Origin: Longimicrobium sp.
GTDB lineage: Bacteria; Gemmatimonadota; Gemmatimonadetes; Longimicrobiales; Longimicrobiaceae
Assembly: GCA_036377595.1 (NCBI GenBank)
Contig: DASUYB010000094.1
Span: 62,001-126,000 of the forward strand
DNA length: 64,000 nucleotides
Direction: 5' to 3'
Numbering within the stretch: the first letter of the stretch is position 1; every line of letters begins with the position of its first letter. A program made the position numbers and the translations under genes. Positions 1-64,000 of the stretch are shown here, piece after piece. The notes under the pieces are model-generated. The model saw only the letters and a list, made by a program, of their open reading frames with translations, had not been told where the DNA came from and did not search any database.

Positions 1-251
1 TCTCCAAGGTACCTCCGCGTAATCTCCTCCTGCAGGCGCTCGGGAGACCACTCCGGGTGCAGCGACTCGAGCTGGGAGCGCAGCGCACGGCGCATGTATC
101 GCGAGTGGCGGGCGGCGGCCTGGAGCCGCTGCTCCGGCGTCCAGCCGCGCAGTACCGCGATCAACTCCTCGTCGGCGAGCTCCACTGCGATCTCTCGCAG
201 CTCGCCGTCGATCACGCGGAAGACTCCGGTCCTGTTGTCGACGCGATCCAT
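1..251 (-). CDS. Small hypothetical protein, truncated by the window edge
   Basis: A minus-strand reading frame opens with ATG at 251 and stays open for 83 codons to the window edge, so the C-terminus is missing. The protein is charged and mostly helical. A central segment reads W-T-P-E-Q-R and is followed by H-P-E-W-S-P-E-R-L, a pattern I associate with small uncharacterised proteins that sit near nucleotidyltransferase-like or toxin-like genes. I do not recognise a function. It starts 11 nt after the stop of the HD-domain gene upstream, so the two are probably co-transcribed. Confidence 0.6.
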   Translation of the reverse strand, partial: MDRVDNRTGVFRVIDGELREIAVELADEELIAVLRGWTPEQRLQAAARHSRYMRRALRSQLESLHPEWSPERLQEEITRRYLG

Positions 252-262
252 GACCGTTGCTT

Positions 263-697
263 TCAGGAGCCGCTCACGTCGGACGTCAGCCGGCGCCAGG
301 CGCGGAGGTACTTGTTGAGCCGCTCCACGTCCTTCTCGCTGAGGTTGCCGGTGCGGCGAACGTCCATGTTGTCCTCGAGGTCGGCGATCTTCACGCGGCG
401 GGCAACGGGGTTCGCAGCGGAGCGGTCGACGAACGCGTCGTACGGCTCGCCCTCGCGCTTGGTGAGCGCGTCGACCGCCTCGACCACCTCCTCGGCGAAT
501 CCCCGCGCGCGGAGGTCGTCCAGCGTCCACGGCGTGTCCTCCACCACGTCGTGGAGCACGGCGGCCATGCGCTCGGCCTCGGTCTGCACGCGGAACATCA
601 CCCGCAGCGGGTGCAGGATGTACGGCGCGCCGGCGCGGTCCTTCTGCCCAGCGTGCGCCTCTACCGCGATGCGGATCGCCTCCTCGATGTTCGACAT
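263..697 (-). CDS. HD-domain phosphohydrolase, SpoT/MESH1-like small alarmone hydrolase
   Basis: This 144-residue protein is a stand-alone HD domain. Metal-binding positions are visible: His in 'YILHPLRV' (about residue 29), the HD pair in 'VLHDVVED' (about 48-49) and the Asp of 'VKIADLEDN' near 105. This is the arrangement of the hydrolase half of RelA/SpoT proteins and of MESH1, which remove pyrophosphate from (p)ppGpp. There is no synthetase, TGS or ACT domain and the length fits a small alarmone hydrolase. The substrate is inferred from the family. It is followed at short distance by the truncated hypothetical on the same strand. Confidence 0.75.
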   Translation of the reverse strand: MSNIEEAIRIAVEAHAGQKDRAGAPYILHPLRVMFRVQTEAERMAAVLHDVVEDTPWTLDDLRARGFAEEVVEAVDALTKREGEPYDAFVDRSAANPVARRVKIADLEDNMDVRRTGNLSEKDVERLNKYLRAWRRLTSDVSGS

Positions 698-786
698 GGG
701 TCGAATCTAAGCCTGTGGCTCCGGAGATGAAAACGCCCGCGCACCCCGGTCGGGATGCGCGGGCGATCTCGCGTCCGCCATCACGC

Positions 787-966
787 TCAGGAGCTGCCGA
801 TCTGCTCCAGCAGCGCGTTCAGGCGGCGCTGCTTGTCGTGCAGCGCCTCGCGCAGGTCGTAGTCGTCGGTGTGCACGATCTCGTCATGCAGCTCGTTCAG
901 GTAGTGGCTCAGCACCTCGCGCAGGAGGCCCGCGTCCTGGTCGGTCAGGTTCAGACTGGTTCCCAT
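787..966 (-). CDS. Small hypothetical protein (59 aa)
   Basis: The frame is open further upstream, but ATG 966 gives a compact protein starting 'MGTSLNLT', and the upstream extension is Arg/Ser-rich and looks non-coding. The product is one or two amphipathic helices rich in Leu, Glu, Asp and His ('LREVLSHYLNELHDEI') with no Cys and no membrane segment. Such single-helix-pair proteins are common as uncharacterised genes in this type of genome. No function is proposed. It lies downstream of lpdA on the same strand, about 150 nt away. Confidence 0.55.
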   Translation of the reverse strand: MGTSLNLTDQDAGLLREVLSHYLNELHDEIVHTDDYDLREALHDKQRRLNALLEQIGSS

Positions 967-1114
967 GGTCGGCATCGTAGAAGTCCTCGATTTCGCGGCG
1001 GAGGTTCCCGGGGTCGATCGGCGTCGCAGCTCGATCAACCGCTCGCCGCCCACCCATCCATCGGACGAAATCCCGCCCGCCCGTAAGGCAACCTCCGCGC
1101 CCGTCCCGTCGCCG

Positions 1115-2509
1115 CTAAATGTGGATGGCGCGCCCCGCCACCGCCAGCGCCGCCTCCTTCACCGCCTCGGGGAGCGTGGGATGCGCGTGCACCGTTCGCG
1201 CCACGTCTTCCGCCGCGCCCTGGAACTCCACCGCCAGCGCCGCCTCGGCGATCATGTCCGACGCGCGGGGCCCCAGGATGTGCAGCCCGAGGATGCGGTC
1301 GGTCTTCGCGTCGGCGATCACCTTCACGAAGCCGTCCTGCTCGGCCATCGCCTTCGCGCGCCCGTTGGCGGAGAAGGGAAACTTGCCGGTCTTGATCTCG
1401 TGCCCTGCGGCCTTCGCCTCTTCCTCGCTCATCCCCACCGACGCGATCTCGGGCCAGGTGTAGACGACGTTGGCGACGGCGTCGTAGTTGACGTGTCCGT
1501 GCTTCCCGGCGGCGAACTCCACGGCGGCCACGCCCTCTTCCTCCGCCTTGTGCGCCAGCATCCGCCCGCCGATCGCGTCGCCGATGGCGTAGATGCCGGC
1601 GACGCCGGTGTGGTAGCGCCCGTCCACCTTGATCACCCCGCGCTCCAGGCGGATCCCCTGCTCCTCGATGCCCATCCCCTCGGTGTACGCGCGCCGGCCG
1701 ACGGCCACGAGGAGATAGTCGCACTCGATCGGCTCCGCGCCCTCGACGGAGACGACCACCTTGTCACCCCGCCGCTCGGCGCCGGAGACGCGCTGGCCGG
1801 TGCGGATGTCGAAGCCCTGCTTGCGGAGGATGCGGTCGGCCGCCTTCACCACCTCGCCGTCCATCCCGGGGAGGATGCTGGGCATCGCCTCGAGCACCGT
1901 GACCTTCGCGCCCAGGCGCAGCCACACGCTTCCCAACTCCAGCCCGATCACCCCGCCGCCGACGACCACCAGGTGGCCGGGGACCTGGGGGATGGAGAGC
2001 GCGCCGGTGGAGTCGATGATGCGCTCGTGGTCGAACTTGAGGAACGGCAGCTCCACCGGGACGGAGCCCGGCGCCAGGACGATGTGCTTCGCCCGGACGA
2101 CCGTCTTCGTCCCGTCCTCCGCCGCCACCTCGATCGTCTCCGGCGAGGTGAGCCGGCCGAAGCCGCGGATCCACTCGATCTTGTTCTTCTTGAAGAGGTA
2201 GGCCACGCCGTCGGTGAGCCCCTTCACCACGCCGTCCTTGCGCGTGTGCAGCGCGGCGACGTCGATCTGCGGCTCGGCCACCTGGATGCCGTGGTCCCGC
2301 GCCTTGTGGCGGATCTGCTCGAACAGCTCGGAGCTGTCCAGCAGCGCCTTGCTGGGGATGCAGCCGATGCGCAGGCAGGTGCCCCCCAGCGCCGGCTCCT
2401 TCTCGATGCAGGCGGTCCTGAACCCCAGTTGCGCCGCGCGGATCGCCGCGACGTATCCGCCGGGCCCCGCGCCCAGCACCACCAGGTCGAACGTCTTCTC
2501 GTCAGCCAT
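1115..2509 (-). CDS. lpdA: Dihydrolipoyl dehydrogenase (E3)
   Basis: A 464-residue flavoprotein that reoxidises dihydrolipoamide on E2 and passes electrons to NAD+. It shows the N-terminal FAD-binding 'GAGPGGYVAA', the redox-active disulfide in 'GGTCLRIGCIPSK' (about residues 43-55, C-x4-C), an NAD-binding glycine motif 'VVGGGVIGLELGSV' near 183, and the C-terminal 'HAHPTLPEA' with the catalytic His-Glu pair. Length is normal for the family. It lies on the same strand as sucA and odhB, completing a 2-oxoglutarate dehydrogenase set, though about 500 nt containing a palindromic repeat separate it from odhB, so it may have its own promoter. Confidence 0.95.
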   Translation of the reverse strand: MADEKTFDLVVLGAGPGGYVAAIRAAQLGFRTACIEKEPALGGTCLRIGCIPSKALLDSSELFEQIRHKARDHGIQVAEPQIDVAALHTRKDGVVKGLTDGVAYLFKKNKIEWIRGFGRLTSPETIEVAAEDGTKTVVRAKHIVLAPGSVPVELPFLKFDHERIIDSTGALSIPQVPGHLVVVGGGVIGLELGSVWLRLGAKVTVLEAMPSILPGMDGEVVKAADRILRKQGFDIRTGQRVSGAERRGDKVVVSVEGAEPIECDYLLVAVGRRAYTEGMGIEEQGIRLERGVIKVDGRYHTGVAGIYAIGDAIGGRMLAHKAEEEGVAAVEFAAGKHGHVNYDAVANVVYTWPEIASVGMSEEEAKAAGHEIKTGKFPFSANGRAKAMAEQDGFVKVIADAKTDRILGLHILGPRASDMIAEAALAVEFQGAAEDVARTVHAHPTLPEAVKEAALAVAGRAIHI

Positions 2510-2560
2510 ATATCTGCAGTCCTTTTGGCCTTTACGTGTCAGCGGCCCGCTCCCCGAACA

Positions 2561-2753
2561 GTGTCATCCTGAGGGAGGCGCCGCACCGAACTCGTCACTG
2601 CACCAGCTCCTGGCGCCGACCGAAGGATCTACTCGCCCCGCGGACAGGCCTGCTCGACGCGCCGAAATCTCCGCGGGACCAACAAGATCCTTCGGGCGCG
2701 GCAAGATATGGCGTGGACGCCGGTTGCGGCGCACCGCGTCCTCAGGATGACAT
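2561..2753. repeat. Nested palindromic repeat of about 190 bp (MITE/REP-like)
   Basis: The outer arms are TCATCCTGAGG (2564-2574) and its exact complement CCTCAGGATGA (2740-2750). Inner arms CGAAGGATCT (2621-2630) and AGATCCTTCG (2685-2694) are also exact complements, so the element folds as a nested cruciform. It occupies most of the lpdA-odhB gap, with no recognisable gene at 2510-2872. A second small hairpin, AGTGCGGG/CCCGCACT, lies at 2820-2848. An element with the same architecture lies at 18283-18468. Confidence 0.75.
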
Positions 2754-2872
2754 CACGGGTGTGAACACATCCATGCTCCAGCCACAGCGGCATTCTGGCG
2801 CATCCGCCCGATGCGCGAAAGTGCGGGCGTGCAACGCACTCCCGCACTTCCGCTCTCACACGGCGTGCCGTA

Positions 2873-3007
2873 TCACCGCTGGTCGAGGAGCAGCTCCTCG
2901 TAGATATCGTCCTCGCTGCTGCTCCAGATCTTGTCGAGCGCCGACTGCGTTGCCGCGAGCCAGAACGCTCGTTCCTCGTCGGTCTCCATCGCCTGCGGCA
3001 CGTCCAT
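2873..3007 (-). CDS. Small acidic hypothetical protein (44 aa), coupled to odhB
   Basis: A complete 44-codon frame starts with ATG 3007, only 3 nt after the odhB stop codon, and ends at TGA 2873. The product begins 'MDVPQAMETD' and contains 'AFWLAATQSALDKIW' followed by 'EDDIYEELL'. The W-L-A-A-x-Q-x-x-L-x-x-I-W and E-D-D-I-Y pattern resembles small antitoxin-like proteins that usually precede PemK/MazF genes. No toxin gene follows here; the palindromic repeat does. Spacing implies translational coupling to odhB. It could be an orphan antitoxin remnant or an unrelated small protein. Confidence 0.55.
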   Translation of the reverse strand: MDVPQAMETDEERAFWLAATQSALDKIWSSSEDDIYEELLLDQR

Positions 3008-3010
3008 CGA

Positions 3011-4333
3011 TCACCCCTCGATCAGCATCGCGAGCGGGTCTTCGAGGAGCTGCTTGACCGTCACCAGGAAGCGCACGGCCTCGCTGCCGTCCACGATGCG
3101 GTGGTCGTAGGTGAGGGCGACGTACATGATGGGGCGGATCGTGATCTCGCCATTCACCACCACCGGGCGCTCGACGATGTTGTGCATCCCCAGGATGCCG
3201 ACCTGCGGGGGGTTCAGGATCGGCGTCGACAGCATCGACCCGAAGATCCCGCCGTTGGTGATGGTGAAGGTGCCGCCCTGCAGCTCCTCCAGCGTCAGCT
3301 TGCCGTCGCGCGCCTTCTTCCCCAGCTCGCCGATCTCCCGCTCCAGCTCGGCGAAGGACTTCCGGTCGGCGTTGCGGACGACGGGGACGACCAGCCCCTC
3401 CTCGGCCCCGACGGCGATGCCGATGTCGTAGTACTGCTTGAGGACGATCTCGTCGCCCTGGATCTCGGCGTTCAGCCGCGGGAAGGTTTTCAGCGCGCCG
3501 ATCACCGCCTTGGTGAAGAACGACATGAAGCCGAGCTTCACCCCGTGCTTCTTGACGAACTCGTCCTGGCGGCGCTTGCGCAGCTCCATCACCGCGCTGA
3601 GATCGACCTCGTTGAAGGTCGTCAGGCTCGCCGTCGTCTGCTGCGCCTCCACCAGCCGCCGCGCGATGGTCTGCCGCCGGCGAGTCATCCGCTGGCGAAT
3701 CTCCGCCCGGTCGCCGTTCACCGACGGCGCGGCGGACGGAGCCGTCGCCGCCGCGGGCGCGGAGGTCGCGGGGGACGACGTCGCCGGCGCGGCGGCCGGT
3801 GCCTCGCGCTGCGGCGCGCCGGCGGCGGCGCGGCCGTCCTCGATGCGCTTGAGGACGTCTTCCTTGGTGACGCGCCCGTTGGGGCCGGAGCCCTGGACCG
3901 TCGCCAGGTCGATCCCGTGCTCGGCGGCGATGGCGCGCGCCGCGGGCGAGGTCGGCGCATCCGCGGAGCCGGCGGCGGGCGTCTCGGCCGTCACCGTCGC
4001 GGTGGCGGCGGACGCAGTGGGCGCGGCGGCGCCTTCCTTCTCCTCGTAGCGCGCGGTGGCGGCGCGGCCCTCCTCCGCGGCGGCGGGGGCGGCGGCGCCG
4101 GCCTCCATCTCCGCCAGCAGCTCGTTCACGCCGACGGTGTCGCCCTCGTTCTTGCGGATGGCGCCCAGCGTGCCGTCGGCGGGGGCGGCCACCTCGACCG
4201 TGATCTTGTCGGTCTCGAGCTCCACCAGCACCTCGTCCTTGCGGACGGCGTCGCCAGCCTTCTTCGACCAGCGGCCGACGGTGGCCTCGACGACGGACTC
4301 GCCCAGCGGCGGAACGCGAATCTCAACCGGCAT
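3011..4333 (-). CDS. odhB: Dihydrolipoyl succinyltransferase, 2-oxoglutarate dehydrogenase E2
   Basis: This 440-residue protein transfers the succinyl group from E1 to CoA through a lipoyl arm. Domains in order: an N-terminal lipoyl domain with the modified lysine in '[11 protein letters not shown]' (about residues 38-48); a long Ala/Pro linker; a peripheral-subunit binding domain ('[14 protein letters not shown]', about 130-165); a second Ala/Pro linker; and a catalytic domain ending in '[13 protein letters not shown]', which holds the active-site His. I chose ATG 4333 because it gives the canonical '[13 protein letters not shown]' start; upstream residues are repeat-derived. It follows sucA on the same strand. 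Confidence 0.93.
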
Positions 4334-4342
4334 CTCTGGAAC

Positions 4343-4625
4343 CCAGGGTACAGGGAACAGGGAACAGGGGACAGCTCCGGCGGCGCGGAGGCTGCTCCCG
4401 CCCTTCACTCAGGCTTTTCTCTCAATCGAGCGTCACGCGGAAGCTCGCTCCTGCCCGCGCCGAGGCGCCCTCTCCCTGCCGCTTCGCGGCGGTCCCTCCC
4501 CCAAAACCGACTGGGGGAGGGACGAAGGCGCTTCGCGCGGCTTACTTCGATCGCGCGGCGGCCGTCTCCTCGTCGGGACCAACTGCAGAGGTGGAGATCA
4601 AACCACTTGCTGTCCCCTGTCCTCT
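4343..4625. repeat. Inverted pair of ACAGGGA-type short repeats between sucA and odhB
   Basis: A short-period repeat of the word ACAGGGA occupies 4343-4375 and ends in AGGGGACAGC. Its complement GCTGTCCCCTGTCC lies at 4609-4622, next to the sucA stop codon, so the two can pair across the roughly 290-nt intergenic spacer. Inside the spacer is another hairpin, TCCCTCCCCC (4493-4502) with GGGGGAGGGA (4513-4522), whose loop is AAAACCGACT. I see no gene here. The structures lie within the likely sucA-odhB transcript. Confidence 0.55.
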
Positions 4626-7479
4626 AGAGCTTCCGCTTGCCGATCAGCGCGTCGGCGCCGGCCGGCGCGCCGGAGAGCGCGGCGCGCACGATGCGCGTCT
4701 GCTCGGCGGCGTGGCGGTGCGCGTAGCCCTCGGCGGGGCTGGCGCGCTCGGGGCGGCCCTCGTAGCGCAGCGGCAGCTCGCCCAGCAGCTCGCGCAGGCG
4801 CGGCTCCACGAAGGTCCACGCGCCCATGTTGCGCGGCTCCTCCTGCACCCACACCACCTCGCGCACGCCCGGGAAGCGCGCCAGCGCTTCGCGGATCTCC
4901 TCGCCGGGGAAGGGATACAGCTCCTCCACCCGTGCCACGGCGATCCGGTCCACCCCCTCGATCGACAGCCGCTCGGCGCGCTGCTCGTCGCCCGTGCCCA
5001 CCAGGTCCACGAACACCTTGCCGCTGCAGAGCACAAGCCGCGTGACCTCCTCGGCGCTCCCGCCGTACGGCTGGTCCACCAGCACCGGCTGGAAGGTGCC
5101 GGTGGCGAGCTGCTCCAGCGTGGCCGCGGCGTACGGGTGGCGCAGCAGGCTCTTGGGGCTCATCACGATCAGCGGGCGCGGCTGGCTGCCGAGGAACGCC
5201 GCCTGCCGGCGCAGGAGATGGAAAAACTGCGCGCTCGTCGTCGGGTAGACCACGCGGAGGTTGTCCTGCGCGCAGAGCTGGAGATAGCGCTCCAGGCGCG
5301 CGCTGGAATGCTCCGGCCCCTGCCCCTCGTAGCCGTGGGGGAGAAGGAGCGCCAGCCCGGACGTCTGCCCCCACTTCTGGAAGCTGGCCGCCAGGTACTG
5401 GTCGATCATCACCTGCGCGCCGTTGGCGAAGTCGCCGAACTGCGCCTCCCACAGCACCAGCGTCTGCGGATCGCACACCGAGTAGCCGTACTCGAAGCCC
5501 ACCACCGCCATCTCCGACAGCGGCGAGTTGTAGACCTCGAAGCTGGCCCGCGCCTGCGGCAGCGTGTGCAGCGGCGTGAGCTTGGCCCCCGTGTTCGCGT
5601 CGTGCAGCACCGCGTGGCGATGGCTGAAGGTGCCGCGCTCGGCGTCCTGCCCCGTCAGCCGCACCGGCACCCCCTCCGCCAGCAGCGACGCGAACGCCAG
5701 CGCCTCGGCGTGCCCCCAGTCGATCGCCGGGGCGGCCGAGTCCAGCGCGTCGCGCCGCTTCTGCAGCACGTTGCGCTCGAGGCGCGGGTTGGGGGTGAAG
5801 CCCTCGGGGCGCAGGAGCAGCCCCTCGTTCAGCTCGCGCAGGCGGTCCGCGTCCACGCCCGTGTGCAGCGGGTCGCGCCGGTGGCCGTTGCGCGACGGCT
5901 CGTCGTCCTCGTCGGCGTGATGCAGGTCGTCGGGGCCGAGCGAGGCCAGCACCCGCGCCAGCTCGTCGGTCACCGCCTTCGCCATCGCCTCCGCCTCTTC
6001 CGCGGTGACGACGCCCTCGCCCACCAGCCGCTGCGCGTACACCTCGCGCGCGGTGGGATGCGTGCGGATGGCCTCGTACATCACCGGCTGGGTAAAGAGC
6101 GGCTCGTCGCCCTCGTTGTGCCCCCAGCGCCGGTAGCCGACGAGGTCGATCACGAAGTCCTTGCGGAACTTCTGCCGGTAGGCGAAGGCCAGCCGGGTGA
6201 CCGCCAGGCACGCCTCGGGGTCGTCGGCGTTCACGTGCACCACGGGGATTTCGAACCCCTTGGCCAGGTCGCTGGCCCAGCGCGTCGACCGGTCTTCCTC
6301 GGGGTCGGTGGTGAAGCCGACCTGGTTGTTGGCGATGAGGTGCAGCGTGCCGCCCACGGTGTAGCCGCGCAGCCCGCGCATGTTCAGCGTCTCCGCCACC
6401 GTTCCCTGCCCGGGGAAGGCGGCGTCGCCGTGGATCAGCACCGCGAAGGCGGCATCGTGGTCCACCGCGGGGAGCCCCGGGCGCGAGGTATCGTCCTGCG
6501 ACGCGCGCGTCATCCCCACCACCACGGGGTTCACGAACTCCAGATGGCTGGGATTGGGGGAAAGGGTGACGCGGATGCGGCGGCCGCCGACCTCCCGCTC
6601 GCCCTCCCACCCCATGTGGTACTTCACGTCGCCCGACGGCTCGTCGGTGTTCTGACCGTCTTCCGCCGCGGGGGCAAGCTGCGCGCTCTGGAAGCCGGCC
6701 AGCATCATCGCGTACGGCTTGCCCAGCACGTGGGTGAGCACGTTCAGCCGGCCGCGGTGCGCCATCCCGATCAGCACCTCGCGCCCGCCCGCCTCGGCCG
6801 CCTCGCGCACCACCTCGTCGAGCATCGGGACCATGGCGTCGGTCCCCTCGATCGAAAAGCGCTTCTGGCCGAAGAAGGTGCGGTGCAGGAAGCGCTCGAA
6901 GCCGTCCACCTCGGTCAGCCGCTGCAGCAGCGCCTTCTTCCGCTCGGGGGGCAGCGGCTGGGCGTAGCGGCCGGTCTCGATGGCCTCGCGCAGCCAGGCG
7001 CGCTCGGCGGCGTGGGGGATGTGGTGGTAGTCGAACCCCACGCTGCCGCTGTAGATCTGCCGGAGGCGGCGCACCTCGGCCAGCAGGTTGGGCGAGCGCG
7101 GGTCGTGCCCGAGCACCACGGCCGCGGGGAGCGACTCCAGGTCGGACTCGCTCAGACCGTAGGATTCGAGGGCCAGCGCGGGATCGGGATCGGGCTCGGA
7201 GCCCAGCGGATCCAGCCGCGCGGCGGTCAGCCCGCGCGTGCGGATGGTGCGCGACATCTCGCGCGCCGACACCAGCTTGGAGACGTCGATCCCGGTCGCG
7301 GCGCCGGCCTGCCCGGCGGGCGCGGGCGTCGGAGCCGCCGCCTCGAGCCGCGCGGGAGAGAAGTCGCGGAAGTATGCCTGCCACTGCGCGTCCACCGAGC
7401 CGGGGTCGCGCAGGTACTGCTCGTAGAGGTCCAGCACGTAGCCCGCGTTGGGGCCGTGGAACTCGCGAAAATCGGACAT
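4624..7479 (-). CDS. sucA: 2-oxoglutarate dehydrogenase E1 (thiamine-diphosphate-dependent)
   Basis: A 951-residue enzyme decarboxylating 2-oxoglutarate and succinylating the E2 lipoyl group. The N-terminus 'MSDFREFHGPNAGYVLDLYEQYL' region is the typical E1o adaptor segment; the thiamine-binding core includes 'HGDAAFPGQGTVAETLNM', and the C-terminal transketolase-like half contains 'EAQFGDFANGAQ'. ATG 7479 was chosen because upstream in-frame codons give Arg-rich sequence without similarity to the family. It is the first gene of sucA-odhB; lpdA follows further downstream. The promoter must lie in 7480-7816, downstream of the structured RNA and its terminator. Confidence 0.95.
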   Translation of the reverse strand: MSDFREFHGPNAGYVLDLYEQYLRDPGSVDAQWQAYFRDFSPARLEAAAPTPAPAGQAGAATGIDVSKLVSAREMSRTIRTRGLTAARLDPLGSEPDPDPALALESYGLSESDLESLPAAVVLGHDPRSPNLLAEVRRLRQIYSGSVGFDYHHIPHAAERAWLREAIETGRYAQPLPPERKKALLQRLTEVDGFERFLHRTFFGQKRFSIEGTDAMVPMLDEVVREAAEAGGREVLIGMAHRGRLNVLTHVLGKPYAMMLAGFQSAQLAPAAEDGQNTDEPSGDVKYHMGWEGEREVGGRRIRVTLSPNPSHLEFVNPVVVGMTRASQDDTSRPGLPAVDHDAAFAVLIHGDAAFPGQGTVAETLNMRGLRGYTVGGTLHLIANNQVGFTTDPEEDRSTRWASDLAKGFEIPVVHVNADDPEACLAVTRLAFAYRQKFRKDFVIDLVGYRRWGHNEGDEPLFTQPVMYEAIRTHPTAREVYAQRLVGEGVVTAEEAEAMAKAVTDELARVLASLGPDDLHHADEDDEPSRNGHRRDPLHTGVDADRLRELNEGLLLRPEGFTPNPRLERNVLQKRRDALDSAAPAIDWGHAEALAFASLLAEGVPVRLTGQDAERGTFSHRHAVLHDANTGAKLTPLHTLPQARASFEVYNSPLSEMAVVGFEYGYSVCDPQTLVLWEAQFGDFANGAQVMIDQYLAASFQKWGQTSGLALLLPHGYEGQGPEHSSARLERYLQLCAQDNLRVVYPTTSAQFFHLLRRQAAFLGSQPRPLIVMSPKSLLRHPYAAATLEQLATGTFQPVLVDQPYGGSAEEVTRLVLCSGKVFVDLVGTGDEQRAERLSIEGVDRIAVARVEELYPFPGEEIREALARFPGVREVVWVQEEPRNMGAWTFVEPRLRELLGELPLRYEGRPERASPAEGYAHRHAAEQTRIVRAALSGAPAGADALIGKRKL

Positions 7480-7694
7480 GGGCCTGGTCACCCTTCGTGC
7501 GGACGCGCCCGCGCGGGCGCGCCTGAACGCCCGCCTTCCGTCGGCAGATTCGCGGCGGAAGGCGGGCAAAACGCCGTAACTTACACCGCGTTGCCGCCGC
7601 CCGCCACCGTGCGTTCCCCGGCGGGACTGCAACAATCAGACGCGGTCGAACCGCAGGTTCGGGGAGTGATACACCACACCCTCCTCCAACGACG

Positions 7695-7778
7695 ATGGAC
7701 TCACGCGGAGACGCGGAGGACGCGGAACACACGGAGACAGACCCTCATGCAGTTCTCCGCGTCTCCGCGTGAGTCCAT
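7695..7778. repeat. Long hairpin repeat, CTCACGCGGAG type
   Basis: A perfect 24-bp inverted repeat: the left arm is 7695-7718 and the right arm 7755-7778. The left arm contains ACTCACGCGGAGACGCGG, built from the short repeated word GACGCGGAG, and the 36-nt loop carries further copies (GGACGCGGAA, ACGGAGAC). It lies between the structured RNA and sucA. Related hairpins lie at 10443-10520, 42020-42095, 45576-45631 and 53140-53213. Confidence 0.85.
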
Positions 7779-7816
7779 CGAGATTGCTCGATCCGCGCCA
7801 ACAGTGGGGGCCGAAC

Positions 7817-7860
7817 ACAAAAAGAGAGCAGCGCCGTGTCTTTCGACTCGGCGCCGCTCC
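7817..7860 (-). terminator. Intrinsic terminator of the structured RNA
   Basis: On the minus strand a stem of GCGCCG/CGGCGC, extended by GTC/GAC and closed by a GAAA loop, is flanked by GAGC/GCTC pairing. It is followed by TCTCTTTTTGTG with five consecutive T at 7823-7819. This separates the RNA from the hairpin repeat and sucA downstream. Confidence 0.8.
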
Positions 7861-8150
7861 ACTGTCCGGCGGTCCTTTTCGAAGGTCCGCACCTTCGGGC
7901 TTCTGGAGAGGTTGCCGCATCGGGCCTCGGCCCGACCCCCGGGTTCGCCACCCGGCTCCTTTTGGGCTTCGTTCGACCGGCTTTCGCCCGCCGACGCAGC
8001 GCAGCAACAACGACCTACGTTTCAGCCCTCCGATCAGTCCCACCGGCCAGGCGCAGCATCTCAGGCCTTTTCCGCATGTGCCAGATCCCCTCGTCGGTTC
8101 ACCGGCGCGGCTCCCGGGCGTCCCCGTGATGACCGTCGCGCTGCACTCTG
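7817..8150 (-). ncRNA. Predicted structured non-coding RNA, about 334 nt, family not recognised
   Basis: This interval has no convincing coding frame but has every mark of a stable RNA gene on the minus strand. It has a near-consensus promoter (8157-8185), AT-rich upstream DNA and an intrinsic terminator. Read on the minus strand, the body contains successive hairpins capped by stable loops: GGCGGGCGAAAGCC, CCGGGTGGCGAACCCGG, CGGGCCGAGGCCCG, AAGGTGCGGACCTT and the GAAA-capped terminator. Size and promoter strength suit a housekeeping RNA such as tmRNA or RNase P RNA. However, I find neither the RNase P core GAGGAAAGTCC, nor tmRNA acceptor or TTCRA motifs, nor the SRP GGAAGG/AGCA loop. Coordinates are inferred from promoter and terminator. 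It could be a divergent known RNA or a new one. Confidence 0.65.
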
Positions 8151-8156
8151 GAGCCA

Positions 8157-8185
8157 ATGATACAGGCGTGGCACGGTTGGGTCAA
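8157..8185 (-). promoter_or_regulatory. Strong sigma-70-type promoter with AT-rich upstream element
   Basis: On the minus strand, TTGACC (8185-8180), a 17-nt spacer and TATCAT (8162-8157). About 45 nt of unusually AT-rich DNA (8188-8235) lie immediately upstream, in contrast to the GC-rich surroundings, as expected of an UP element in front of a highly expressed stable RNA. Transcription should begin near 8150. Confidence 0.8.
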
Positions 8186-8532
8186 GGGTTTTTATTTGAG
8201 AAGTTTTTCACAACCTAAATCGTTATAATTACTAGCTTTCGGTTTTCATCGGGTACGGTGGAATTTCGGAAAACATTGCACCCTCTTATGACGCGTTTCT
8301 CACGCCCTCGGCGGCATCCCCATGATCCATCCGGTCTTGCGAGATGCGGACGCGCAGGACGTTGACGGCGGCCTGCCGTTGGACCGCTTTCACACGCTTC
8401 CCGATCCCCATCGGCATTCCCGTCGGAGTGTCGTCCAGACGAGCTCCGTCGGCAGATTCTTGCGAAGCGCCTTCGTCGTGTAGATTGTCCTGCAGGGATG
8501 TGCTCCTCGAACCCACGCGACGGACTCCACGG

Positions 8533-8727
8533 ATGCCCACCCGATCGCTCACCACCACGCTGCTCGTCGTCGCGCTCGGCATCGGCGCGTGCGGGCAGGC
8601 GCCGCCCGACCCGCGGCGCCAGCGCTACGAGGCGGACAAGGCGCGCTGCGACTCGCTCTCGCAGGACGGCGGCGCGCGCAAGAGCTGCATGACCTACCGC
8701 GGCTGGCCCGACGGGAAGTTCCGCTGA
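8533..8727 (+). CDS. Small predicted lipoprotein (64 aa)
   Basis: The protein starts 'MPTRSLTTTLLVVALGIGAC': a short basic N-region, a hydrophobic stretch and a lipobox (G-I-G-A-C) with Cys at residue 20. The mature part is only 45 residues, charged, with two further Cys (in 'RCDSL' and 'KSCMTY') that could form a disulfide. No domain is recognised. It is monocistronic, with a strong terminator 25 nt downstream. The 240 nt upstream of it contain no recognised gene. Confidence 0.65.
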   Translation: MPTRSLTTTLLVVALGIGACGQAPPDPRRQRYEADKARCDSLSQDGGARKSCMTYRGWPDGKFR

Positions 8728-8752
8728 CTCGTTCAGTCCGTGCGGAAGGATG

Positions 8753-8790
8753 ACGAGGCGGGGACGCTCCGGCGTCCGCGCCTCGTTTTT
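8753..8790 (+). terminator. Intrinsic terminator after the small lipoprotein gene
   Basis: ACGAGGCG (8753-8760) pairs with CGCCTCGT (8779-8786); an inner GGACGC/GCGTCC pairing tightens the stem, and a five-T run follows at 8786-8790. The remaining sequence to 9036 is the untranslated leader or promoter region of the helicase gene. It includes an AT-rich patch at about 8806-8845. Confidence 0.85.
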
Positions 8791-9036
8791 GTGGCCGCAG
8801 GTGGCGTAAATCTTCGAAATTGCTTAAATTACAAGGTTTGCATCCCGGCCGGTGCCGGAAACGGATGCGACGCGGCCACCCGCAGGAGGGAGCGGCCGCC
8901 CGCGCCGGCAGCGGATGCAGGCTGCGCACGATGCGCGAAACTCACCAGGCGCGAGCATACGCGAAAGGGCGGAACGGCCGCCGCGCGCCGACCACAGCGG
9001 ACCCGGAACCTTGAGCCCGGGCACACAAAGGACAGA

Positions 9037-10332
9037 ATGCGATTCGATGAGCTGAACCTCGCACCGGAGCTGGTGCGAAACGTGACCGAGCTCGGTTACG
9101 AAATCCCCACCCCCATCCAGCAGCAGGCCATCCCCGCCGCCCTCGAGGGGCGCGACGTGCTGGGCCGGGCGCCCACGGGCACCGGCAAGACGGCGGCCTT
9201 CATGCTTCCCACCCTGCACCGCCTGCGCGGCAAGGAAGGGCTGCGCGCGCTGGTCGTGTGCCCCACGCGCGAGCTGGCCATCCAGGTGGCCGACAGCGCG
9301 AAGGACTACGCGAAGCACACGGAGATGTTCGTGGGCGTGGTGTACGGCGGCGTGCCCCTGGACAAGGACCTGCGCGACCTCCGCGCCGGCGTCGAGATCC
9401 TCGTGGCCACGCCGGGGCGCCTGATCGACCACATGGAGCGGGCGAACGTCGACCTGGGCCAGGTGGAGGTCCTCGTCCTCGACGAGGCCGACCGGATGCT
9501 GGACATGGGCTTCAAGCCGCAGATCGACCAGATCCTGCGGCGGGTGCCGAAGGTGCGGCAGACGCTGTTCTTCAGCGCGACGATGCCCAACGCGGTGAAG
9601 TCGCTCGCCTACGAGATGCTGCGCGACCCCGTCACGGTGGAGGCGGCGCCGAAGGTGACCACCGCCGAGGGCGTGGAGCAGTTCGTCTATCCCGTGGAGG
9701 GGCGGCAGAAGCCGGAGCTGCTGGAGAAGATCCTCAACCAGCCCGAGGTGGAGAGCGCGCTGGTGTTCGTGCGCACCAAGTTCGGCGCCGACCGCCTGGC
9801 CAGCCAGCTGACCCGCGGCGGGATGCAGGTGGAGGTGATGCACAGCGACCGGAACATGACCCAGCGCGTGCGCGCGCTGGAGGCGTTCCGCGAGCGGCAC
9901 GTGAAGGTGCTGATCGCCACCGACGTGGCGCAGCGCGGGATCGACGTGGAGGGGATCAGCCACGTGATCAACTTCGACGCGCCCAAGGACCCCGAGGGGT
10001 ACGTGCACCGCGTGGGCCGCACGGCGCGCGCGGGCGAGAAGGGCGTGGCCATCACCTTCATGTCGGGCGGCGAGATCGGCGACGTGGCGGCGGTGGAGCA
10101 CCTGCTCGGGCACCGCATCCCCCGCGTGCACGTCCCCGGCTTCAGCTTCCACTCGGCGGCCGCGACCGCCGAGGTGGCGGAAGGCGGCGAGGAGGCGCAG
10201 ACGGTGGTGGAGCTGCCGCCCACCATCCAGCAGCAGAAGGCCGACCGCACCAGCCGCGGGCGCCGCATGGGCACCCGCAGCGGCAGCGAGCTCTCGCCCG
10301 AAGAGCTGGCGAAGCTGCTCAAGGTGGGTTGA
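9037..10332 (+). CDS. DEAD-box ATP-dependent RNA helicase, RhlE-like
   Basis: A 431-residue helicase with the full motif set in order: Q motif 'PTPIQQQAIP' (about 24-33), motif I 'APTGTGKTA' (46-54), Ia 'PTRELA', Ib 'TPGRL', motif II 'VLDEADRMLDMGF' (about 150), motif III 'SATMP' and motif VI 'HRVGRTARAG' (about 325). The C-terminal tail of about 75 residues is short and basic, as in RhlE/CsdA-like enzymes acting in ribosome assembly, RNA decay or cold adaptation. ATG 9037 starts exactly at the conserved 'MRFDELNL'; upstream in-frame sequence is not helicase-like. A leader of up to about 200 nt could carry regulation. Confidence 0.92.
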   Translation: MRFDELNLAPELVRNVTELGYEIPTPIQQQAIPAALEGRDVLGRAPTGTGKTAAFMLPTLHRLRGKEGLRALVVCPTRELAIQVADSAKDYAKHTEMFVGVVYGGVPLDKDLRDLRAGVEILVATPGRLIDHMERANVDLGQVEVLVLDEADRMLDMGFKPQIDQILRRVPKVRQTLFFSATMPNAVKSLAYEMLRDPVTVEAAPKVTTAEGVEQFVYPVEGRQKPELLEKILNQPEVESALVFVRTKFGADRLASQLTRGGMQVEVMHSDRNMTQRVRALEAFRERHVKVLIATDVAQRGIDVEGISHVINFDAPKDPEGYVHRVGRTARAGEKGVAITFMSGGEIGDVAAVEHLLGHRIPRVHVPGFSFHSAAATAEVAEGGEEAQTVVELPPTIQQQKADRTSRGRRMGTRSGSELSPEELAKLLKVG

Positions 10333-10382
10333 CGGGACCCTCCCGGCGGTGGACACGCGATGTCCGCCGTCGAGAACAGATG

Positions 10383-10415
10383 AGCGGCCTCCGCATCGCG
10401 CGGGGGCCGCTTTTT
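10383..10415 (+). terminator. Intrinsic terminator of the DEAD-box gene
   Basis: AGCGGCC (10384-10390) pairs with GGCCGCT (10405-10411), extended inward by CCGC/GCGG pairing, and is followed directly by five T residues at 10411-10415. Confidence 0.8.
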
Positions 10416-10442
10416 CGTGTCCCGATTCATCGAAGGATGAGT

Positions 10443-10520
10443 CTCACGCCGAGGCGGGGAGGACCGCGGAGAACTCATCGCCCTCCATCTTTTCTCCGCG
10501 TCTCCGCGCCTCCGCGCGAG
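10443..10520. repeat. Degenerate long hairpin repeat, CTCACGCCGAG type
   Basis: The left arm (10443-10473) begins CTCACGCCGAGGCGGGGAGG and the right arm (10492-10520) ends CTCCGCGCGAG. The arms are imperfect complements built from the word (A/G)CGCGGAG, the same word as in the hairpin at 7695-7778. No gene is recognised in 10333-10768. Besides this repeat and the helicase terminator, that gap holds the predicted tamA promoter. Confidence 0.6.
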
Positions 10521-10666
10521 GCCGTTCCGTTCCAGGCTCGCGGCGGCGCGTGGGAGATGCGCGTCCGGCGTGAGAACCCGCCGCCGGCCCGCGGCTGCAA
10601 CTTTCCCGAAAAACGCTGGCACGGCGGATGCGCGGCGAACGTGCGTTTGCCGCGTCGCCGGGCGTT

Positions 10667-10694
10667 TTGACCCGCCGCCGCACCGGTGTAGATT
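10667..10694 (+). promoter_or_regulatory. Candidate promoter of the tamA-tamB operon
   Basis: TTGACC (10667-10672) and TAGATT (10689-10694) are separated by 16 nt. They stand about 75 nt upstream of the chosen tamA start, with nothing else between. Confidence 0.5.
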
Positions 10695-10768
10695 CCCCGC
10701 CCGCCGTTCCACGGACGCTGGTCCGCGGAGGCGCCGCGGCTTTGCCCCGACAACCCGAGCCACACCCG

Positions 10769-13009
10769 ATGCTCGCACGCTCCGCGCGCGGCACCCCCAT
10801 CCGGACGGCCTGCTTCCGCGCGGCGGCACTGCTGTGCGCGCACGGGGCACTGTCCGCCTGCGCCGGCTCCGGCACCCGCCCGGGCGGGCCCTTTCCCCAG
10901 CTGCAGCAGTTCGAGGGGCGCGAGATCCACGCGGTCACCCTCACCGGCGACCTGCAGACGGTGCCGCGCGACTCGCTGATGCGGGTGATCGCCACGCGCC
11001 CCTCGCGCTGCAAGACGCTCTTCCTCCCCGTCTGCCTCCCCCTGGTCTCGCGCCAGGAGCAGCACCGGCTGGACATGCAGGTGCTGGGGCGCGACGTGGT
11101 GCGCATCGACCTGGTCTTCCGCGACAACGGCTACTACGGCACGCGCGTGGTGCCCACGGTGGACGAGGTCCCCGGCGACGAGGTGGACGTGCGCTTCACC
11201 GTGTTCCCCGGCGACCGGGTGACGCTGCGCGGGCTGGCCATCTCCGGCGCCGAGGGGGTGATCGACACCGCGCGGCTGCTGCGCCGCATCCCCCTGAAGC
11301 CGGGCGAACCCTTCCGCCGCAACGACTTCCTGGCCTCGGTCGACTCCACCCGCAACGCGCTGCTCGACGCGGGGCACGCGTACGCGCAGGTGCTGCGCAA
11401 CTACCAGATCGACACCATCGCCGACGTGGCCGACGTGAACCTGGAGGCCGCGCCGGGGCCGCTGGTGACGGTGGACACGATCCTGTTCGACGGGCTGGAC
11501 CGCATCCGCGAGCGCACCGCCCGGCGGCAGCTGACCTTCCGCGAGGGCGACTCGCTGCGCTCCCGCGACCTGATCCGCAGCCAGCGCAACCTGTACGAGG
11601 TGGAGCTGGTGCGCTACGCCACGGTGGAGGTGGCGCCCGAGTCGCTGCAGGTGACGCCCGACTCGGCCGAGCTGGCGGCCGACAGCATCGGCAGCACGGT
11701 CCTGGTCCGCATCGCCGAGGCGCCGAAGTACGCGGTGGACGCCTCGCTCGGCTACGGCACGCTGGACTGCTTCCGCGGCGGCATCCAGCACACCGACCGC
11801 AACTTCCTGGGCGCCGCGCGCCGGCTCACCCTGACCGCCACCGTGGCCAAGGTGGGCGTGGGCGGGGCGCTGGACGCGGGGCTCGACCGCTCGATCCTGT
11901 GCCGGGCCTTCGAGCTGGACTCGCTCTCCGATCCCGTCGACACGGTGATCGCCGGTGCGCTGAACTACCGGCTGGCGGCGGACTTCCTGCAGCCGCGGCT
12001 GTTCGGCACGCGCAACAGCGTGACGCTGACCGCGTACGCCGAGCAGATCTCCGAGCTCGGCCTGTACCTCCGCAAGGACCGCGGCGGGCAGCTGGGGCTG
12101 GTGCGCGACCTGGGGCCGGGGACGGTGTTCTCCACCACCTACACGGTGGAGCGGGGGTCGACCAACGCGCACGACATCTTCTTCTGCGTGGTCTACGAGG
12201 TCTGCACCCCCGCGAACATCGACACGCTGCGGAGCCCCCGCTGGAGCAACTCGCTCTCCGCCGGGGTGGTGCGCTCGCGCGTGCGGCTCGACCCCTTCCC
12301 CACCGGCGGCTACCAGTTCCGCGTGGGGAGCGACCTGGCCAGCACCTGGCTGGGCTCGGAAGACCGCTATCTCCGCGCGCAGGGCGACGGGAGCATCTAC
12401 CAGCCCATCGGCAACGGGCTGGTGCTGCAGTTCCGGCTGATGGGGGGCACCTTCCTGGAGGGGCTGCTGGACTCGAGCAGCGGCTTCATCCCCCCGCAGA
12501 AGCTGTTCTACGGCGGCGGGGCCACCACCGTGCGCGGCTTCCGGCGCAACGAGCTGGGGCCGGTGGTCTACACCATGCGACAGGGGACCGACTCGGTGGA
12601 GATCGGCGGCGTGCGCCAGCCCGAGGCCGACACCGTGCTCTCGGCCACCGGCGGGCGAAAGATCGTGGTGGGAACGGTGGAGCTGACCGCGCCGATGCGG
12701 GTGATGGGATACCAGGTGCGCCTGGCCGGCTTCGTGGACGCGGGGCGCGTGTGGGACCCGGCCGACAGCACGCTGATCTCCCCGCCGCTGCGCTTCACCC
12801 CCGGCGTGGGCGGACGCATCGCCACGCCGGTGGGGCCGGTGCGCATCGACGTGGCCTACAACCCCTATCCCCTCCCCCGCGGGCCGCTGTACCTGATCGG
12901 CCCCTCGGGCGACATCGTGGGGCTGCTCGACCCCAACTTCAAGCCGGAGCGCGGCCGCGGCTTCCTGAAGCGGCTGACGCTGCACATCTCCATCGGCCAG
13001 ACCTTCTGA
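10769..13009 (+). CDS. Omp85-family outer-membrane assembly protein, TamA/BamA-like
   Basis: The 746-residue protein has an export signal ending in 'GALSACAG', which looks like a lipobox. POTRA-like domains cover about residues 45-300 (segments such as 'VTLRGLAISGAEGVIDTARLLRRIPLKPG'-type turns). A C-terminal beta-barrel of about 400 residues contains 'GGGATTVRGFRRNELGP', the VRGF motif of Omp85 lid loops, and ends in Phe ('SIGQTF') as a barrel-insertion signal. It is followed after 1 nt by a TamB-type gene, so a TamA role in inserting or transporting envelope proteins is more likely than BamA. A lipobox on an Omp85 barrel is unusual. Confidence 0.8.
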   Translation: MLARSARGTPIRTACFRAAALLCAHGALSACAGSGTRPGGPFPQLQQFEGREIHAVTLTGDLQTVPRDSLMRVIATRPSRCKTLFLPVCLPLVSRQEQHRLDMQVLGRDVVRIDLVFRDNGYYGTRVVPTVDEVPGDEVDVRFTVFPGDRVTLRGLAISGAEGVIDTARLLRRIPLKPGEPFRRNDFLASVDSTRNALLDAGHAYAQVLRNYQIDTIADVADVNLEAAPGPLVTVDTILFDGLDRIRERTARRQLTFREGDSLRSRDLIRSQRNLYEVELVRYATVEVAPESLQVTPDSAELAADSIGSTVLVRIAEAPKYAVDASLGYGTLDCFRGGIQHTDRNFLGAARRLTLTATVAKVGVGGALDAGLDRSILCRAFELDSLSDPVDTVIAGALNYRLAADFLQPRLFGTRNSVTLTAYAEQISELGLYLRKDRGGQLGLVRDLGPGTVFSTTYTVERGSTNAHDIFFCVVYEVCTPANIDTLRSPRWSNSLSAGVVRSRVRLDPFPTGGYQFRVGSDLASTWLGSEDRYLRAQGDGSIYQPIGNGLVLQFRLMGGTFLEGLLDSSSGFIPPQKLFYGGGATTVRGFRRNELGPVVYTMRQGTDSVEIGGVRQPEADTVLSATGGRKIVVGTVELTAPMRVMGYQVRLAGFVDAGRVWDPADSTLISPPLRFTPGVGGRIATPVGPVRIDVAYNPYPLPRGPLYLIGPSGDIVGLLDPNFKPERGRGFLKRLTLHISIGQTF

Positions 13010-13010
13010 G

Positions 13011-16000
13011 ATGGCCGCCCGCCGCCGCTTCCGCCTGGACCGCGTGGGCCTCCTGCTGCTGGGAGCGCTCGCGGGGTTCGTGGTGGCGGCGCTGTTCGTA
13101 TTCCTGTTCGTGCAGCGCGCGCGCACGCGGGTGATCGAGGAGCGCGTGCGCATCACACTGGGGCTGCCGGAGGAGGCGTTCGAGCTGGAGGACGTGGAGC
13201 CCGACGGCACGCTGCGCATCGCGCTGCGCGACGTGGCGTTCCTGGACCGCAACCGCGACACCATCATCGCCGCGCCGGTGGCCCGCGCGCGGCTGGTCAC
13301 CCGCACGCTGAACGGCACCGGCCCCATCGTCTTCGACCAGGGCGAGGTGATCCGCCCCGACCTGCGGCTGTCGCAGGACCGCAACGGCGAGTGGAACGCG
13401 CTGCAGATCTTCGCCGTGGAGGCGGGGGGCCGTCCCGTGCGCGGCGTGGCGGGCGAGCAGCCGAAGGGGCGCACCTTCGACTTCCGCGGCATCCGCCTGG
13501 TCGACGGCCGCGCGCGCATCGTCACCCCGACCACGGCGCCGCCCCCGGGGCCCCAGCCGAGGTACGTCCCCGGCCGCACCCCCGAGCGGGTGCGCGTGGC
13601 CGGACGCTGGCTGGCCGTGCACACCCTGCGCGACCTCGACGCCAACCTCGCCCTCGTCCGCGTGAAGGGCGAGGGGGGATGGCGGGTGGAGATCGGGTCG
13701 CTGGACGCGGCGGTGACCAACCCCGACACGCGCATCGAGGCGCTGGCGGGGTGGCTGGACCAGGACGCCGCGCAGAACCTGCGCTTCGACATCCGCGAGT
13801 TCCGCACGCCCTACTCGCGCTTCGCCGGCGAGGGGCTGGTGAACCTCTCCGGCGCATCGCCCCGCTACGACCTGCGCCTCCGCGCGGCGCCGCTGGACTT
13901 CCGCGACCTGTACGGGATGGGCTTCGCCGTCCCCCGCGAGGGGATCGCGCGCTTCGGGCTGGCGGTGGAGACGCTCTCGGGGAACCGCACCCGGTGGACG
14001 GTGACCGACGCGCAGGTGGCGGTGCTCGACTCGCGTGCGTCGGGGCGGCTGACGGCCGTCACCGCGCCGGGGCAGGAGCCGGTGTTCACCGACACGCGGC
14101 TGGTGCTGGAGCCGCTGCGGCTGGTGGACCTGGAGCGGCTGGGGTTCGTCGACAGGATGCAGTTCGCCGGCGAGGTGCGCGGCACCATCACCTCGGTCGA
14201 CGAGGTGACGGGCGGCCGCGGCGGCGCGCTGCGCATCGACCTGGCCTCGTCCATCGTTCCCCGCTCGTCGGTGGACGCGCCGGCCTCGTCCATCACCGCG
14301 CGGGGACTCGTCCGCTTCGGCGGGGCCGAGGGGCTGCGCTTCGACGGCGTGCGCGTGGACGCCGATCCCCTCGACCTGGCCACGCTGCGCCCCCTCTTCC
14401 CCGACAACGACCTGCTGCGCGGGGTGATCCGCGGCGGCGCCACGGTGACGGGGACGATGAAGCGCTTCCGCATCGAGGGCGGCGACCTGGCGTACACCGT
14501 GGGCGGCGCGCCCGAGACGCGGCTGCGCGCGATCTCCGCCACCGTGTCGATGGATCCGAAGCTGCGCTTCGACCTTTCCGCGCGCGCGGACCCGCTGGCG
14601 CTGGCCACGCTCACGCGGCTCTTCCCCTCGCTGCCCTTCCGCTCGGCCACGCTCTCCGGCCCCATCCATCTGTCGGGGACGGCGGAGCAGATCGCCTTCG
14701 ACTTCGACCTGAACGGCAGCGCCGGCGCGCTGGCCGCGCGGGGAACGCTCGGCCTGGGCGGGCGCGTTCCCACCTTCGACGTCAGCGGGCGGGTGACGGC
14801 GTTCCGCGCCAGCGCGCTGGTGGCCAACGCGCCCGAGGCGGCGGCGCGGGAAGTGTCGGGCACCTTCTCGGCGCGGGGGAGCACGGAGGACTTCCGCTTC
14901 GCGGTGGACCTCACCCAGGCGGCGGGACGGTTCAACCTCGCAGGCAACATCCGCCGGCCGGGCGGCGGGCCGATGCAGTTCGACGTGGCCGGCCGCGTGG
15001 ACAACTTCCAGCTCGGCGTGCTCCTCGGCCGGCCGACGCTCCTTCCCGGCCCGGTGAGCGGCCCGATCCGCCTCTCGGGCGGGGGGCGGCAGCCGTACCG
15101 CTTCGACGTGGACCTGCGCGGCCCGCAGGGGATGTTCGCGCTGAACGGCTGGTACCAGCCGGGGACCGTTCCCACCTACTCCATCCGCGGACAGGTGGCC
15201 GGGCTGGACCTGAGCGCGCTTCCCGGCCTGGCCTCGTTCCCGCGCACGCGGCTGACGGGCACGCTGCTGCTGGAGGGGCGGGGGACGACGCCCGAGACCT
15301 TCCAGGGGCGCGTGGCCTTCAACGCCGCGCCGGGATCGACCGTCGGCGGGATCGCGCTGACCGCGGGGACGATGAACATCGTTGCGGCCGACGGCGTGCT
15401 GCGCGTGGACACGCTCCTCTTCGCCGGCCGCGGCTTCCGCGCCGAGGCGCGCGGGTCGATCGGGCTCACGCGCAACGCCGGACCGCTCTCCTTCTCGCTC
15501 ACCGCTCCGAATCTGGCGCAGCTGCGGCAGTTCCTCCCCGGCGCCGACACGCTGCCGGAGATGGAGGGCGCCATCGCCATGCAGGGGACGATGAGCGGCA
15601 CGGTGCGCAACCCGTCGATCGGCGCGTCGGGCTCCGCCCGCAACTTCCGCTACGGGACGTACGCCGCCGGCACGCTCACCTTCACCTTCGCGGGGGTGAA
15701 GGGGCCGCGCGGGTGGACGGGGAACACGCGGCTGGAGGGAACGCAGCTGCAGGCGGGGACGATGAAGCTCCTCGCCCTGAGGCTGGAGGCCAACATGACG
15801 CCCGACCGCGCGTCGTTCGGCCTTTCCGCGCGGCGCGACCCGCAGACCGACCTCACCGCGTCGGGAACGCTGGAGCTGGACGGGCTGGCGGTGCGCGGCG
15901 CGGTGCTCGACAACCTGGGGCTGAGGATCGCGGGGACCGACTGGCGGCTGGCGCAGCGCGCGCGCATCGCCTGGAACGAGACGCAGGGGCTGGTGGTGGA

Positions 16001-18188
16001 AGACCTGCTGCTGCGGCGGACGGGCCCCGGCCCGGGCGGCTCCATCGCCGCCGACGGGGTGCTGCCGCCGCGCGGCAACGCCGACTTCCGGCTGCACATG
16101 GAGGGGATCGACCTGGCCGAGCTGCGCCGCATCTTCCCCACCGTTCCCGAGGCGCAGGGGCGGCTGGCGCTGGACGCCGAGATCCACGGGCAGGTGAACG
16201 ACCCCCGGCTGACCATCGACGCCCGCGTGGACTCGCTGGTGTACGGCGGGGTGCGCTCCGACTCGCTGCAGATCAAGGCCAACTACGCGCCGAACCGGAT
16301 GGCGGTGGACGGCGGCGTGCGCGTGGGCGGGCACGAGGTGGTGCGCGCCCAGGCCAGCATCCCCATGCGCCTGTCGCTGGGCGGGATCGTCCCCGGCTTC
16401 GAGATCCTGCGCGACCAGCCGCTCACCGCCACCATCACCGCCGACTCGGTGCCGCTGGCGCTGGTCACGCAGAGCATGCCCGCGTACCTGGAGAACGGGC
16501 AGGGGACGATGCGGGCGCGCGTGGTGGTGGCCGGCACCCCGGCGCGGCCCACGGTGAACGGCGACGCCACGCTGGAGAACGGCGCGATGACCATCGTGGC
16601 GCTCGGCGCGCGGTGGGACCAGATCAACGGCCGCCTGTCGATGCACGGCGACACGGTGCGCGTCGACTCCGTCTCCGCCCACACCGGCCGCGACGGGCGC
16701 GCGTTCGTGAACGGCACCGTGCTGCTCGACGACGGCGCGCACCCGCGGGTGGACCTGGCGCTGTGGATGGACGACTTCCAGGTGGCCGACAACCCCGACG
16801 TGGCCGAGATCCAGGCCAACGCGCGGGTCCGGCTCTCCGGCCGCGTCCCCCGCATCGTGGTGACGGGAACGGTGCGGATCGAGGACGGCACCCTCTACAT
16901 CCCCTCGCTCAACACGCCGGGCGAGGTCGACATCCTCAACGCCGACGTGGGCGCGCTGGGGGCCGACTCCATCGCCGTGCCCACCACCAGCCAGGCCATC
17001 CTCGCGGGGCTGATCCCGCAGCACCTGCAGGTGCAGGTCGGCGAGAGCGTGTGGCTGCAGTCGCCCGACGCGCGCATCCAGATCCGCGGCAACCTGGAGA
17101 TCGACCGGCCGGGCGCCACCAACCTGATCTTCGGCGAGCTCGACGCGGTGCGCGGCAGCTACACGCTGGAGCTGGGCCCCATCCGCCGCCAGTTCGACAT
17201 CCAGCAGGGGGTGGTGCGCTTCTACGGCACGCCCGAGATCAACCCGTCGCTCGACATCACCGCGGCGTACGAGGTGCGCGGCGGGCGGGCCGAGCAGCCG
17301 GTGAGCGTGCTGGTGCACGTGGCGGGGACGATGCAGGAGCCGCGCGTGGAGCTGACCACCAACAACCGCCAGCCGCTGTCGCAGACCGAGCTGATCTCGC
17401 TGCTGCTGCTGGGCGGCACCGGCGGGCAGGGCGGGTTCCTGAGCAGCGAGCTGCTGAGCAGCGCCGCGGTGGAGCAGTTCGTGGGCAACCTACTGGCGGC
17501 GCAGCTCGAGAACGCGCTGGTGCGCACCGGCGCGGTGGACTACGTGCGCGTGCGGACGCGGGCGGCGACCGGCGTGGCCGCCACGGGCGCCGGCGGGGGC
17601 GGCTTCGGGCTCGACTTCCTGAGCCAGCTGACCATCGAGATCGGCAAGGAGGTGGTGTCGAACCTCTACGCCAACCTCGAGGTGGCCGACATCTTCGGGC
17701 AGCCGCAGTTGGGCGCGTCGATCGAATGGCAGGTCTCGCCCACGCTGACGCTGCGCGCGGCCAACGAGCCGGTGCTGCGCGACCCGCTGGTGCGCGGCCT
17801 CTTCCGCGCGCAGCGGCAGACGACGGTGGATCTGCACAGGAGATGGGAATACGGGCGGCCCAGGCAGCGGCCGCACCCGCAGCCGCGGCGCGCGAACCCC
17901 GCGCAGCCGAAGCCGGCGGAGCCCTCGACGCCGTCGGGGCAGCCTCCGCCCACGCCCCCGCCGGGAGGCGGCGGCACGCAGGAAGACGACGGGCGCGCGA
18001 CACAGGCCGAGCCGGCGCCGCCCGCGACCACCTCGGGACAGCCCCCGCCGGGAGGCGGCGGCACGGAGCAGGAGGCGGCGGACGGCCCCTCGGCCTCCGA
18101 GCGGGCCCAGCCGCCGCCGGCCACGGCCATCCCGGAGCAGCCTCCGCCGGTCTTCGGCCCGGCCGAGGTGGACACCGAAGGCGGATAG
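13011..18188 (+). CDS. tamB: TamB-like translocation and assembly module / AsmA-family protein
   Basis: A 1725-residue protein with one N-terminal membrane helix (about residues 11-33) and an enormous repetitive beta-rich periplasmic domain, as in AsmA/TamB proteins thought to bridge the inner and outer membranes and to conduct phospholipids or assist barrel insertion. The C-terminal region around residues 1230-1600 carries the TamB (DUF490) signature with 'GTMQEPRVELTTNNRQPLSQ' and 'LSQLTIEIGKEVVSNLYANL'. The last roughly 100 residues are a low-complexity Pro/Gly tail containing two P-P-P-G-G-G-G-T repeats, not typical of the family. The start is 1 nt after the tamA stop, so the genes are coupled. 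Confidence 0.88.
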   Translation: MAARRRFRLDRVGLLLLGALAGFVVAALFVFLFVQRARTRVIEERVRITLGLPEEAFELEDVEPDGTLRIALRDVAFLDRNRDTIIAAPVARARLVTRTLNGTGPIVFDQGEVIRPDLRLSQDRNGEWNALQIFAVEAGGRPVRGVAGEQPKGRTFDFRGIRLVDGRARIVTPTTAPPPGPQPRYVPGRTPERVRVAGRWLAVHTLRDLDANLALVRVKGEGGWRVEIGSLDAAVTNPDTRIEALAGWLDQDAAQNLRFDIREFRTPYSRFAGEGLVNLSGASPRYDLRLRAAPLDFRDLYGMGFAVPREGIARFGLAVETLSGNRTRWTVTDAQVAVLDSRASGRLTAVTAPGQEPVFTDTRLVLEPLRLVDLERLGFVDRMQFAGEVRGTITSVDEVTGGRGGALRIDLASSIVPRSSVDAPASSITARGLVRFGGAEGLRFDGVRVDADPLDLATLRPLFPDNDLLRGVIRGGATVTGTMKRFRIEGGDLAYTVGGAPETRLRAISATVSMDPKLRFDLSARADPLALATLTRLFPSLPFRSATLSGPIHLSGTAEQIAFDFDLNGSAGALAARGTLGLGGRVPTFDVSGRVTAFRASALVANAPEAAAREVSGTFSARGSTEDFRFAVDLTQAAGRFNLAGNIRRPGGGPMQFDVAGRVDNFQLGVLLGRPTLLPGPVSGPIRLSGGGRQPYRFDVDLRGPQGMFALNGWYQPGTVPTYSIRGQVAGLDLSALPGLASFPRTRLTGTLLLEGRGTTPETFQGRVAFNAAPGSTVGGIALTAGTMNIVAADGVLRVDTLLFAGRGFRAEARGSIGLTRNAGPLSFSLTAPNLAQLRQFLPGADTLPEMEGAIAMQGTMSGTVRNPSIGASGSARNFRYGTYAAGTLTFTFAGVKGPRGWTGNTRLEGTQLQAGTMKLLALRLEANMTPDRASFGLSARRDPQTDLTASGTLELDGLAVRGAVLDNLGLRIAGTDWRLAQRARIAWNETQGLVVEDLLLRRTGPGPGGSIAADGVLPPRGNADFRLHMEGIDLAELRRIFPTVPEAQGRLALDAEIHGQVNDPRLTIDARVDSLVYGGVRSDSLQIKANYAPNRMAVDGGVRVGGHEVVRAQASIPMRLSLGGIVPGFEILRDQPLTATITADSVPLALVTQSMPAYLENGQGTMRARVVVAGTPARPTVNGDATLENGAMTIVALGARWDQINGRLSMHGDTVRVDSVSAHTGRDGRAFVNGTVLLDDGAHPRVDLALWMDDFQVADNPDVAEIQANARVRLSGRVPRIVVTGTVRIEDGTLYIPSLNTPGEVDILNADVGALGADSIAVPTTSQAILAGLIPQHLQVQVGESVWLQSPDARIQIRGNLEIDRPGATNLIFGELDAVRGSYTLELGPIRRQFDIQQGVVRFYGTPEINPSLDITAAYEVRGGRAEQPVSVLVHVAGTMQEPRVELTTNNRQPLSQTELISLLLLGGTGGQGGFLSSELLSSAAVEQFVGNLLAAQLENALVRTGAVDYVRVRTRAATGVAATGAGGGGFGLDFLSQLTIEIGKEVVSNLYANLEVADIFGQPQLGASIEWQVSPTLTLRAANEPVLRDPLVRGLFRAQRQTTVDLHRRWEYGRPRQRPHPQPRRANPAQPKPAEPSTPSGQPPPTPPPGGGGTQEDDGRATQAEPAPPATTSGQPPPGGGGTEQEAADGPSASERAQPPPATAIPEQPPPVFGPAEVDTEGG

Positions 18189-18193
18189 ACGAC

Positions 18194-18230
18194 GGCCCGC
18201 CTCCCGATTGGGAGGCGGGCCGCCGCTTTT
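18194..18230 (+). terminator. Intrinsic terminator of the tamA-tamB operon
   Basis: A perfect 12-bp stem GGCCCGCCTCCC (18194-18205) / GGGAGGCGGGCC (18210-18221) with a GATT loop, followed by GCCGCTTTTC. Confidence 0.85.
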
Positions 18231-18282
18231 CATACGTGAAGTAATACTGGATCCCAGGATCGACTGTGCATTGGAGGACGGA

Positions 18283-18468
18283 ATGTCATTCCGAAGGCGC
18301 TGCGCCGCCCTGGCCTCCGTGCCGTAGCCGTGGCGCCTGAGGAATCTGTGGCCGGCTTCCGAGCCACAGGCCGCCTGTCGCTCCGACGCACACCACAGAT
18401 TCCTCGGGCGCCGCCTGGCATCAGCGCGATTTGAAGCTTCAGAGCAGCGGCGCCGCTCGGAATGACAT
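18283..18468. repeat. Nested palindromic repeat of about 185 bp, second copy type
   Basis: The outer arms ATGTCATTCCGA (18283-18294) and TCGGAATGACAT (18457-18468) are exact complements. The inner arms GAGGAATCTGTGG (18339-18351) and CCACAGATTCCTC (18393-18405) are also exact. The architecture matches 2561-2753: outer TCATYC arms and inner GRAGGAATCT/GAAGGATCT-like arms at similar spacing. Nothing coding is seen in 18189-18520. Confidence 0.75.
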
Positions 18469-18520
18469 CCGATCAGAATGCACAATCAAATGCGGCAGCT
18501 GGTATTAGCCTGCTCGATCC

Positions 18521-18742
18521 TCACGTCACCATGCGGAACACGTCTTCGTCCGTAAGGCGGATGCCACGCTCCTCGAGCTGCCGCATGGCTTCCCGACGCA
18601 GCGCGCGAAAGCGGCGGATGAACACATAGGATTCAACCGCCCGCTGGATCAACTCGCTTTTCGTGACACCCTCGGCCGACGAGATCGCGTCCACCTGCGC
18701 GCCAATCTCGTCGGTCAAAGTCACGGGGATCACTTCGCTCAT
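18521..18742 (-). CDS. Ribbon-helix-helix DNA-binding protein, CopG/antitoxin-like
   Basis: A 73-residue protein with a short N-terminal beta strand 'VIPVTLTDEI', two helices containing 'AEGVTKSELIQRAVESYV', and a charged C-terminal helix. This is the MetJ/Arc/CopG fold used by many antitoxins and small autorepressors. The start is supported by a strong ribosome-binding site AAGGAGGA just upstream on the minus strand. No toxin gene is adjacent: the minus-strand gene upstream is a lipoprotein and the downstream side is the palindromic repeat. It is best called an orphan regulator. Confidence 0.7.
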   Translation of the reverse strand: MSEVIPVTLTDEIGAQVDAISSAEGVTKSELIQRAVESYVFIRRFRALRREAMRQLEERGIRLTDEDVFRMVT

Positions 18743-18871
18743 CTGAATCCTCCTTGCTGACTCAATCTAATACGTACACCGCGTGTGGTGGGAGTCATAT
18801 CGAGTTGACCTGGATGCTCAACCAGCATCTGCCCTAACAGCATCGCCAAAGTGTGACGAAGCCGATTCCGG

Positions 18872-19690
18872 CTACTGCTGGATGTAGTAGTGCGGGTAGA
18901 AGCCGCCGCGCACCTGCACCGTCTGGTTGGGGTCGGCGGGGAGGTAGGCGGTGGCGTCGAGCGTGCCGCGGAAGGCTCCGTCGGTGGCGCTGGCGATGGT
19001 GGCGGTGCCGTCGCGGAAACGGTAAAAGGCGCCGCGGTACGTCACCCCGCCGGCCACCGAGTCGCGCTGCACGGTGCGGTCGTACACCCGGTACGTGCCG
19101 GGGACGAGCGGGAAGCCGCCCACGTTCAGGTTCTTGGTCAACCCGCCCGCGCCCGTGATGTCGTCGTAGTAGAACTGCACACCGAACTGGGTGCCGTCGG
19201 CCGAGCCCTCGATGGTGTCGTTCACCGCGCCGCTCAGGACGAGCTGGAAGCGGTCGGGGAGCACCTCGGTGGTGTAGCGGCGCGCGCCGAAGGTCCCGTC
19301 GGGCCCCGAGTGCGTGGGAAGCCAGTCCGCGCCCGTCACCGTGCCGCTCATGCTGTCGCCGGAGACGGCGGCGGTGTGCACCAGCCGCGATCCCCACGCG
19401 TCCAGCGTGAAGGTGATGCTGTCGCCATCCACGCGCCCGCTCAGGGTGATGGACGGATCCGCGGGGAGCTCGAAGATGCCGAACGGAGAGTAGCACCCCG
19501 CGGCAAGCGGCGGCACGGTGGCCGTGACGGTGGAGCCGTCCTGCCGCACGCGCAGGACCGCGTTGATGGTGCAGTAGCCCACCTGCCCGCGGTACAGCCA
19601 CTTGCCCGCCACGGCCGCGTCGCGCGGGGCGGTGCCGGAGTCGCAGCCGGCCAGCGCCAGCAGGCCGATCAGGAGAAACGCGTCGCGCAT
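18872..19690 (-). CDS. Predicted lipoprotein of unknown function
   Basis: The 272-residue product has a classic lipoprotein signal, 'LLIGLLALAGC', with Cys at about residue 16. The mature domain is all-beta, rich in Gly, Thr and Asp ('GTVTGADWLPTHSGPDGTFG'), with sequence features of calycin-like or lipocalin-like small barrels. I do not recognise a family. It stands alone between the ribbon-helix-helix gene and waaA. Confidence 0.65.
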   Translation of the reverse strand: MRDAFLLIGLLALAGCDSGTAPRDAAVAGKWLYRGQVGYCTINAVLRVRQDGSTVTATVPPLAAGCYSPFGIFELPADPSITLSGRVDGDSITFTLDAWGSRLVHTAAVSGDSMSGTVTGADWLPTHSGPDGTFGARRYTTEVLPDRFQLVLSGAVNDTIEGSADGTQFGVQFYYDDITGAGGLTKNLNVGGFPLVPGTYRVYDRTVQRDSVAGGVTYRGAFYRFRDGTATIASATDGAFRGTLDATAYLPADPNQTVQVRGGFYPHYYIQQ

Positions 19691-19767
19691 CGGGAGATGA
19701 AGACGAAAGTGAGACGAATCCTATCAAATCTGTAGAAACATATGTCGCTCTGCAACTCGATTCGTCC

Positions 19768-21057
19768 TTACTGCCCGATCATCCGCTCGACCAGCTCGGC
19801 GCCGCGCAAAGCCGCGCCGAGACGCGCCTGGACGTAGGCGCGCGCGAGGGTGCCGGCGCGCGCGCGGACCTCGTACACGTCCGCCACTCCGCCGAGGATG
19901 CGCTCGAGGTCGGCCGCGCCCGTGGCCTCGAACGCGCCGCCGGCGGCGACCAGCTCGCCGGCCTCGCGCGCGTTGGCGTGGTGCGGGCCGAAGAGCACGG
20001 GCGCGCCGAACGCCGCCGGCTCCAGCACCGAGTGCAGTCCCGCCGCGCCGAATCCGCCGCCCACGTACGCCACGTCCGCCAGCGCGTACAGATCCCCCAG
20101 CACCCCCACGCGGTCGACGATCACCACGGCCGGGATCGCGTGCGCGTCGAGCGCCGACAGCCGTGCGTGCGCGAGCCCGAGCGCATCCAGCCGCTTCTCG
20201 GAGGACGAGAGATGCGCGTCGGTCGGCTCGTGTGGGACGAGGATCAGCCGCATCCCCCCACCCCGCCCGCGCAGCGCCGCGACGGCGGGAAGGAGGTGCT
20301 TCTCGTCCTCCGGCCACGTCGACCCGGCAACGAGCGTGATCCCGTCGAACTTCGCGAACGGCGCCAGCAGCGGCGACGCGCGGTCGGCGGCGTGCGCGCG
20401 CTGCCACACCTGGTCGAAGCGCGCGTCGCCCATCACGCTGCGCCGTTCCGGGGGGACGCCGAGGCGCCCGAACCGCTCCGCGTCCTCGCCCGAGATCGCG
20501 GCGACGGCGTCGAGGCGGGCGTATGCGGGGGCGAGAAGCGCGCGCGCCGGCCCGCGCAGGCGCCCGGCGCGCGCGGGAAGGGTGGCGCTCAGCAGCAGCA
20601 TCCGCACGCCGCGCGCGGCCGCCTCGCGCGTGAGCACGGGCCACACGTCGTACTTGGAGAACGCGAGGACGGCGGGCCTGAGCGCATCCAGCGCCCGCCG
20701 CACGTCGTCCGCCGCGTCGAGGGGGAGGTAGTCGGCGAAGTCGGCGCCGACCGTCTGCGCGAACGCCTCGGCGGAGGGGGAGAAGAAGGTGTAGGCGACC
20801 TGCGCGTCCGGTCGGCGGGCGCGGAACGCCTGGATCACGGCGCGCGCCTGGTGCCCCTCGCCGACGCTGGGCGCATGGAACCAGGCCAGCGGCCGCGCGG
20901 GATCGCGGTGCTCGCGCGCCCACGCCTCCATGCGCTCCACCACGCCGCCGCGCCCGCGAATCCCGCGCGCGAGCTTGCCCTCGCCGCGCGCGAGGAGCGG
21001 CAGCGCGGGACGCAGCGCACGCACCCCCGCAGCGTAGACGGACTCGAGGATCGGCAT
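19768..21057 (-). CDS. waaA: 3-deoxy-D-manno-octulosonic acid (Kdo) transferase
   Basis: A 429-residue GT-B glycosyltransferase adding Kdo from CMP-Kdo to lipid A precursors at the inner membrane, which implies an LPS-type outer membrane. Diagnostic segments: 'HAPSVGEGHQA' (about 61-71, with the catalytic glutamate), 'YTFFSPSAEAFA', 'FSKYDVWPVLT', 'LVAGSTWPEDE', 'VPHEPTDAHL' and 'ADVAYVGGGFG', then 'VLFGPHHANARE'. ATG 21057 was chosen because upstream in-frame sequence derives from the GTGCGAAG repeat tract. It follows the inositol-monophosphatase-family gene on the same strand. Confidence 0.92.
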   Translation of the reverse strand: MPILESVYAAGVRALRPALPLLARGEGKLARGIRGRGGVVERMEAWAREHRDPARPLAWFHAPSVGEGHQARAVIQAFRARRPDAQVAYTFFSPSAEAFAQTVGADFADYLPLDAADDVRRALDALRPAVLAFSKYDVWPVLTREAAARGVRMLLLSATLPARAGRLRGPARALLAPAYARLDAVAAISGEDAERFGRLGVPPERRSVMGDARFDQVWQRAHAADRASPLLAPFAKFDGITLVAGSTWPEDEKHLLPAVAALRGRGGGMRLILVPHEPTDAHLSSSEKRLDALGLAHARLSALDAHAIPAVVIVDRVGVLGDLYALADVAYVGGGFGAAGLHSVLEPAAFGAPVLFGPHHANAREAGELVAAGGAFEATGAADLERILGGVADVYEVRARAGTLARAYVQARLGAALRGAELVERMIGQ

Positions 21058-21085
21058 GCGCGGGAAGCTATCGCGGGGAGTGCCA

Positions 21086-21242
21086 AAGTGCGAAGGTGCG
21101 AGAGTGCGAAGGTGCGAAGGTGCGAAGGTGCGAAGGTGCGAAGGTGCGAAGGTGCGAAGGTGCGAAGGTGCGAGAGTAACCCGTGGCGGCCGAGGAGTCA
21201 TCATCATCATCATCCACTTTCGCACTCTCGCACCCTCGCACT
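21086..21242. repeat. GTGCGAAG tandem repeat with inverted partner
   Basis: Eleven 8-nt units of GTGCGA(A/G)(G/A) run from 21088 to 21175 without spacers. A partner in the opposite orientation, built from the complementary word (TTCGCAC, CTCGCAC), lies at 21215-21242 after a short TCA microsatellite at 21198-21213. The region sits between waaA and the upstream phosphatase gene on the same strand and could form a long hairpin in their shared transcript. It is not a CRISPR array. Confidence 0.85.
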
Positions 21243-22091
21243 TCATCCCCCGATCCGCTCCACCCACCGCCCCGCCAGCGCCTCCAGCTCGCCGTGGATG
21301 CGGCCGTTGCTGGCGAGGATGCGCCCCGTCGCCAGCGGCGGCTCCGCGTCTCCCGGCCAGCCGGTGATGCGGCCGCCGGCCTCGGTGACGAGCAGGATCC
21401 CCGCGGCCACGTCCCACGGCGCCAGCCCGATCTCGAAGAATCCCTCCACGCGCCCAGCGGCGGTGAACGCCAGGTCCAGCGCGGCGCTCCCCGCGCGCCG
21501 CACGTCCTGCGTCCGCCGCACCGCGTCGGCCACCAAGAGCATGTACTGGTCGAGATCTCCCTTCCCCTGCTTGAACGGGAACCCCGTGGCCAGCAGCGAG
21601 CGCCCGAACTCGGCGACGGCGCTGACGCGCATCGGGTGGCCGTTCACGAACGCGCCGCCGCCGCGCACAGCGTGGAAGGTCTCCCCCAGCACCGGCGCGG
21701 CCACTACGCCCACCGCCGGCCCCTCGTCGTCCACCAGCGCGATGCTGACGGCGACGAAGGGATGGCCATGGACGAAGTTGGTGGTGCCGTCCACCGGATC
21801 GACGATCCACCGTCTCCCCCGGGTGACGGCGGCCGACGCGGACTCCTCGCCGACGACCGCGTCGGCGGGGAAGCGCGCGCGGAGGCGGGAGAGGATGAGC
21901 CGCTCGGCCGCTTCGTCCACCTCGGTGACGAGATCGGCGCGCTGCTTCTCTCGCACGCGGTCCGCTCCGGTGCGCGCGGCGATCAGCGCGCCCGCGGCGG
22001 CGGCCGCGTCGAGCGCGGCGGCCAGCTCGTCACGGAAGAGCGACCCGCTGGTCACGGAACTTGCTGTGGGGACGGAACTTTGAGGGGACAT
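21243..22091 (-). CDS. Inositol monophosphatase family protein (SuhB-like)
   Basis: A 282-residue Mg2+-dependent phosphatase. It has the three metal/phosphate-binding signatures of the family: 'VVGEESA' (about residue 85), 'IVDPVDGTTNFVHG' (about 103-116) and 'APWDVAAGILLVTEAGG' (about 230-245). Substrates in the family include inositol-1-phosphate, histidinol-phosphate and other sugar phosphates, and SuhB also acts in transcription antitermination; context does not choose among these. ATG 22091 precedes a Ser/Ala-rich N-terminus of about 25 residues, longer than usual. It is probably co-transcribed with waaA through the GTGCGAAG repeat. Confidence 0.88.
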   Translation of the reverse strand: MSPQSSVPTASSVTSGSLFRDELAAALDAAAAAGALIAARTGADRVREKQRADLVTEVDEAAERLILSRLRARFPADAVVGEESASAAVTRGRRWIVDPVDGTTNFVHGHPFVAVSIALVDDEGPAVGVVAAPVLGETFHAVRGGGAFVNGHPMRVSAVAEFGRSLLATGFPFKQGKGDLDQYMLLVADAVRRTQDVRRAGSAALDLAFTAAGRVEGFFEIGLAPWDVAAGILLVTEAGGRITGWPGDAEPPLATGRILASNGRIHGELEALAGRWVERIGG

Positions 22092-22351
22092 GCGCGGTAG
22101 CCGTGGCCCGGTGCGGCGGCGCGCGCCCGCGTGGCGGCGCCCGCAAGGCCGGAGACGATGCGCTCTGGCGGCGGGTGGCGCAATATGGCGGGACGCGCGC
22201 CACGAGCGTATGATGGGCGCGCTTTCCGCGCATACCCCCGCAGAGCGCCGCTCTGAATCCGCGCCGGATTCGCGCGGTCCCAGGCAGCAACGAAACGGCC
22301 GGCGCCCGCCCATTCCGCGGCCCGGCGGCACACCTTCACCCCGAGCACCCC

Positions 22352-23986
22352 ATGGCAAGCAAGCCTCCCCGGGAGTACTCCGCCGGATCGGCGTCGGCCG
22401 TGGCCGAGCGGCAGGCGGCCTACGTTCCCCCGCGCCCGCCGTCGGACGACCGGTCGTTCTTCGGCCATCCGCAGGGCCTCTCCACGCTCTTCTTCACGGA
22501 GATGTGGGAGCGGTTCTCGTACTACGGGCTGCGCCCGCTGCTGGTGCTGTTCATGGCCGCGGCGCTGGCCCAGGGCGGCTTCGGGTTCGACCGCGGGCAG
22601 GCCTCGGCCATCGTGGGGATCTACGGCGCCTGCGTGTACCTGGCCTCGCTCCCCGGCGGGTGGATCGCCGACCGGCTGCTGGGCCTCCGCCGGGCGATCA
22701 TGACCGGGGCGGTGCTCATCACCTCGGGGCACCTGTCCATCGGCCTCTCCGGCTTCGCGGGGCAGGGGACGGCGGGGAAGGCGTTCTTCTTCCTGGGCCT
22801 GATCCTGATCGTGTTCGGCACCGGCCTGCTCAAGCCGAACATCTCGGCCATCGTGGGCGACCTGTACCCCGAGGGCGGCGCGCGGCGCGACGCGGGCTTC
22901 TCGATCTTCTACATGGGGATCAATCTGGGCGCCTTCGCGGGGCAGCTGATCACCGGCTTCCTGGGCGAGAAGGTGGGATGGCACCTGGGCTTCGGCGCGG
23001 CCGGCGTGGGGATGTTCTTCGGGCTGATGTGGTTCACGCTGCGCTCGCGCGCCACCCTGGGCGACATCGGCACCGAGCCCACGCGCCACCCCGACCCGGT
23101 GGTGCAGGCGCGCCAGGAGCGCACGGTCAAGCTCGCGGTGGCCGCGGTGGTGGGCGTGGTGGCGCTCGTGTTCGCGCTTGGGATCACCGGCGTGTACGTG
23201 CCCGACGCGCAGGCCATCGGCAAGAACATGGCGTACGTGCTGGTGGGGCTTGCGCTGGCCTTCTTCGCCTACGTGTTCGCCTTCGGCGGGCTGAACGGCA
23301 GCGAGAAGCGGCGCGTGGCGGTGATCGTGGTGCTGTTCCTGTTCGCCGCCATCTTCTGGAGCGCGTTCGAGCAGGCGCCCACCTCGCTGAACCTGTTCGC
23401 CAAGGACTTCACCGACCGCAACATCGCCGGGTTCGAGGTGCCGGCCACCTGGTTCCAGTCCATCAACTCGGCCTTCATCATCCTGCTGGCGCCGGCGTTC
23501 GCCGCGCTCTGGGTGTCGCTGGCCCGCCGCCGCGGCGACCTGTCGAGCCCGGCCAAGTTCGCGCTGGGGCTGGCCTTCGCCGGCGTGGGCTTCGCGCTGA
23601 TGATCCCCGCAGCCAACGCGGTGGTGGGGAGCAACGGCGCGCTGAAGGTGTCGGCGATGTGGCTGGTGGGAAGCTACTTCTTCCAGACCGTGGGCGAGCT
23701 CTGCCTGAGCCCGGTGGGCCTGTCGTCGATGACCAAGCTGTCGCCGCGCAAGTACGTGGGGCAGATGATGGGGATCTGGTTCCTGGCCTCGGCGGTCGGC
23801 AACCTGATCGGCGGGCTGGTGGGCGGGCACGTGGACCCGGAGAAGCTCGAGGCGATGCCGGGGCTGTTCACCTACACCACCGCCGGCCTGTTCGGCGCGG
23901 CGGTGATCCTGGGGCTGCTGGTCATCCCCATCCGCAGGATGATGGCGGACGTGCCGCACCAGACCGGGGAGCGCGCCGCGCACTGA
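22352..23986 (+). CDS. Proton-dependent oligopeptide transporter (POT/PTR2 family)
   Basis: A 544-residue inner-membrane MFS-type symporter for di- and tripeptides. After about 45 cytoplasmic residues comes the family motif 'FTEMWERFSYYGLRPLLVLFM' region (about residues 48-68), containing the E-x-x-E-R-F/Y proton-coupling cluster. The second motif 'GFSIFYMGINLGAFAG' is the PTR2 signature. Twelve to fourteen hydrophobic helices are visible. It has its own terminator and is divergent from the phosphatase gene, with about 260 nt between the starts. Confidence 0.92.
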   Translation: MASKPPREYSAGSASAVAERQAAYVPPRPPSDDRSFFGHPQGLSTLFFTEMWERFSYYGLRPLLVLFMAAALAQGGFGFDRGQASAIVGIYGACVYLASLPGGWIADRLLGLRRAIMTGAVLITSGHLSIGLSGFAGQGTAGKAFFFLGLILIVFGTGLLKPNISAIVGDLYPEGGARRDAGFSIFYMGINLGAFAGQLITGFLGEKVGWHLGFGAAGVGMFFGLMWFTLRSRATLGDIGTEPTRHPDPVVQARQERTVKLAVAAVVGVVALVFALGITGVYVPDAQAIGKNMAYVLVGLALAFFAYVFAFGGLNGSEKRRVAVIVVLFLFAAIFWSAFEQAPTSLNLFAKDFTDRNIAGFEVPATWFQSINSAFIILLAPAFAALWVSLARRRGDLSSPAKFALGLAFAGVGFALMIPAANAVVGSNGALKVSAMWLVGSYFFQTVGELCLSPVGLSSMTKLSPRKYVGQMMGIWFLASAVGNLIGGLVGGHVDPEKLEAMPGLFTYTTAGLFGAAVILGLLVIPIRRMMADVPHQTGERAAH

Positions 23987-24009
23987 CCGCGGGCTCCAGA
24001 TCGACGGAC

Positions 24010-24047
24010 GCAGGGGCGCGCCGCGGCGGCGCGCCCCTGCTCCTTTT
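24010..24047 (+). terminator. Intrinsic terminator of the peptide transporter gene
   Basis: GCAGGGGCGCGCC (from 24010) pairs with GGCGCGCCCCTGC (to 24040) in a nearly perfect stem of 13-15 bp, followed by TCCTTTT (24041-24047). Confidence 0.85.
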
Positions 24048-24131
24048 CCGGCACGCAACCCGCATGGGCGGCGGGTAAAGCGCGTGCGAACGACAAAGCT
24101 CCAACCCGGCAGATAAAGAAGGGAAACCGCG

Positions 24132-24344
24132 ATGACGGACGATGAGATCGCCGAGCAGCTGAAGGGACGCGGCCTGGAGGAAGACTACGTCCGCGAGCTG
24201 CTGGCCAGCCTGGGCTACGACCCCGCCGACGGCCTGACCGAGGCAGCCGTGCACGCCCTCGACACCGCCAGCATGGACCAGCGCCGCAAGGCCGCCATGC
24301 GCACCCTGCGCCTGGGAAGCTGTAGCGGCGGCGGCGCTCAGTAG
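24132..24344 (+). CDS. Small hypothetical protein (70 aa)
   Basis: The product begins 'MTDDEIAEQLKGRGLEEDYV' and is predicted helical with a Gly/Ser/Cys tail ('GSCSGGGAQ'). A good ribosome-binding site (GAAGGGAAA) lies 8-15 nt before the ATG. The last 7 nt overlap the 3' end of the convergent membrane-protein gene. No family is recognised. The acidic helical N-terminus resembles a RecX- or UBA-like three-helix segment, but that is weak. Confidence 0.55.
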   Translation: MTDDEIAEQLKGRGLEEDYVRELLASLGYDPADGLTEAAVHALDTASMDQRRKAAMRTLRLGSCSGGGAQ

Positions 24345-24922
24345 TCGGTCACCGGGTCGCCGTCGGACAGGCGCGTCCACCCCTTCACCACGCGGTGGGC
24401 GAACCACGCCGCCATGGCGGCCAGGGCCAGCATCCCGGGAAGGCGGCCGATCAGGCCGGCACCGAGCAGCGCGGTTCCCATCGAGCCCAGGATCATGGCC
24501 ACGATCCCCATCCCGAAGGTCTTCCAGAAGGTCTCGATCTGCCACTCGTAGTGGGTTTCCAGCCAGGTGCCGCGCGCCTCGCGCCGGTGCGCGTACGCCA
24601 CCATCACCCCGAAGATCGAGCTGCACCCGCACACCATCGACACCGCCTGCAGGATGTAGCCCAGGCGCGCGTTCTTTTGCAGCGCCTCGATGGCCGCGGA
24701 GGGCGGGAGCGTGATCCGCCACCCGCAGAGCGCGCACTGCCCCGCCACGGCCAGGCGGCTGCCGCAGAACGGGCACTCCAGCGTCTCCGCGCCCTCCGCC
24801 TCGCCCGCCGGCGTGGGCGTCTCGGTGACGGGGACGAGCTCCGTCGGCTCCATCCCCTCGAGCGGATTCGGCCGAGGGGCGGATTGGTCGTCGAGCCGTG
24901 CGGGCTTCTCGCGGGGATCCAT
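24338..24922 (-). CDS. Zinc-ribbon membrane protein
   Basis: A 194-residue protein with three parts: a Pro-rich acidic N-terminus; a zinc ribbon 'CPFCGSRL...CALCGW' (C-x2-C ... C-x2-C, about residues 49-66); and a membrane domain with hydrophobic segments around 'LQAVSMVCGCSSIFGVMVAY', 'FGMGIVAMILGSMGTALLGAG' and 'MLALAAMAAWF'. Between them is 'HYEWQIETFWKTF', a segment shared with DUF4870-type proteins. ATG 24922 was preferred over an upstream start because it begins the conserved polar region. The function is unknown; it may be an integral-membrane zinc protein. Confidence 0.65.
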   Translation of the reverse strand: MDPREKPARLDDQSAPRPNPLEGMEPTELVPVTETPTPAGEAEGAETLECPFCGSRLAVAGQCALCGWRITLPPSAAIEALQKNARLGYILQAVSMVCGCSSIFGVMVAYAHRREARGTWLETHYEWQIETFWKTFGMGIVAMILGSMGTALLGAGLIGRLPGMLALAAMAAWFAHRVVKGWTRLSDGDPVTDY

Positions 24923-25599
24923 CGGCGGGTGGGGGAGGCGCGGGGCGGGAGAAGCGGACCGGCGGGTCAGCGTAGGATACGGATCGGGCGCAGAAAGCGT
25001 CAATGCCGACGGATTTCGATCACGGCTCCCGCCGGGTCCTACCCGATCCGGAAATCTCGACGAGGGGATCGACGATCTTGTTTCTCACATCCACCCGCCA
25101 CACCGGCGCACGAGCGACCCGTACCCACGGCAGATGTGCCGCCGGCCGGATCGGCTGCCCGTCTTCCCGGGTGATATCGGTTCGATGCCTGTTCAGCTGC
25201 CGTTCGACGGCGGTTGACGAAGGGTGACCGGTCCCGGGGCAGGCGCGCGGACGTGTGGGGAGGCGGCACTGCGGACGGCGGCGTGGATCGGGGGGAGAGG
25301 CACAGAGTTCGTGTCTGAGCTCCACGTCCCGCCCCGGCTACCGGATCACTGTCGGTTGTGCCCATGAAGAGGGGCAAGCCGTGCGCCCGCGACCCGGCGA
25401 TCATCCCCGCTCACAAAAAGCCGCATCGCGACAGGAATCCCGCCGCTTTCGCCATCTCCCAACCGCCGAACGCCTATGTTGCCTGCGGTAACACTCCGTC
25501 TCCCGCGGTGACGATCCCAGTGCTCTCGACAGCTGGCGGGTAGCGCGCACTCCGGTTCGGCCATTAAGGTTCGGGTGCCGGCCACCCATCTGGAGCCTG
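24923..25599. other. Intergenic region with no recognised gene
   Basis: About 680 nt between the zinc-ribbon membrane protein and the sigma-54-type activator. Short open frames exist on both strands, but their translations are Arg/Pro/Ser-rich and look like shadow frames. I see no tRNA, hairpin family member or convincing promoter. The last roughly 100 nt must hold the promoter of the activator-TPR operon. Confidence 0.5.
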
Positions 25600-26931
25600 A
25601 TGATTCCACGCCTGTTCATCCTCGCGTTGAGCGACTCCTTCTCCACGCTCTGGCCCACGCTGGCGGAGACGCTGGACGCGGACGCCGTCGTCGAGCGCGC
25701 GCCCGCCGCCGAAGCGCTGGCGCAGGCCGCGGCGCTGGTGGTCTCCGCCGCCGGCTGCGAGCGGCAGGCGGCACTGGCGCTCGCCGAGCTCCCCGCGGGA
25801 TCTCCCGCCGCGGCGGTGGTCGGCGCGTGCACCGAGTATCGCGCCGTGCTGGAGGTGATCCGCGCCGGCGCGGCCGACTACTTCGCGCTTCCCGACGACC
25901 TTCCCGCGCTGCGCGCCTGGCTGCAGCAGCGGGTGGAGGCCGCGCGCGCCGAGGCGTCCGCCCGCGCGCAGGCCGAGGAGGAGCGCCGGCACTACGACTT
26001 CTCGCGGATGCTGGGGAACAGCCCGGCGCTGCGCGAGGTGCTGGACCGCGCCGCGCGGGTGATCCCCGCCGGCTCGGCCACCGTGCTGATCACCGGCGAG
26101 ACGGGGACGGGAAAGGACCTGCTGGCACAGACCATCCACTACAACGGACCGCGCGCCGGCAAGCCGTTCGTGGAGCTGAACTGCGCGGCGGTGCCGGCCA
26201 GCCTGCTCGAGGCGGAGCTGTTCGGCTACGAGCGCGGCGCCTTCACCGACGCGCGCCACCCCAAGCCCGGGCTGTTCGAGGTGGCCAACGGCGGCACGCT
26301 CTTCCTCGACGAGATCGGCGACCTTCCGCTGGAGCTGCAGGTGAAGCTGCTGCGCGTGCTGGAGACGAAGACGACGCGGCGGCTCGGGAGCGTCGCCTCG
26401 ATGCCGCTGGACGTGCGTATCCTGGCCGCCACGCACGTGGACCTGAACGCCCGCGTCCGCGACGGCGCCTTCCGCCGCGACCTGTTCTACCGCCTGAACG
26501 TGGTGCCGTTGCGCCTGCCCCCGCTCCGCGAGCGCGGCGACGACGTGGAGCTGCTGGCCGAGCACTTCGCCCGCCGCTTCTCCGAGGAGTACGGGATGCC
26601 CTTCCGCGGCCTGAGCGCCGAGGTCCGCGCGCATCTCCGCCGCCACCCCTGGCCCGGCAACATCCGCGAACTGCGCAACGCCGTCGAGCGCGCCGTCATC
26701 CTCGGCCAGGGCACCGTCCACGCCGAACATCTGGCCCTCGGTGACGAGGGCGTGGATGCCGCGCGCGGCGTTCTCCCCTTCCCCGCAACGCTCGCGCAGA
26801 TCGAAGTGGCGGCAGCGCGCGCCGCGGTGGAGGCGTGCGGTGGCAACAAGACCAGGGCTGCGGGGATGCTGGGAATCAGCCGCAAGGGGCTGTACGCCCT
26901 GCTGGGCCCGAACCGTGGGGTGCGCGGATGA
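25600..26931 (+). CDS. Sigma-54-dependent-type transcriptional activator with degenerate receiver and GAFTDA loop
   Basis: A 443-residue AAA+ activator. Residues 1-115 look like a receiver fold but without the phosphorylatable Asp ('[10 protein letters not shown]' where the Asp strand would be). The AAA+ domain has Walker A 'GETGTGKD' (about 166), the loop '[16 protein letters not shown]' (about 210), Walker B '[12 protein letters not shown]' (about 233) and the arginine-finger region '[11 protein letters not shown]'. A C-terminal Fis-type helix-turn-helix includes '[17 protein letters not shown]'. Canonical sigma-54 contact is through GAFTGA; here it is GAFTDA. It overlaps the TPR gene by 4 nt, so the two are translationally coupled. 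Confidence 0.88.
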
Positions 26932-27941
26932 GTGCTTCCTCCGCCGCCGAGCGGCTGGACCGCCGCACCCTGCTCCTGCTCCGGGCGTGGGATCTTGAGC
27001 ACCAGGCGAAGACGGAGGAGCTCCGGGCGATGCTCGAAGCACTTCCCCGCGAGGAGGTGCTGGACGAGCCCGAGCTCGGCGTGCTCCTGCTCAATGGGTA
27101 CCTCTATACCTTCGAGACAGAGGCGGCGCGGGCGCTGGTGCGCGAGCTCACGCCGGTGTTCGAGGATCGCGGGAACGACCGGCTGCACCGGCGCTTCGTC
27201 AACTTCCAGGGCATCCTCGCGATGCGCCAGAGCTCCTTCGCCGAGGCGGAGACCCTGTTCCGCCGCGTGGAGTGGATGTCGAACCTGGCAAAGGACGATG
27301 CCACGCTATCGTTCGCGTTCGCCAACCTCGGCCACGTGGAGCTGCTGCGTTTCCGCGGAGCCGAGGCGCTCCCGCACTATGCGCGCGCGCTCATGCTCGC
27401 CCGTGCGCAGCGGAGCTCGCGGGTGATCTCGACCATCTTCTGGGGAACAGCGCGGACGTACAGCGACCTGGAGATGTATCCCGAGGCCCAGCGCGACTTC
27501 GAGACCGCGCGGCGGCACCAGCGCAACGTGCACGAGACGGCTTTCCTGGATATCAGCGAGGCGACCATGCTGGCGCAGAGCGGAAGACTGGAAGCCGCCG
27601 CTCGCCTCGCGCACCGCGCGAAGGCGTTCTTCGAGAGCCGGAGCCAGCGGATCGGTGTCGCACCTGCCTCGATGGTCCTGGCGAGGGTCGCCGCGAGCTC
27701 GGGAGCCCTGGAGAGCGCGCGGACCGAGCTGGAGCATGCCCGTCAGGCCTTCACGGGCACGGATCTGCTGATGGGTGCCGAGATCGAGGAGGAGCGGGCG
27801 GTGATCGCGGCGCTTTCCGGCGACGAGACGACGCGGGCAGAGGCGGAGGAGCGCGCGGCGGAGATCTACATCTCGATCGAGAGCCCGGGGCGCGCCGAGC
27901 GGATGCGGCGCAGGGTCACGCTCGCCCGCTCATCTGGTTGA
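26928..27941 (+). CDS. Tetratricopeptide-repeat protein
   Basis: A 337-residue, all-helical soluble protein with TPR-like pairs through its length, for example 'ILAMRQSSFAEAETLFRRVE', 'FANLGHVELLRFRGAEALPH' and 'SDLEMYPEAQRDFETARRH'. There is no signal peptide or enzymatic motif. The ATG lies within the stop of the activator gene (ATGA overlap), so the pair is an operon, and the TPR protein may act as a sensor or adaptor controlling the receiver-less activator. The partner assignment is inference from gene order. Confidence 0.75.
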   Translation: MSASSAAERLDRRTLLLLRAWDLEHQAKTEELRAMLEALPREEVLDEPELGVLLLNGYLYTFETEAARALVRELTPVFEDRGNDRLHRRFVNFQGILAMRQSSFAEAETLFRRVEWMSNLAKDDATLSFAFANLGHVELLRFRGAEALPHYARALMLARAQRSSRVISTIFWGTARTYSDLEMYPEAQRDFETARRHQRNVHETAFLDISEATMLAQSGRLEAAARLAHRAKAFFESRSQRIGVAPASMVLARVAASSGALESARTELEHARQAFTGTDLLMGAEIEEERAVIAALSGDETTRAEAEERAAEIYISIESPGRAERMRRRVTLARSSG

Positions 27942-27961
27942 GCGCCATCGCCATCAGCCCG

Positions 27962-28246
27962 CTACCGAAGCCTGGCCGCGAGCAGGGCGCGAAGCCTCCG
28001 CACCTCCTCCAGCAGCCGCGGCAAGTCATGGCGCGCATGGGCGATGAAGTCGTAGTCCGCGGGAGTGGCGCCGGAGAGCTCGATGTCGTCGTTGCGGGCG
28101 TCGGCAGGGCCGGCCATGAGAAAACTGCTCCCGCTCGTGTGGTCGCGCCCTTCGATCATCGGACGCCATGGGCCTGAAGACGCCCGGGCGCAGCGCGATT
28201 CGATCTCGGCGAGTTCCGCTTCGGTCATCTCCGGCACGCGATTCAC
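27962..28246 (-). CDS. Small hypothetical protein, Ea22-like
   Basis: A 94-residue protein with 'MTEAELAEIESRCARAS' near the N-terminus, then 'SGPW', and a C-terminal 'DFIAHARHDLPRLLEEVRRLR'. This layout (E-A-R-C-N-A-A-T-P-G-P-W followed by D-F-I-A-H-A-R-x-D-I-P-x-L-L) is familiar from small phage-associated and bacterial proteins annotated as Ea22-like. The function is unknown. No other phage gene is nearby. ATG 28246 gives six extra residues before the alternative Met. Confidence 0.6.
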   Translation of the reverse strand: MNRVPEMTEAELAEIESRCARASSGPWRPMIEGRDHTSGSSFLMAGPADARNDDIELSGATPADYDFIAHARHDLPRLLEEVRRLRALLAARLR

Positions 28247-28258
28247 CTCCTCCAGTTG

Positions 28259-28975
28259 CTATCCGCCCGCGACGATGTAGCGGGCGAACTTCAGGTATTC
28301 GTTGAAGTACGCCACCATCCCCGCCTCGGTGCGCCACCAGTTCGTCTCGTCGTAGCCGCGGGCGGGGGTGCCGTACATCATCACCTCGACGTCGATCCCC
28401 TTCAGGCCGCGGCGGAGAGCCCGGCGCGCGCGGCGGGTGTGGTAGTCGGTGGTGACGACGATCACCCGGCGCGCGCCCGTGCGGCGAAGCCAGGCGCGCA
28501 GCACGGCCACGTCGTCCGTCGTGCTCGCCGTCCCGCCCGGCATCGGCAGCACGGCGACGGCGGAATCGGGGACGCCCTCGCGGTGCAGCACGCCGGTGAA
28601 GAGCTCGGTCTGCGTGGGCACCATCCCCATCGCGGCCAGGCGGCCCGTCTCCATTCCCGGCACCAGCACGCGCGGCGCCCACCCGCGGCGGTAGAGCGCG
28701 GCCGCGGCGAACGGGCGCACGTCCGGATCTCCCCCGAAGACGAAGATCGCGTCGGCGCGCTGCAGCCGGTCGTGCACGGTGAGGAAGCGCGCCACGCCGG
28801 TGAGGATCGGCGCGCGCAGCAGCCACATCCCCCCGAGCAGGACGGCGAGCGTGGCGAACGCGACGAGAAGCTTCCGCCCACGGCGGCGACGCCGCACGGG
28901 AGGCGCATCTCCAGCCGGGACATCATCCGCAGCCGGAGATCGCCGGTTTTGCTTGACAGGCCAAGGGACGCGCAT
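28259..28975 (-). CDS. YdcF/SanA/ElyC family protein (DUF218)
   Basis: A 238-residue protein with a basic N-terminus, one membrane helix ('LLVAFATLAVLLGGMWLL', about residues 35-52) and a DUF218 domain. The domain has 'ADAIFVFGGDPDVRPFAAA' (about 72-90), 'TASTTDDVAVLRAWL' and 'VIVVTTDYHTRRARRALRR'. Family members (SanA, ElyC) affect envelope integrity and peptidoglycan or lipid-carrier metabolism; the reaction is unknown. I chose ATG 28975; an upstream ATG at 29020 would overlap the divergent promoter and the GntR gene. Confidence 0.8.
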   Translation of the reverse strand: MRVPWPVKQNRRSPAADDVPAGDAPPVRRRRRGRKLLVAFATLAVLLGGMWLLRAPILTGVARFLTVHDRLQRADAIFVFGGDPDVRPFAAAALYRRGWAPRVLVPGMETGRLAAMGMVPTQTELFTGVLHREGVPDSAVAVLPMPGGTASTTDDVAVLRAWLRRTGARRVIVVTTDYHTRRARRALRRGLKGIDVEVMMYGTPARGYDETNWWRTEAGMVAYFNEYLKFARYIVAGG

Positions 28976-28982
28976 GTACACC
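28953..28982 (+). promoter_or_regulatory. Candidate promoter of the GntR-SPFH operon
   Basis: A perfect TTGACA (28953-28958), then 18 nt, then TACACC (28977-28982), ending 29 nt before the GntR start. A TGTACA motif overlaps the -10 region and could be a binding site for the encoded GntR protein. The promoter overlaps the start of the divergent ydcF-like gene. Confidence 0.5.
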
Positions 28983-29011
28983 TGTGTTCCTGACTCCCTC
29001 ACCCGATCGGC

Positions 29012-29398
29012 ATGTTCCACTACGATCCGTCAGACCCCACGCCGGCCGACGTGCAGCTGGTGCGCACGATCCGCTCCGCCATCGGCGCGGGGCTGCTGGA
29101 CCCGGAGCAGCCGCTGCCCACGGTGCGGCAGCTGGCCGTGGAGCTGAAGGTAGGCGCCAACGCCGTCGCGCGCGCCTACGCCGAGCTGGTGCGGCAGGGG
29201 GTGCTTGCAACCCGCCCTGGGGTGGGGCACGTAGTGAAGGCGTCGCCCGGCGAGATCCGCGGCGAGGAGCTGCTGGCCGAGCTGGCCGCGCTCGAGGACA
29301 CCTTCCTGCGCGAGGCAAGCGCGCTGGGATTCTCGCTGGACGACGTGATCATTCACCTGGACAGCCGACGAAGGAGCGAATCCTCCGATGCCGCCTAG
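29012..29398 (+). CDS. GntR-family transcriptional regulator, YtrA subfamily
   Basis: A 128-residue protein with an N-terminal GntR winged helix ('PLPTVRQLAVELKVGANAVARAYAEL', about residues 32-58) and a short C-terminal pair of helices, as in YtrA-type repressors. The second helix-turn-helix helix and 'TRPGVGHVV' wing are clear. Such regulators usually control the downstream membrane-stress or ABC genes of their own operon. The stop overlaps the SPFH gene by 11 nt, so the SPFH gene is the probable target. Confidence 0.85.
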   Translation: MFHYDPSDPTPADVQLVRTIRSAIGAGLLDPEQPLPTVRQLAVELKVGANAVARAYAELVRQGVLATRPGVGHVVKASPGEIRGEELLAELAALEDTFLREASALGFSLDDVIIHLDSRRRSESSDAA

Positions 29399-30371
29399 AA
29401 CCGACCTGGTCCCCGGCACCACCAACCTTCCCGCCCTTCCCACCCAGCGCTCGTCGGGCGGAGGGCTGAACTTCCTGGCCACGCTGGGGCTGCTGATCCC
29501 CACCGCCATGGGCGCGGCCGCCACGGTGGTGGCGCACAGCCCCATCGGCATCATCGCCGGCGCGGCGGTGGGGCTGTTCGCCAGCATGGCGCCCAAGATC
29601 GGCCGGCAGTGGGAGCGCGCCGTGGTGCTGCGGATGGGGCGCTACGTGGGGCTGCGCGGCCCCGGCGTGTTCACCATCGTGCCGTTCGTGGACAACATCG
29701 CCGCGTGGATCGACCAGCGCACCATCACCACCAGCTTCAGCGCCGAGCAGACGCTGACGGCCGACACGGTGCCCGTGAACGTGGACGCGGTGCTGTTCTG
29801 GACCGTGCACGACCCCGAGAAGGCGGCGCTCGAGGTGCAGGACTACGTGCAGGCGGTGAGCTGGGCGGCGCAGACGGCGCTGCGCGACATCATCGGCCGC
29901 ACCAGCCTGACCGAGCTGCTGCGCGGCCGCGAGCGCATCGAGGCCGAGCTGCAGGCGCTGATCGACCAGCGCTCCACGCCGTGGGGGGTGACGGTGCACA
30001 GCGTGGAGATGCGCGACGTGGTGATCCCCGCCGCGCTGCAGGACGCCATGAGCCGCGAGGCGCAGGCCGCGCGCGAGAAGCAGGCGCGCATCATCCTGGG
30101 CCAGGCCGAGGTGGAGATCGCGCACCTGTTCGCCGAGGCCTCGAAGTCGTACGAGGAGAACCCCACCGCGCTGCAGCTGCGGCAGATGAACATCCTCTAC
30201 GAGGGGCTGAAGCAGAAGGGCGGGATGATGGTGATCCCCAGCAGCATCGTGGACTCGATGGGCGCTAGCGGCGTGCTGGCCACCGCCGCGCTGGCCAAGC
30301 GGCAGGAGGACGAGGAGGCCAGGCCGCCCGCCCTCCCGCCCGGCACCGACCCGTTCAGCGGGCAAGGGTGA
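29388..30371 (+). CDS. SPFH/Band-7 domain membrane protein (slipin-like)
   Basis: A 327-residue protein with a hydrophobic hairpin at about residues 27-65 ('TLGLLIPTAMGAAATVVAHS...GIIAGAAVGLFAS'), then an SPFH domain: 'WERAVVLRMGRYVGLRGPGVF', 'IDQRTITTSFSAEQTLTAD', 'WAAQTALRDIIGRTSLTELL' and 'GVTVHSVEMRDVVIP', and a C-terminal helical segment rich in Ala/Gln/Glu. Slipins scaffold membrane microdomains and recruit proteases. The usual NfeD partner gene is not adjacent. It is co-transcribed with the GntR regulator. Confidence 0.88.
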   Translation: MPPRTDLVPGTTNLPALPTQRSSGGGLNFLATLGLLIPTAMGAAATVVAHSPIGIIAGAAVGLFASMAPKIGRQWERAVVLRMGRYVGLRGPGVFTIVPFVDNIAAWIDQRTITTSFSAEQTLTADTVPVNVDAVLFWTVHDPEKAALEVQDYVQAVSWAAQTALRDIIGRTSLTELLRGRERIEAELQALIDQRSTPWGVTVHSVEMRDVVIPAALQDAMSREAQAAREKQARIILGQAEVEIAHLFAEASKSYEENPTALQLRQMNILYEGLKQKGGMMVIPSSIVDSMGASGVLATAALAKRQEDEEARPPALPPGTDPFSGQG

Positions 30372-30396
30372 GGGAGACGGCTGGTCCCGAACTGTA

Positions 30397-30432
30397 GCGG
30401 GGCGCCCCAGCCTGGAGGCGCCCCGCTTGTTC
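30397..30432 (+). terminator. Intrinsic terminator of the GntR-SPFH operon
   Basis: A 10-bp perfect stem GCGGGGCGCC (30397-30406) / GGCGCCCCGC (30417-30426), followed by TTGTTC. Confidence 0.75.
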
Positions 30433-30459
30433 AACGATTGAACATGTCGGCCAATTTGC

Positions 30460-30705
30460 TCAGCCGTCGACGTGCACGCTGAGTGGATGGCCATTCGACC
30501 GAATGGTCCAGTTCGAACCCACGCTCCGGCTCAGCACGGATCCACCAGACAGCGGATCGCGCCGTCGAGCCTGAGCCAGGGAGCCTGTCACCTGACTGAG
30601 CAGTTCGCGCTTTGTCTGCGCGAGAGTATCGATCTGCGCCTTGTAGCGTCCCTGCCGCACAATCAGATCGGCAGTCAGCCGGGCGATGTATTCACGCTTG
30701 CTCAT
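30460..30705 (-). CDS. Small hypothetical protein (81 aa)
   Basis: The protein begins 'MSKREYIARLTADLIVRQGR' and is basic and helical, with a C-terminal 'LSRSVGSNWTIRSNGHPLSVHVDG' tail. The longer frame upstream is untranslated leader by its composition. A candidate promoter lies at 30866-30894, about 155 nt upstream. Codon usage is less GC-biased than its neighbours (several A/T third positions), which might indicate recent acquisition. No family is recognised. Confidence 0.55.
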   Translation of the reverse strand: MSKREYIARLTADLIVRQGRYKAQIDTLAQTKRELLSQVTGSLAQARRRDPLSGGSVLSRSVGSNWTIRSNGHPLSVHVDG

Positions 30706-30865
30706 CTGCTTCCCCTGTCTCATCGGTCTCTGCGACCAGAGCGGCAATGAAATCGCCGGTTCATAGAGTCGGATTGGAGAGAGTCGCCCCTTTCGACCCG
30801 GCCTGAATCGCGCGATACCGGGCGGTAGTGCAGCAGACGGGACGGCTCTATTCTGGCGACGCACA

Positions 30866-30894
30866 AACGTACAAACGTACGCCAAGCGTCACAA
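30866..30894 (-). promoter_or_regulatory. Candidate promoter with TACGTT -10
   Basis: On the minus strand, TTGTGA (30894-30889), a 17-nt spacer and TACGTT (30871-30866). A second copy of the -10 word lies 8 nt upstream (30879-30874), giving the direct repeat CGTACGTTTGTACGTTTG. The promoter at 50724-50752 uses the same -10 word. Confidence 0.5.
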
Positions 30895-30932
30895 GTGTAC
30901 ACCGATAGCAGATTGGATCCCGTTCGAAGAAT

Positions 30933-31949
30933 TCAGGTCACGCAACGTAGCAGCCAGCCATCCCCCTCCAGCACCACCTCGGACAACTCAGACGGCGTGC
31001 CCGGCTCGTCGCGGTCGACGACGACGAGGGCGCGGTGGGGCTCGAGCGGGAGGATGCCTTCGATCTTGCCGGCGTAGCGGCGGCCATCCCCGTCCTTCGC
31101 CTCGCACCAGCGCGCCTCGTCGCCGCGGATGATGCCGATGGCGCTGCCGGCGACGGGGCCGTCGCGCGTGGCGTCGGGCGAGTCCTCGGCGGTGGCGGTG
31201 TAGAGGATCGCGTCGCCGAGCACGGCCGCGTCGGTGAAGGTCAGCGGGAAGCCGGCGATCTCGCCCAGCTCGTACTGCACGACGCCGCGCGGCACGGGCG
31301 GCGGTAGCGTGGGGTCGCGGAGGGAGGCGAGGAGCGTGGCAAGATCCAGGTCGCAGGTGGCGTTCACACCGCGGAGATCGCCGCGCGGCGCGCCGTTGCC
31401 GCGGTTGAAGAGCCGCAGCGTGCCGCGGAAGATCGCCGCGCCCTCGACGTTCAGCTCGCTCCCGGCGAACGCCGTCTCCGCGCGCAGGCGGGCGTAGAGC
31501 TCGGAGGCGTCCACGATCTCGAGCTCCGGCTCGGGAGAGTCCAGTCCGCGGACGAGGACGATCCGCTCGCGCAGCGGGGTGGAGCCGGAGCCGAACGCGG
31601 CCAGCATCTCCCCCTCTCCATCCCGCAGCACCACGCAGCTCTCTAGGTCCAGCTTGAAGCGCTTGTTGCCGCGCTCGTCGTCGAACTGGCGCGCGCCGCC
31701 CTCGCCCGCGGGGAGCGTCACCGCCGTCGCGAGGCCGGTCGCCGGGTCGACGAGGGCGATGAAGTTGGCGTCGTCCTGCACCACCGCGATCCGTCCGCCG
31801 ACGCGCACGATCCCCGACGCCGCGCGCACGTGCGCCGGGCGGTCGAACGCCGCGTCCGCGCCGTCGGCGTAGCGCAGCGGCACCGTGCGCACGACGCGCG
31901 CGGCGAGTGTGGGATCGAATCGAGCGCGGCGGGTCTGCGTCATCGGCAT
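30933..31949 (-). CDS. DUF6929-like beta-propeller protein
   Basis: A 338-residue soluble protein without a signal peptide, built of repeated beta segments such as 'HVRAASGIVRVGGRIAVVQDDANFIALVD', 'GEGEMLAAFGSGSTPLRERIVLV' and 'LPLEPHRALVVVDRDEPGTPSELSEV'. The pattern matches conserved hypothetical proteins in Gram-negative bacteria that resemble propeller-type esterase or phytase folds; my family label is from memory. No function is known. The start is uncertain between ATG 31949 and ATG 31943. It is divergent from the first RiPP-like peptide gene. Confidence 0.65.
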   Translation of the reverse strand: MPMTQTRRARFDPTLAARVVRTVPLRYADGADAAFDRPAHVRAASGIVRVGGRIAVVQDDANFIALVDPATGLATAVTLPAGEGGARQFDDERGNKRFKLDLESCVVLRDGEGEMLAAFGSGSTPLRERIVLVRGLDSPEPELEIVDASELYARLRAETAFAGSELNVEGAAIFRGTLRLFNRGNGAPRGDLRGVNATCDLDLATLLASLRDPTLPPPVPRGVVQYELGEIAGFPLTFTDAAVLGDAILYTATAEDSPDATRDGPVAGSAIGIIRGDEARWCEAKDGDGRRYAGKIEGILPLEPHRALVVVDRDEPGTPSELSEVVLEGDGWLLRCVT

Positions 31950-32034
31950 CGCGGGAGGGGGACGCGGAAAGCTACCGCCCTCGTCGCGCGCCCGCACCGC
32001 CCCATATCCCCCGATCATTATCCGCCCAAAACTC

Positions 32035-32064
32035 TTGCATCGCTACCCGTAGCGGCGTTACGTG
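32035..32064 (+). promoter_or_regulatory. Candidate promoter of the first Cys-rich peptide block
   Basis: TTGCAT (32035-32040), an 18-nt spacer and TACGTG (32059-32064), about 50 nt before the first peptide start. The word GTTACG at the -10 recurs in the second block's promoter (34650-34655), at nearly the same distance from a TTG box and from the start codon. Confidence 0.4.
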
Positions 32065-32114
32065 CGCATCACCCTTTCCGATCCGCTGAGTCTGGCAGCC
32101 ACAGGAGGACGGCG

Positions 32115-32375
32115 ATGAAAAAGCTGAGGCTGGACGCCGAGTCGCTGGCGGTGGAAACGTTCGAAGCGGCGTCGGCGCTCCTTTCGCGCGCCACCGTGCG
32201 CGCGGCGCAGGACGCGTTCGGCGTGGTGGTGGCCGGCACGCTGGCGGTGGACGGCACCGTGTGCGACCCCGGCACCGACACCTGCCCCACCAACCCGACC
32301 TGCCCCGGCCAGTTCACCTGCGATCCGTCGTGCGGGAAGATCTGCACGCCGACGTGCCCGCCGCAGCCGGAGTGA
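32115..32375 (+). CDS. Cys-rich RiPP-precursor-like peptide 1 (pinensin-type leader)
   Basis: An 86-residue peptide. The leader 'MKKLRLDAESLAVETF' carries the K-x-L-x-L-x(4)-L-x-V-x-(S/T)-F motif shared with the other peptides in this region and, from memory, with pinensin-family lanthipeptide precursors. A second shared motif, D-G-T-V, precedes the core. The C-terminal 37 residues hold seven Cys, mostly as T-C or C-P pairs ('GTDTCPTNPTCPGQFTC'). AGGAGG at 32103-32108 supports ATG 32115. T-C pairs are possible substrates for lanthionine formation, but no modifying enzyme is nearby, so the chemistry is inference. Confidence 0.75.
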   Translation: MKKLRLDAESLAVETFEAASALLSRATVRAAQDAFGVVVAGTLAVDGTVCDPGTDTCPTNPTCPGQFTCDPSCGKICTPTCPPQPE

Positions 32376-32411
32376 CCGGCCGCTGAACCTTCCACCGACA
32401 GGGAGGCGGAG

Positions 32412-32566
32412 ATGGAGAAGATCAGGCTGGTCTCGACCAGCTCGAGGTGGAGTCGTTCGACGCGGAGGGCGGCGTGGTCGCCCAGGAGCGGCCGACCAAC
32501 AGCGAGCCGTCGCTCTGCCGCACCTGCGAGGGCGACCGCACCTGCTTCACCATCAACTGCTGCTGA
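32412..32566 (+). pseudogene. Cys-rich RiPP-precursor-like peptide 2, frameshifted
   Basis: ATG 32412, preceded by GGGAGG, encodes 'MEKIRLV' in one frame. The rest of the expected peptide, 'LDQLEVESFDAEGGVVAQE' and then a Cys-rich core ending 'CFTINCC', continues in another frame from 32432 to the stop at 32564-32566. One missing base near 32429-32432 would restore a leader with the same spacing as peptides 3 and 4. No start codon exists in the downstream frame back to its stop at 32384. It is either a real frameshift, a programmed one or an assembly error. Confidence 0.7.
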
Positions 32567-32575
32567 GGAGGGCCC

Positions 32576-32785
32576 GTGGCCAAGCTGACCCTGAAGGTCG
32601 AGAAGCTCGCGGTGGAGTCGTTCGAGACGCTCGACGGCGCGCGCGGCGCGGGAACGGTGCGCGCGCACGAGGACAGAACGGAATGGCAGGATTCCACCTG
32701 CGCCACGGATTGTTTTCCCGGCAGCGACTGGGACTCCTGTCTCTCATGCAACGACCCCACGTGCCGGTCGGTGGACTGCCCCTGA
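32576..32785 (+). CDS. Cys-rich RiPP-precursor-like peptide 3, GTG start
   Basis: A 69-residue peptide initiated at GTG 32576, with the ribosome-binding site GAGGAGG (32565-32571) inside the stop of peptide 2. The leader 'MAKLTLKVEKLAVESFET' shows the shared motif; 'GAGTVRAHED' is the pre-core G-T-V motif. The core has six Cys, arranged as S-T-C, T-D-C, D-S-C, L-S-C, P-T-C and V-D-C. It has more Asp than the other cores. Spacing of 9 nt from peptide 2 implies one transcript. Confidence 0.75.
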   Translation: MAKLTLKVEKLAVESFETLDGARGAGTVRAHEDRTEWQDSTCATDCFPGSDWDSCLSCNDPTCRSVDCP

Positions 32786-32810
32786 CGTCGGTTTCCACCA
32801 GCGAAGACGC

Positions 32811-32842
32811 GGACGGGCGGGAGATGTGGCTCCCGCCCGTCC
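32811..32842 (+). other. Hairpin between peptides 3 and 4
   Basis: A 13-bp perfect stem GGACGGGCGGGAG (32811-32823) / CTCCCGCCCGTCC (32830-32842) with a 6-nt loop and no T-run. It could stabilise or separate transcripts of peptides 1-3 and 4. Confidence 0.6.
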
Positions 32843-32874
32843 ATTGAGACCCCGTTGAACCTCAGGAGCCTGCC

Positions 32875-33066
32875 ATGAAGAAGCTGAGCCTGCGGATCGA
32901 GGAGCTGAGCGTGGACTCGTTCGCCGTCCCCGCAAACCACGAGACGGAGGGAACGGTGCGGGGCTACGACAGCGCGAGCGAGGACGTTACCTGTTCTCCG
33001 ACCTCGCCCTACATCTGCACGAAGCTGTGCACGCGGTACATCAGCTGCGGCGCGTACACCTGCTAG
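32875..33066 (+). CDS. Cys-rich RiPP-precursor-like peptide 4
   Basis: A 63-residue peptide. The leader 'MKKLSLRIEELSVDSFAV' fits the shared motif, and the pre-core motif is 'EGTVRGYD'. The core holds five Cys in 'VTCSPTSPYICTKLCTRYISC' plus a C-terminal 'YTC', with Ser/Thr next to each. AGGAG at 32864-32868 supports ATG 32875. It is the last gene of the first block and is followed by the bidirectional terminator shared with argH. Confidence 0.75.
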   Translation: MKKLSLRIEELSVDSFAVPANHETEGTVRGYDSASEDVTCSPTSPYICTKLCTRYISCGAYTC

Positions 33067-33085
33067 TCTCGGGTGGGATGATAAA

Positions 33086-33124
33086 AGAGCGGGAGCCGCG
33101 GACACGGACCGCGGCTCCCGCTCT
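33086..33124. terminator. Bidirectional terminator between peptide 4 and argH
   Basis: A perfect 16-bp stem: AGAGCGGGAGCCGCGG (33086-33101) / CCGCGGCTCCCGCTCT (33109-33124) with a 7-nt loop. On the minus strand it is followed by TTTTAT, a good T-run for argH; on the plus strand the tail is weaker. Confidence 0.85.
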
Positions 33125-33144
33125 CGTTCCGTATCGCAGCGATG

Positions 33145-34566
33145 CTACAGCACCGCGCGAAGCCCGGTGATCTGCTCGGCGACGGCCTCGGGCGCGGTGC
33201 CGCCGATGCCGGCGCGGGCGGACAGCGCCTCCTCGGCCGAGAAGAGCGCGTGGAAGTCCGCGCCCTCGAACTCCGGCGACAGGTGCGTGAAGAAGCGCGC
33301 ATCCAGCTCGTCGAGCCCGCACCCCAGCTCCTCGGCCGCGCGGACCAGGCGGCCGACGATGCCGTGCGCCTCGCGGAAGGGGACGCCGCGCTTCACCAGG
33401 AAGTCGGCGAGATCCGTGGCCAGCATGCCGGCGTCGACGGCATCGCGGCAGCGCCCGGCGTCGATCTCCATCGTCCGCACGCTGCCGGCGACTGCGGGAA
33501 GGAGCGACTCCAGGGTGTCGAAGGCGTCGAAGAGCGCCGCCTTGTCTTCCTGCAGGTCCTTGTTGTAGCCCGACGGCAGCCCCTTCAGCGTCGCCAGGAT
33601 CCCCGTCAGCCCGCCGATCAGCCGGCCGGCCTTGCCGCGCGCCAGCTCCATCGCGTCGGGATTGCGCTTCTGCGGCATCAGCGACGAGCCGGTGCTGAAG
33701 CGGTCCGACATCTTCACGAACCCCCACTCGGCGCTGGAGAAGAGGACCAGGTCCTCCGCCAGCCGTGAGAGGTGCACCCCCACCATCGCCGCTACGAACA
33801 GGAGCTCGGCCGTCCAGTCCCGATCCGCCACCGCGTCCATCGAGTTGGGGGAGACGGAATGGAAGCCCAGCGTCTCCTTCAGCAGCACGCGGTCGACCGG
33901 GAACGGGCACCCGGCGATCGCCCCCGAGCCCAGCGGGAGCACGGCCACCCGCTCGCGTGCCTGCGCCAGCCGCTCGCGGTCGCGCGCGAGGGGCCATGCG
34001 TGCGAAAGGAGCCAGTGCGCGGCGGAGACCGGCTGCGCGCGCTGGAGATGGGTGTAGCTGGGCATCACCGTGTCGCGGTGCGCCTCGGCCTGCTCCAGCA
34101 ACGCGCGCTGCACGTCGCGCAGGAGCGTGTCGAGCCGCGAGACGGCGGCGCACGCCCAGAGGCGCGAATCCGTGGCCACCTGGTCGTTGCGCGAGCGACC
34201 CGTATGGAGCTTTCCCGCGACGTCGCCCGCCTCCTCGTACAGCAGGCGCTCGACGAGGGAGTGGATGTCCTCGTCGGGCGCGCCGGCCCACTCCGCCTCG
34301 GTCCACTGCTCCAGCCGCGCGCCCACGCGGTCGAGCCCGGCGTTCAGCGCCAGCCACTCGTCGTGCGAGATGACGCCGGCGTCGAAGATGGCCTCGGCCC
34401 ACGCCTGGCTCCCGGCCACGTCCTCGCGCCAGAGGCGGTGGTCCACCGGAAGCGAGCGGTTCAGCCGATCCATCTCCACCGACGGCTCGGCGGAGAAGCG
34501 GCCGCCCCACAGGCGCGCGGTCGAAGCCTCGGGGCCCGTCTCGAGCTGGAGCGCGGCATCGGTCAT
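33145..34566 (-). CDS. argH: Argininosuccinate lyase
   Basis: A 473-residue enzyme splitting argininosuccinate into arginine and fumarate, the last step of arginine synthesis. N-terminal 'LWGGRFSAEPS' (about 15-25), 'HTGRSRNDQVATDSRL' (about 112-127), 'TYTHLQRAQP'-type segment (here S-Y-T-H-L-Q-R-A-Q-P) and the superfamily signature 'GSSLMPQKRNPDAMEL' (about 285-300) are present. ATG 34566 is chosen over 34620 because the extra 18 residues are unlike the family. It sits on the opposite strand between the two Cys-rich peptide blocks, a disruption of the usual argG-argH adjacency. Confidence 0.95.
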   Translation of the reverse strand: MTDAALQLETGPEASTARLWGGRFSAEPSVEMDRLNRSLPVDHRLWREDVAGSQAWAEAIFDAGVISHDEWLALNAGLDRVGARLEQWTEAEWAGAPDEDIHSLVERLLYEEAGDVAGKLHTGRSRNDQVATDSRLWACAAVSRLDTLLRDVQRALLEQAEAHRDTVMPSYTHLQRAQPVSAAHWLLSHAWPLARDRERLAQARERVAVLPLGSGAIAGCPFPVDRVLLKETLGFHSVSPNSMDAVADRDWTAELLFVAAMVGVHLSRLAEDLVLFSSAEWGFVKMSDRFSTGSSLMPQKRNPDAMELARGKAGRLIGGLTGILATLKGLPSGYNKDLQEDKAALFDAFDTLESLLPAVAGSVRTMEIDAGRCRDAVDAGMLATDLADFLVKRGVPFREAHGIVGRLVRAAEELGCGLDELDARFFTHLSPEFEGADFHALFSAEEALSARAGIGGTAPEAVAEQITGLRAVL

Positions 34567-34628
34567 GGCATCCTTCCCTTCGGATACGCGTCGTGCGGCC
34601 GGCGGGGAAAAGTGGCCCATCCGGCGAG

Positions 34629-34657
34629 TTGTGCATTTCCAGACACTTAGTTACGAT
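34629..34657 (+). promoter_or_regulatory. Candidate promoter of the second Cys-rich peptide block
   Basis: TTGTGC (34629-34634), a 17-nt spacer and TACGAT (34652-34657). The -10 overlaps GTTACG (34650-34655), as in front of the first block; the start codon follows 46 nt after the -10. This 137-nt gap to argH must also hold the argH promoter on the other strand. Confidence 0.5.
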
Positions 34658-34702
34658 CACTTCCGTCCCGCAGCCCATCCGTCCATCCCCTCAGGAGAGC
34701 CG

Positions 34703-34909
34703 ATGCAGAAGCTCAACCTCGACGGGCTGAAGGTCGACAGCTTCGCCACCACCAGCGAGGCCGCCGGCATCCGCGGCACCGTGGCGGCGCGCGAGAACAC
34801 CAATCCTCCCACGTGCCCGGACAGCTGGGGCGGCACCTGCTGGCTCACCTGCTGGGACACCTGCCCGTGCACCGATTTCGTCGACTGCTCCGAGGTGGAA
34901 GCCCCATGA
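34703..34909 (+). CDS. Cys-rich RiPP-precursor-like peptide 5
   Basis: A 68-residue peptide. The leader 'MQKLNLDGLKVDSFATT' is the compact form of the motif, two residues shorter than in block 1. The pre-core motif is 'IRGTVAARE'. The core contains 'CPDSWGGTCWLTCWDTCPC', nearly identical to peptide 6, with T-C at three consecutive positions four residues apart. AGGAG at 34693-34697 supports ATG 34703. The stop overlaps the next start (ATGA), so peptides 5 and 6 are translationally coupled. Confidence 0.8.
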   Translation: MQKLNLDGLKVDSFATTSEAAGIRGTVAARENTNPPTCPDSWGGTCWLTCWDTCPCTDFVDCSEVEAP

Positions 34910-35121
34910 AGAAGCTGAGGCTGGACCACTTGGCGGTGGAGAGCTTCGCCACGATCGCACGGGCCGGCGGCATCCGCGGCACGGTCGTCGGCCGCGTGGA
35001 CACGAGCCCCGCCGCCTGCCCGAACACGGATCCGCCGTACTGCCCCGACAGCTGGGGCGGGACCTGCTGGATCAGCTGCTGGGACACCTGCCCGTGCACC
35101 GGCGGTCCCGACTGCGCCTGA
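34906..35121 (+). CDS. Cys-rich RiPP-precursor-like peptide 6
   Basis: A 71-residue peptide overlapping the stop of peptide 5 by 4 nt. The leader is 'MKKLRLDHLAVESFATI' and the pre-core 'IRGTVVGRVD'. The core has two Cys in 'CPNTDPPYC', then 'CPDSWGGTCWISCWDTCPC', which differs from peptide 5 in only two positions of this stretch. It ends 'GGPDCA'. The near-identity with peptide 5 indicates a recent tandem duplication. Confidence 0.8.
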   Translation: MKKLRLDHLAVESFATIARAGGIRGTVVGRVDTSPAACPNTDPPYCPDSWGGTCWISCWDTCPCTGGPDCA

Positions 35122-35144
35122 CACCGCCTCCCACGGAGGAAACG

Positions 35145-35312
35145 ATGCGCAAGCTCCGCCTGGACGCGCTCGAGATCACCAGCTTCGCCACCACCACCCG
35201 GTCCATCCCCGCAAGGACCACCGGCAGCCCCGCATGTCCCATCAGCTACGGCGGCACCTGCTGGGTCACCTGCTGGGAGACCTGCTACTGCGAGACCGTG
35301 TTCGAGTGCTGA
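35145..35312 (+). CDS. Cys-rich RiPP-precursor-like peptide 7
   Basis: A 55-residue peptide. Leader 'MRKLRLDALEITSFATT'; the G-T-V pre-core motif is lost or replaced by 'IPARTTG', so the leader-to-core distance is shorter. Core 'CPISYGGTCWVTCWETCYC' keeps the G-G-T-C-W-x-T-C-W-x-T-C pattern. GGAGGA at 35135-35140 precedes the ATG. A hairpin (GGAGTGCG 35319-35326 / CGCACTCC 35338-35345) lies between this gene and peptide 8. Confidence 0.8.
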   Translation: MRKLRLDALEITSFATTTRSIPARTTGSPACPISYGGTCWVTCWETCYCETVFEC

Positions 35313-35384
35313 GCACGGGGAGTGCGCCCGATCGGGTCGCACTCCGCGCCGCTCCTCCACCACGAGCAACCAGGAGAGGCCCCG

Positions 35385-35582
35385 ATGAAGAAGCTCACCC
35401 TCGATGCGCTGGCCGTGACCAGCTTCGCGACCACGGCCGCGGGACCCGGCATGCGCGGGACCGTGAACGGCCGGGAAGCCGCAGCGGCCACGCTGAGCAA
35501 CTGTCCCGCGAGTTGGAACGGCACCTGTTACATCACCTGCGGGAACACCTGCCCGTGCACGACCGATCCTCGCTGCCCCTAA
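35385..35582 (+). CDS. Cys-rich RiPP-precursor-like peptide 8
   Basis: A 65-residue peptide. Leader 'MKKLTLDALAVTSFATT', pre-core 'MRGTVNGRE', core 'CPASWNGTCYITCGNTCPC' followed by 'TTDPRCP'. The core varies at the aromatic and Gly positions (N-G-T-C-Y, C-G-N-T-C) while keeping the T-C spacing, as expected if the spacing is what matters. A ribosome-binding site AGGAGAGG lies at 35372-35379. Frames upstream of ATG 35385 do not match the family. Confidence 0.8.
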   Translation: MKKLTLDALAVTSFATTAAGPGMRGTVNGREAAAATLSNCPASWNGTCYITCGNTCPCTTDPRCP

Positions 35583-35630
35583 TCGCACCGGCGCGATCAG
35601 TGCCTCCCCCAAACCGAAAGGAACAGACCG

Positions 35631-35777
35631 ATGCCGCTCAAGCTCGAAACGCTCGTGGTCGAGTCGTTCGCCACCGCGCCGTCCCTGCAGTCGCTGCAAG
35701 TGACCCTCGACACGGTGAGGCAGTGCATCGCCTCGCACCGCATCACCTGCGAGATCAGCTGCAACGGGACCTGCTGA
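35631..35777 (+). CDS. Cys-rich RiPP-precursor-like peptide 9, shortest and most divergent
   Basis: A 48-residue peptide. The leader 'MPLKLETLVVESFATA' keeps L-x-x-L-x-V-E-S-F; the G-T-V motif is absent. The core is reduced to 'CIASHRITCEISCNGTC', with three of the T-C/S-C pairs retained at 4-residue spacing and no Trp. A ribosome-binding site AAAGGAA is at 35617-35623. It is too short for routine gene callers and may be missed in annotations. Confidence 0.7.
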   Translation: MPLKLETLVVESFATAPSLQSLQVTLDTVRQCIASHRITCEISCNGTC

Positions 35778-35823
35778 GTCTCCCATTGCCACGCGATCCG
35801 CTGCGACCGCGTGCAGCCGGCGG

Positions 35824-35850
35824 CGCGGGCTCCCGGGGTGGGAGCCCGCG
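35824..35850. terminator. Hairpin between peptide 9 and argG
   Basis: An 11-bp perfect stem CGCGGGCTCCC (35824-35834) / GGGAGCCCGCG (35840-35850). It lies between convergent genes and probably terminates in both directions, although it lacks a T-run. Confidence 0.6.
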
Positions 35851-35862
35851 TCGCGCCGATTC

Positions 35863-37098
35863 TCAGTCCGCCGCCAGGTCGGTGACCAGCGCGGGGGTGC
35901 GCTCCTGCTCCTTCAGCGCGCCGACCCGCATCGGCAGGGCGAAGAGGCGGATGAAGCCCGCCGCATCGGCCTGGTCGTAGACGTCGTCCTCGCCGAAGGT
36001 GACGAAGCGCTCGTCGTAAAGCGAGAAGGGGCTGGTCCGCCCGGCGATGCTGGAGGTGCCGCGGTACAGCTTCAGCCGCACGTCGCCGGTCACGCGCTGC
36101 TGGGTGACGTCGACCAGCGCGTCCATCGCCTGCCGCTCCGTGGTCCACCAGCGCCCTTCGTAGACGAGATCGGCGTAGCGCGGCGCGATGGCGTCCTTCA
36201 GCGCCAGCGTGCGGCGGTCCATCACCAGCTGCTCGAGCTCGCTGTGCGCCTGGTAGAGGAGGGAGCCGCCGGGCGTCTCGTAGATCCCGCGCGACTTCAT
36301 CCCCACCATGCGGTCCTCCACCAGGTCCACGCGGCCGACGCCGTGCAGCCCGCCGATCTCGTTCAGCCGCTCCAGCAGCGCCACCGGGGACAGCGCCTCG
36401 CCGTCCACCGCGACCGGGAAGCCGTGCTCGAAGGTGATGGTGACGTACTCCGGCCGGGCCGGCGCGTCCCACGGCGCCTTGGTGAGGAGGAAGAGGTCCT
36501 CGGTCGGCTCGTAGGCCGGATCCTCCAGCGGCCCGCCCTCGTGCGACACGTGCCAGATGTTGCGGTCGCGCGAGTAGATCTTCTCCTTCGTGGCCGCGAC
36601 GGGAACGTTATGCGCCGCCGCGTAGTCGAGCGCGTCCTCGCGGGAGCGGATGTCCCACTCGCGCCAGGGGGCGATGACCTTCATCTCCGGCGCCAGCGAG
36701 GCGTAGGTGAGCTCGAAGCGCACCTGGTCGTTCCCCTTCCCCGTGCAGCCGTGCGCGAGGATGGAGGAGCCGATCAGCCTGGCGACCTCGACCTGGCGGC
36801 GGGCGATGATCGGCCGCGCCATCGAGGTGCCCAGCAGGTACTTGCGCCCGTAGATGGCCCCGGCGCGCAGCGTGGGCCACACGAACTCGGTGAGGAAGGC
36901 CTCGCGCAGGTCCTCGACGTAGCAGGCCTTCGCGCCGCTGGCGAGGGCCTTCGCCTCGAGCCCGGCCAGCTCGTCGCCCTGCCCCACGTCGGCGGCGACG
37001 CAGACGACCTCGGCGCCGTAGTTCTCCTTCAGCCAGGGGACGATGATCGAGGTGTCGAGCCCGCCCGAGTAGGCCAGGACGATGGGGTTGTTGTTCAT
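35863..37098 (-). CDS. argG: Argininosuccinate synthase
   Basis: A 411-residue ATP-dependent enzyme joining citrulline and aspartate. The PP-loop '[16 protein letters not shown]' (about residues 8-23) and '[13 protein letters not shown]' (about 117-129) are the ATP-binding and citrulline-binding signatures; '[17 protein letters not shown]' and '[14 protein letters not shown]' are also typical. Length is normal. It faces the second peptide block convergently and lies downstream of the argA-like gene on the same strand, separated from it by a hairpin repeat. Confidence 0.95.
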
Positions 37099-37160
37099 CT
37101 TGGTCTCGCTCCCTGGTTTATCTGCTGACGTCGGATGCTTGTTCGTTCGACCGGCTCTCC

Positions 37161-37236
37161 TGGTCCTAAGTCCTTGGTCCTAAGTCCTAAGCGAGGTCGG
37201 ATCACTCAGGACTTGGGACTTAGGACTCAGGACTCC
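37161..37236. repeat. TCCTAAGTCC-type inverted short repeats upstream of argG
   Basis: The left arm (37161-37193) repeats GGTCCTAAGTCCT; the right arm (37208-37236) repeats its complement as AGGACTTGGGACTTAGGACT. The 14-nt spacer lets the arms fold as a long imperfect hairpin between the argA-like gene and argG, both on the minus strand. The design (inverted tracts of one short word) is like 4343-4625 and 21086-21242, but the word is different. Confidence 0.75.
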
Positions 37237-37241
37237 CTTCC

Positions 37242-37778
37242 CTACAGCTCCTTCACCACCGCGATCTCGTCGCACGCGTGCAGCTTGGGGCACGCGCGGC
37301 AGTCGGTCCACACCTTCTGCGGGAACATCTCCTTGGGCACCGTGCGGTAGCCCTGCTTGTGGAAGAAGACGTCCTGCAGCGTCAGCGCGAACACCGTCCC
37401 GATCCCGTGCAGCTCCGCCTGGTCCTCGACGGCGGCGACGAGCTTCGCCCCGAGGCCCAGCCCCTGCGCCGCCTCGGAGACGGCCAGCGAGCCCAGCTCG
37501 GCCAGCTGCGGCGTGTACACGCGCAGCGCGGCGCAGCCGAGGATGCGGCCGTCCTTCTCGGCGACCACGAACTCGCGGAAGTTGCGGCTCAGCTGCTCGA
37601 TGGTCTTGGGCAGCATCAGCTCGCGCTTGGCGAAGCCGTTGATCAGCGGCTCGACCTGGAGCATGTCGGCCACCCGCGCCGGGCGCACCACGACCTCGCC
37701 CGCGCGGGGCTTCTTCACCCCGATGGCATCGAGGACGGCGGCGGCGGACCCCACGTCCGCGTGAATGTCGAGCAGCAT
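37242..37778 (-). CDS. argA: N-acetylglutamate synthase, short GNAT type
   Basis: A 178-residue GNAT acetyltransferase without the kinase-like domain of classical ArgA. The acetyl-CoA loop is in 'EAAQGLGLGAKLVAAVE' (about residues 108-124), preceded by 'LGSLAVSE'. The C-terminal 'WTDCRACPKLHACDE' (three Cys) is characteristic of short N-acetylglutamate synthases. The product feeds argB. Its ATG overlaps the argD stop (ATGA), placing it in the argC-argB-argD operon. The symbol is by pathway role; short and long forms are not close homologues. Confidence 0.82.
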   Translation of the reverse strand: MLLDIHADVGSAAAVLDAIGVKKPRAGEVVVRPARVADMLQVEPLINGFAKRELMLPKTIEQLSRNFREFVVAEKDGRILGCAALRVYTPQLAELGSLAVSEAAQGLGLGAKLVAAVEDQAELHGIGTVFALTLQDVFFHKQGYRTVPKEMFPQKVWTDCRACPKLHACDEIAVVKEL

Positions 37779-38962
37779 CAGAGGACCTCGTCCAGGATCT
37801 CGATACCTTCCGCCAGCTCGGCCTCGCCGATGACCAGCGGGGGAACGATGCGCACCACGTTCGGCCCGGCCGAGCAGAGCAGCAGCCCGGCCTCCATCGC
37901 CCGCGAGACCACCTCGCCCGCGGACCCGTCGATCTCGATTCCCCAGATCAGCCCCGTCCCCCGCACCGCCTTCACCTTCCCGGACCGACGCACGACCAGC
38001 GACTGCAGCAGGTTGGCCAGGTAGTGCCCCTTCTGCCGCACCTCGTCGAGGAACGCCGGCTCGCCGATCGTCCGCACCGTGGCCAGCGCGGCGCTGGCGA
38101 CGAGCGGACCGCCGCCGAAGGTCGTGGCGTGGTCGCCCGGCTGGATCGTCTCCGCGACACGCTCCGTCAGCAGCACCGCGCCCATCGGCAGCCCGCCGGC
38201 CAGCGGCTTGGCCACCGTCATCAGGTCCGGCGTGACCCCGGCCTGCTCGTGCGCCCAGAGCGTTCCCGTGCGGCCCAGGCCCACCTGCACCTCGTCGAAG
38301 ATCAGCAGCGCGCCGGCCTCGTCGCAGAGGTAGCGCAGCGCCTTGAGGAAGGCGGGGGGGACGGGGAGCACGCCGCCCTCGGCCTGCAGCGGCTCGATGA
38401 TCACCGCCGCGGTCCGCTCGGGGCGGATCAGCCGCTCGGCTTCCTTCACGTCGCCCACCACGCCGAAGCGAACGCCCGGCATCAGCGGCTTGAAGGGCGC
38501 CTGGTAGGCGGGACGGTCGGTCGCGGCCAGCGCCCCCATGGTCCGCCCGTGGAAGCCGCCGAGGAAGGCCACGATCTCGGTCTTGTTCTCGCCGCCGGTC
38601 TCGCGCGCCCAGCGCCGGGCGAACTTGATGGCGCCCTCATTGGCCTCCGCGCCCGAGTTGCAGAAGAAGGCGCGGTCGGCGAAGGAGCGCTCCACCAGCC
38701 ACTCGGCCAGCTCGGCGGCCGGGCGGGTGTGGAAGAGGTTCGAGGTGTGGATCAGCCCCGCGTCCAGCGCCTCGCGGATGGCGTCGGCGATCACCGACGA
38801 GCCGTAGCCCAGCGCGTTCACCGCGATCCCCGCGGTGAAGTCCAGGTAGCGCGTGCCGTCCTCGGCGATCAGCCGGCACCCCTCGCCGGCGGTGAAGACC
38901 GGGCCCGAGCGCTTGTAGACCTCGAGCAGCGCGCCGGTGGCGTCCAACGTGGCAGTCGTCAT
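37778..38962 (-). CDS. argD: Acetylornithine aminotransferase
   Basis: A 394-residue class-III PLP transaminase converting N-acetylglutamate semialdehyde to N-acetylornithine. 'YLDFTAGIAVNALGY' near the N-terminus, 'FCNSGAEANEGAIKFARRW' (about 100-118), 'FLGGFHGRTMGAL', 'LLIFDEVQVGLGRTG' (about 213-227) and the PLP lysine in 'TVAKPLAGGLPMGA' (about 244) are all present. ATG 38962 begins the protein 2 nt after argB ends; the upstream in-frame region is argB in another frame. It overlaps the argA-like gene by 4 nt. Confidence 0.93.
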   Translation of the reverse strand: MTTATLDATGALLEVYKRSGPVFTAGEGCRLIAEDGTRYLDFTAGIAVNALGYGSSVIADAIREALDAGLIHTSNLFHTRPAAELAEWLVERSFADRAFFCNSGAEANEGAIKFARRWARETGGENKTEIVAFLGGFHGRTMGALAATDRPAYQAPFKPLMPGVRFGVVGDVKEAERLIRPERTAAVIIEPLQAEGGVLPVPPAFLKALRYLCDEAGALLIFDEVQVGLGRTGTLWAHEQAGVTPDLMTVAKPLAGGLPMGAVLLTERVAETIQPGDHATTFGGGPLVASAALATVRTIGEPAFLDEVRQKGHYLANLLQSLVVRRSGKVKAVRGTGLIWGIEIDGSAGEVVSRAMEAGLLLCSAGPNVVRIVPPLVIGEAELAEGIEILDEVL

Positions 38963-38964
38963 CC

Positions 38965-39729
38965 TCACCCCTCTCCTGCGCGGTGCGCGCCGATGCGCGT
39001 GCCCGCGGCGTGGTTCTTCAGCATCTCCAGCCCACCGATCCGCACCGTTCCCACCTCGGACGCGGCGCGGGCGGCGGCGCGGAGCTTGGGCGCCATCCCC
39101 CCCTGCGCGGTGCCGTCGGCGATCATCGCCTCGACCTCGTCTCCCGCGACCGCCTCCAGCGTCGCGCTCCCCGCCAGCACACCCGGGACGTTGGAGACGA
39201 AGAGCAGCTCCTCCGCGCCCAGCGCCGCGGCCACGGCGGCCGCGGCATCGTCGGCGTTGACGTTCAGCGGCTCGCCGCCGGGGCCGCGAGAGACGGGCGA
39301 GACGACGGGGGTGAGCCCCTGGCGGAGCCAGGCGCGCAGCAGCTCCACGCGCACCTGCTCCACCTCGCCGATCCGCCCCAGCGCGCCGCCGCGGGCGACC
39401 TTCGCGCGCAGCAGCCCGCCGTCCTCGCCGCTGATCCCCACCGCCTCGGCGCCCGCGGAAACGAGCGCCGACACCAGCCGCTTGTTCACCACCCCGCTGA
39501 GGACCATGGAGACGGCCTTCATCGCCTCGGGGCTGGTGACGCGCAGCCCGTCCTTCCACTCGGGCTCGGCGCCCAGGGCGCGCTGCAGGGTGGACACTTC
39601 CTTCCCCCCGCCGTGCACCACCACCACGTGGCCGCCGCGGTCCGCGATCGCGCGGGAGAGGCGCACCACCCAGCAGGGATCGTCCACCTCGTTGCCGCCC
39701 ACCTTCACCACGGTCACGCTCGGCTTCAC
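38965..39729 (-). CDS. argB: Acetylglutamate kinase
   Basis: A 254-residue amino-acid kinase phosphorylating N-acetylglutamate. 'VKVGGNEVDD' (phosphate-binding lysine, about residue 9), 'VVVVHGGGKEVS' (about 35-46), 'NVNADDAAAAVAAALGA' (about 157-173) and 'GTAQGGMAPKLRAA' (about 208-221) follow the family order. The homologous LysZ of the LysW pathway is similar, but no lysW gene is seen here and argG/argH are present, so arginine synthesis is the better reading. It overlaps argC by 4 nt. Confidence 0.9.
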   Translation of the reverse strand: MKPSVTVVKVGGNEVDDPCWVVRLSRAIADRGGHVVVVHGGGKEVSTLQRALGAEPEWKDGLRVTSPEAMKAVSMVLSGVVNKRLVSALVSAGAEAVGISGEDGGLLRAKVARGGALGRIGEVEQVRVELLRAWLRQGLTPVVSPVSRGPGGEPLNVNADDAAAAVAAALGAEELLFVSNVPGVLAGSATLEAVAGDEVEAMIADGTAQGGMAPKLRAAARAASEVGTVRIGGLEMLKNHAAGTRIGAHRAGEG

Positions 39730-40718
39730 CGCAGCCCCTCGGTTTCCTCGAAGCCGAACATCAGGTTCAGGTTCTGCACGGCCTGCCCGGCGGCGCCCTT
39801 CACCAGGTTGTCGATCGCCGCGACGACGATCAGCATCGGCTGGCTCATCCCCGCCACCGGCTGCACGCCGATGGAGACCAGGTTGGTCCCCACCACGTCG
39901 GCCAGCGCGGGGAGGCGCTCCGTCATCACCTCCACGAACGGCTCGCCCGCATAATCATCCAGCCAGGGGCGAAGCGGCTCGTCCAGCTCGCGCGTCAGGG
40001 GGACGTAGATCGTCTCCAGGATCCCCCGCTTCACCGGCAGCAGGTGCGGCGTGAACACCAGCTCGGGCGCGGGGCCGGCGCTGAGCCGCACCGCCTGGTC
40101 GCGCATCTCCGCGAGGTGGCGGTGGACGTTCCCCACGCCGTAGGCGCTGAAGTCCTCCGCCAGCTCCGCCAGCATCAGGTGCCGCTTGGGCGACCGCCCC
40201 GCGCCGCTCACCCCCGACGCCGCGTCGACGATCACCGGCCCGGCCACCAGGCCGCGGCGAAGGAGCGGCGCCAGCGCGAGGATGGCCGCGGTGGGATAGC
40301 ACCCCGGGTTGGCGACGACGTAGGCCCCGGCGATGCAGCCGCGGTGCAGCTCGGGCAGCCCGTACACCGCCTCGCGCGCCCACGCGGGCGTCGCGTCCGT
40401 CACCACGCGCAGGTCGTTGGAGAGGTCGACCACCTTCGCGCCCGCCTCCAGCCCGGCCTGCACCCACTTGCTCGCCTCGCCGTGCGGGAGGCAGCAGAGG
40501 ACCGCGTCGCAGGCGGAGAGGTCGGCGTCCGCGATGCGCGTCAGCGCCAGGTCGGGCGCGCCGCGCACCAGCCGAGACAGGTTCGCCCCCGCTTCGCTTT
40601 CCGAGCTTGCGAGGGCGATCTCCGCCTGTCCGTGCTTCGCCAGGAGCCGGATGGCTTCCCGGCCCGCGTATCCCGAAGCGCCCAGCACACCTACGCGGGC
40701 GCGAGAAAATCCATTCAT
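39726..40718 (-). CDS. argC: N-acetyl-gamma-glutamyl-phosphate reductase
   Basis: A 330-residue NADPH-dependent reductase. N-terminal 'VGVLGASGYAGREAIRLL' (about 8-25) binds NADP; the active-site Cys lies in 'VVANPGCYPTAAILAL' (about 137-152). ATG 40718 is the start: the -10 box of the promoter lies only 8 nt upstream, so the frame's upstream ATG at 40754 falls in the -35 box and is not transcribed. It heads the argC-argB-argD-argA operon, with 2-4 nt gaps or overlaps throughout. Confidence 0.93.
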   Translation of the reverse strand: MNGFSRARVGVLGASGYAGREAIRLLAKHGQAEIALASSESEAGANLSRLVRGAPDLALTRIADADLSACDAVLCCLPHGEASKWVQAGLEAGAKVVDLSNDLRVVTDATPAWAREAVYGLPELHRGCIAGAYVVANPGCYPTAAILALAPLLRRGLVAGPVIVDAASGVSGAGRSPKRHLMLAELAEDFSAYGVGNVHRHLAEMRDQAVRLSAGPAPELVFTPHLLPVKRGILETIYVPLTRELDEPLRPWLDDYAGEPFVEVMTERLPALADVVGTNLVSIGVQPVAGMSQPMLIVVAAIDNLVKGAAGQAVQNLNLMFGFEETEGLR

Positions 40719-40725
40719 TGCTACG

Positions 40726-40788
40726 AATGTATATCCAAATAACTGAATAGTCAACCGTTCGGATGAATAGATCTTCTGATTCTATTCA
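40726..40788 (-). promoter_or_regulatory. argC promoter with putative ArgR operator half-sites
   Basis: On the minus strand TTGACT (40754-40749), 17 nt, TACATT (40731-40726). TGAATAG words at 40744-40750 and 40764-40770 (20 bp apart) and an inverted CTATTCA at 40782-40788 resemble ARG-box half-sites (TGAAT/ATTCA). The first overlaps the -35 box, so ArgR-arginine binding would block transcription. The argR gene is not in the window. Confidence 0.65.
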
Positions 40789-40907
40789 GATCTCCGCGCC
40801 AGATGTTTGCGAAGGGAAGATCGGCTCCTGCAGGGAGATGCGAGGTGACAGGAGACGCTCGGCGGAAGGAGTGGGCGAATGAATTCGCTGCAACAACCAC
40901 ACGAAGT

Positions 40908-40942
40908 CCGCCTGCGTGGACTACCGGCGTCCGCGCAGGCGG
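40908..40942. repeat. Hairpin between cysK-family gene and argC promoter
   Basis: CCGCCTGCG (40908-40916) pairs with CGCAGGCGG (40934-40942); the loop also contains GTGGAC/GTCCGC words of the outer arms. No gene is seen at 40789-40986. Confidence 0.55.
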
Positions 40943-40986
40943 GATGATGGGGCTCGCGGCGGGCTTTCGCCGAGTGAGGATTGGAT

Positions 40987-41910
40987 CTACGGACGCTTGT
41001 AGACGTCGGTGCTGAGGTACTTCAGGCCGGAGTCGCACATCAGCGTCACCACCGTCTTCCCCGGCCCCAGCCGCTCGGCCACGCGGATGGAGGCGATGAC
41101 GTTGGCGCCGGACGAGGTGCCGGCGAACAGCGCCTCCTCGCGCGCCAGCCGCCGCGTCATCTCCTTCGCCTCCTCGGTGCCGACGGGGATGATCTCGTCC
41201 ACCAGCGACGGCTCCCAGAGCGGCGGCGTGTAGCCGATCCCCACCCCCTCGATCTTGTGCGGCCCCGGCTCGCCGCCGGAGAGCACCGCCGACTCCCCGG
41301 GCTCCACGATCACGATCCGGACGCCCGGCTTGTGGCGCTTCAGCACCGTCGCCACGCCGCGCGACGAAGCGGCGGTGCCCACGCTGTGCACGAACGCGTC
41401 GATGCGGCCGCCGGTCTGCGTCCAGATCTCCTCGCCCAGCGGGAAGTAGCCGGCGATGCTGTCGTGGTTGTTGAGTTGGTCGGTCCAGAAGGTGTTCGGC
41501 TCGGCGGCCAGCCTGCGCGCCGTCTCGATCATGTCGAGGATCAGCTTCTTCGTGGTCAGCCCGCCCTCGCTCGGCACCAGCGTGAGCTCGGCGCCCAGCG
41601 CGGCCATGTGGTCGCGCTTCTCCTGGCTGAACGCGTCGGAGGTGACGATGTGGATGCAGTACCCCTTCGCCGCGCAGACCAGCGCCAGCGAGGTGCCGGT
41701 GCTGCCGCCGGTATACTCGACCACGGTGCCGCCGGGCCGCAGCCGCCCGTCGGCTTCCGCGCGCTCGATCACCGCCTGCGCCATGCGGTCCTTCATGCTG
41801 CCGGTAGGGTTCTCCCACTCCACCTTCACGTAGACCTCCGCGCAGCCGGCCGGCACGACGTTCCGCAGCCGCACCAGCGACGTGTTCCCGATCGCCGACA
41901 GGATGTCCAT
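40987..41910 (-). CDS. PLP-dependent cysteine synthase family protein
   Basis: A 307-residue type-II PLP enzyme. The PLP lysine is in 'ENPTGSMKDRMA' (about residue 39), the substrate loop is 'EYTGGSTGTSLAL' (about 64-76) and the phosphate-binding loop 'GTSSGANVIA' appears near the C-terminus. The family makes cysteine from O-acetylserine and sulfide (CysK/CysM) or cystathionine from homocysteine. 'MDILSAIGNTSLVRL' is the standard start, so ATG 41910 was chosen over the longer frame. No cysE is adjacent, so the exact substrate is open. Confidence 0.85.
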   Translation of the reverse strand: MDILSAIGNTSLVRLRNVVPAGCAEVYVKVEWENPTGSMKDRMAQAVIERAEADGRLRPGGTVVEYTGGSTGTSLALVCAAKGYCIHIVTSDAFSQEKRDHMAALGAELTLVPSEGGLTTKKLILDMIETARRLAAEPNTFWTDQLNNHDSIAGYFPLGEEIWTQTGGRIDAFVHSVGTAASSRGVATVLKRHKPGVRIVIVEPGESAVLSGGEPGPHKIEGVGIGYTPPLWEPSLVDEIIPVGTEEAKEMTRRLAREEALFAGTSSGANVIASIRVAERLGPGKTVVTLMCDSGLKYLSTDVYKRP

Positions 41911-42019
41911 CCCATTGCCTCCGCTGGGTGGTTGGATGAGACGCGCAGTGTACGGCCTCACGCGGCCGCGGATAAGCCCCCGCCCATGCGTTTGAGTGAA
42001 TCGGGTTTCAAGAGATGAA

Positions 42020-42095
42020 TCTCACACGGAGGGAACGGAGGAAACGGAGGACCTGCCTGTCATTCCTCCGTTTCCTCCGTTCCCTCCGTGTGAGA
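42020..42095. repeat. Long perfect hairpin repeat, CTCACACGGAG type
   Basis: A 32-bp perfect inverted repeat: 42020-42051 and 42064-42095 with a 12-nt loop. The left arm begins TCTCACACGGAGGGAACGG and is a tandem of GGAACGGA/AAACGGAGG words. It lies between the divergent cysteine-synthase-family and lipoprotein genes. The rest of 41911-42274 holds no recognised gene and must carry both promoters. Confidence 0.9.
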
Positions 42096-42274
42096 CATTC
42101 TTTTCCTCGATCGCTACGACAACGGGATAGGAGATCACGGACCCAATCTCCACGATGAGCGGTAGACAGACGCCTCGCGACTCGATCGATTCGAATTGCT
42201 GGCGCGGGCGCGCGGCGGTACACTCATGGCCCGCCGCGCGCGGCGCCGGAATCCCGCAATCCGCTGAGACCTGA

Positions 42275-42694
42275 ATGAACCGCAAGGCCCTCACAACCGC
42301 CTTCGCCGCCGTGGCCGCGCTCCTGGCGATGGCCTGCAAGGACGCGCTGGACATCGGCAGCTTCTCGGTGACGGGGACATGGGCCGGCACGGCGAAAAAG
42401 CAGGTGTCGGGCACCGACAGCGCCACCTACACCTTCCGCATGGAGCTGGAGCAGGACCAGCGCTCCATCGACGGCACCGCGGTGGTGAAGGCGGGCACCG
42501 ACTCGGTGATCGCCGACGTGGACGGCGTGTGGAACTATCCGCGGGTGTCGCTGCAATTCAAGGCGCCGGAGTTCGCCACGCTGCAGTTCAACTCGACGTT
42601 CACGCCCGAAGCCAATCGCGACACGCTTGCAGGCCCGCTGGTGGGCTCCGGCCTCGACGGCGTCACCCTGAAGCTCGTCCGGCAGACGCAGTAG
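42275..42694 (+). CDS. Predicted lipoprotein (139 aa)
   Basis: The signal 'ALTTAFAAVAALLAMAC' ends in a lipobox with Cys at residue 21. The mature part is beta-rich ('SFSVTGTWAGTAKKQVSG', 'YTFRMELEQDQRSIDG') and looks like a small extracellular beta-sandwich. No family is recognised. It is followed by a 150-nt spacer and a larger lipoprotein enzyme. Confidence 0.65.
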   Translation: MNRKALTTAFAAVAALLAMACKDALDIGSFSVTGTWAGTAKKQVSGTDSATYTFRMELEQDQRSIDGTAVVKAGTDSVIADVDGVWNYPRVSLQFKAPEFATLQFNSTFTPEANRDTLAGPLVGSGLDGVTLKLVRQTQ

Positions 42695-42716
42695 GACGGC
42701 TGCAGCAAGATGCAGT

Positions 42717-42750
42717 TCCCCCTCCTCCAGTCGGTTTGGGAGGACGGGGT
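42717..42750. repeat. Short hairpin with AGTCGGTT loop
   Basis: TCCTCC (42723-42728) pairs with GGGAGGA (42738-42744) around AGTCGGTTT, with weaker flanking CCCC/GGGG. This is the reverse orientation of the hairpin at 4493-4522, whose loop is AAAACCGACT, so both are copies of one short element. Confidence 0.5.
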
Positions 42751-42843
42751 GGCGAGCGCGGCGAGCCGCGGGGAGGGGGCCGGGATGCCGGCCGCGAACG
42801 CTTGTTGCAGTCGCAGCCCATCACCCCTGACCATCTCACGGTG

Positions 42844-44184
42844 ATGACGATGACCCGAACAGCAGCCCTTCCGCTCGCGCTGGCGCTCCTGGCAGCCTGC
42901 GGCGACCGCCCCGCCGTCCGCGAGGCCACCGCAAATCCCCCGTCTCAGCCCCCCGCCGCGGCGAACGAGATCGCGGCGAAGCCCGCGTCGTCCCCCGGCG
43001 CCGCCGCGCAGGCGCAGTGCGCGCCGGACAACGGCGGGCTGACGCTGCCACGGGGCTTCTGCGCCGCCGTGTTCGCCGACGTGGAGGGCGGCCCCCGCCA
43101 CATCGCCGTCGCCCCCAACAGCGACGTGTACGTGGCGCTCGGCGGACGCAGCAGCGGGGGCGGCGTGCTGGCGCTCCGCGACGCCAACGGCGACGGCCGC
43201 GCCGACCAGCAGGAACGCTTCGGCGCCGACGGGGGCACCGGCGTGGCGGTGAGCGGCGGCTGGCTCTACTTCGCGCCGAACGACCGCGTGGTGCGCTGGC
43301 GCCTGGCGCCCGGCCGGCTGGCGCCCGCGGGCGAGCCGCAGACGCTCGTCTCCGGGCTGCCGGTCGGCGGGCACACGGCCAAGAACGTGGCGCTCGACGG
43401 GCGCGGCGGGCTGTTCGTGAACCTCGGCTCGCTCACCAACGCCTGCCAGCAGGCCGACCGCGAGCGCGGCTCGCCGGGGAAGGACCCGTGCCTGGAGACC
43501 GATTCGCGCGCCGGGATCTGGCGCTTCGATGCCAACCGCCCCAACCAGCGCCAGGGCGACGGCGTGCACTGGGCGCGCGGCATCCGCAACGCCATGGGGC
43601 TGGCCTTCGCGCCGGGCGGCCAGCTGTACGCCACGCAGCACGGCCGCGACCAGCTGCACGACAACTGGCCCGCGCTGTACGACGACCGGAAGAGCGCCGA
43701 GAACCCCGCCGAGGAGTTCTTCTCCGTCAACCGCGGCGACGACTTCGGCTGGCCGTACTGCTTCTACGACGTCGACCAGCGCAAGCTCGTCCTCGCGCCG
43801 GAATACGGCGGGCGCGGCACAGAGGTGGGCCGCTGCGCGCGGGCCAAGGCGCCGCTGGTGGCGTTCCCCGGCCACTGGGCGCCGGAGTCGCTGGTGTTCT
43901 ACACGGGCACGCAGTTCCCCGCGCGTTACCGCGGCGGCGCGTTCGTCGCGTTCCACGGCTCGTGGAACCGCGCGCCGCTCCCGCAGGCGGGCTACCGCGT
44001 GGCCTTCGTCCCCATGAGCGGCGGCCGTGCGGGCGCGTACGAGACCTTCGCCGACGCCACGCCCGCCGGCGGCGCCCGTCCCGCGCACCGGCCGATGGGG
44101 CTCGCCGTCGCCCCCGACGGCTCGCTTTACGTCACCGACGACACGGGCGGGCGGATCTGGCGCATCTTCTACCGCGGCCGGTAA
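42844..44184 (+). CDS. Periplasmic PQQ-dependent sugar/sorbosone dehydrogenase-like lipoprotein
   Basis: A 446-residue secreted protein with a lipoprotein signal ('ALALLAACGD', Cys at about 19), a Pro/Ala linker and a six-bladed propeller related to soluble glucose and L-sorbosone dehydrogenases. Landmarks are 'VALGGRSSGGGVLALRDANGDGRAD' segments, 'HWARGIRNAMGLAFAPGGQLY' (about 238-258), 'NRGDDFGWPYCFYD' and 'PMGLAVAPDGSLYVTDD' near the end. Family members oxidise sugars or aldehydes using PQQ; PQQ use is not proven here. The start is ambiguous between ATG 42844 and ATG 42850. Confidence 0.82.
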   Translation: MTMTRTAALPLALALLAACGDRPAVREATANPPSQPPAAANEIAAKPASSPGAAAQAQCAPDNGGLTLPRGFCAAVFADVEGGPRHIAVAPNSDVYVALGGRSSGGGVLALRDANGDGRADQQERFGADGGTGVAVSGGWLYFAPNDRVVRWRLAPGRLAPAGEPQTLVSGLPVGGHTAKNVALDGRGGLFVNLGSLTNACQQADRERGSPGKDPCLETDSRAGIWRFDANRPNQRQGDGVHWARGIRNAMGLAFAPGGQLYATQHGRDQLHDNWPALYDDRKSAENPAEEFFSVNRGDDFGWPYCFYDVDQRKLVLAPEYGGRGTEVGRCARAKAPLVAFPGHWAPESLVFYTGTQFPARYRGGAFVAFHGSWNRAPLPQAGYRVAFVPMSGGRAGAYETFADATPAGGARPAHRPMGLAVAPDGSLYVTDDTGGRIWRIFYRGR

Positions 44185-44191
44185 GGGGGTG

Positions 44192-44596
44192 ATGGAGATC
44201 GTGCAGCTGCGCACCACGCGCCGGTGCGAGATGCTCGACGTCACCACGCAGCTCCAGGCGGTGGTCGGGCGCTCGGGCGTGCGCGAAGGCGTGGTGGTCG
44301 CGCAGTCGCTGCACACCACGGCAGGGCTCACCATCAACGAGAACGCCGACCCCGACGTGCGGCACGACCTCCTCTCCAAGCTCCAGCAGCTCGTCCCCCA
44401 CGACGAGGTCTTCTACCGCCACGGCGAGGGAAACAGCGACAGCCACCTGAAGACCAGCTTCTTCGGGCCGTCGGTGACGGTGATCGTGAGCGGGGGGAGG
44501 CTGCTGCTGGGGCGGTGGCAGGGGGTGTACTTCTGCGAGTTCGACGGCCCGCGCGAGCGCGAGGTGGCCGTGCAGGTCGTCGGCGCGGCGGGGTGA
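44192..44596 (+). CDS. YjbQ family protein (UPF0047)
   Basis: A 134-residue protein that matches the single-domain YjbQ family: 'TTRRCEMLDVTTQLQAVV', 'GLTINENADPDVRHDLL' (about 53-69), 'YRHGEGNSDSHLKTSFFG' (about 85-102) with the conserved His/Glu metal-site residues, and a C-terminal 'GVYFCEFDGPRERE'. Some members have weak thiamine-phosphate synthase activity; the physiological role is unknown. It starts 8 nt after the dehydrogenase stop and 2 nt before the next gene, so all three form an operon. Confidence 0.88.
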   Translation: MEIVQLRTTRRCEMLDVTTQLQAVVGRSGVREGVVVAQSLHTTAGLTINENADPDVRHDLLSKLQQLVPHDEVFYRHGEGNSDSHLKTSFFGPSVTVIVSGGRLLLGRWQGVYFCEFDGPREREVAVQVVGAAG

Positions 44597-44598
44597 CG

Positions 44599-45561
44599 AT
44601 GGCGCCGCGGCTGGAGCAGATCGGCTCGATGCTGCGCCTGGTGGCGCGCGGCGTGGTCTCGCGACGGGGCGCGGAGCCGCTCCCCGAGGTGCCGCGCCGC
44701 AAGCCGGCCATCGAGCGCGTGCACCGCGGCGTGGACGCGCGCCTGCACGAGCGCTATCTCCGCGCCACCGCAGGCGAGGGAATCGCGAAGCTGCGGGGCC
44801 CCCTCTCCGTTCTCTCCCCCGTCTTCCCGGTGACGTGGGAGACGGCGCAGGCGCTGGAGCTGCTGGCCGGGCTGGACCGCCCCCTTCCCGCCGGCGGTGT
44901 GCTGCACGTGGAGGGCGAGCTGGTGAGCCTGCGCCCGATCGCGCCGGACGAGCAGCTGCGCTGCCGGGTGGAGCTGGAGCGCGCCGAGCGGGTGCGGAAG
45001 GGGATCCGGCTGACGCTGTCGGCGCGCAACTGGACCGCCACCGGCCAGCTGTGTACGCAGAGCACGACGGTCTTCCTGGCCCGCACCCGCGCGCCGCAGG
45101 AGGCGCCGCACGCCGAGCCGCGCGCCACCCCGCGCGACGAGGGCGACCCGCGCGGCGAGCCGCCGGAGCGCTGGGACGAGGTCGCGCGCTGGCGCCTGCG
45201 CGGCGACGCGGGCCGTCGCTACGCCGCCGTCTCGGGCGACTGGAACCCCATCCACCTGTGGGGCTGGACGGCGCGCCCGTTCGGCTTCCGCCGCCCCATC
45301 CTGCACGGCTTCTGCACCGAGGCGATGGTGGCGCACGCGCTGATCGAGCACCGCCTGGGCGGCGACCCGGCCGCGCTGCGCCGGCTGCGCATCGCCTTCC
45401 GCGCGCCGCTTCCCCTCCCCGCCGCCGCGCGCCTGCTGGTGGGCGACGGCATCGGCGTGCGCTGGTTCCGTGTCACCGACGACGCGGGCGAGAAGGTGTT
45501 CGCCGAGGGCACCTGGGCCGGCGGCACGAATCCCCCGCGGCGCCTCGCGCTGGTCAAATAA
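44599..45561 (+). CDS. MaoC-like hotdog-fold dehydratase-type protein
   Basis: A 320-residue protein with two hotdog-like halves. The C-terminal half contains the MaoC hydratase signature, 'YAAVSGDWNPIHLWGWTARPFGFRRPILHGFC' in pieces: D-W-N-P-I-H (about residue 218) with the catalytic Asp and His, and 'PILHGFCTEAMVAHAL'. MaoC proteins hydrate enoyl-CoA or act in polyketide and fatty-acid metabolism. The fusion with a degenerate N-terminal hotdog is common in actinobacterial and related proteins. It begins 2 nt after the yjbQ stop. Confidence 0.82.
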   Translation: MAPRLEQIGSMLRLVARGVVSRRGAEPLPEVPRRKPAIERVHRGVDARLHERYLRATAGEGIAKLRGPLSVLSPVFPVTWETAQALELLAGLDRPLPAGGVLHVEGELVSLRPIAPDEQLRCRVELERAERVRKGIRLTLSARNWTATGQLCTQSTTVFLARTRAPQEAPHAEPRATPRDEGDPRGEPPERWDEVARWRLRGDAGRRYAAVSGDWNPIHLWGWTARPFGFRRPILHGFCTEAMVAHALIEHRLGGDPAALRRLRIAFRAPLPLPAAARLLVGDGIGVRWFRVTDDAGEKVFAEGTWAGGTNPPRRLALVK

Positions 45562-45575
45562 AGAAAGAAAAGAGG

Positions 45576-45631
45576 GCTCACGCAGAGTCAGCAGAGGAAT
45601 CAGCTGTTGACTCTGCTAACTCTGCGTGAGC
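45576..45631. repeat. Long hairpin repeat, CTCACGCAGAG type
   Basis: A 21-bp stem with one mismatch: GCTCACGCAGAGTCAGCAGAG (45576-45596) written in two halves GCTCACGCAGAG and TCAGCAGAG, and its complement (45611-45631). It lies at the 3' ends of the convergent MaoC-like and ImmA genes. The stem is nearly the same sequence as in the hairpin at 53140-53213. Confidence 0.85.
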
Positions 45632-45665
45632 CATTTCTTTATGGCGATCGAGAAAGTGCGTGAGG

Positions 45666-46211
45666 TCAGACCCCGTGCTCGCGATAGAGCCGCAGGCGCA
45701 GCTCCGCGCGGTCGCCGAAGCGCTGCGCGGGCCAGTTCTCGGCGTACTGGGCCACCGCCAGCGCGATCTGGCGCTTCACCTCGCGCCAGGGGGTGCGGCC
45801 GCGGCGCACCTCGGCGATCCACCACCCGGGGACCAGGTCGGCCAGCGCGAACAGGTCGGCCCCGCGCTCGGCGGGCGACATGTATCCCTCGTCGGCCAGG
45901 AACACCGGCCCGTCCACGTCGCCGGCCAGCACGTGCCCCAGCTCGTGGCGCAGCGCGAAGAGGCGGTCCGTCTCCTCGGCCGAGCGGTTGATGAGGATGG
46001 GGTACACGCCCGCGCACTGCGGCAGCACCATGGCCACCGTGTCGGACTGGAAGGGAAACACCTCCACGTGGCACCCCGCGGCGCCCAGGAGGTCGCTCAC
46101 CTGGTCGGTGCGCGCGGGCGACAGCGACCCCGCGTAGCTCCCCACCGTGTCGCGCGCGCGCTCCACCAGCCGCCGCGCCGCCGCCAGCACCTCGTCGTCA
46201 CAGCTCGCCAT
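45666..46211 (-). CDS. ImmA/IrrE-family metallo-endopeptidase
   Basis: A 181-residue cytoplasmic zinc protease. The catalytic motif is 'ALRHELGHVLAGD' (H-E-x-x-H, about residue 90), preceded by 'YPILINRSAEETDRLF' and followed by 'AERGADLFALADLVP' with a third ligand Glu. ImmA proteins cleave a partner XRE repressor to relieve repression, in mobile elements and stress loci. The gene overlaps the XRE gene by 14 nt, the expected arrangement for such a pair. Confidence 0.88.
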   Translation of the reverse strand: MASCDDEVLAAARRLVERARDTVGSYAGSLSPARTDQVSDLLGAAGCHVEVFPFQSDTVAMVLPQCAGVYPILINRSAEETDRLFALRHELGHVLAGDVDGPVFLADEGYMSPAERGADLFALADLVPGWWIAEVRRGRTPWREVKRQIALAVAQYAENWPAQRFGDRAELRLRLYREHGV

Positions 46212-46638
46212 TGTCCACCCGCTCCTTCAGCGTGTACCACCAGTCGGGAAGCCGCCCCCGCGCCGTCAGCATGCGCCGGAGCCCTTCCAGCGCGTCGAGC
46301 TTGCGAAACTTTTCCTGCCCCGGCGGCGCGATTCCCTCAACGAACCGCGCCACCGCGTCCAGCGACCCGAACACGTCGCCTCCCTCCGCGTCGGCGGAGC
46401 CGGCTGCCTCCGCCTCCTCGGGGCGGTGCCCCGTGCGGATCCACTCCGAGCCGCCCCCGCACGCCTCCGCGATGCGCTCGAGCGTGTAGGCGTGCGGCAC
46501 CGATCCCCCCGTCTCCCATCGCGCGATCGAGCCGGGGTGCACCCCCACCCGCGCCGCCAGCTCGTCGCGCGACAGCCCCCTTCGTTCCCGCAGCATCCGG
46601 ATGCGGTGGCCGATCGCCCTGTGGTCGTCTCGTGGCAT
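46198..46638 (-). CDS. XRE-family transcriptional regulator
   Basis: A 146-residue protein. The N-terminal helix-turn-helix (about residues 8-65) includes 'RMLRERRGLSRDELAARVGVHPGSIARWETGGSVP', here split by position: recognition helix at 'VHPGSIARWE'. The C-terminal half is acidic then helical ('FRKLDALEGLRRML') and is probably the dimerisation or ImmA-cleaved part. It is divergent from the zinc-ribbon gene at 46768, which is the likely target along with its own operon. Confidence 0.85.
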   Translation of the reverse strand: MPRDDHRAIGHRIRMLRERRGLSRDELAARVGVHPGSIARWETGGSVPHAYTLERIAEACGGGSEWIRTGHRPEEAEAAGSADAEGGDVFGSLDAVARFVEGIAPPGQEKFRKLDALEGLRRMLTARGRLPDWWYTLKERVDNGEL

Positions 46639-46668
46639 TCGCTCTCCGAAGAAAGACCGAAGAAACCG

Positions 46669-46697
46669 TTGACCGCGGGAGTCGCGGTGTTTATCTT
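46669..46697 (+). promoter_or_regulatory. Promoter of the zinc-ribbon gene, next to the XRE gene
   Basis: TTGACC (46669-46674), 17 nt, TATCTT (46692-46697). It lies in the 129-nt divergent gap between the XRE regulator and the zinc-ribbon gene and may contain the operator bound by the XRE protein. Confidence 0.55.
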
Positions 46698-46767
46698 GTG
46701 GTAAGTGTTAAGCGTCGGCGCGCACCGTGTCAAACGTTCCGTCGGCCCCGGAAACCAGGAGGTATTC

Positions 46768-47079
46768 ATGATCGCAGTGCCGGTCCTGCCGGAGTCGGGC
46801 GCTCGCCCCCGCCGCGTGGTGCGGCGCGTGGTCCGCCGCCCGGCCGCGCACGTCCCCCAGCCCGAGCCCGAACCGGAGCCCGCCGAGCCGCGCCTGCTGC
46901 GCCCGGCCGCCACCTGCCCCCGCTGCGGCGCCCGCCCCGCCATGCGCGTGACCGACGCCATGGTCGGCGCGCTGACCGGGCACCCCGGCACCGAGCGGGT
47001 GGGCACGTACCAGTGCCAGCGCCGCGGCTGCGGCGCCATCTACGACCTGACCGCCGACGCCTACCTGCTGGCCAGCTGA
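46768..47079 (+). CDS. Small zinc-ribbon protein
   Basis: A 103-residue protein: a basic, Arg/Val/Pro-rich N-terminus (with 'QPEPEPEPAEP'), then one zinc ribbon made of 'ATCPRCGARP' (C-x2-C) and 'YQCQRRGCGAIYDL' (C-x4-C). GGAGG before the ATG supports 46768. The Arg-rich N-terminus could bind nucleic acid. Ogr/Delta- or transcription-factor-like zinc ribbons have this look, but I cannot assign one. It is divergent from the XRE-ImmA pair. Confidence 0.65.
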   Translation: MIAVPVLPESGARPRRVVRRVVRRPAAHVPQPEPEPEPAEPRLLRPAATCPRCGARPAMRVTDAMVGALTGHPGTERVGTYQCQRRGCGAIYDLTADAYLLAS

Positions 47080-47118
47080 GCCGCTCCCGCGCTCACCGAA
47101 CACATTCCGAAGATAACG

Positions 47119-47152
47119 ACCGGCGGACGCCCGCGAAAGCATGTCCGCCGGT
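47119..47152 (+). terminator. Probable terminator of the zinc-ribbon gene
   Basis: A 10-bp perfect stem ACCGGCGGAC (47119-47128) / GTCCGCCGGT (47143-47152), followed by CTTCCCC, a weak T-run. Confidence 0.6.
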
Positions 47153-47300
47153 CTTCCCCGACGCGGGAATGGCGTTCATGCTCACGCCGATAAAGACGCG
47201 TAGAGAGCTTTCACCCGCAGCGGCCCGCCGTCCCATCTCCCGCGAGAGGGACGGAACCGTGCACCTGCGGCAACTTGCGGGTGGGGTGGATGCGAAAAGC

Positions 47301-47329
47301 TTGACGGCTTTCGTATCCCCACTTACTTT
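47301..47329 (+). promoter_or_regulatory. Candidate promoter of the cold-shock gene with long leader
   Basis: TTGACG (47301-47306), 17 nt, TACTTT (47324-47329). The predicted leader to the cold-shock protein start is about 230 nt and has no coding content. No gene is recognised in 47153-47564. Confidence 0.5.
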
Positions 47330-47564
47330 TTCGGCACTTCCCGCGTGACAACCGAGCTTGCACCCCGCAGGGCGGCCTCCGCGCGCAGCCTGACCCGTAT
47401 CTCCGGCCCGATCGGGATTCCGACGCACTCCCCGACAGCTCACCAGGCAATGGCCCCGCTGGCCGCCTGACCGTTTTCGCCCCGCGCGCCGGGGCGCGAG
47501 AGAATGCCCATGCGTGGGGGGCAGAATGGGTCCCACGCCGCACAGCATCATCTGGGAGCACCGC

Positions 47565-47777
47565 ATGCGCAGCACCGGCACCGTGAAGTGGTTCAACGAC
47601 GCCAAGGGGTTCGGGTTCATCACCCCCGAGGACGGCGGCAAGGACTGCTTCGTCCACTACTCGGCCATCAAGGGCAAGGGCTTCCGCACCCTGGCCGAGG
47701 GCGACCGCGTGGCCTTCGACCTGGTCGACAGCGCCAAGGGCCCGGCCGCCGAGAACGTCGAGCGCGTCGAGGCGTAA
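47565..47777 (+). CDS. Cold-shock protein, CspA family
   Basis: A 70-residue cold-shock domain. The RNP1 motif is 'KGFGFI' (about residues 14-19) and RNP2 is 'CFVHYSAI' (about 29-36), where the first position is Cys rather than the usual Val. The protein begins '[15 protein letters not shown]', so ATG 47565 is preferred to the longer frame. Such proteins bind single-stranded RNA/DNA and melt structures. The gene has a long leader and a strong terminator, and is monocistronic. Confidence 0.93.
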
Positions 47778-47798
47778 GTCGCGCGGGCTCACCACGAA

Positions 47799-47841
47799 AC
47801 GCGCCGCCCGGGCTCCCCTGCCCGGGCGGCGCGTCTTTCTT
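47799..47841 (+). terminator. Intrinsic terminator of the cold-shock gene
   Basis: A perfect 14-bp stem ACGCGCCGCCCGGG (47799-47812) / CCCGGGCGGCGCGT (47821-47834), then CTTTCTT. Confidence 0.88.
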
Positions 47842-47919
47842 CCCCTGTCGATCAGACCGGCGTGCACTCCTGAGATCCGCGATCCCCTCACATGGAGGCG
47901 CGGAGATCTCGGCGCACGG

Positions 47920-48882
47920 TCAGAACTCGCCGATGAAGCCGATCTCCGGCTTCAGCTCGTGGCCCAGCTCCCGCCGCACCGTGGCCTGGGCGAGCTCGAT
48001 CAGCTCGCGGACGTCGCGCGCCGTGGCGCCGCCGTAGTTGACGATGATGTTGGCGTGGCGATGGAAGATCCCCGCGCGGCCGCTCTCGTGCACGTGCCCC
48101 TTCAGCCCGCACTGGTCGATCAATCGCCCGGCGCCGATCCCCTCGAGCTTCTGGAAGATCGAGCCGGCGCTCGGATAGAGCCACAGGTCGGGGTGGCGGT
48201 CGTCGCGCCACTGCAGGTTCTCGCGGATGATGGCGCGCAGCTCGCGTTCGTCCGCCGGCTCCAGGCGGAAGGTGACGTCGAGCACCACGTCGCGGCGCAC
48301 GTGCAGCACGCTGAAGTCGTAGCCGAACTGGAAGTAGTCGTGCCCCACCTCGCGGATCTCCCCCACCTCCGTGAGGATCCGCGCGCTCTCCACCACCTCC
48401 TCGACGAACATGGTCCGCTCGCGCCCGGGCGGCGGCGAGAGGAAGTGCAGGTTCTGCCAGATCGCGCCGCCCACCGTGCTGGGGATGCCGACGTAGTGGT
48501 GCAGCCCCCCCAGCCCCCGGCCGACCGTGGCCTGGATCAGGTCGGGATAGGTCTTCGCGCCGGAGCCGGCGCGCACGCGCACCTCGTCTTCCCACGCGAT
48601 CCCCTCCACCTCGTTGCGGATCACCAGCCCGCGGAAGCCGCCGTCGCCGACCAGGATGTTGGCGCCCAGGCCGAGGAGGAAGAACGGGAGATCGAGCTCG
48701 CGCGCGGCCAGCACCGCGCTCGCCAGCTCGTCGGGCGTGCGGGCGCGGTACAGCAGGTCCGCCGGGCCGCCGATCCTGAACGTCGTATAGGGCGCCAGCA
48801 CCACGTCGCGCTCCAGCCGCGCGGGGTCGAGCCGCGCCGCCAGCTCGTCGATGGGAAGGTCGATCGCGTTCGCGTGGGGCAT
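47920..48882 (-). CDS. murB: UDP-N-acetylenolpyruvoylglucosamine reductase
   Basis: A 320-residue FAD enzyme reducing UDP-GlcNAc-enolpyruvate to UDP-MurNAc in peptidoglycan synthesis. FAD-binding 'TTFRIGGPADLLYRA' (about 33-47), 'LLGLGANILVGDGGFRG' (about 69-85), 'GIPSTVGGAIWQN' (about 128-140), 'SAGSIFQKLEG' with the catalytic Ser (about 235) and C-terminal 'ELKPEIGFIGEF' with the catalytic Glu. ATG 48882 is taken over a longer Arg/Gly-rich extension. No other mur genes are near. Confidence 0.93.
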   Translation of the reverse strand: MPHANAIDLPIDELAARLDPARLERDVVLAPYTTFRIGGPADLLYRARTPDELASAVLAARELDLPFFLLGLGANILVGDGGFRGLVIRNEVEGIAWEDEVRVRAGSGAKTYPDLIQATVGRGLGGLHHYVGIPSTVGGAIWQNLHFLSPPPGRERTMFVEEVVESARILTEVGEIREVGHDYFQFGYDFSVLHVRRDVVLDVTFRLEPADERELRAIIRENLQWRDDRHPDLWLYPSAGSIFQKLEGIGAGRLIDQCGLKGHVHESGRAGIFHRHANIIVNYGGATARDVRELIELAQATVRRELGHELKPEIGFIGEF

Positions 48883-49056
48883 CGAGGCCGCTCTTCGGGG
48901 ATTCGGGACGGGGGACGGACAGCCGCCCCACTCTACGCCGCGCGGGCCGGTTCGCAAGCCCGGTGCCTCGCGCGGACGCGAGACGCCTTGCGCGCGCGTG
49001 CGAGCGTCGTCAACGTTACGGCACCCGCGGTCCACCCCTCGCCCCGCCCCTATCCC

Positions 49057-49392
49057 GTGAACACCGTCGCCGCTGAACACCCCTCGCGCACCGCGCCCGC
49101 GCTGTGGATGCTCCTCACGCAGGTCCTGGCGCTCGCCTCGCTGGCCGCCTGGGCCGTCGTGGCCGGCTTCTCCTTCGTCGCATCCGGCCCCGCGAACCCG
49201 GAGATCCTGCTCCCCGGGCCGCTCCTCTGGGCGCTCTGGATCTACCCCGTGGTGCCCCTGATCTGCACCGTCGCCGCCTGGCGGGCCTTCCGCCGCCGCG
49301 ACACGCGCCGCGCGGTGACGTGGACCACGGTGCAGCTGGCCGCGGTGCTGCCGCTGCTGGCGTGGGTGTGGTTCATGGCCTCGCCGGTGTGA
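49057..49392 (+). CDS. Small membrane protein, GTG start (111 aa)
   Basis: GTG 49057 starts a frame with three hydrophobic helices: 'LLTQVLALASLAAWAVVAGF', 'LLPGPLLWALWIYPVVPLI' and 'TTVQLAAVLPLLAWVWFMA'. Charged loops 'RAFRRRDTRR' lie on one side. No in-frame ATG gives a complete first helix. No family is recognised. It stands between murB (divergent) and the MFS transporter, with which it might share a transcript. Confidence 0.55.
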   Translation: MNTVAAEHPSRTAPALWMLLTQVLALASLAAWAVVAGFSFVASGPANPEILLPGPLLWALWIYPVVPLICTVAAWRAFRRRDTRRAVTWTTVQLAAVLPLLAWVWFMASPV

Positions 49393-49482
49393 TGGGCGGA
49401 GATCGCGATCAGACGGTGACGGGGCGGCCCGCGCGCGGCGCCGCCCCGTCGTTTTGTCTTCATCTCCCGATGATGACGGACG

Positions 49483-50691
49483 ATGGCGAGCCCGGCGTCA
49501 GCTGACGACGCGCCGCACCGCTGGCGGACGCTGGCGCTCCTGGCCGCCGCCGAGCTGCTGGGGATGTCGCTCTGGTTCACGGCCAGCGCGGTATCGCCGC
49601 AGCTGCGCGGGCTGTGGGGGCTCACGGAGTCGCAGGCGGGATGGCTCACCGGCGCGGTGCAGCTCGGCTTCGTGGCGGGGACGGCCGCGGCGGCGCTTCT
49701 CAACCTGGCCGACGTCCTTCCCAGCCGCGGCTACTTCGCCGGCTCGGCGCTGCTGGCGGCGGCGGCCAACCTCGCGCTGATCGCCTGCCGCGGCTACGAG
49801 CCGGCGCTGGCGGCGCGCTTCGCGACCGGCTTCTTCCTCGCGGGCGTCTATCCCCCGGCGATGAAGATGGTGGCCACCTGGTTCCGCTCCGCGCGCGGGC
49901 TGGCCATCGGCACCGTCGTGGGCGCGCTGACGGTGGGGAAGGCGACGCCGTACCTCCTCCGCGCCTTCCCGTCCCTGGGATGGCAGACGGTGGTCGCCGC
50001 CGCGTCCGCCGGCGCCGTGGCGGCGGCGCTGCTCGTCGCGGCCGCGTACCGCGACGGGCCGTATCCCTTCCCGCGCCGCCGCTTCGCCTGGTCGCGCATC
50101 GGCGAGGTGGCGCGGCACCGCGAGACGCGGCTGACGGTGAGCGGGTACCTGGGCCACATGTGGGAGCTGTACGCGATGTGGACGTACGTCTCCCTCTTCT
50201 TCCACGACCTCTTCGCCGCGCGCGGCGCGGGCGCGGCGCAGGCCACGGCGCGCGCGGGGCTCGTCGGCTTCTCGGTGATCGCGGCGGGCGGGGCGGGATC
50301 GGTGCTGGCGGGGCGATGGGCCGACCGGCTGGGCCGCGAGCGCGTCACCATCCAGGCGATGGCGGTGAGCGGCGCCTGCGCGCTGGCGATGGGATGGCTC
50401 CTGCGCGCCCCCGTCGCGCTGGCCGTCGCCGTCGCGCTGGTGTGGGGATTCTCGGTGGTAGCCGATTCCGCGCAGTTCAGCGCGGTGGTGACGGAGGTCG
50501 CGCCCGAGCACGCCGTGGGCACCGCGCTGACGCTGCAGACGGCGCTCGGCTTCCTCCTCACCTCCGCCACCATCGCCGCCGTCCCGCACCTGCGCGACGC
50601 GGGCGGATGGCCGCTCGCCTTCGGCCTCCTCGCGCTCGGCCCCGCCGCCGGCATCGCCGCCATGCTGCGGCTGAAGCGGCTGCGGACGTAA
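49483..50691 (+). CDS. MFS transporter
   Basis: A 402-residue protein with twelve hydrophobic segments. Helix 1 includes 'LALLAAAELLGMSLWFTASAV'; the loop after helix 2 and helices 4-5 ('GFFLAGVYPPAMKMVATWF', 'GLAIGTVVGALTVGKATPYL') resemble the CynX/NimT-like or nitrate/nitrite-type MFS subgroup; the 'GRWADRLGRERV' loop between helices 8 and 9 is the family motif A. The substrate cannot be read from the sequence. It seems monocistronic. Confidence 0.85.
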   Translation: MASPASADDAPHRWRTLALLAAAELLGMSLWFTASAVSPQLRGLWGLTESQAGWLTGAVQLGFVAGTAAAALLNLADVLPSRGYFAGSALLAAAANLALIACRGYEPALAARFATGFFLAGVYPPAMKMVATWFRSARGLAIGTVVGALTVGKATPYLLRAFPSLGWQTVVAAASAGAVAAALLVAAAYRDGPYPFPRRRFAWSRIGEVARHRETRLTVSGYLGHMWELYAMWTYVSLFFHDLFAARGAGAAQATARAGLVGFSVIAAGGAGSVLAGRWADRLGRERVTIQAMAVSGACALAMGWLLRAPVALAVAVALVWGFSVVADSAQFSAVVTEVAPEHAVGTALTLQTALGFLLTSATIAAVPHLRDAGGWPLAFGLLALGPAAGIAAMLRLKRLRT

Positions 50692-50723
50692 CTGACGTTG
50701 CGTCAACTATGTAGACGGAAGCC

Positions 50724-50752
50724 TTGACGAAACCGCGACAGTTTTGTACGTT
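50724..50752 (+). promoter_or_regulatory. Candidate promoter with TACGTT -10
   Basis: TTGACG (50724-50729), 17 nt, TACGTT (50747-50752), 34 nt before the start of the small gene at 50787. The -10 word and the flanking TTTTGTACGTTTGG are like the promoter at 30866-30894. Confidence 0.55.
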
Positions 50753-50786
50753 TGGCGCTCACTCATTCGTGCCGGAGAGGTGGCTC

Positions 50787-50972
50787 ATGATCCGAATCGA
50801 ACGAAAGCGCCCGGGCGCCGACCGTGTGCGGCGTGGCCTGGTGACCTCCAGGCCCAGTTCCGCCGCCCGCGCCGAGGCCGAGAGCGAAGCGCAGTCCTTC
50901 TACGCCGCGCAGGAGGCGGCCGCCCAGGCCAGCCGCGCATACCAGGCGCGTCGGCGGGCCATACGCAGCTGA
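50787..50972 (+). CDS. Small basic hypothetical protein (61 aa)
   Basis: ATG 50787 follows GGAGAGG and the well-placed promoter. The peptide is basic, 'MIRIERKRPGADRVRRGL', then helical and Ala/Gln-rich ('AQEAAAQASRAYQARRR'). There is no Cys, signal or known domain. A longer frame from 50724 overlaps the promoter and is not used. An intrinsic terminator follows at 50995. Confidence 0.55.
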   Translation: MIRIERKRPGADRVRRGLVTSRPSSAARAEAESEAQSFYAAQEAAAQASRAYQARRRAIRS

Positions 50973-50994
50973 CCGCGTTCCGGCGGATGATAGC

Positions 50995-51026
50995 GCAGCC
51001 GGGGTCTTTCGGGACCCCGGCTTTTT
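50995..51026 (+). terminator. Intrinsic terminator of the small basic gene
   Basis: A perfect 10-bp stem AGCCGGGGTC (50995-51004) / GACCCCGGCT (51011-51020), loop TTTCGG, and a T-run of seven at 51020-51026. Confidence 0.88.
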
Positions 51027-51069
51027 TGTATCCGGTGCCCTCCACAACGCCCTCACCCGGAGGATCTTC

Positions 51070-51873
51070 ATGAACTTCGAACAGGGAGACGATCGACCCG
51101 CGGGGCACGTGTTCGGCCTGCCTCCGGAGGCGCGCTTCGGCGACGACCCCAAGCGCAGGCCCCACCTCCTGCTCCACCGCTGCCGCCCGGCGGAGCTGGG
51201 CACGCTGGCGCACATGACCACGAAGCTGTCCGAGGAGATCGGGTATGGCGCGCCGGCGCACGAGATCGCCGAGTGCAGCCGCAAGCTCCGCTATCCCGGG
51301 CAGCAAGGCTGCTTCGTCACCCCGGTCCGCCTGCTGTTCCAGGACGCTTCACTCCTCGATCGATCCGACGCGTGCTATGCTTCGTCGCTCCACTCCGTTT
51401 GCGCGGTGACGGCGAAAGCGCTGGGATTGAGATCGGGGCTCGGGGCTCCTGGGTCCCCGAGCGTGCGCGGACACCTGGCCGTGCTGAGCCGCGAAGTGAA
51501 GGAGGCGTTCGAGTTCGGGCATGGCGTCGTGCTCACGCAGCACGAATACTCCGCCCAGCGGCGGTGGCAGCTGCTCGTACCGATACTCGATCTCCGGGAT
51601 CTGATCCCGGTCGGAGCCGATCCGGACAGCTTCACTCCAGAGCCATGGGATGTCGTGCCCGAGCCAGCCTCGTGGTCGACTGGGCTTCCGCGCGGATGGG
51701 TACGGCCGGTGATCGATACGGCGCGACTGATCACGTTCAGCGAACGGTGGACCCGCAGCCGGGACCGGGACCGGTGGCTCAAGGGTCAGATCGAGCGTAT
51801 CCTCCCTGCATCCGTTGATCTCGTCACCCTGAGCCGGATCGAGGATGCGCTCGCCGCCCGGCTCTGTCTGTAG
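51070..51873 (+). CDS. Hypothetical protein (267 aa)
   Basis: GGAGGATCTTC precedes ATG 51070. The protein has a mixed alpha/beta composition without signal or membrane segments; segments such as 'RPHLLLHRCRPAELGTLAHMTTK' and 'LLVPILDLRDLIPVGA' might be part of an SH3-like (PemK/MazF-type) barrel, but this is a weak resemblance. I do not recognise the family. Base composition is slightly lower in GC than the neighbours. It ends 12 nt before the next start, so it may be co-transcribed with the glycosyltransferase gene. Confidence 0.55.
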   Translation: MNFEQGDDRPAGHVFGLPPEARFGDDPKRRPHLLLHRCRPAELGTLAHMTTKLSEEIGYGAPAHEIAECSRKLRYPGQQGCFVTPVRLLFQDASLLDRSDACYASSLHSVCAVTAKALGLRSGLGAPGSPSVRGHLAVLSREVKEAFEFGHGVVLTQHEYSAQRRWQLLVPILDLRDLIPVGADPDSFTPEPWDVVPEPASWSTGLPRGWVRPVIDTARLITFSERWTRSRDRDRWLKGQIERILPASVDLVTLSRIEDALAARLCL

Positions 51874-51885
51874 AAGGAGGGTTCC

Positions 51886-52518
51886 ATCCCCAGCGCAGTC
51901 CTGATCTTCGTGCGCGCGCCCGTCGTGGGGCGGGTGAAGACGCGCCTCGCGGCGGAGATCGGCGCGGAGGCGGCGCTGCGCGTCTACCGCCGGCTGGCGG
52001 AGCACGCCGTCGCGGAGGCGCGCGCGCTGGGCGACGAGGCGCGGGTGCGCGTCCACTTCACCCCCGCGGACGCGGGCGAGGCGGTGCGCGCGTGGCTTGG
52101 CGGCGACGCCGCGTACCTGCCCCAGGCGGCCGGTGATCTCGGCGCGCGGATGCGGAGCGCGTTCGAGGCCGCGTTCGCGGCGGGTTTCGGCCGCGTGGTG
52201 ATCATCGGCTCCGACCTGCCCGACCTCTCGCGCGACACGCTGCGCCGCGCCTTCGCGCTGCTCGACGAGCATCCCGCCGTCGTCGGGCCGGCACGCGACG
52301 GGGGCTACTACCTGCTGGGGATGCGGGAGATGATTCAGGGGATCTTCGACGGCGTGCCGTGGAGCACGCCGGCCGTGCTGGACGCGACGCTGGCGAGGCT
52401 GCGCGCCGCCGGCGTCACTGCCGCGATGCTGGAGACGCTGACGGACGTGGACGAGGCGGCGGACCTGCCGGGCGGGTGGCGCGAATGGGCGGGCGGCGCG
52501 GAGGCGGCGGCCGCATGA
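51886..52518 (+). CDS. TIGR04282-like arsenosugar-type glycosyltransferase, apparent ATC start
   Basis: A 210-residue GT-A-fold protein. The family start is hydrophobic strand then A-P-x-x-G-x-V-K-T-R-L-A; here this is 'AVLIFVRAPVVGRVKTRLA'. The strand needs a start upstream of GTG 51910. The only candidate is ATC 51886, five nt after GGAGG (51876-51880). 'VVIIGSDLPDLSRDTL' (about 106-121) and 'VVGPARDGGYYLLGM' (about 132-146) are diagnostic. Members are linked to arsenosugar or other sugar synthesis, and no arsenic genes are nearby. It overlaps pnuC by 4 nt. Confidence 0.75.
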   Translation: MPSAVLIFVRAPVVGRVKTRLAAEIGAEAALRVYRRLAEHAVAEARALGDEARVRVHFTPADAGEAVRAWLGGDAAYLPQAAGDLGARMRSAFEAAFAAGFGRVVIIGSDLPDLSRDTLRRAFALLDEHPAVVGPARDGGYYLLGMREMIQGIFDGVPWSTPAVLDATLARLRAAGVTAAMLETLTDVDEAADLPGGWREWAGGAEAAAA

Positions 52519-53129
52519 GCGCGCTCGACTTCCTCAAGGCCGCGTTCGGCAACAGCTGGATCGAGTGGATCGCGGTCGTGTTCGGGATCGTGAGCGTGTA
52601 CCTGAGCGTCCGCGAGAAGATCTGGAGCTGGCCCACCGCCATCGTGAACGTCTCGCTGTACATCTACATCTTCTTCAACGCCAAGCTGTACGCGGACATG
52701 GGCCTGCAGGTGTACTTCCTGGGGATCTCGTTCTACGGCTGGTGGAACTGGCTGTACGGCGGCGCCAACCACACGGAGCTGCACGTCACCCGCATCACCC
52801 CGCGCAACGCGGCGATCTTGGCGGCGATCGGGATCATGGCGGCGGCGGGGCTCTCGCATCTCCTGGCCACGCACACGGACGCGGCGGTGCCGTGGGCGGA
52901 CTCCACGCTCACGGTCGCGAGTCTGATCGCGCAGTACCTGATGACCAGGAAGGTGCTGGAGAACTGGGCCATCTGGGTGGCCGTCGACGTGGGCTCCATC
53001 GCCATGTACATCTACAAGGGGCTGTATCCCACCGTCTTCCTCTACTCCGTCTTCCTCGTGCTGGCGACGATGGGGTGGTTCGAGTGGAAGCGCTCGCTCG
53101 CGCAGCATCCCGTCCCGGCACAGGCATGA
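52515..53129 (+). CDS. pnuC: Nicotinamide mononucleotide/riboside transporter PnuC
   Basis: A 204-residue membrane protein with about seven helices. The family pattern is clear: 'VFGIVSVYLSVREKIWSWP' near residues 20-40, 'YFLGISFYGWWNWLYG' (about 68-83) and 'WVAVDVGSIAMYIYKGLYPT' (about 155-174), then 'YSVFLVLATMGWFEWKR'. PnuC imports nicotinamide riboside for NAD salvage by facilitated diffusion. It starts within the stop codon of the glycosyltransferase gene. No NadR-type kinase gene is adjacent. Confidence 0.9.
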   Translation: MSALDFLKAAFGNSWIEWIAVVFGIVSVYLSVREKIWSWPTAIVNVSLYIYIFFNAKLYADMGLQVYFLGISFYGWWNWLYGGANHTELHVTRITPRNAAILAAIGIMAAAGLSHLLATHTDAAVPWADSTLTVASLIAQYLMTRKVLENWAIWVAVDVGSIAMYIYKGLYPTVFLYSVFLVLATMGWFEWKRSLAQHPVPAQA

Positions 53130-53139
53130 GATGATATTT

Positions 53140-53213
53140 CTCACGCAAAGTCAGCAGAGTCAGCAGGAGAGCTGCAGCCGTTCTCTCTGCTGACTCTGCT
53201 AACTCTGCGTGAG
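53140..53213. repeat. Long hairpin repeat, CTCACGCAAAG type
   Basis: Arms 53140-53170 and 53182-53213 pair over about 30 positions with a few mismatches; the words CAGAGTCAGCAG and its complement are repeated within. The stem closely matches that at 45576-45631. It lies at the 3' end of pnuC, facing the convergent proline-rich gene. Confidence 0.85.
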
Positions 53214-53240
53214 CTCAATCTGTTGCAGGATTCGATGAAA

Positions 53241-53281
53241 CGACGAAGCCTCCCGCCGGGAACTGGCGAGAGGCTTCGTCG
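53241..53281 (-). terminator. Terminator of the proline-rich membrane-protein gene
   Basis: A 12-bp perfect stem CGACGAAGCCTC (53241-53252) / GAGGCTTCGTCG (53270-53281), with an inner CGCC/GGCG pairing. On the minus strand it is followed by TTTCATCG. Confidence 0.65.
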
Positions 53282-53302
53282 ATTCACGTCTCCCGAGACG
53301 GC

Positions 53303-54505
53303 TCAGCGATTGATCGGCTCGATGCGGCGGATCTCCGGGAGCGTGTCCTCGCCGGAGGGCGGCGTCTGGTCGTCGCTCGAGGGCTTGTCGCTGGGCTTCC
53401 CCTCGTCCGAGTCCGACGTGCCGGACGACGGCGTGGTATCGGAGGCCGGCGTCTCGCTCGACGTCTGGTCGGCGGTCGCGCGCGCGGCCTCGTCGCCCAC
53501 ACGGAAGGTGCGCAGGATCACCGGCAGCCCGCCCTTCTCGCCGAGGTCTTCCACGCTGCTGAGGCCGCTGCCCACGGGCGTGCCCAGCATGATGATCGAC
53601 AGCCCCTTCCCCTCGCCCACCGGCAGCACCAGGAAGCGCCCGAAGATGTCGACGTTGTTCTGGCGCGCGGTGAAGCGGAAGCCCGTGGCCTCGTGCCCGC
53701 CGATGGTCACGCGGTCGTCGCTCACCCGGCGGAAGTTGGGGAACTGCGACGCGAACTGCTGCTCGAACTGCGTGGTCAGCTGCCGCAGCACCTCGGGGTC
53801 GTTCTCGCGGCCGGCCGGCGCGTACATGTAGCCGACCGCGAAGTTCTCCTGGGTGACGTCGTTCTCCTGCTTCTCCACCTTCACGAAGTTTCGGTCGCCC
53901 GGATCGGTGCCGCTCTCCACCACCCGCCAGTCGTCGGGATAGCGGAACGAGAAGGGGAGATAGTGCGGGCTCAGCGTGTCGTTCAGCCCGTCCGGCGAGC
54001 TGGCGAACTGCGCCGTCCCCTCCATGTCGGCGGCGGAGACGGAGGTGGTGTCGCCGCCCGACGAGCCGCCGCGCTTCTTGCCCAGCGCGCCGATCAGGAA
54101 GAACGCCACCAGCGCCAGCACCACCAGCAGGCCGCACCCGCCGCAGCCCAGGATGATCGGCATCTTGTTGCTCTTCGCCGGCGGCTGCGGGGGACCGCCC
54201 GCATAGCCGCCGCCGTACGGCCTCTCCGGCCCGCCGCCCGGGGGCGGCGGCCCACCCGTGTACGGACCGCCGGTGTAGCCCCCGGGCCCCGGCCCGCCCG
54301 CGCCGGGGCCGCCGGAGCCCGGGCTACCCGGCCCGGGGCCGCCCGGCCACGTCCCTCCCGTGTAGCCGCCACCCCCGCCACCCGGCGGAGGCGGGGGAGG
54401 AGGCGGAGTCCCGCCGCCGCCGCCGAAGGGAGGTGGCGGTGGGGGCGGCGGATAATTCCCGCCCGGCGGCGGGGTGTTGGGCGGGGGAGGCGGATAGTTG
54501 CTCAT
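53303..54505 (-). CDS. Proline/glycine-rich single-pass membrane protein
   Basis: A 400-residue protein. Residues 1-110 are almost only Pro, Gly and Tyr/Thr ('NYPPPPPPPPFGGGG'-type repeats). One membrane helix follows ('GCGGCGLLVVLALVAFFLIGAL', about 120-141). The C-terminal half (about 170-330) is a globular domain with 'PYLPFSFRYPDDWRVVESG'-like strands ('LPFSFRYPDDWRVV' is visible), resembling PsbP/LpqN-type modules, and an acidic Ser/Thr/Asp-rich tail. The topology suggests a cytoplasmic low-complexity tail and an exported domain, as in some mycobacterial-type proteins. The function is unknown. Confidence 0.7.
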   Translation of the reverse strand: MSNYPPPPPNTPPPGGNYPPPPPPPPFGGGGGTPPPPPPPPGGGGGGYTGGTWPGGPGPGSPGSGGPGAGGPGPGGYTGGPYTGGPPPPGGGPERPYGGGYAGGPPQPPAKSNKMPIILGCGGCGLLVVLALVAFFLIGALGKKRGGSSGGDTTSVSAADMEGTAQFASSPDGLNDTLSPHYLPFSFRYPDDWRVVESGTDPGDRNFVKVEKQENDVTQENFAVGYMYAPAGRENDPEVLRQLTTQFEQQFASQFPNFRRVSDDRVTIGGHEATGFRFTARQNNVDIFGRFLVLPVGEGKGLSIIMLGTPVGSGLSSVEDLGEKGGLPVILRTFRVGDEAARATADQTSSETPASDTTPSSGTSDSDEGKPSDKPSSDDQTPPSGEDTLPEIRRIEPINR

Positions 54506-54743
54506 GGGGACGTGGGATGAGACGGGTGGAGCGTACGGCCGCGGAAGCGCCGCGAGGGACAGGGCAGACTACAACGCGCTAGATACAGCCCGGCGCGCCG
54601 CGCGGCAAGCATTCCCGCGCGCGGCGGGGCCGATCCCCGCCGATTTGGGACGAACGGTGAGCCTCCGCGCGTTGTATCCGCGCCACCCGTTCCCTATGTT
54701 GCGCGCGAGCTTTCCGCGTCATCCACCCGATCCCGCAGTCCCC

Positions 54744-57092
54744 ATGACTCCGTCCAGAAGCCTGGGCGCGGCGCTGGCTGCGCTCGCCCTCGCCGCGAGC
54801 GCTCGGGCGCAGGCCACCGCACCGGCGCGGCCGGCCACCTCCACGTTCGACCTCAGCGTCCGCAACATCATGCGCGGGCCGCTGCTGGTGGGCCGCTCGC
54901 CCGACGAGGTGCGCTGGTCCGCCGACTCGCGCACCGTGTGGTACCGCTGGCGCGAGCCCGAGGCGCGCGACACCGCCACGCACCTCTACCGCGTCTCCGC
55001 GGAGGGCGGCGCGCCGGTCGTCGTCGCCGACACCGCCGCGTTCTGGGCCGCGCCGGCGGAAAACGGGCGCTGGAACGCGACGCGCACCCGCCGCGCCGAG
55101 GAGCGCAGCGGCGACGTCTTCGTGGCCGACCTGGACGGCCGCGTCCACCGCATCACCCAGACGCCGGGGCGCGAGCGGTGGGCGCATCTCTCGCCGGACG
55201 GGCGCACGGTGTACTTCGTGGCCAGCAACAACGTCTACGCGGTGGAGGTCGACGGCGGCGGCACGCTGCGCCAGCTCACCGACCTGCGCCTGGAGGACGC
55301 GCCGAAGCAGGACAGCGCGAAGGGGCAGCGCGGCTTCCTGGAGAGCCAGCAGCGCGAGCTGATGGGCGCCGTGCGCGACCGGCGCGCGGAGCGGCTGCAC
55401 GGGCAGGAGGTCGATTCGCTCCGCCGCGTGGCGCCCCCCGTGTACCTGGGGAAGAACGCGACCCTCAACTCCGCCGAGGTCTCGCCGTCCGGCCGCTACC
55501 TCCTCCTCGGCGTGGGCCAGCGGGTGGAGGGCGAGAAGCAGGTGATTGTCCCCAACTTCGTCACCGAGAGCGGCTACACCGAGAACATCAACGCGCGCGG
55601 CAAGGTGGGCGACGTCCAGAACCAGCAGCGCGCCGCGGTGATCGACCTGGCCACGGGGCGGATGAGCTGGATCGAGCCCGAGGCGAAGGAGCGCCGGCTC
55701 ACCCTCAACACCGTCGGCTGGTCGCCGCGCTCCGACCGCGCGCTGGTGATCGGCGTCCCCGCCGACTTCAAGGACCGGTGGATCTACGTCGCCGGGCCGG
55801 ACGGGAAGACGGTGACGGTGGACCACGGGCACGACGACGCGTGGGTGGGCGGGCCCGTCTTCTTTTCCGCCGGATGGCTCCCGGACGAGCGCGCCTGGTT
55901 CGTGAGCGAGCGCACCGGCTGGGCGCACCTCTACACCGTCGCGGCCACCGGCGGCGAGGCGCGCGCGGTGACGTCGGGACGCTGGGAGGTGCGCGCCGTG
56001 CAGCCCTCGCGCGACGGGCGCACCTTCTTCATCTCCACCAGCGAGACCCATCCCGGCGAGCAGAACCTGTACGCCGTCTCCGCCGACGGCGGCCCGCGCA
56101 CCCGCATCTCCACCATGGACGGGTGGACCGACGCGCAGGTGTCGCCGGACGGGCGGTGGGTCGCCCTGCTGCGCTCGACCGCGGACGCGCCGCCGGAGCT
56201 GTATCTCGCGGCGAACCGCGCAGGCGCGCAGGCGCGGCAGGTGACGCGCTCGACGACGGCGGAGTACCGCACGGGACCGTGGATCAAGCCGCAGATCGTG
56301 GAGATCCCCACGCGCGACGGGCAGACGGCGTACGCGCGCATCTTCCGCCCGCGCGAGCTGGGCGCGCGGGCGAACGGCGCCGCCATCCTCTTCGTCCATG
56401 GCGCCGGCTACCTGCAGGACGCGCATCGCGGCTGGTCGACGTATTTCCGCGAGTACATGTTCAACCACCTGCTGGCCTCGCGCGGCTACACCGTGCTGGA
56501 CGTGGACTACCGCGGCTCGGCGGGGTACGGCGCGGCGTGGCGCACGGGGATCTATCGCCACATGGGCGGCAAGGACCTCGACGACCACGTGGACGCCGCG
56601 CGCTGGCTGGTGGCGAACGAGGGGGTGGACGCGAAGCGGATCGGGATGTACGGCGGCTCGTACGGCGGGTTCATGACGCTGATGGCGCTGTTCACCCAGC
56701 CCGACGTCTTCCGCTCGGGCGCGGCGCTGCGCTCCGTCACCAACTGGGCCAACTACAACCATGGCTACACCAGCCGCATCCTGAACCTGCCGCAGGACGA
56801 CTCGACCGCCTATCGCCGCTCGTCGCCCATCTACTTCGCCGAGGGGCTGAAGGGCGACCTGCTGATGCTGCACGGGATGGTGGACACCAACGTCAACTTC
56901 CAGGACGTCGTGCAGCTCAGCCAGCGGCTGATCGAGCTGGGGAAGACGAACTGGGAGCTGGCCGTGTACCCGGTGGAGGACCACGCCTTCACCCGCCCCG
57001 AGTCGTGGGCCGACGAGTACCGCCGCATCCTGGAGCTGTTCGAGCGCACGCTGCGGCCGGGCGCGCCGGCGTCCGCCGCGGGCGGAAACTGA
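54744..57092 (+). CDS. S9-family prolyl oligopeptidase / dipeptidyl-peptidase-like protein
   Basis: A 782-residue secreted serine peptidase. A signal peptide 'ALAALALAASARAQA' starts the protein. A WD40-like (DPP-IV-type) propeller spans about residues 40-520, followed by an alpha/beta-hydrolase domain with the nucleophile in 'MYGGSYGGFMTL' (about 640), an Asp in 'LHGMVDTNVNFQD' (about 710) and the His in 'VYPVEDHAFTRPESW' (about 745). Such enzymes degrade proline-containing oligopeptides in the periplasm. The ATG gives the canonical signal peptide. A GGCGGGGC-TTCG-GCCCCGCC hairpin lies downstream (57193-57212). Confidence 0.9.
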   Translation: MTPSRSLGAALAALALAASARAQATAPARPATSTFDLSVRNIMRGPLLVGRSPDEVRWSADSRTVWYRWREPEARDTATHLYRVSAEGGAPVVVADTAAFWAAPAENGRWNATRTRRAEERSGDVFVADLDGRVHRITQTPGRERWAHLSPDGRTVYFVASNNVYAVEVDGGGTLRQLTDLRLEDAPKQDSAKGQRGFLESQQRELMGAVRDRRAERLHGQEVDSLRRVAPPVYLGKNATLNSAEVSPSGRYLLLGVGQRVEGEKQVIVPNFVTESGYTENINARGKVGDVQNQQRAAVIDLATGRMSWIEPEAKERRLTLNTVGWSPRSDRALVIGVPADFKDRWIYVAGPDGKTVTVDHGHDDAWVGGPVFFSAGWLPDERAWFVSERTGWAHLYTVAATGGEARAVTSGRWEVRAVQPSRDGRTFFISTSETHPGEQNLYAVSADGGPRTRISTMDGWTDAQVSPDGRWVALLRSTADAPPELYLAANRAGAQARQVTRSTTAEYRTGPWIKPQIVEIPTRDGQTAYARIFRPRELGARANGAAILFVHGAGYLQDAHRGWSTYFREYMFNHLLASRGYTVLDVDYRGSAGYGAAWRTGIYRHMGGKDLDDHVDAARWLVANEGVDAKRIGMYGGSYGGFMTLMALFTQPDVFRSGAALRSVTNWANYNHGYTSRILNLPQDDSTAYRRSSPIYFAEGLKGDLLMLHGMVDTNVNFQDVVQLSQRLIELGKTNWELAVYPVEDHAFTRPESWADEYRRILELFERTLRPGAPASAAGGN

Positions 57093-57192
57093 CGGCGTGG
57101 AGGCGAACTGCGACGCCTGTACGTGGCACGTTTTACGCATGCCGCGCACGTATCAGCGCGACAATCGGGGACGGGCGGAAGGCGGGGCGGGC

Positions 57193-57212
57193 GGCGGGGC
57201 TTCGGCCCCGCC
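57193..57212 (+). terminator. UUCG-loop hairpin after the S9 peptidase gene
   Basis: GGCGGGGC (57193-57200), loop TTCG, GCCCCGCC (57205-57212). It is very stable but lacks a T-run, so it may end or protect the transcript. Confidence 0.6.
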
Positions 57213-57354
57213 CTCGTCATGATGAGATAAACGGTTGGAGCAAAACAACTTAGGACTTCCGGAGTGGCACGCGGGTTGCTTCTGATCGCTGGACAACGAC
57301 CGAGAGACCGAGACTCTCCCCGTCGAACGGTGACCAGCCGAAGGAGGATGGACC

Positions 57355-57648
57355 ATGACCAACCGCGTCGCCAACGCTCTATCGGAGACGCTGCCGCAGC
57401 CGAAGGGACCCTTCACCGATGCCGAGGCCCTGGAGCTGCTGATGGCCTATCGCAAGGACCCGTCGGACGTGCCGTGCCCGCTGTGCGGCCCCGGGAACAT
57501 CGAGGTCCTGGCCTTCATCGAGCCGCAGATCGATCCGAACGGGTTCGCCTCGGTGACCGAGCCCGAGGGCGAGTACGCCGCCGCGCTGTACTGCCACAAG
57601 TGCTACCGCGCGGTCGGGATCCTCGCCGGCGCCATCCGCGAGGCGTAA
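57355..57648 (+). CDS. Small protein with two CxxC motifs (97 aa)
   Basis: The protein contains 'DVPCPLCGPGNIEV' (C-x2-C, about residue 41) and 'ALYCHKCYRAVGIL' (C-x2-C, about 79), together a zinc ribbon, with an N-terminal helix 'DAEALELLMAYRKDPS'. AGGAGG lies before the ATG. The zinc ribbon is predicted; the role is unknown. The next 430 nt have no gene, only the TGTCACG repeats. Confidence 0.65.
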   Translation: MTNRVANALSETLPQPKGPFTDAEALELLMAYRKDPSDVPCPLCGPGNIEVLAFIEPQIDPNGFASVTEPEGEYAAALYCHKCYRAVGILAGAIREA

Positions 57649-57843
57649 CGGCGAGACACCCCGTTCGGCTGACAACAGGTTCTTCCTCGACGATGGGGAT
57701 CACGGCGGCGCCCGGCGAACGGGCGCCGCCGCTGCGTTGGAAGACAAATCCTGATGAACGCATCCGGAATGCAAACCAACTGTCCGGGTCTTGTGACACC
57801 AAATCGGATGATGCTCAGAATCTGTCAATAAGGCGGTCATACC

Positions 57844-58073
57844 TGTCACGACAACACATGGGTGTCACGCGACCAGCGGCAGAGTCCAAGTTGCGTTTGC
57901 TCACTCGCCACGCCTTGAGCCTCTAGGAAAATCCTTTCTCCACAATCAAGATCGAATCAATCCAAGCCTATCCCGCCCAGTACGTACACATCTCTTGACA
58001 CTCATTCAGAGTTATCGTCAGATTCTGTCAAGAGGCACGGTCTCCCTGTCACGAGGCAGGGCTGGTTGTCACG
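57844..58073 (+). promoter_or_regulatory. TGTCACG direct repeats and TTGACA box upstream of the Fic gene
   Basis: TGTCACG stands at 57844-57850 and 57863-57869 (19 nt apart) and at 58047-58053 and 58067-58073 (20 nt apart), with TGTCAAG at 58026-58032. A perfect -35 word TTGACA lies at 57995-58000; the -10 is unclear. The near-helical spacing suggests protein binding on one face of DNA. Nothing coding is recognised in 57649-58082. Confidence 0.5.
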
Positions 58074-58082
58074 GAAGCGGAG

Positions 58083-59486
58083 ATGCTGTCCATGCGCGAC
58101 CGATCCCCTCCCTCGGAAGACGAGCTGATCGCGATCGAGACACTCATCGCGCGGAAGCCGGACGGCATCCGGAGGCCGGAGCTGGAGGCGGCCTTCGCCG
58201 AGACGTTCGGCCGCACCATCGGCTACCGGACGCTGTTGCGGCGCCTGCGCCGGCTGATCGATCAGGATCGCGTACGAATCCAGGGTGAGGGCACGCGAAC
58301 GACCTACGTCCCAGGCCCGGGGCTGGTGCTCGAGGCTCCGCCGCCGGAGGAAGGTTACGTTCCCCTGTCGCGGGAGGGCGCGCGGCTGCGGGCGCTCGTC
58401 CGCCGCCCGCTGGCCGAGCGCAGGCCGGTCGGCTATCAGACGGCGTTCATCGAGGCCTACCGTCCCAGGAAAACCTGGTATCTACCGAAACAGCTCCGGG
58501 AGCACCTTCACCAGATCGGGCGAACACCGGATGGCGAGCGGCCGGCAGGGACCTACGCGCGCGAGATCTTCGGCCGGCTGCTGGTGGACCTCTCGTGGGC
58601 CTCCAGCCGCCTGGAGGGGAACACCTACACGCGGCTCGATACGCTCAACCTGCTGGAGTTCGGCCAGCGCGCCGAAGGCAGGGAGATCGCCGAGGCGCAG
58701 ATGATCCTGAACCACAAGGCGGCCATCGAGCTTCTCGTGGACCAGGCGGAGCGGGTCGGATTCAACCTCTTCACCTTTCAGAACCTGCACGCGGCGCTCT
58801 CCGAGAATCTGCTCGGCGACCCGGCGGACGAGGGGCGGCTGCGCACCCGCATCGTGGAGATCGCGGGCACCACGTATCACCCGCTGGCCATCCCCCAAGC
58901 CGTGGAGGACCTGTTCCGGCTGCTCCTCGCGAAGGCCGACGCCATTCCCGATCCGTTCGAACAGGCGTTCTTCGTGATGGTGCACCTGCCCTACCTGCAG
59001 CCTTTCGCGGACGTCAACAAGCGCACCTCGCGCCTGGGCGCGAACCTCCCGCTGATCAAGGCCAACCTCTGCCCGCTGTCGTTCATCGACGTGCCCGGGC
59101 ACGCCTACATCGAGGCCATGCTGGCGGTCTACGAGCTGACCCGGGTCGACCTCCTCCGCGACGTGTTCGTCTGGGCGTACGAGCGCTCGTGCGCGCAGTA
59201 CCGCGTCGTCCGCGACGCGGTGGGAGAGCCGGATCCGCTGCGGCTCCGCTATCGCGGGGAACTGGCCGAGGCCGTCCGCGAGACGGTCCTCGCCGGTGCG
59301 CCGCCGCGACTGGAGCTCCTGCGCGGCTGGGCGGAGAGGCGAGGTGTTCCGGCCGACGACGTGGACGCGTTCGCCGAGCGGGCGCTTGCGCTGCTGCTGG
59401 GGCTGCACGAGGGCAGCCTTCATCGCTACGGCCTTCTCGTCGGCGACTTCACCGCGTGGAGATCCCGTTTCGGCGCGGGACACTGA
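58083..59486 (+). CDS. Fic-domain protein with N-terminal winged helix, catalytic His replaced
   Basis: A 467-residue protein. An N-terminal winged-helix-like segment (about 12-75, 'IGYRTLLRRLRRLIDQDRVRI'-type) precedes a Fic domain. The inhibitory motif is visible in 'WASSRLEGNTYTRL' (S-x-x-x-E-G-N, about residue 180). The Fic loop reads 'PYLQPFADVNKRTSRLGAN' (about 302-320); the usual H-P-F is Q-P-F. Fic enzymes transfer AMP or related groups to target hydroxyls and need that His. This subgroup with Q-P-F-x-D-V-N-K-R is recurrent in bacteria, so the change may be functional rather than a decay. It is monocistronic. Confidence 0.85.
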   Translation: MLSMRDRSPPSEDELIAIETLIARKPDGIRRPELEAAFAETFGRTIGYRTLLRRLRRLIDQDRVRIQGEGTRTTYVPGPGLVLEAPPPEEGYVPLSREGARLRALVRRPLAERRPVGYQTAFIEAYRPRKTWYLPKQLREHLHQIGRTPDGERPAGTYAREIFGRLLVDLSWASSRLEGNTYTRLDTLNLLEFGQRAEGREIAEAQMILNHKAAIELLVDQAERVGFNLFTFQNLHAALSENLLGDPADEGRLRTRIVEIAGTTYHPLAIPQAVEDLFRLLLAKADAIPDPFEQAFFVMVHLPYLQPFADVNKRTSRLGANLPLIKANLCPLSFIDVPGHAYIEAMLAVYELTRVDLLRDVFVWAYERSCAQYRVVRDAVGEPDPLRLRYRGELAEAVRETVLAGAPPRLELLRGWAERRGVPADDVDAFAERALALLLGLHEGSLHRYGLLVGDFTAWRSRFGAGH

Positions 59487-59568
59487 TTGCCTGCAGCGCG
59501 GCAGGCAGGTTGCGATCACCCTTCGATGACCACGAATCGAGTGCTTTTGCGGGGGAGAGGGTGAGGCG

Positions 59569-60513
59569 ATGAGCACGGCGCAGTTTCCGGCGGAGACGGG
59601 GGCGGACGGGGCGTTCGTGCGGCAGCGGTACACGATCCGCGGCCGCATCACCGCCGACGGGTCGTCGGGGTTCCCGGCGGAGGCGGGGCGATACCATCTC
59701 TACGTCTCGCTCGCCTGCCCGTGGGCGCACCGGGCCATCATCGTCCGCAAGCTGCTGGGGCTCGAGGACGTGGTCTCGATGTCCGTGGTCGACCCGATCC
59801 GCGACGAGCGGGGGTGGGCATTCCGCGAGGGCGACGGCCACGGGCCCGATCCCGTCTGCGGCTTCCGGTTCCTCTCCGAGGTGTATCTCCGCACCGACCC
59901 GTCGTACACCGGCCGCTTCACCGTCCCCTGCATCTGGGACCGGGTGACGGGGCGGCTGGTGACGAACAACTATCCCGACATCACGATCGACTTCGAGACG
60001 CAGTTCACCGCCTTCCACCGCCCCGGCGCGCCGGACCTGTATCCGCCGCACCTGCGCGGGGAGATCGACGCGGTGAACGAGGTCGTGTACCAGGACGTGA
60101 ACAACGGCGTGTACCGGGCCGGCTTCGCCGCGTCGCAGGAGCGCTACGAGGAGGCGGTGCGGGCGCTGTTCGCGAGGCTGGACTGGCTGGAGGAGCGGTT
60201 GGCGGGCCGGCGCTACCTCGTCGGCGGGCAGCTGACGGAGGCGGACGTCCGGCTGTTCACCACGCTGGCGCGGTTCGACGCGGTGTACGTGGGCCACTTC
60301 AAGTGCAACCTGCGGCGGCTGGTCGACTTCCCCAACCTGTGGGGCTACGCGCGCGACCTGTTCCAGCGCTCCGGCTTCGGCGAGACGGTGAACTTCGACC
60401 ACATCAAGCGGCACTACTACATGACGCACGACCGGCTGAACCCCTCGCGCATCGTGCCGCTGGGGCCGCTGGTGGACTGGACGGCGCCGCACGACCGCGC
60501 GCGCCTGTCGTGA
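59569..60513 (+). CDS. Glutathione S-transferase family, glutathionyl-hydroquinone reductase-like
   Basis: A 314-residue Xi-class-type GST. The catalytic Cys is in 'LYVSLACPWAHRAII' (about residues 46-60), followed by 'GWAFREGDGHGPDP', 'YLRTDPSYTGRFTVPCIWD' (about 103-121) and 'EIDAVNEVVYQDVNNGVYRAGF' pieces and C-terminal 'YYMTHDRLNPSRIVPLGP'. Members remove glutathione from hydroquinones. Whether glutathione or another thiol is used in this organism is not known. The stop overlaps the next start by one base (TGATG). Confidence 0.88.
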   Translation: MSTAQFPAETGADGAFVRQRYTIRGRITADGSSGFPAEAGRYHLYVSLACPWAHRAIIVRKLLGLEDVVSMSVVDPIRDERGWAFREGDGHGPDPVCGFRFLSEVYLRTDPSYTGRFTVPCIWDRVTGRLVTNNYPDITIDFETQFTAFHRPGAPDLYPPHLRGEIDAVNEVVYQDVNNGVYRAGFAASQERYEEAVRALFARLDWLEERLAGRRYLVGGQLTEADVRLFTTLARFDAVYVGHFKCNLRRLVDFPNLWGYARDLFQRSGFGETVNFDHIKRHYYMTHDRLNPSRIVPLGPLVDWTAPHDRARLS

Positions 60514-61073
60514 TGGCGGATGGGGTGGTGATCCGCGACGCGCGCGAGGAGGACCGTGACGCCGTCCGCGAGCTGACGCTGCGCGCCTACGCCGAGTACG
60601 CAAGGGTGATGGCGCCGTCCGCCTGGGCCGGGCTGGAGGGCGCGATCCACCGCGCGCTGGACGAGGACGCGGCGGCCGAGCGGATCGTGGCGGAGCACGA
60701 CGGGAAGCTCGTCGGCAGCGTGATGCTGTATCCCCCGGAAACGGACGCGTACGGCGGCGCCGCGAACGCCGCGCCCTGGCCCGAGCTGCGGCTGCTCGCG
60801 GTCTCGCCCGACGCGCGGGGGATGGGGGTGGGGCAGGCGCTGGTGGACGAATGCGTGCGCCGCGCGCGTGCCGGCGGCGCCACGGAGCTGGGGCTGCACA
60901 CCTCGCAGAGCATGCGGGCGGCGCTCCGGATGTACGAGCGCATGGGGTTCGTCCGCGCGCCCGAGCACGACTTCCACCCCGACGGCGCCGAGCATGTGTG
61001 GGGCTTTCGCCTCGATCTCACGCATCGCGACGAAACTCAGATGAAATCATCGCAGGCTGACGACGCTCGCTAA
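60513..61073 (+). CDS. GNAT-family N-acetyltransferase
   Basis: A 186-residue GNAT. 'VVIRDAREEDRDAVREL' at the N-terminus, 'ELRLLAVSPDARGMGVGQALVDECV' (strand 4 and the acetyl-CoA loop R-G-M-G-V-G, about residues 92-112), 'LHTSQSMRAALRMYERMGF' (about 128-146). The substrate is unknown. It overlaps the GST stop by one base, so they are translationally coupled. The last 15 residues after 'WGFRLDL' look like a weakly conserved tail. Confidence 0.82.
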   Translation: MADGVVIRDAREEDRDAVRELTLRAYAEYARVMAPSAWAGLEGAIHRALDEDAAAERIVAEHDGKLVGSVMLYPPETDAYGGAANAAPWPELRLLAVSPDARGMGVGQALVDECVRRARAGGATELGLHTSQSMRAALRMYERMGFVRAPEHDFHPDGAEHVWGFRLDLTHRDETQMKSSQADDAR

Positions 61074-61322
61074 ATCCTGTCATCACCCGGCCCGCACGAA
61101 GGCGACAACCGGCGCCGCGTGCAATCTCCCATCGCGCAGCCATCCAATCTCGAAAAGCTTGCAGCGCAGGCGAGCGCTCCGGCACTATGCAGGCACGGAG
61201 ATCATCATCTCCGTACATGGTGATCTGGAAATCCGAATCGCGTTTCATCCCCGTCCGCCATCACTCTGAACGGCCCCGATCCGCAGGTCGGAGATCCAAG
61301 CCAATCCACCAGGCTACCATCC

Positions 61323-62153
61323 ATGCCCGCCGGTTTTTCGCCCCGCCTCACCGCATCCCTCGCGCTGCTCGCCGCCGCTGTGATGGCGATCCCGTCGCCG
61401 GCGGCTGCGCAGCCGCGGCTGTCCATCGGCGGCGACCTGGGATATGCGCCGAGTTACGTCTGGCGCGGGGTGACGCGGTCGGAGCGCCTGGTGCTCACCC
61501 CCGCCGCGTTCGTGCGGCTGGATGCCGGCGCGAACGTCCTCTCCGCCGGCGCGTGGAGCGCGGTGGAGATGCGGAAGGCGTCGCCAGGGACGCTCACGCT
61601 GCGGCCGCCGGACGAGTGGGGGCCGGGCGAGCTGGACCTGTGGGCCCAGTACACCCGCCACGTCGCACGTACGGACGTGAGCCTGGGCGTCGTCCGCTAC
61701 GTCTTCGCGGACAACGCGCCGGCGACGGAAGCCTATCTCCAGATCTGGCCGGACTCGCTCCCCATCCCCATAGACCTGCGCGGCGCGGCATACGTGGGGC
61801 TGGAGGGCGATCACCCCGCGTACGCCGAGGTCGAGGCCAGCCACTCGTTCTCCCTCATCCCCCTTCCCAGCGGGCCGCCGTCGCTGCTGGTGGGCGCCAC
61901 CGCGGGCTTCAGTCTCAACGCCCCGGACGACGCGCGTCCCGTGCGCTTCGCGGATACAGGGCCGACGCACCTGATGCTCGGGGCCACGCTGCTCATCCCC
62001 GTGAATCGGACCACCGCGCACATCGGCGTGCGTCACCAGCGCAGCTTCGACGAGGCCGCGCGGCAGCTGGCGCCGGGGCGCGAGAGCGACCACCGGACGT
62101 GGGGCGAATTCGGCGTTTCGTACGTGATCGGCACGCCCAGAAAGGCGAAGTGA
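61323..62153 (+). CDS. Predicted outer-membrane beta-barrel protein
   Basis: A 276-residue protein with a signal peptide ('LALLAAAVMAIPSPAAAQ', cleavage after A-Q at about residue 30) and alternating hydrophobic/polar beta strands. 'GYAPSYVWRGVTRSERLVLTP'-type text with 'YVWRGVTRSE' and later 'ELDLWAQYTRHVARTDVSLG' resemble TorF-type putative porins. The last residues 'GVSYVIGTPRKAK' do not end in Phe. It lies 1 nt before the ceramidase-like gene, so the two are an operon. The transport role is inferred only. Confidence 0.65.
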   Translation: MPAGFSPRLTASLALLAAAVMAIPSPAAAQPRLSIGGDLGYAPSYVWRGVTRSERLVLTPAAFVRLDAGANVLSAGAWSAVEMRKASPGTLTLRPPDEWGPGELDLWAQYTRHVARTDVSLGVVRYVFADNAPATEAYLQIWPDSLPIPIDLRGAAYVGLEGDHPAYAEVEASHSFSLIPLPSGPPSLLVGATAGFSLNAPDDARPVRFADTGPTHLMLGATLLIPVNRTTAHIGVRHQRSFDEAARQLAPGRESDHRTWGEFGVSYVIGTPRKAK

Positions 62154-62154
62154 G

Positions 62155-64000
62155 ATGCGCACCGCCCGCTGGCTGATCGTGGCCGCCACCGCCGCCGCGT
62201 GGGGATGCGTCCCGCGGGCGATCCAGCTGCCCACCGCGCAGTCGCCCGAGCCGGTGGCGCGCGACACGGGCGGGCTGCACGCGGGGTTCGCGCGCGTGGA
62301 CATCACCCCGCCGCCGGGGCCGGCGATGGTCGGCTACGGGACGGAAGGAAAGGCGGCCCACGGCTACCGCGGCCGCCTGTACGCGCGGGCGATGGTGCTC
62401 GAGGACCGGCGCGGCGAGCGGCTGGCCATCGTGGGGCTGGACCTGGGGATGGCGTCCGTCCTCCTCCACCGCCGCGTGGCCGCGCTCACCCGCGACACCC
62501 CCGTGGCCATCGGCGCGGACCGGCTGCTGCTCTCGGGCACGCACACGCACAGCGGGCCCGGCAACTTCTTCGGCGTGCCGGGGATCGACGCGTTCGCGTC
62601 CACCCGTGGCGGCTACGACGCGCGGCTGACGGATTTCCTGATCGCCCGCATCGCCCTGGCGGTGCGGATGGCGGCGGATTCGCTGCGCCCGGCGCGCGCC
62701 GCGTGGGCGGTGGACACGGTGTGGGGACAGACGCGCATCCGCAGCGACAGCGCGTTCCGCAGCAACTCGCCGCCGTGGCGGTATCCCCATCCGCCGGCGG
62801 GGCTCGACTCGCTGCAGGCGGGCGTCGACCCCGCGTGGCGGATGCTGCGCGTGGACGTGATGCGCGACGGGAAGTGGGTGCCGCGCGGCGCCTTCAGCAT
62901 CTTCGCCATCCACGGCACGGCCATCCCCGGCGCCAACGAGCTGTTCGACCCCGACGTGCACGGGATCGTCTCACGCGCGGTGGAGGCCCACGTCGACGAG
63001 CTGGCCGGCCGCGGCGAGGCGATGCGGCGCTGGGGCGTGCACCTCTTCGGCAACGGCGCCGAGGGCGACGTGTCGCCGGTGTTCACCGACGAAAGCCGCT
63101 GCCCCACGCCGGAGATCGGGCGCGCGCGACGGCTGTCGGGCCCGCGCACGCCACCGCAGCCGGACTACTGGGTGCCGGTCGCCGACACCGCGTTCGACCG
63201 CTGCCTGCGTCACGGAAAGCGCCTGGCCGACACCCTCGGCCGCACGCTGGCGGCGAAGGCGGTGCGGCAGTTCGACCGGCTGGGCGCGCACATGGACAGC
63301 CTCGACGCGGAGCTCACGCGCGGGCTGCGGATCGAGCGCGCGTTCGCCACGCTGCCGCTGGTGCGCAGCACGGAGACGGGCGACCTGTGCCCCGAGCCGC
63401 GCGTGGGGACGGGCTTCGCCGGCGGCGCGGAGGACGGGCGGTCGCGGCTGTACGGGTGGCGGCTGCTGGGCTTCGTGCCGCCGGGGTTCGCGATGGACCA
63501 CGACACCGCGTACCGGGGCCTCACCTGCCACCGGCAGAAGCGGCTCGCGCTGGGGCGGCTGGGGCTTTTGCAGGGGATCGTGGCGGGGCCGCACGGGCTT
63601 CCCGAGGTGGCCCAGGTGAGCGCCGTGCGCATCGGCGGCCTGGTGATCGGCACCCTTCCCGCCGAGCCGACGACGACCGTGGGCGCGCGCATCCGCGCCG
63701 CGATGGCGTGGCACGCGGGGATGCAGCCCGACAGCGTGGCGGTGATGGCGGTGACCAACGGCTACATCCAGTACATCACCACCCCCGAGGAGTACCGCTT
63801 CCAGTACTACGAGGGCGGCGCGACGGAATTCGGGCCGTGGGAGTCGTGGTTCTTCCAGGACGCGCTGTCGCGGCTGGCGGCCACGCTGCGGCCGTCGTCG
63901 ACCGGCGCGCCGCCGGGGCGCGTGACGCCGCTCACCGCGTTCCGCGGGGAGGGGCTGGAGAGCTTCCCCGACTCGGGCGGCCCGACCGAATCGCGCATCA
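62155..64000 (+). CDS. Neutral/alkaline ceramidase-like lipoprotein, truncated by the window edge
   Basis: The 3' end lies outside the window; 615 codons are visible. 'LIVAATAAAWGC' is a lipoprotein signal (Cys at 18). 'GFARVDITPPPGPAMVGYG' starts the domain; 'LLLSGTHTHSGPGNFFG' (about 121-137) has the zinc-binding His pair; 'SIFAIHGTAIPGAN' (about 248), 'GNGAEGDVSPVF' (about 300, the catalytic Ser in G-D-V-S-P) and 'VTNGYIQYITTPEEY' (about 533) match neutral ceramidase. The family cleaves N-acylsphingosine; a sphingolipid substrate is not shown. It begins 1 nt after the outer-membrane protein stop. Confidence 0.85.
   Translation, partial: MRTARWLIVAATAAAWGCVPRAIQLPTAQSPEPVARDTGGLHAGFARVDITPPPGPAMVGYGTEGKAAHGYRGRLYARAMVLEDRRGERLAIVGLDLGMASVLLHRRVAALTRDTPVAIGADRLLLSGTHTHSGPGNFFGVPGIDAFASTRGGYDARLTDFLIARIALAVRMAADSLRPARAAWAVDTVWGQTRIRSDSAFRSNSPPWRYPHPPAGLDSLQAGVDPAWRMLRVDVMRDGKWVPRGAFSIFAIHGTAIPGANELFDPDVHGIVSRAVEAHVDELAGRGEAMRRWGVHLFGNGAEGDVSPVFTDESRCPTPEIGRARRLSGPRTPPQPDYWVPVADTAFDRCLRHGKRLADTLGRTLAAKAVRQFDRLGAHMDSLDAELTRGLRIERAFATLPLVRSTETGDLCPEPRVGTGFAGGAEDGRSRLYGWRLLGFVPPGFAMDHDTAYRGLTCHRQKRLALGRLGLLQGIVAGPHGLPEVAQVSAVRIGGLVIGTLPAEPTTTVGARIRAAMAWHAGMQPDSVAVMAVTNGYIQYITTPEEYRFQYYEGGATEFGPWESWFFQDALSRLAATLRPSSTGAPPGRVTPLTAFRGEGLESFPDSGGPTESRI

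Follow-up and report, generated by a model that had tools for sequence, protein, structure and literature searches.

The argH region of the window (the whole 64,000-nucleotide stretch of Longimicrobium sp. DNA that was analysed) carries an array of small plus-strand genes in two blocks separated by argH on the minus strand, as a sequence-only reading of this DNA had described. That reading counted nine genes of 48–86 codons; the ORF listing of the window returned eight of them as intact plus-strand ORFs of this size, where they had been placed, but the ninth (32412–32566) proved to be frameshifted in its leader. The features are:

32115–32375, plus: putative precursor 1, 86 aa; leader KLRLDAESLAVETF, ATV and a long core of Cys, Thr and Pro (ORF; genome-wide profile match, E 7e-19)
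32412–32566, plus: putative precursor 2; frameshifted leader, core SLCRTCEGDRTCFTINCC (sequence; leader pattern match at C94:94441)
32576–32785, plus: putative precursor 3, 69 aa; GTG start, GTV (ORF; profile match, E 6e-20)
32875–33066, plus: putative precursor 4, 63 aa; GTV (ORF; profile match, E 8e-17)
33145–34620, minus: presumably argH (argininosuccinate lyase), named from general knowledge of the family; host gene separating the two blocks, outside the peptide system (ORF)
34628–34658, plus: promoter-like stretch 5' of block 2, GTTGTGCATTTCC...GTTACGATC, kept in sister genome G160 (flank comparison; putative function)
34703–34909, plus: putative precursor 5, 68 aa; GTV, core ending in ...CPDSWGGTCWLTCWDTCPCTDFVDCSEVEAP (profile match, E 4e-32; NF038180, 21.3 bits)
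34906–35121, plus: putative precursor 6, 71 aa; GTV, G160 ortholog at L161:9418–9615 (ORF; profile match)
35145–35312, plus: putative precursor 7, 55 aa (ORF; profile match)
35385–35582, plus: putative precursor 8, 65 aa; GTV (ORF; NF038180, 25 bits against a cut-off of 24)
35631–35777, plus: putative precursor 9, 48 aa; core CIASHRITCEISCNGTC, identical in G160 at L161:9655–9822 (ORF; G160 comparison)
35863–37098, minus: next after block 2, presumably argG (argininosuccinate synthase), likewise named from general knowledge of its family (ORF)

In precursor 2, the leader is split over two frames (MEKIRL..., then ...DQLEVESFDAEGGVVAQERP...CRTCEGDRTCFTINCC, with DQLEVESF... in the other frame), and 5 bases are present where 3 or 6 would be expected; the gene is frameshifted in this assembly through either sequencing error or decay. 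The argH gene spans 1,476 bases and has one match, 71–90% identical, in each of nine same-genus genomes. In eight of ten same-genus genomes argG adjoins argH, at ~70–280 bp and with nothing between; the precursor block between the two genes is a lineage-specific insertion.

The N-terminal motif reported as common to the array was indeed found in all nine genes, and the pre-core GTV motif, ascribed to most of them, is exact in five, reads ATV in the gene at 32115 and is lacking in three. The leader consensus is K-L-x-L-D-[LV]-D-x-L-x-V-E-S-F, followed 9–10 residues on by G-T-V-x-[AG]-[HN]. No Pfam family matched the precursors. The NCBIfam model NF038180 (leader_pinensin), run on the eight intact window genes, matched 35385–35582 above its cut-off (25.0 versus 24 bits); four other genes scored under that value (12.3–21.3 bits) and three gave no match. 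This outcome supports the reading as RiPP precursors with a pinensin-type leader. Because a single intact window gene passes the cut-off and, of 48 sampled precursors, the model matches just 8 at E<1e-3, the family is a divergent one. A check of other genomes recovered the leader both among Longimicrobiaceae-like relatives and, in three other phyla (Acidobacteriota, Bacteroidota and Ignavibacteria), adjacent to LanB homologs.

The array had also been proposed to form a combinatorial repertoire. The array is real, but the scale had been underestimated, the nine local genes being among at least 206. An independent leader HMM recovered these at E≤1e-3 in ~105 places spread over 55 of the genome's contigs, with no match in the reversed sequence of the same DNA. 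The count of 206 is a lower bound; the census covered 1.4 Mb of genome stretches containing 133 of the 147 genome-wide matches to the pattern LxV[ED..][ST]F (2 matches in the control). The host genome is a draft of 208 contigs with 4.8% estimated contamination. In the genome-wide profile search, the intact window copies, from which the profile was built, matched at E 4e-32 to 8e-17, and the leader similarity within the array is far beyond chance. Upstream of the arrays, the search for a common promoter motif yielded nothing beyond a strong ribosome site and a scatter of AT-rich, promoter-like stretches, and a plasmid search with a precursor gave no match. Integron-like cassettes were considered and rejected, as neighbouring genes overlap or are separated by short gaps and the copies are dispersed.

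Arrays turn over fast, with none at argH in G163. Such turnover, like the frameshift in precursor 2, would be expected if most copies were functionless, decaying duplicates left as a by-product of amplification. This is very improbable: almost every copy is an unbroken ORF that has a GGAGG-like ribosome site and encodes at least two Cys, some cores are identical between species, and pooled dN/dS was 0.40 for leaders and 0.44 for cores among orthologs and 0.57 among paralogs. Testing the cores for positive selection instead returned dN/dS of ~0.4–0.6, and cores of orthologs evolve under purifying selection. Synonymous divergence was lower in cores than in leaders, a difference perhaps due to the codon bias of Cys.

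Core limits could be set for 176 precursors, and no two of these cores are the same. Cys makes up 14.8% of core residues and 0.1% of leader residues. Ser or Thr occupies position −1 of Cys in 42% of cases versus 19% after shuffling (z 23.5) and is depleted at −2 to −4, the site of many known lanthionine partners, which counts against a lanthipeptide reading. Ser/Thr residues equal or outnumber Cys in 171 of the 176 cores.

Elsewhere in the genome, a check for modifying enzymes, protease and exporter revealed two split-LanB/LanC loci (C103 and C98), each with an exporter and an S8 protease. At both, PF04738 and PF14028 lie on separate adjacent genes, and the LanB glutamylation and elimination domains are thus present. 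The C103 locus (Lant_dehydr_N 140.9 bits, Lant_dehydr_C 146.3 bits, LANC_like 173 bits) has ten same-leader precursors beside it (C103:95694–100563), followed by genes that read as an ABC exporter, an HlyD-like adaptor and an S8 protease. Its LanC cyclase (PF05147, 173 bits) contains AWCHGGPG, SLCHG and GYAHG, which we take to be the zinc-ligand motifs from knowledge of NisC; the best NCBIfam match, TIGR03897, lies below its cut-off. A C-terminal extension of this LanC is a predicted leader-binding (RRE) domain, with a modelled fold like that of the leader-binding domains of TglI, PqqD and TbiB1 (pLDDT 66) but fused here to a class I lanthipeptide cyclase. The C98 locus is a second LanB/LanC/S8/ABC set with precursors of its own, whose leader ends in RTFTPT, lacks GTV and precedes a (S/T-x-C)n core. 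From these annotations, C103 appears to be the sole complete class I lanthipeptide hub with same-leader precursors beside it. LanM (DUF4135) had no match in the genome, a weak negative, as the same search matched none of 14 control genomes.

Comparison of relatives revealed that precursor number follows hub type. A C103-type LanB_C (52–81% identity) is present in six of six high-count genomes; profile counts with this hub were at least 150 (G160), 145 (G163), 85 (G032), 75 (G150), 50 (G156), 17 (G168) and 11 (G164), and those in the three tested genomes lacking it were 1 (G162), 0 (G161) and 0 (G052). Precursor expansion in Longimicrobiaceae-like relatives is thus found only where a C103-type hub exists, and the modest pools of two such genomes (11 and 17) indicate that the hub allows expansion but does not impose it. 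In other sampled Gemmatimonadota, the LxV[ED..][ST]F pattern gave 0–12 matches, except for 34 in G032.

These comparisons bear on whether the precursors are instead divided among different enzymes, be it the C98 hub or azoline or radical-SAM thioether chemistry, with no single promiscuous hub. The C98 set may serve part of the pool, and Thr-Cys adjacency would equally suit azol(in)e chemistry. We nonetheless regard this division as unlikely: the C98 precursors differ in leader and core, G162 with a C98-type hub only has a single leader match and a hub-side precursor of the (S/T-x-C)n type, and G160 and G163 hold their large pools with a C103-type LanB_C alone. Many cores contain six or more Cys, as small secreted peptides with disulfides or bound metal might, in which case the N-terminus would be a signal for export or targeting and the presence of LanB/LanC would be incidental. 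This explanation is scarcely credible in view of the pinensin-type lanthipeptide leader motif, the ten copies beside a split LanB/LanC, the adjacency of leader and LanBs in three other phyla, the tracking of copy number with hub type across family genomes, and the excess of Ser/Thr over or parity with Cys.

We therefore favour, with a probability of roughly 0.8, the reading of the nine genes as class I lanthipeptide LanA precursors with a pinensin-type leader, and as members of a scattered pool of 206 or more that shares the one C103 hub. Each precursor would be expressed from its own local array, and its leader would dock on hub recognition domains, probably the RRE of the split LanB, the RRE-like LanC extension, or both. 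LanB_N would then glutamylate core Ser/Thr using Glu-tRNA, LanB_C would eliminate glutamate to give Dha/Dhb, and LanC would close (methyl)lanthionine rings by adding the thiols of core Cys. The S8 protease would cut off the leader near the GTV motif, and the ABC exporter of the hub, together with the HlyD-like adaptor, would secrete the product, probably for antagonism or signalling between bacteria. With a constant leader and free cores, duplication and insertion could add products without new enzymes, as for ProcM and the prochlorosins.

Like the pinensins of Chitinophaga pinensis, the system reads as class I, probably shares the leader family (with one window gene above the NF038180 cut-off) and has a split LanB with a separate elimination domain (PMC7268733), and its LanC is related to LanM-type cyclase domains, TIGR03897 being the best, sub-threshold match. 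In contrast to pinensins, the precursors lie on 55 contigs rather than in one cluster, the cores are unrelated, and the divergent leaders have an added GTV-x-[AG] pre-core motif; the extra RRE-like domain of the LanC here may be a further difference.

Prochlorosins, made by ProcM/SyncM of marine picocyanobacteria, are the classic example of a single promiscuous lanthipeptide enzyme acting on many precursors. The present system likewise combines one enzyme set with single and tandem precursor genes dispersed over the genome, a constant leader and hypervariable Cys-containing cores, with many distant common-leader precursors (at least 206) and very few synthetases (one C103-type hub). It differs in class: the class II prochlorosin family is marked by a LanM and by a Nif11 leader cleaved at GG, whereas here the DUF4135 search returned no LanM (a weak negative) and a split LanB/LanC and a pinensin-like leader take their place. 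The shared leader and the association between hub and precursor number suggest that the hub accepts many different cores, and the best reading is a combinatorial biosynthesis of the prochlorosin kind, run by a class I system with a pinensin-type leader. The prochlorosin maximum reported is 83 per genome, in Synechococcus MIT9509 (PMC10783134); the repertoire here is more than twice this largest such set in the open-access literature. In Longimicrobium terrae, probably of the same bacterial family, lanthipeptide clusters were predicted by antiSMASH (PMC7291104), a report that lists only clusters found in this way and no dispersed repertoire. No dispersed class I or Gemmatimonadota repertoire was found in the open-access literature. 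We are inclined to think that Longimicrobiaceae hold the largest known combinatorial lanthipeptide repertoire (~200 products per genome), built by a single split-LanB/LanC hub whose cyclase has its own RRE, and that the TCxxTC-type core grammar gives an undescribed ring topology.

To our knowledge, Gemmatimonadota, a soil phylum, have almost no characterised natural products. Genome mining confined to the surroundings of synthetases, or based on the present leader model, would miss most of this repertoire. One ring-forming enzyme set could give hundreds of different cyclic peptides, and the leader-hub pair may be of use for making cyclic peptide libraries. The system would be a case independent of the prochlorosins and larger, based on LanB/LanC, the second of the two main classes of enzyme. 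The comparative series of 0, 11, 17, 50, 75, 85 and at least 145 copies provides a means to ask what drives expansion in this family.

Both blocks of the nine-gene plus-strand array that the sequence-only reading had placed around argH are present with eight intact ORFs, whereas the ninth, precursor 2 (32412-32566), carries a frameshift inside its leader (5 bases instead of the expected 3 or 6) and is either a sequencing error or a dying copy. The shared leader, K-L-x-L-(2 or 4)-L-x-V-x-S/T-F, was recovered in all nine precursor genes with small variations, and the proposed resemblance to pinensin-type leaders was supported by NCBIfam model NF038180, which matched precursor 8 (35385-35582) above its cut-off and four more below it; no Pfam model matched any window precursor. 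In precursor 9 (35631-35777), compared with L161:9655-9822 of sister genome G160, the core DNA is near-identical (pS 0.07) and the leader far diverged (pS 0.63), a sequence pattern compatible with a possible swap of cores between leaders.

A profile built from the eight intact window peptides gave at least 149 matches in this 7.2-Mb genome of 208 contigs (149 of the 150 candidates that could be scored), and the DNA pattern L-x-V-[EDQNKH]-[ST]-F matched 147 times versus 2 for the backwards pattern. A leader HMM (E<=1e-3), run on 1.4 Mb around matched places, identified 206 precursor genes on 55 contigs, of which the window array is a small sample. They fall into 105 groups: 67 consist of a single gene, and the others are arrays with as many as 13 members. 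Because the same 1.4 Mb read backwards yielded zero genes (best E 0.15) and the examined stretches contain 133 of the 147 pattern matches, the census is nearly complete, and we estimate the true total at 206 to about 230. A tandem sub-array of very short precursors on contig C29 (11368-12903), several of which start MLNPEDLxVESF, lack the KLxL half-leader and have CCTGC(V/T)SGCGINPT(A)GGC cores, represents a diverged sub-family.

Precursor genes are preceded by a GGAGG-like ribosome site, and their leaders follow the consensus K-L-x-L-D-[LV]-[DE]-x-L-x-V-[ED]-[ST]-F, with G-T-V-x-[AG]-[HN] located 9-10 residues further on in 176 of 206 precursors. Beyond this motif conservation drops to background, and all 176 delimited cores are distinct. 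Cys makes up 14.8% of cores versus 0.1% of leaders, Lys 0.8% versus 7.9%, and the median core holds 6 Cys and 8 Ser/Thr. Ser/Thr directly precedes core Cys at 42% of positions versus 19% in shuffles (z 23.5), is over-represented at -5 (z 16) and +3 (z 11) and under-represented at -2 to -4; with over-represented Cys-Cys spacing of 4 (z 8.6), the core grammar is TCxxTC, e.g. GTCWLTCWDTCPC.

The lanthionine synthetase, protease and exporter genes sought elsewhere in the genome are all present on contig C103, the main hub, in the order LanB split into a glutamylation domain (PF04738) and a separate elimination domain (PF14028), then LanC (PF05147), ten same-leader precursors, ABC exporter, HlyD-like protein and subtilisin-like protease. 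The LanC has AWCHG and SLCHG zinc motifs and a C-terminal extension of ~240 residues. The structure predicted for the extension of a homolog (L145, LanB_C 56% identical; pLDDT 66) best matches 8hci, a TglHI-complex entry (E 1.4e-6) whose matched chain we take from its size to be TglI. The other best matches, at a target-normalised TM of 0.67-0.75, are the RRE proteins PqqD, TbiB1 and lasso synthetase B1, and the predicted fold therefore suggests that a leader-reading domain is likely fused to the cyclase.

Contig C98 encodes a second complete LanB/LanC set, with divergent precursors that have (Ser/Thr-x-Cys)n cores. Ladders in C98-type clusters reach about 15 repeats (GDCSNCSGCTGCSNCSDC...) and would yield a chain of minimal lanthionine rings:

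L008:13824-14096 (C98:18824-19096), ladder-core precursor of this genome
L174:13999-14241, ladder-core precursor of another species (G162)

On contig C145 (about 2760-3200 of L005, which runs from C145:62836 on), a kinase- and LanC-like synthetase (class III/IV-like) is followed by its own unrelated, near-identical precursors (M..FDPF.ENVLDLQSFDEADATAAECLSIASCVSVPSC...); the locus looks like an ordinary class III cluster. At C1:12835-14748 (L045) the genome encodes one more separate LanB_N-like protein, the third, which has about 950 aa and no PF14028 match nearby.

Across 150 Gemmatimonadota, the only pattern counts above the background of 0-12 were those of this genome (147) and congener G032 (34). 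Six of 21 family genomes exceeded 30 matches (147, 133, 128, 52, 42 and 34), and all six encode a C103-type LanB_C. High counts occurred in 6 of the 8 family genomes with this type versus 0 of 13 without it (hypergeometric p ~5e-4, the related genomes not being independent). Profile counts were >=150, 145, 85, 75, 50, 17 and 11 in genomes with a C103-type hub, 1 with a C98-type hub only, and 0 and 0 without LanB. In other phyla the leader also occurs next to homologous LanBs, namely in Fulvivirga, one Ignavibacteria genome and two genomes of Acidobacteriota. Since totals there are only 1-11, no genome examined outside this family shows the large expansion.

The system groups with class I lanthipeptides, its LanB being split and its leader a divergent pinensin type. 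In its proposed working it resembles prochlorosin biosynthesis but is not a member, because no LanM match was found in the genome (search without positive control) and no Nif11 leader. Among openly accessible papers, the largest repertoire that we met for a single genome numbers 83 (PMC10783134), and we found no account there of a dispersed class I or a Gemmatimonadota precursor repertoire. Alongside the precursors, hub, association, composition, selection and insertion established here, we propose a scheme in which the leader would dock on the RRE, the core would be dehydrated and then cyclised, the protease would cut near GTV, and the peptide would be exported to serve a biological role.

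In 8 of 10 same-genus genomes argG and argH are adjacent, about 70-280 bp apart, and only this genome and G160 carry precursors between them, on the strand opposite to argG/argH (five genes, 1,242 bp, and two genes, respectively). Ortholog pairs retain their cores, with CIASHRITCEISCNGTC identical at argG and HSCLRTACCPDTFQPGCTG at the hub. In these pairs the pooled dN/dS was 0.40 over the leader and 0.44 over the core; recent paralogs gave 0.57, a value biased low by picking pairs at >=60% identity. The arrays are gained and lost quickly, and single products are retained by selection.
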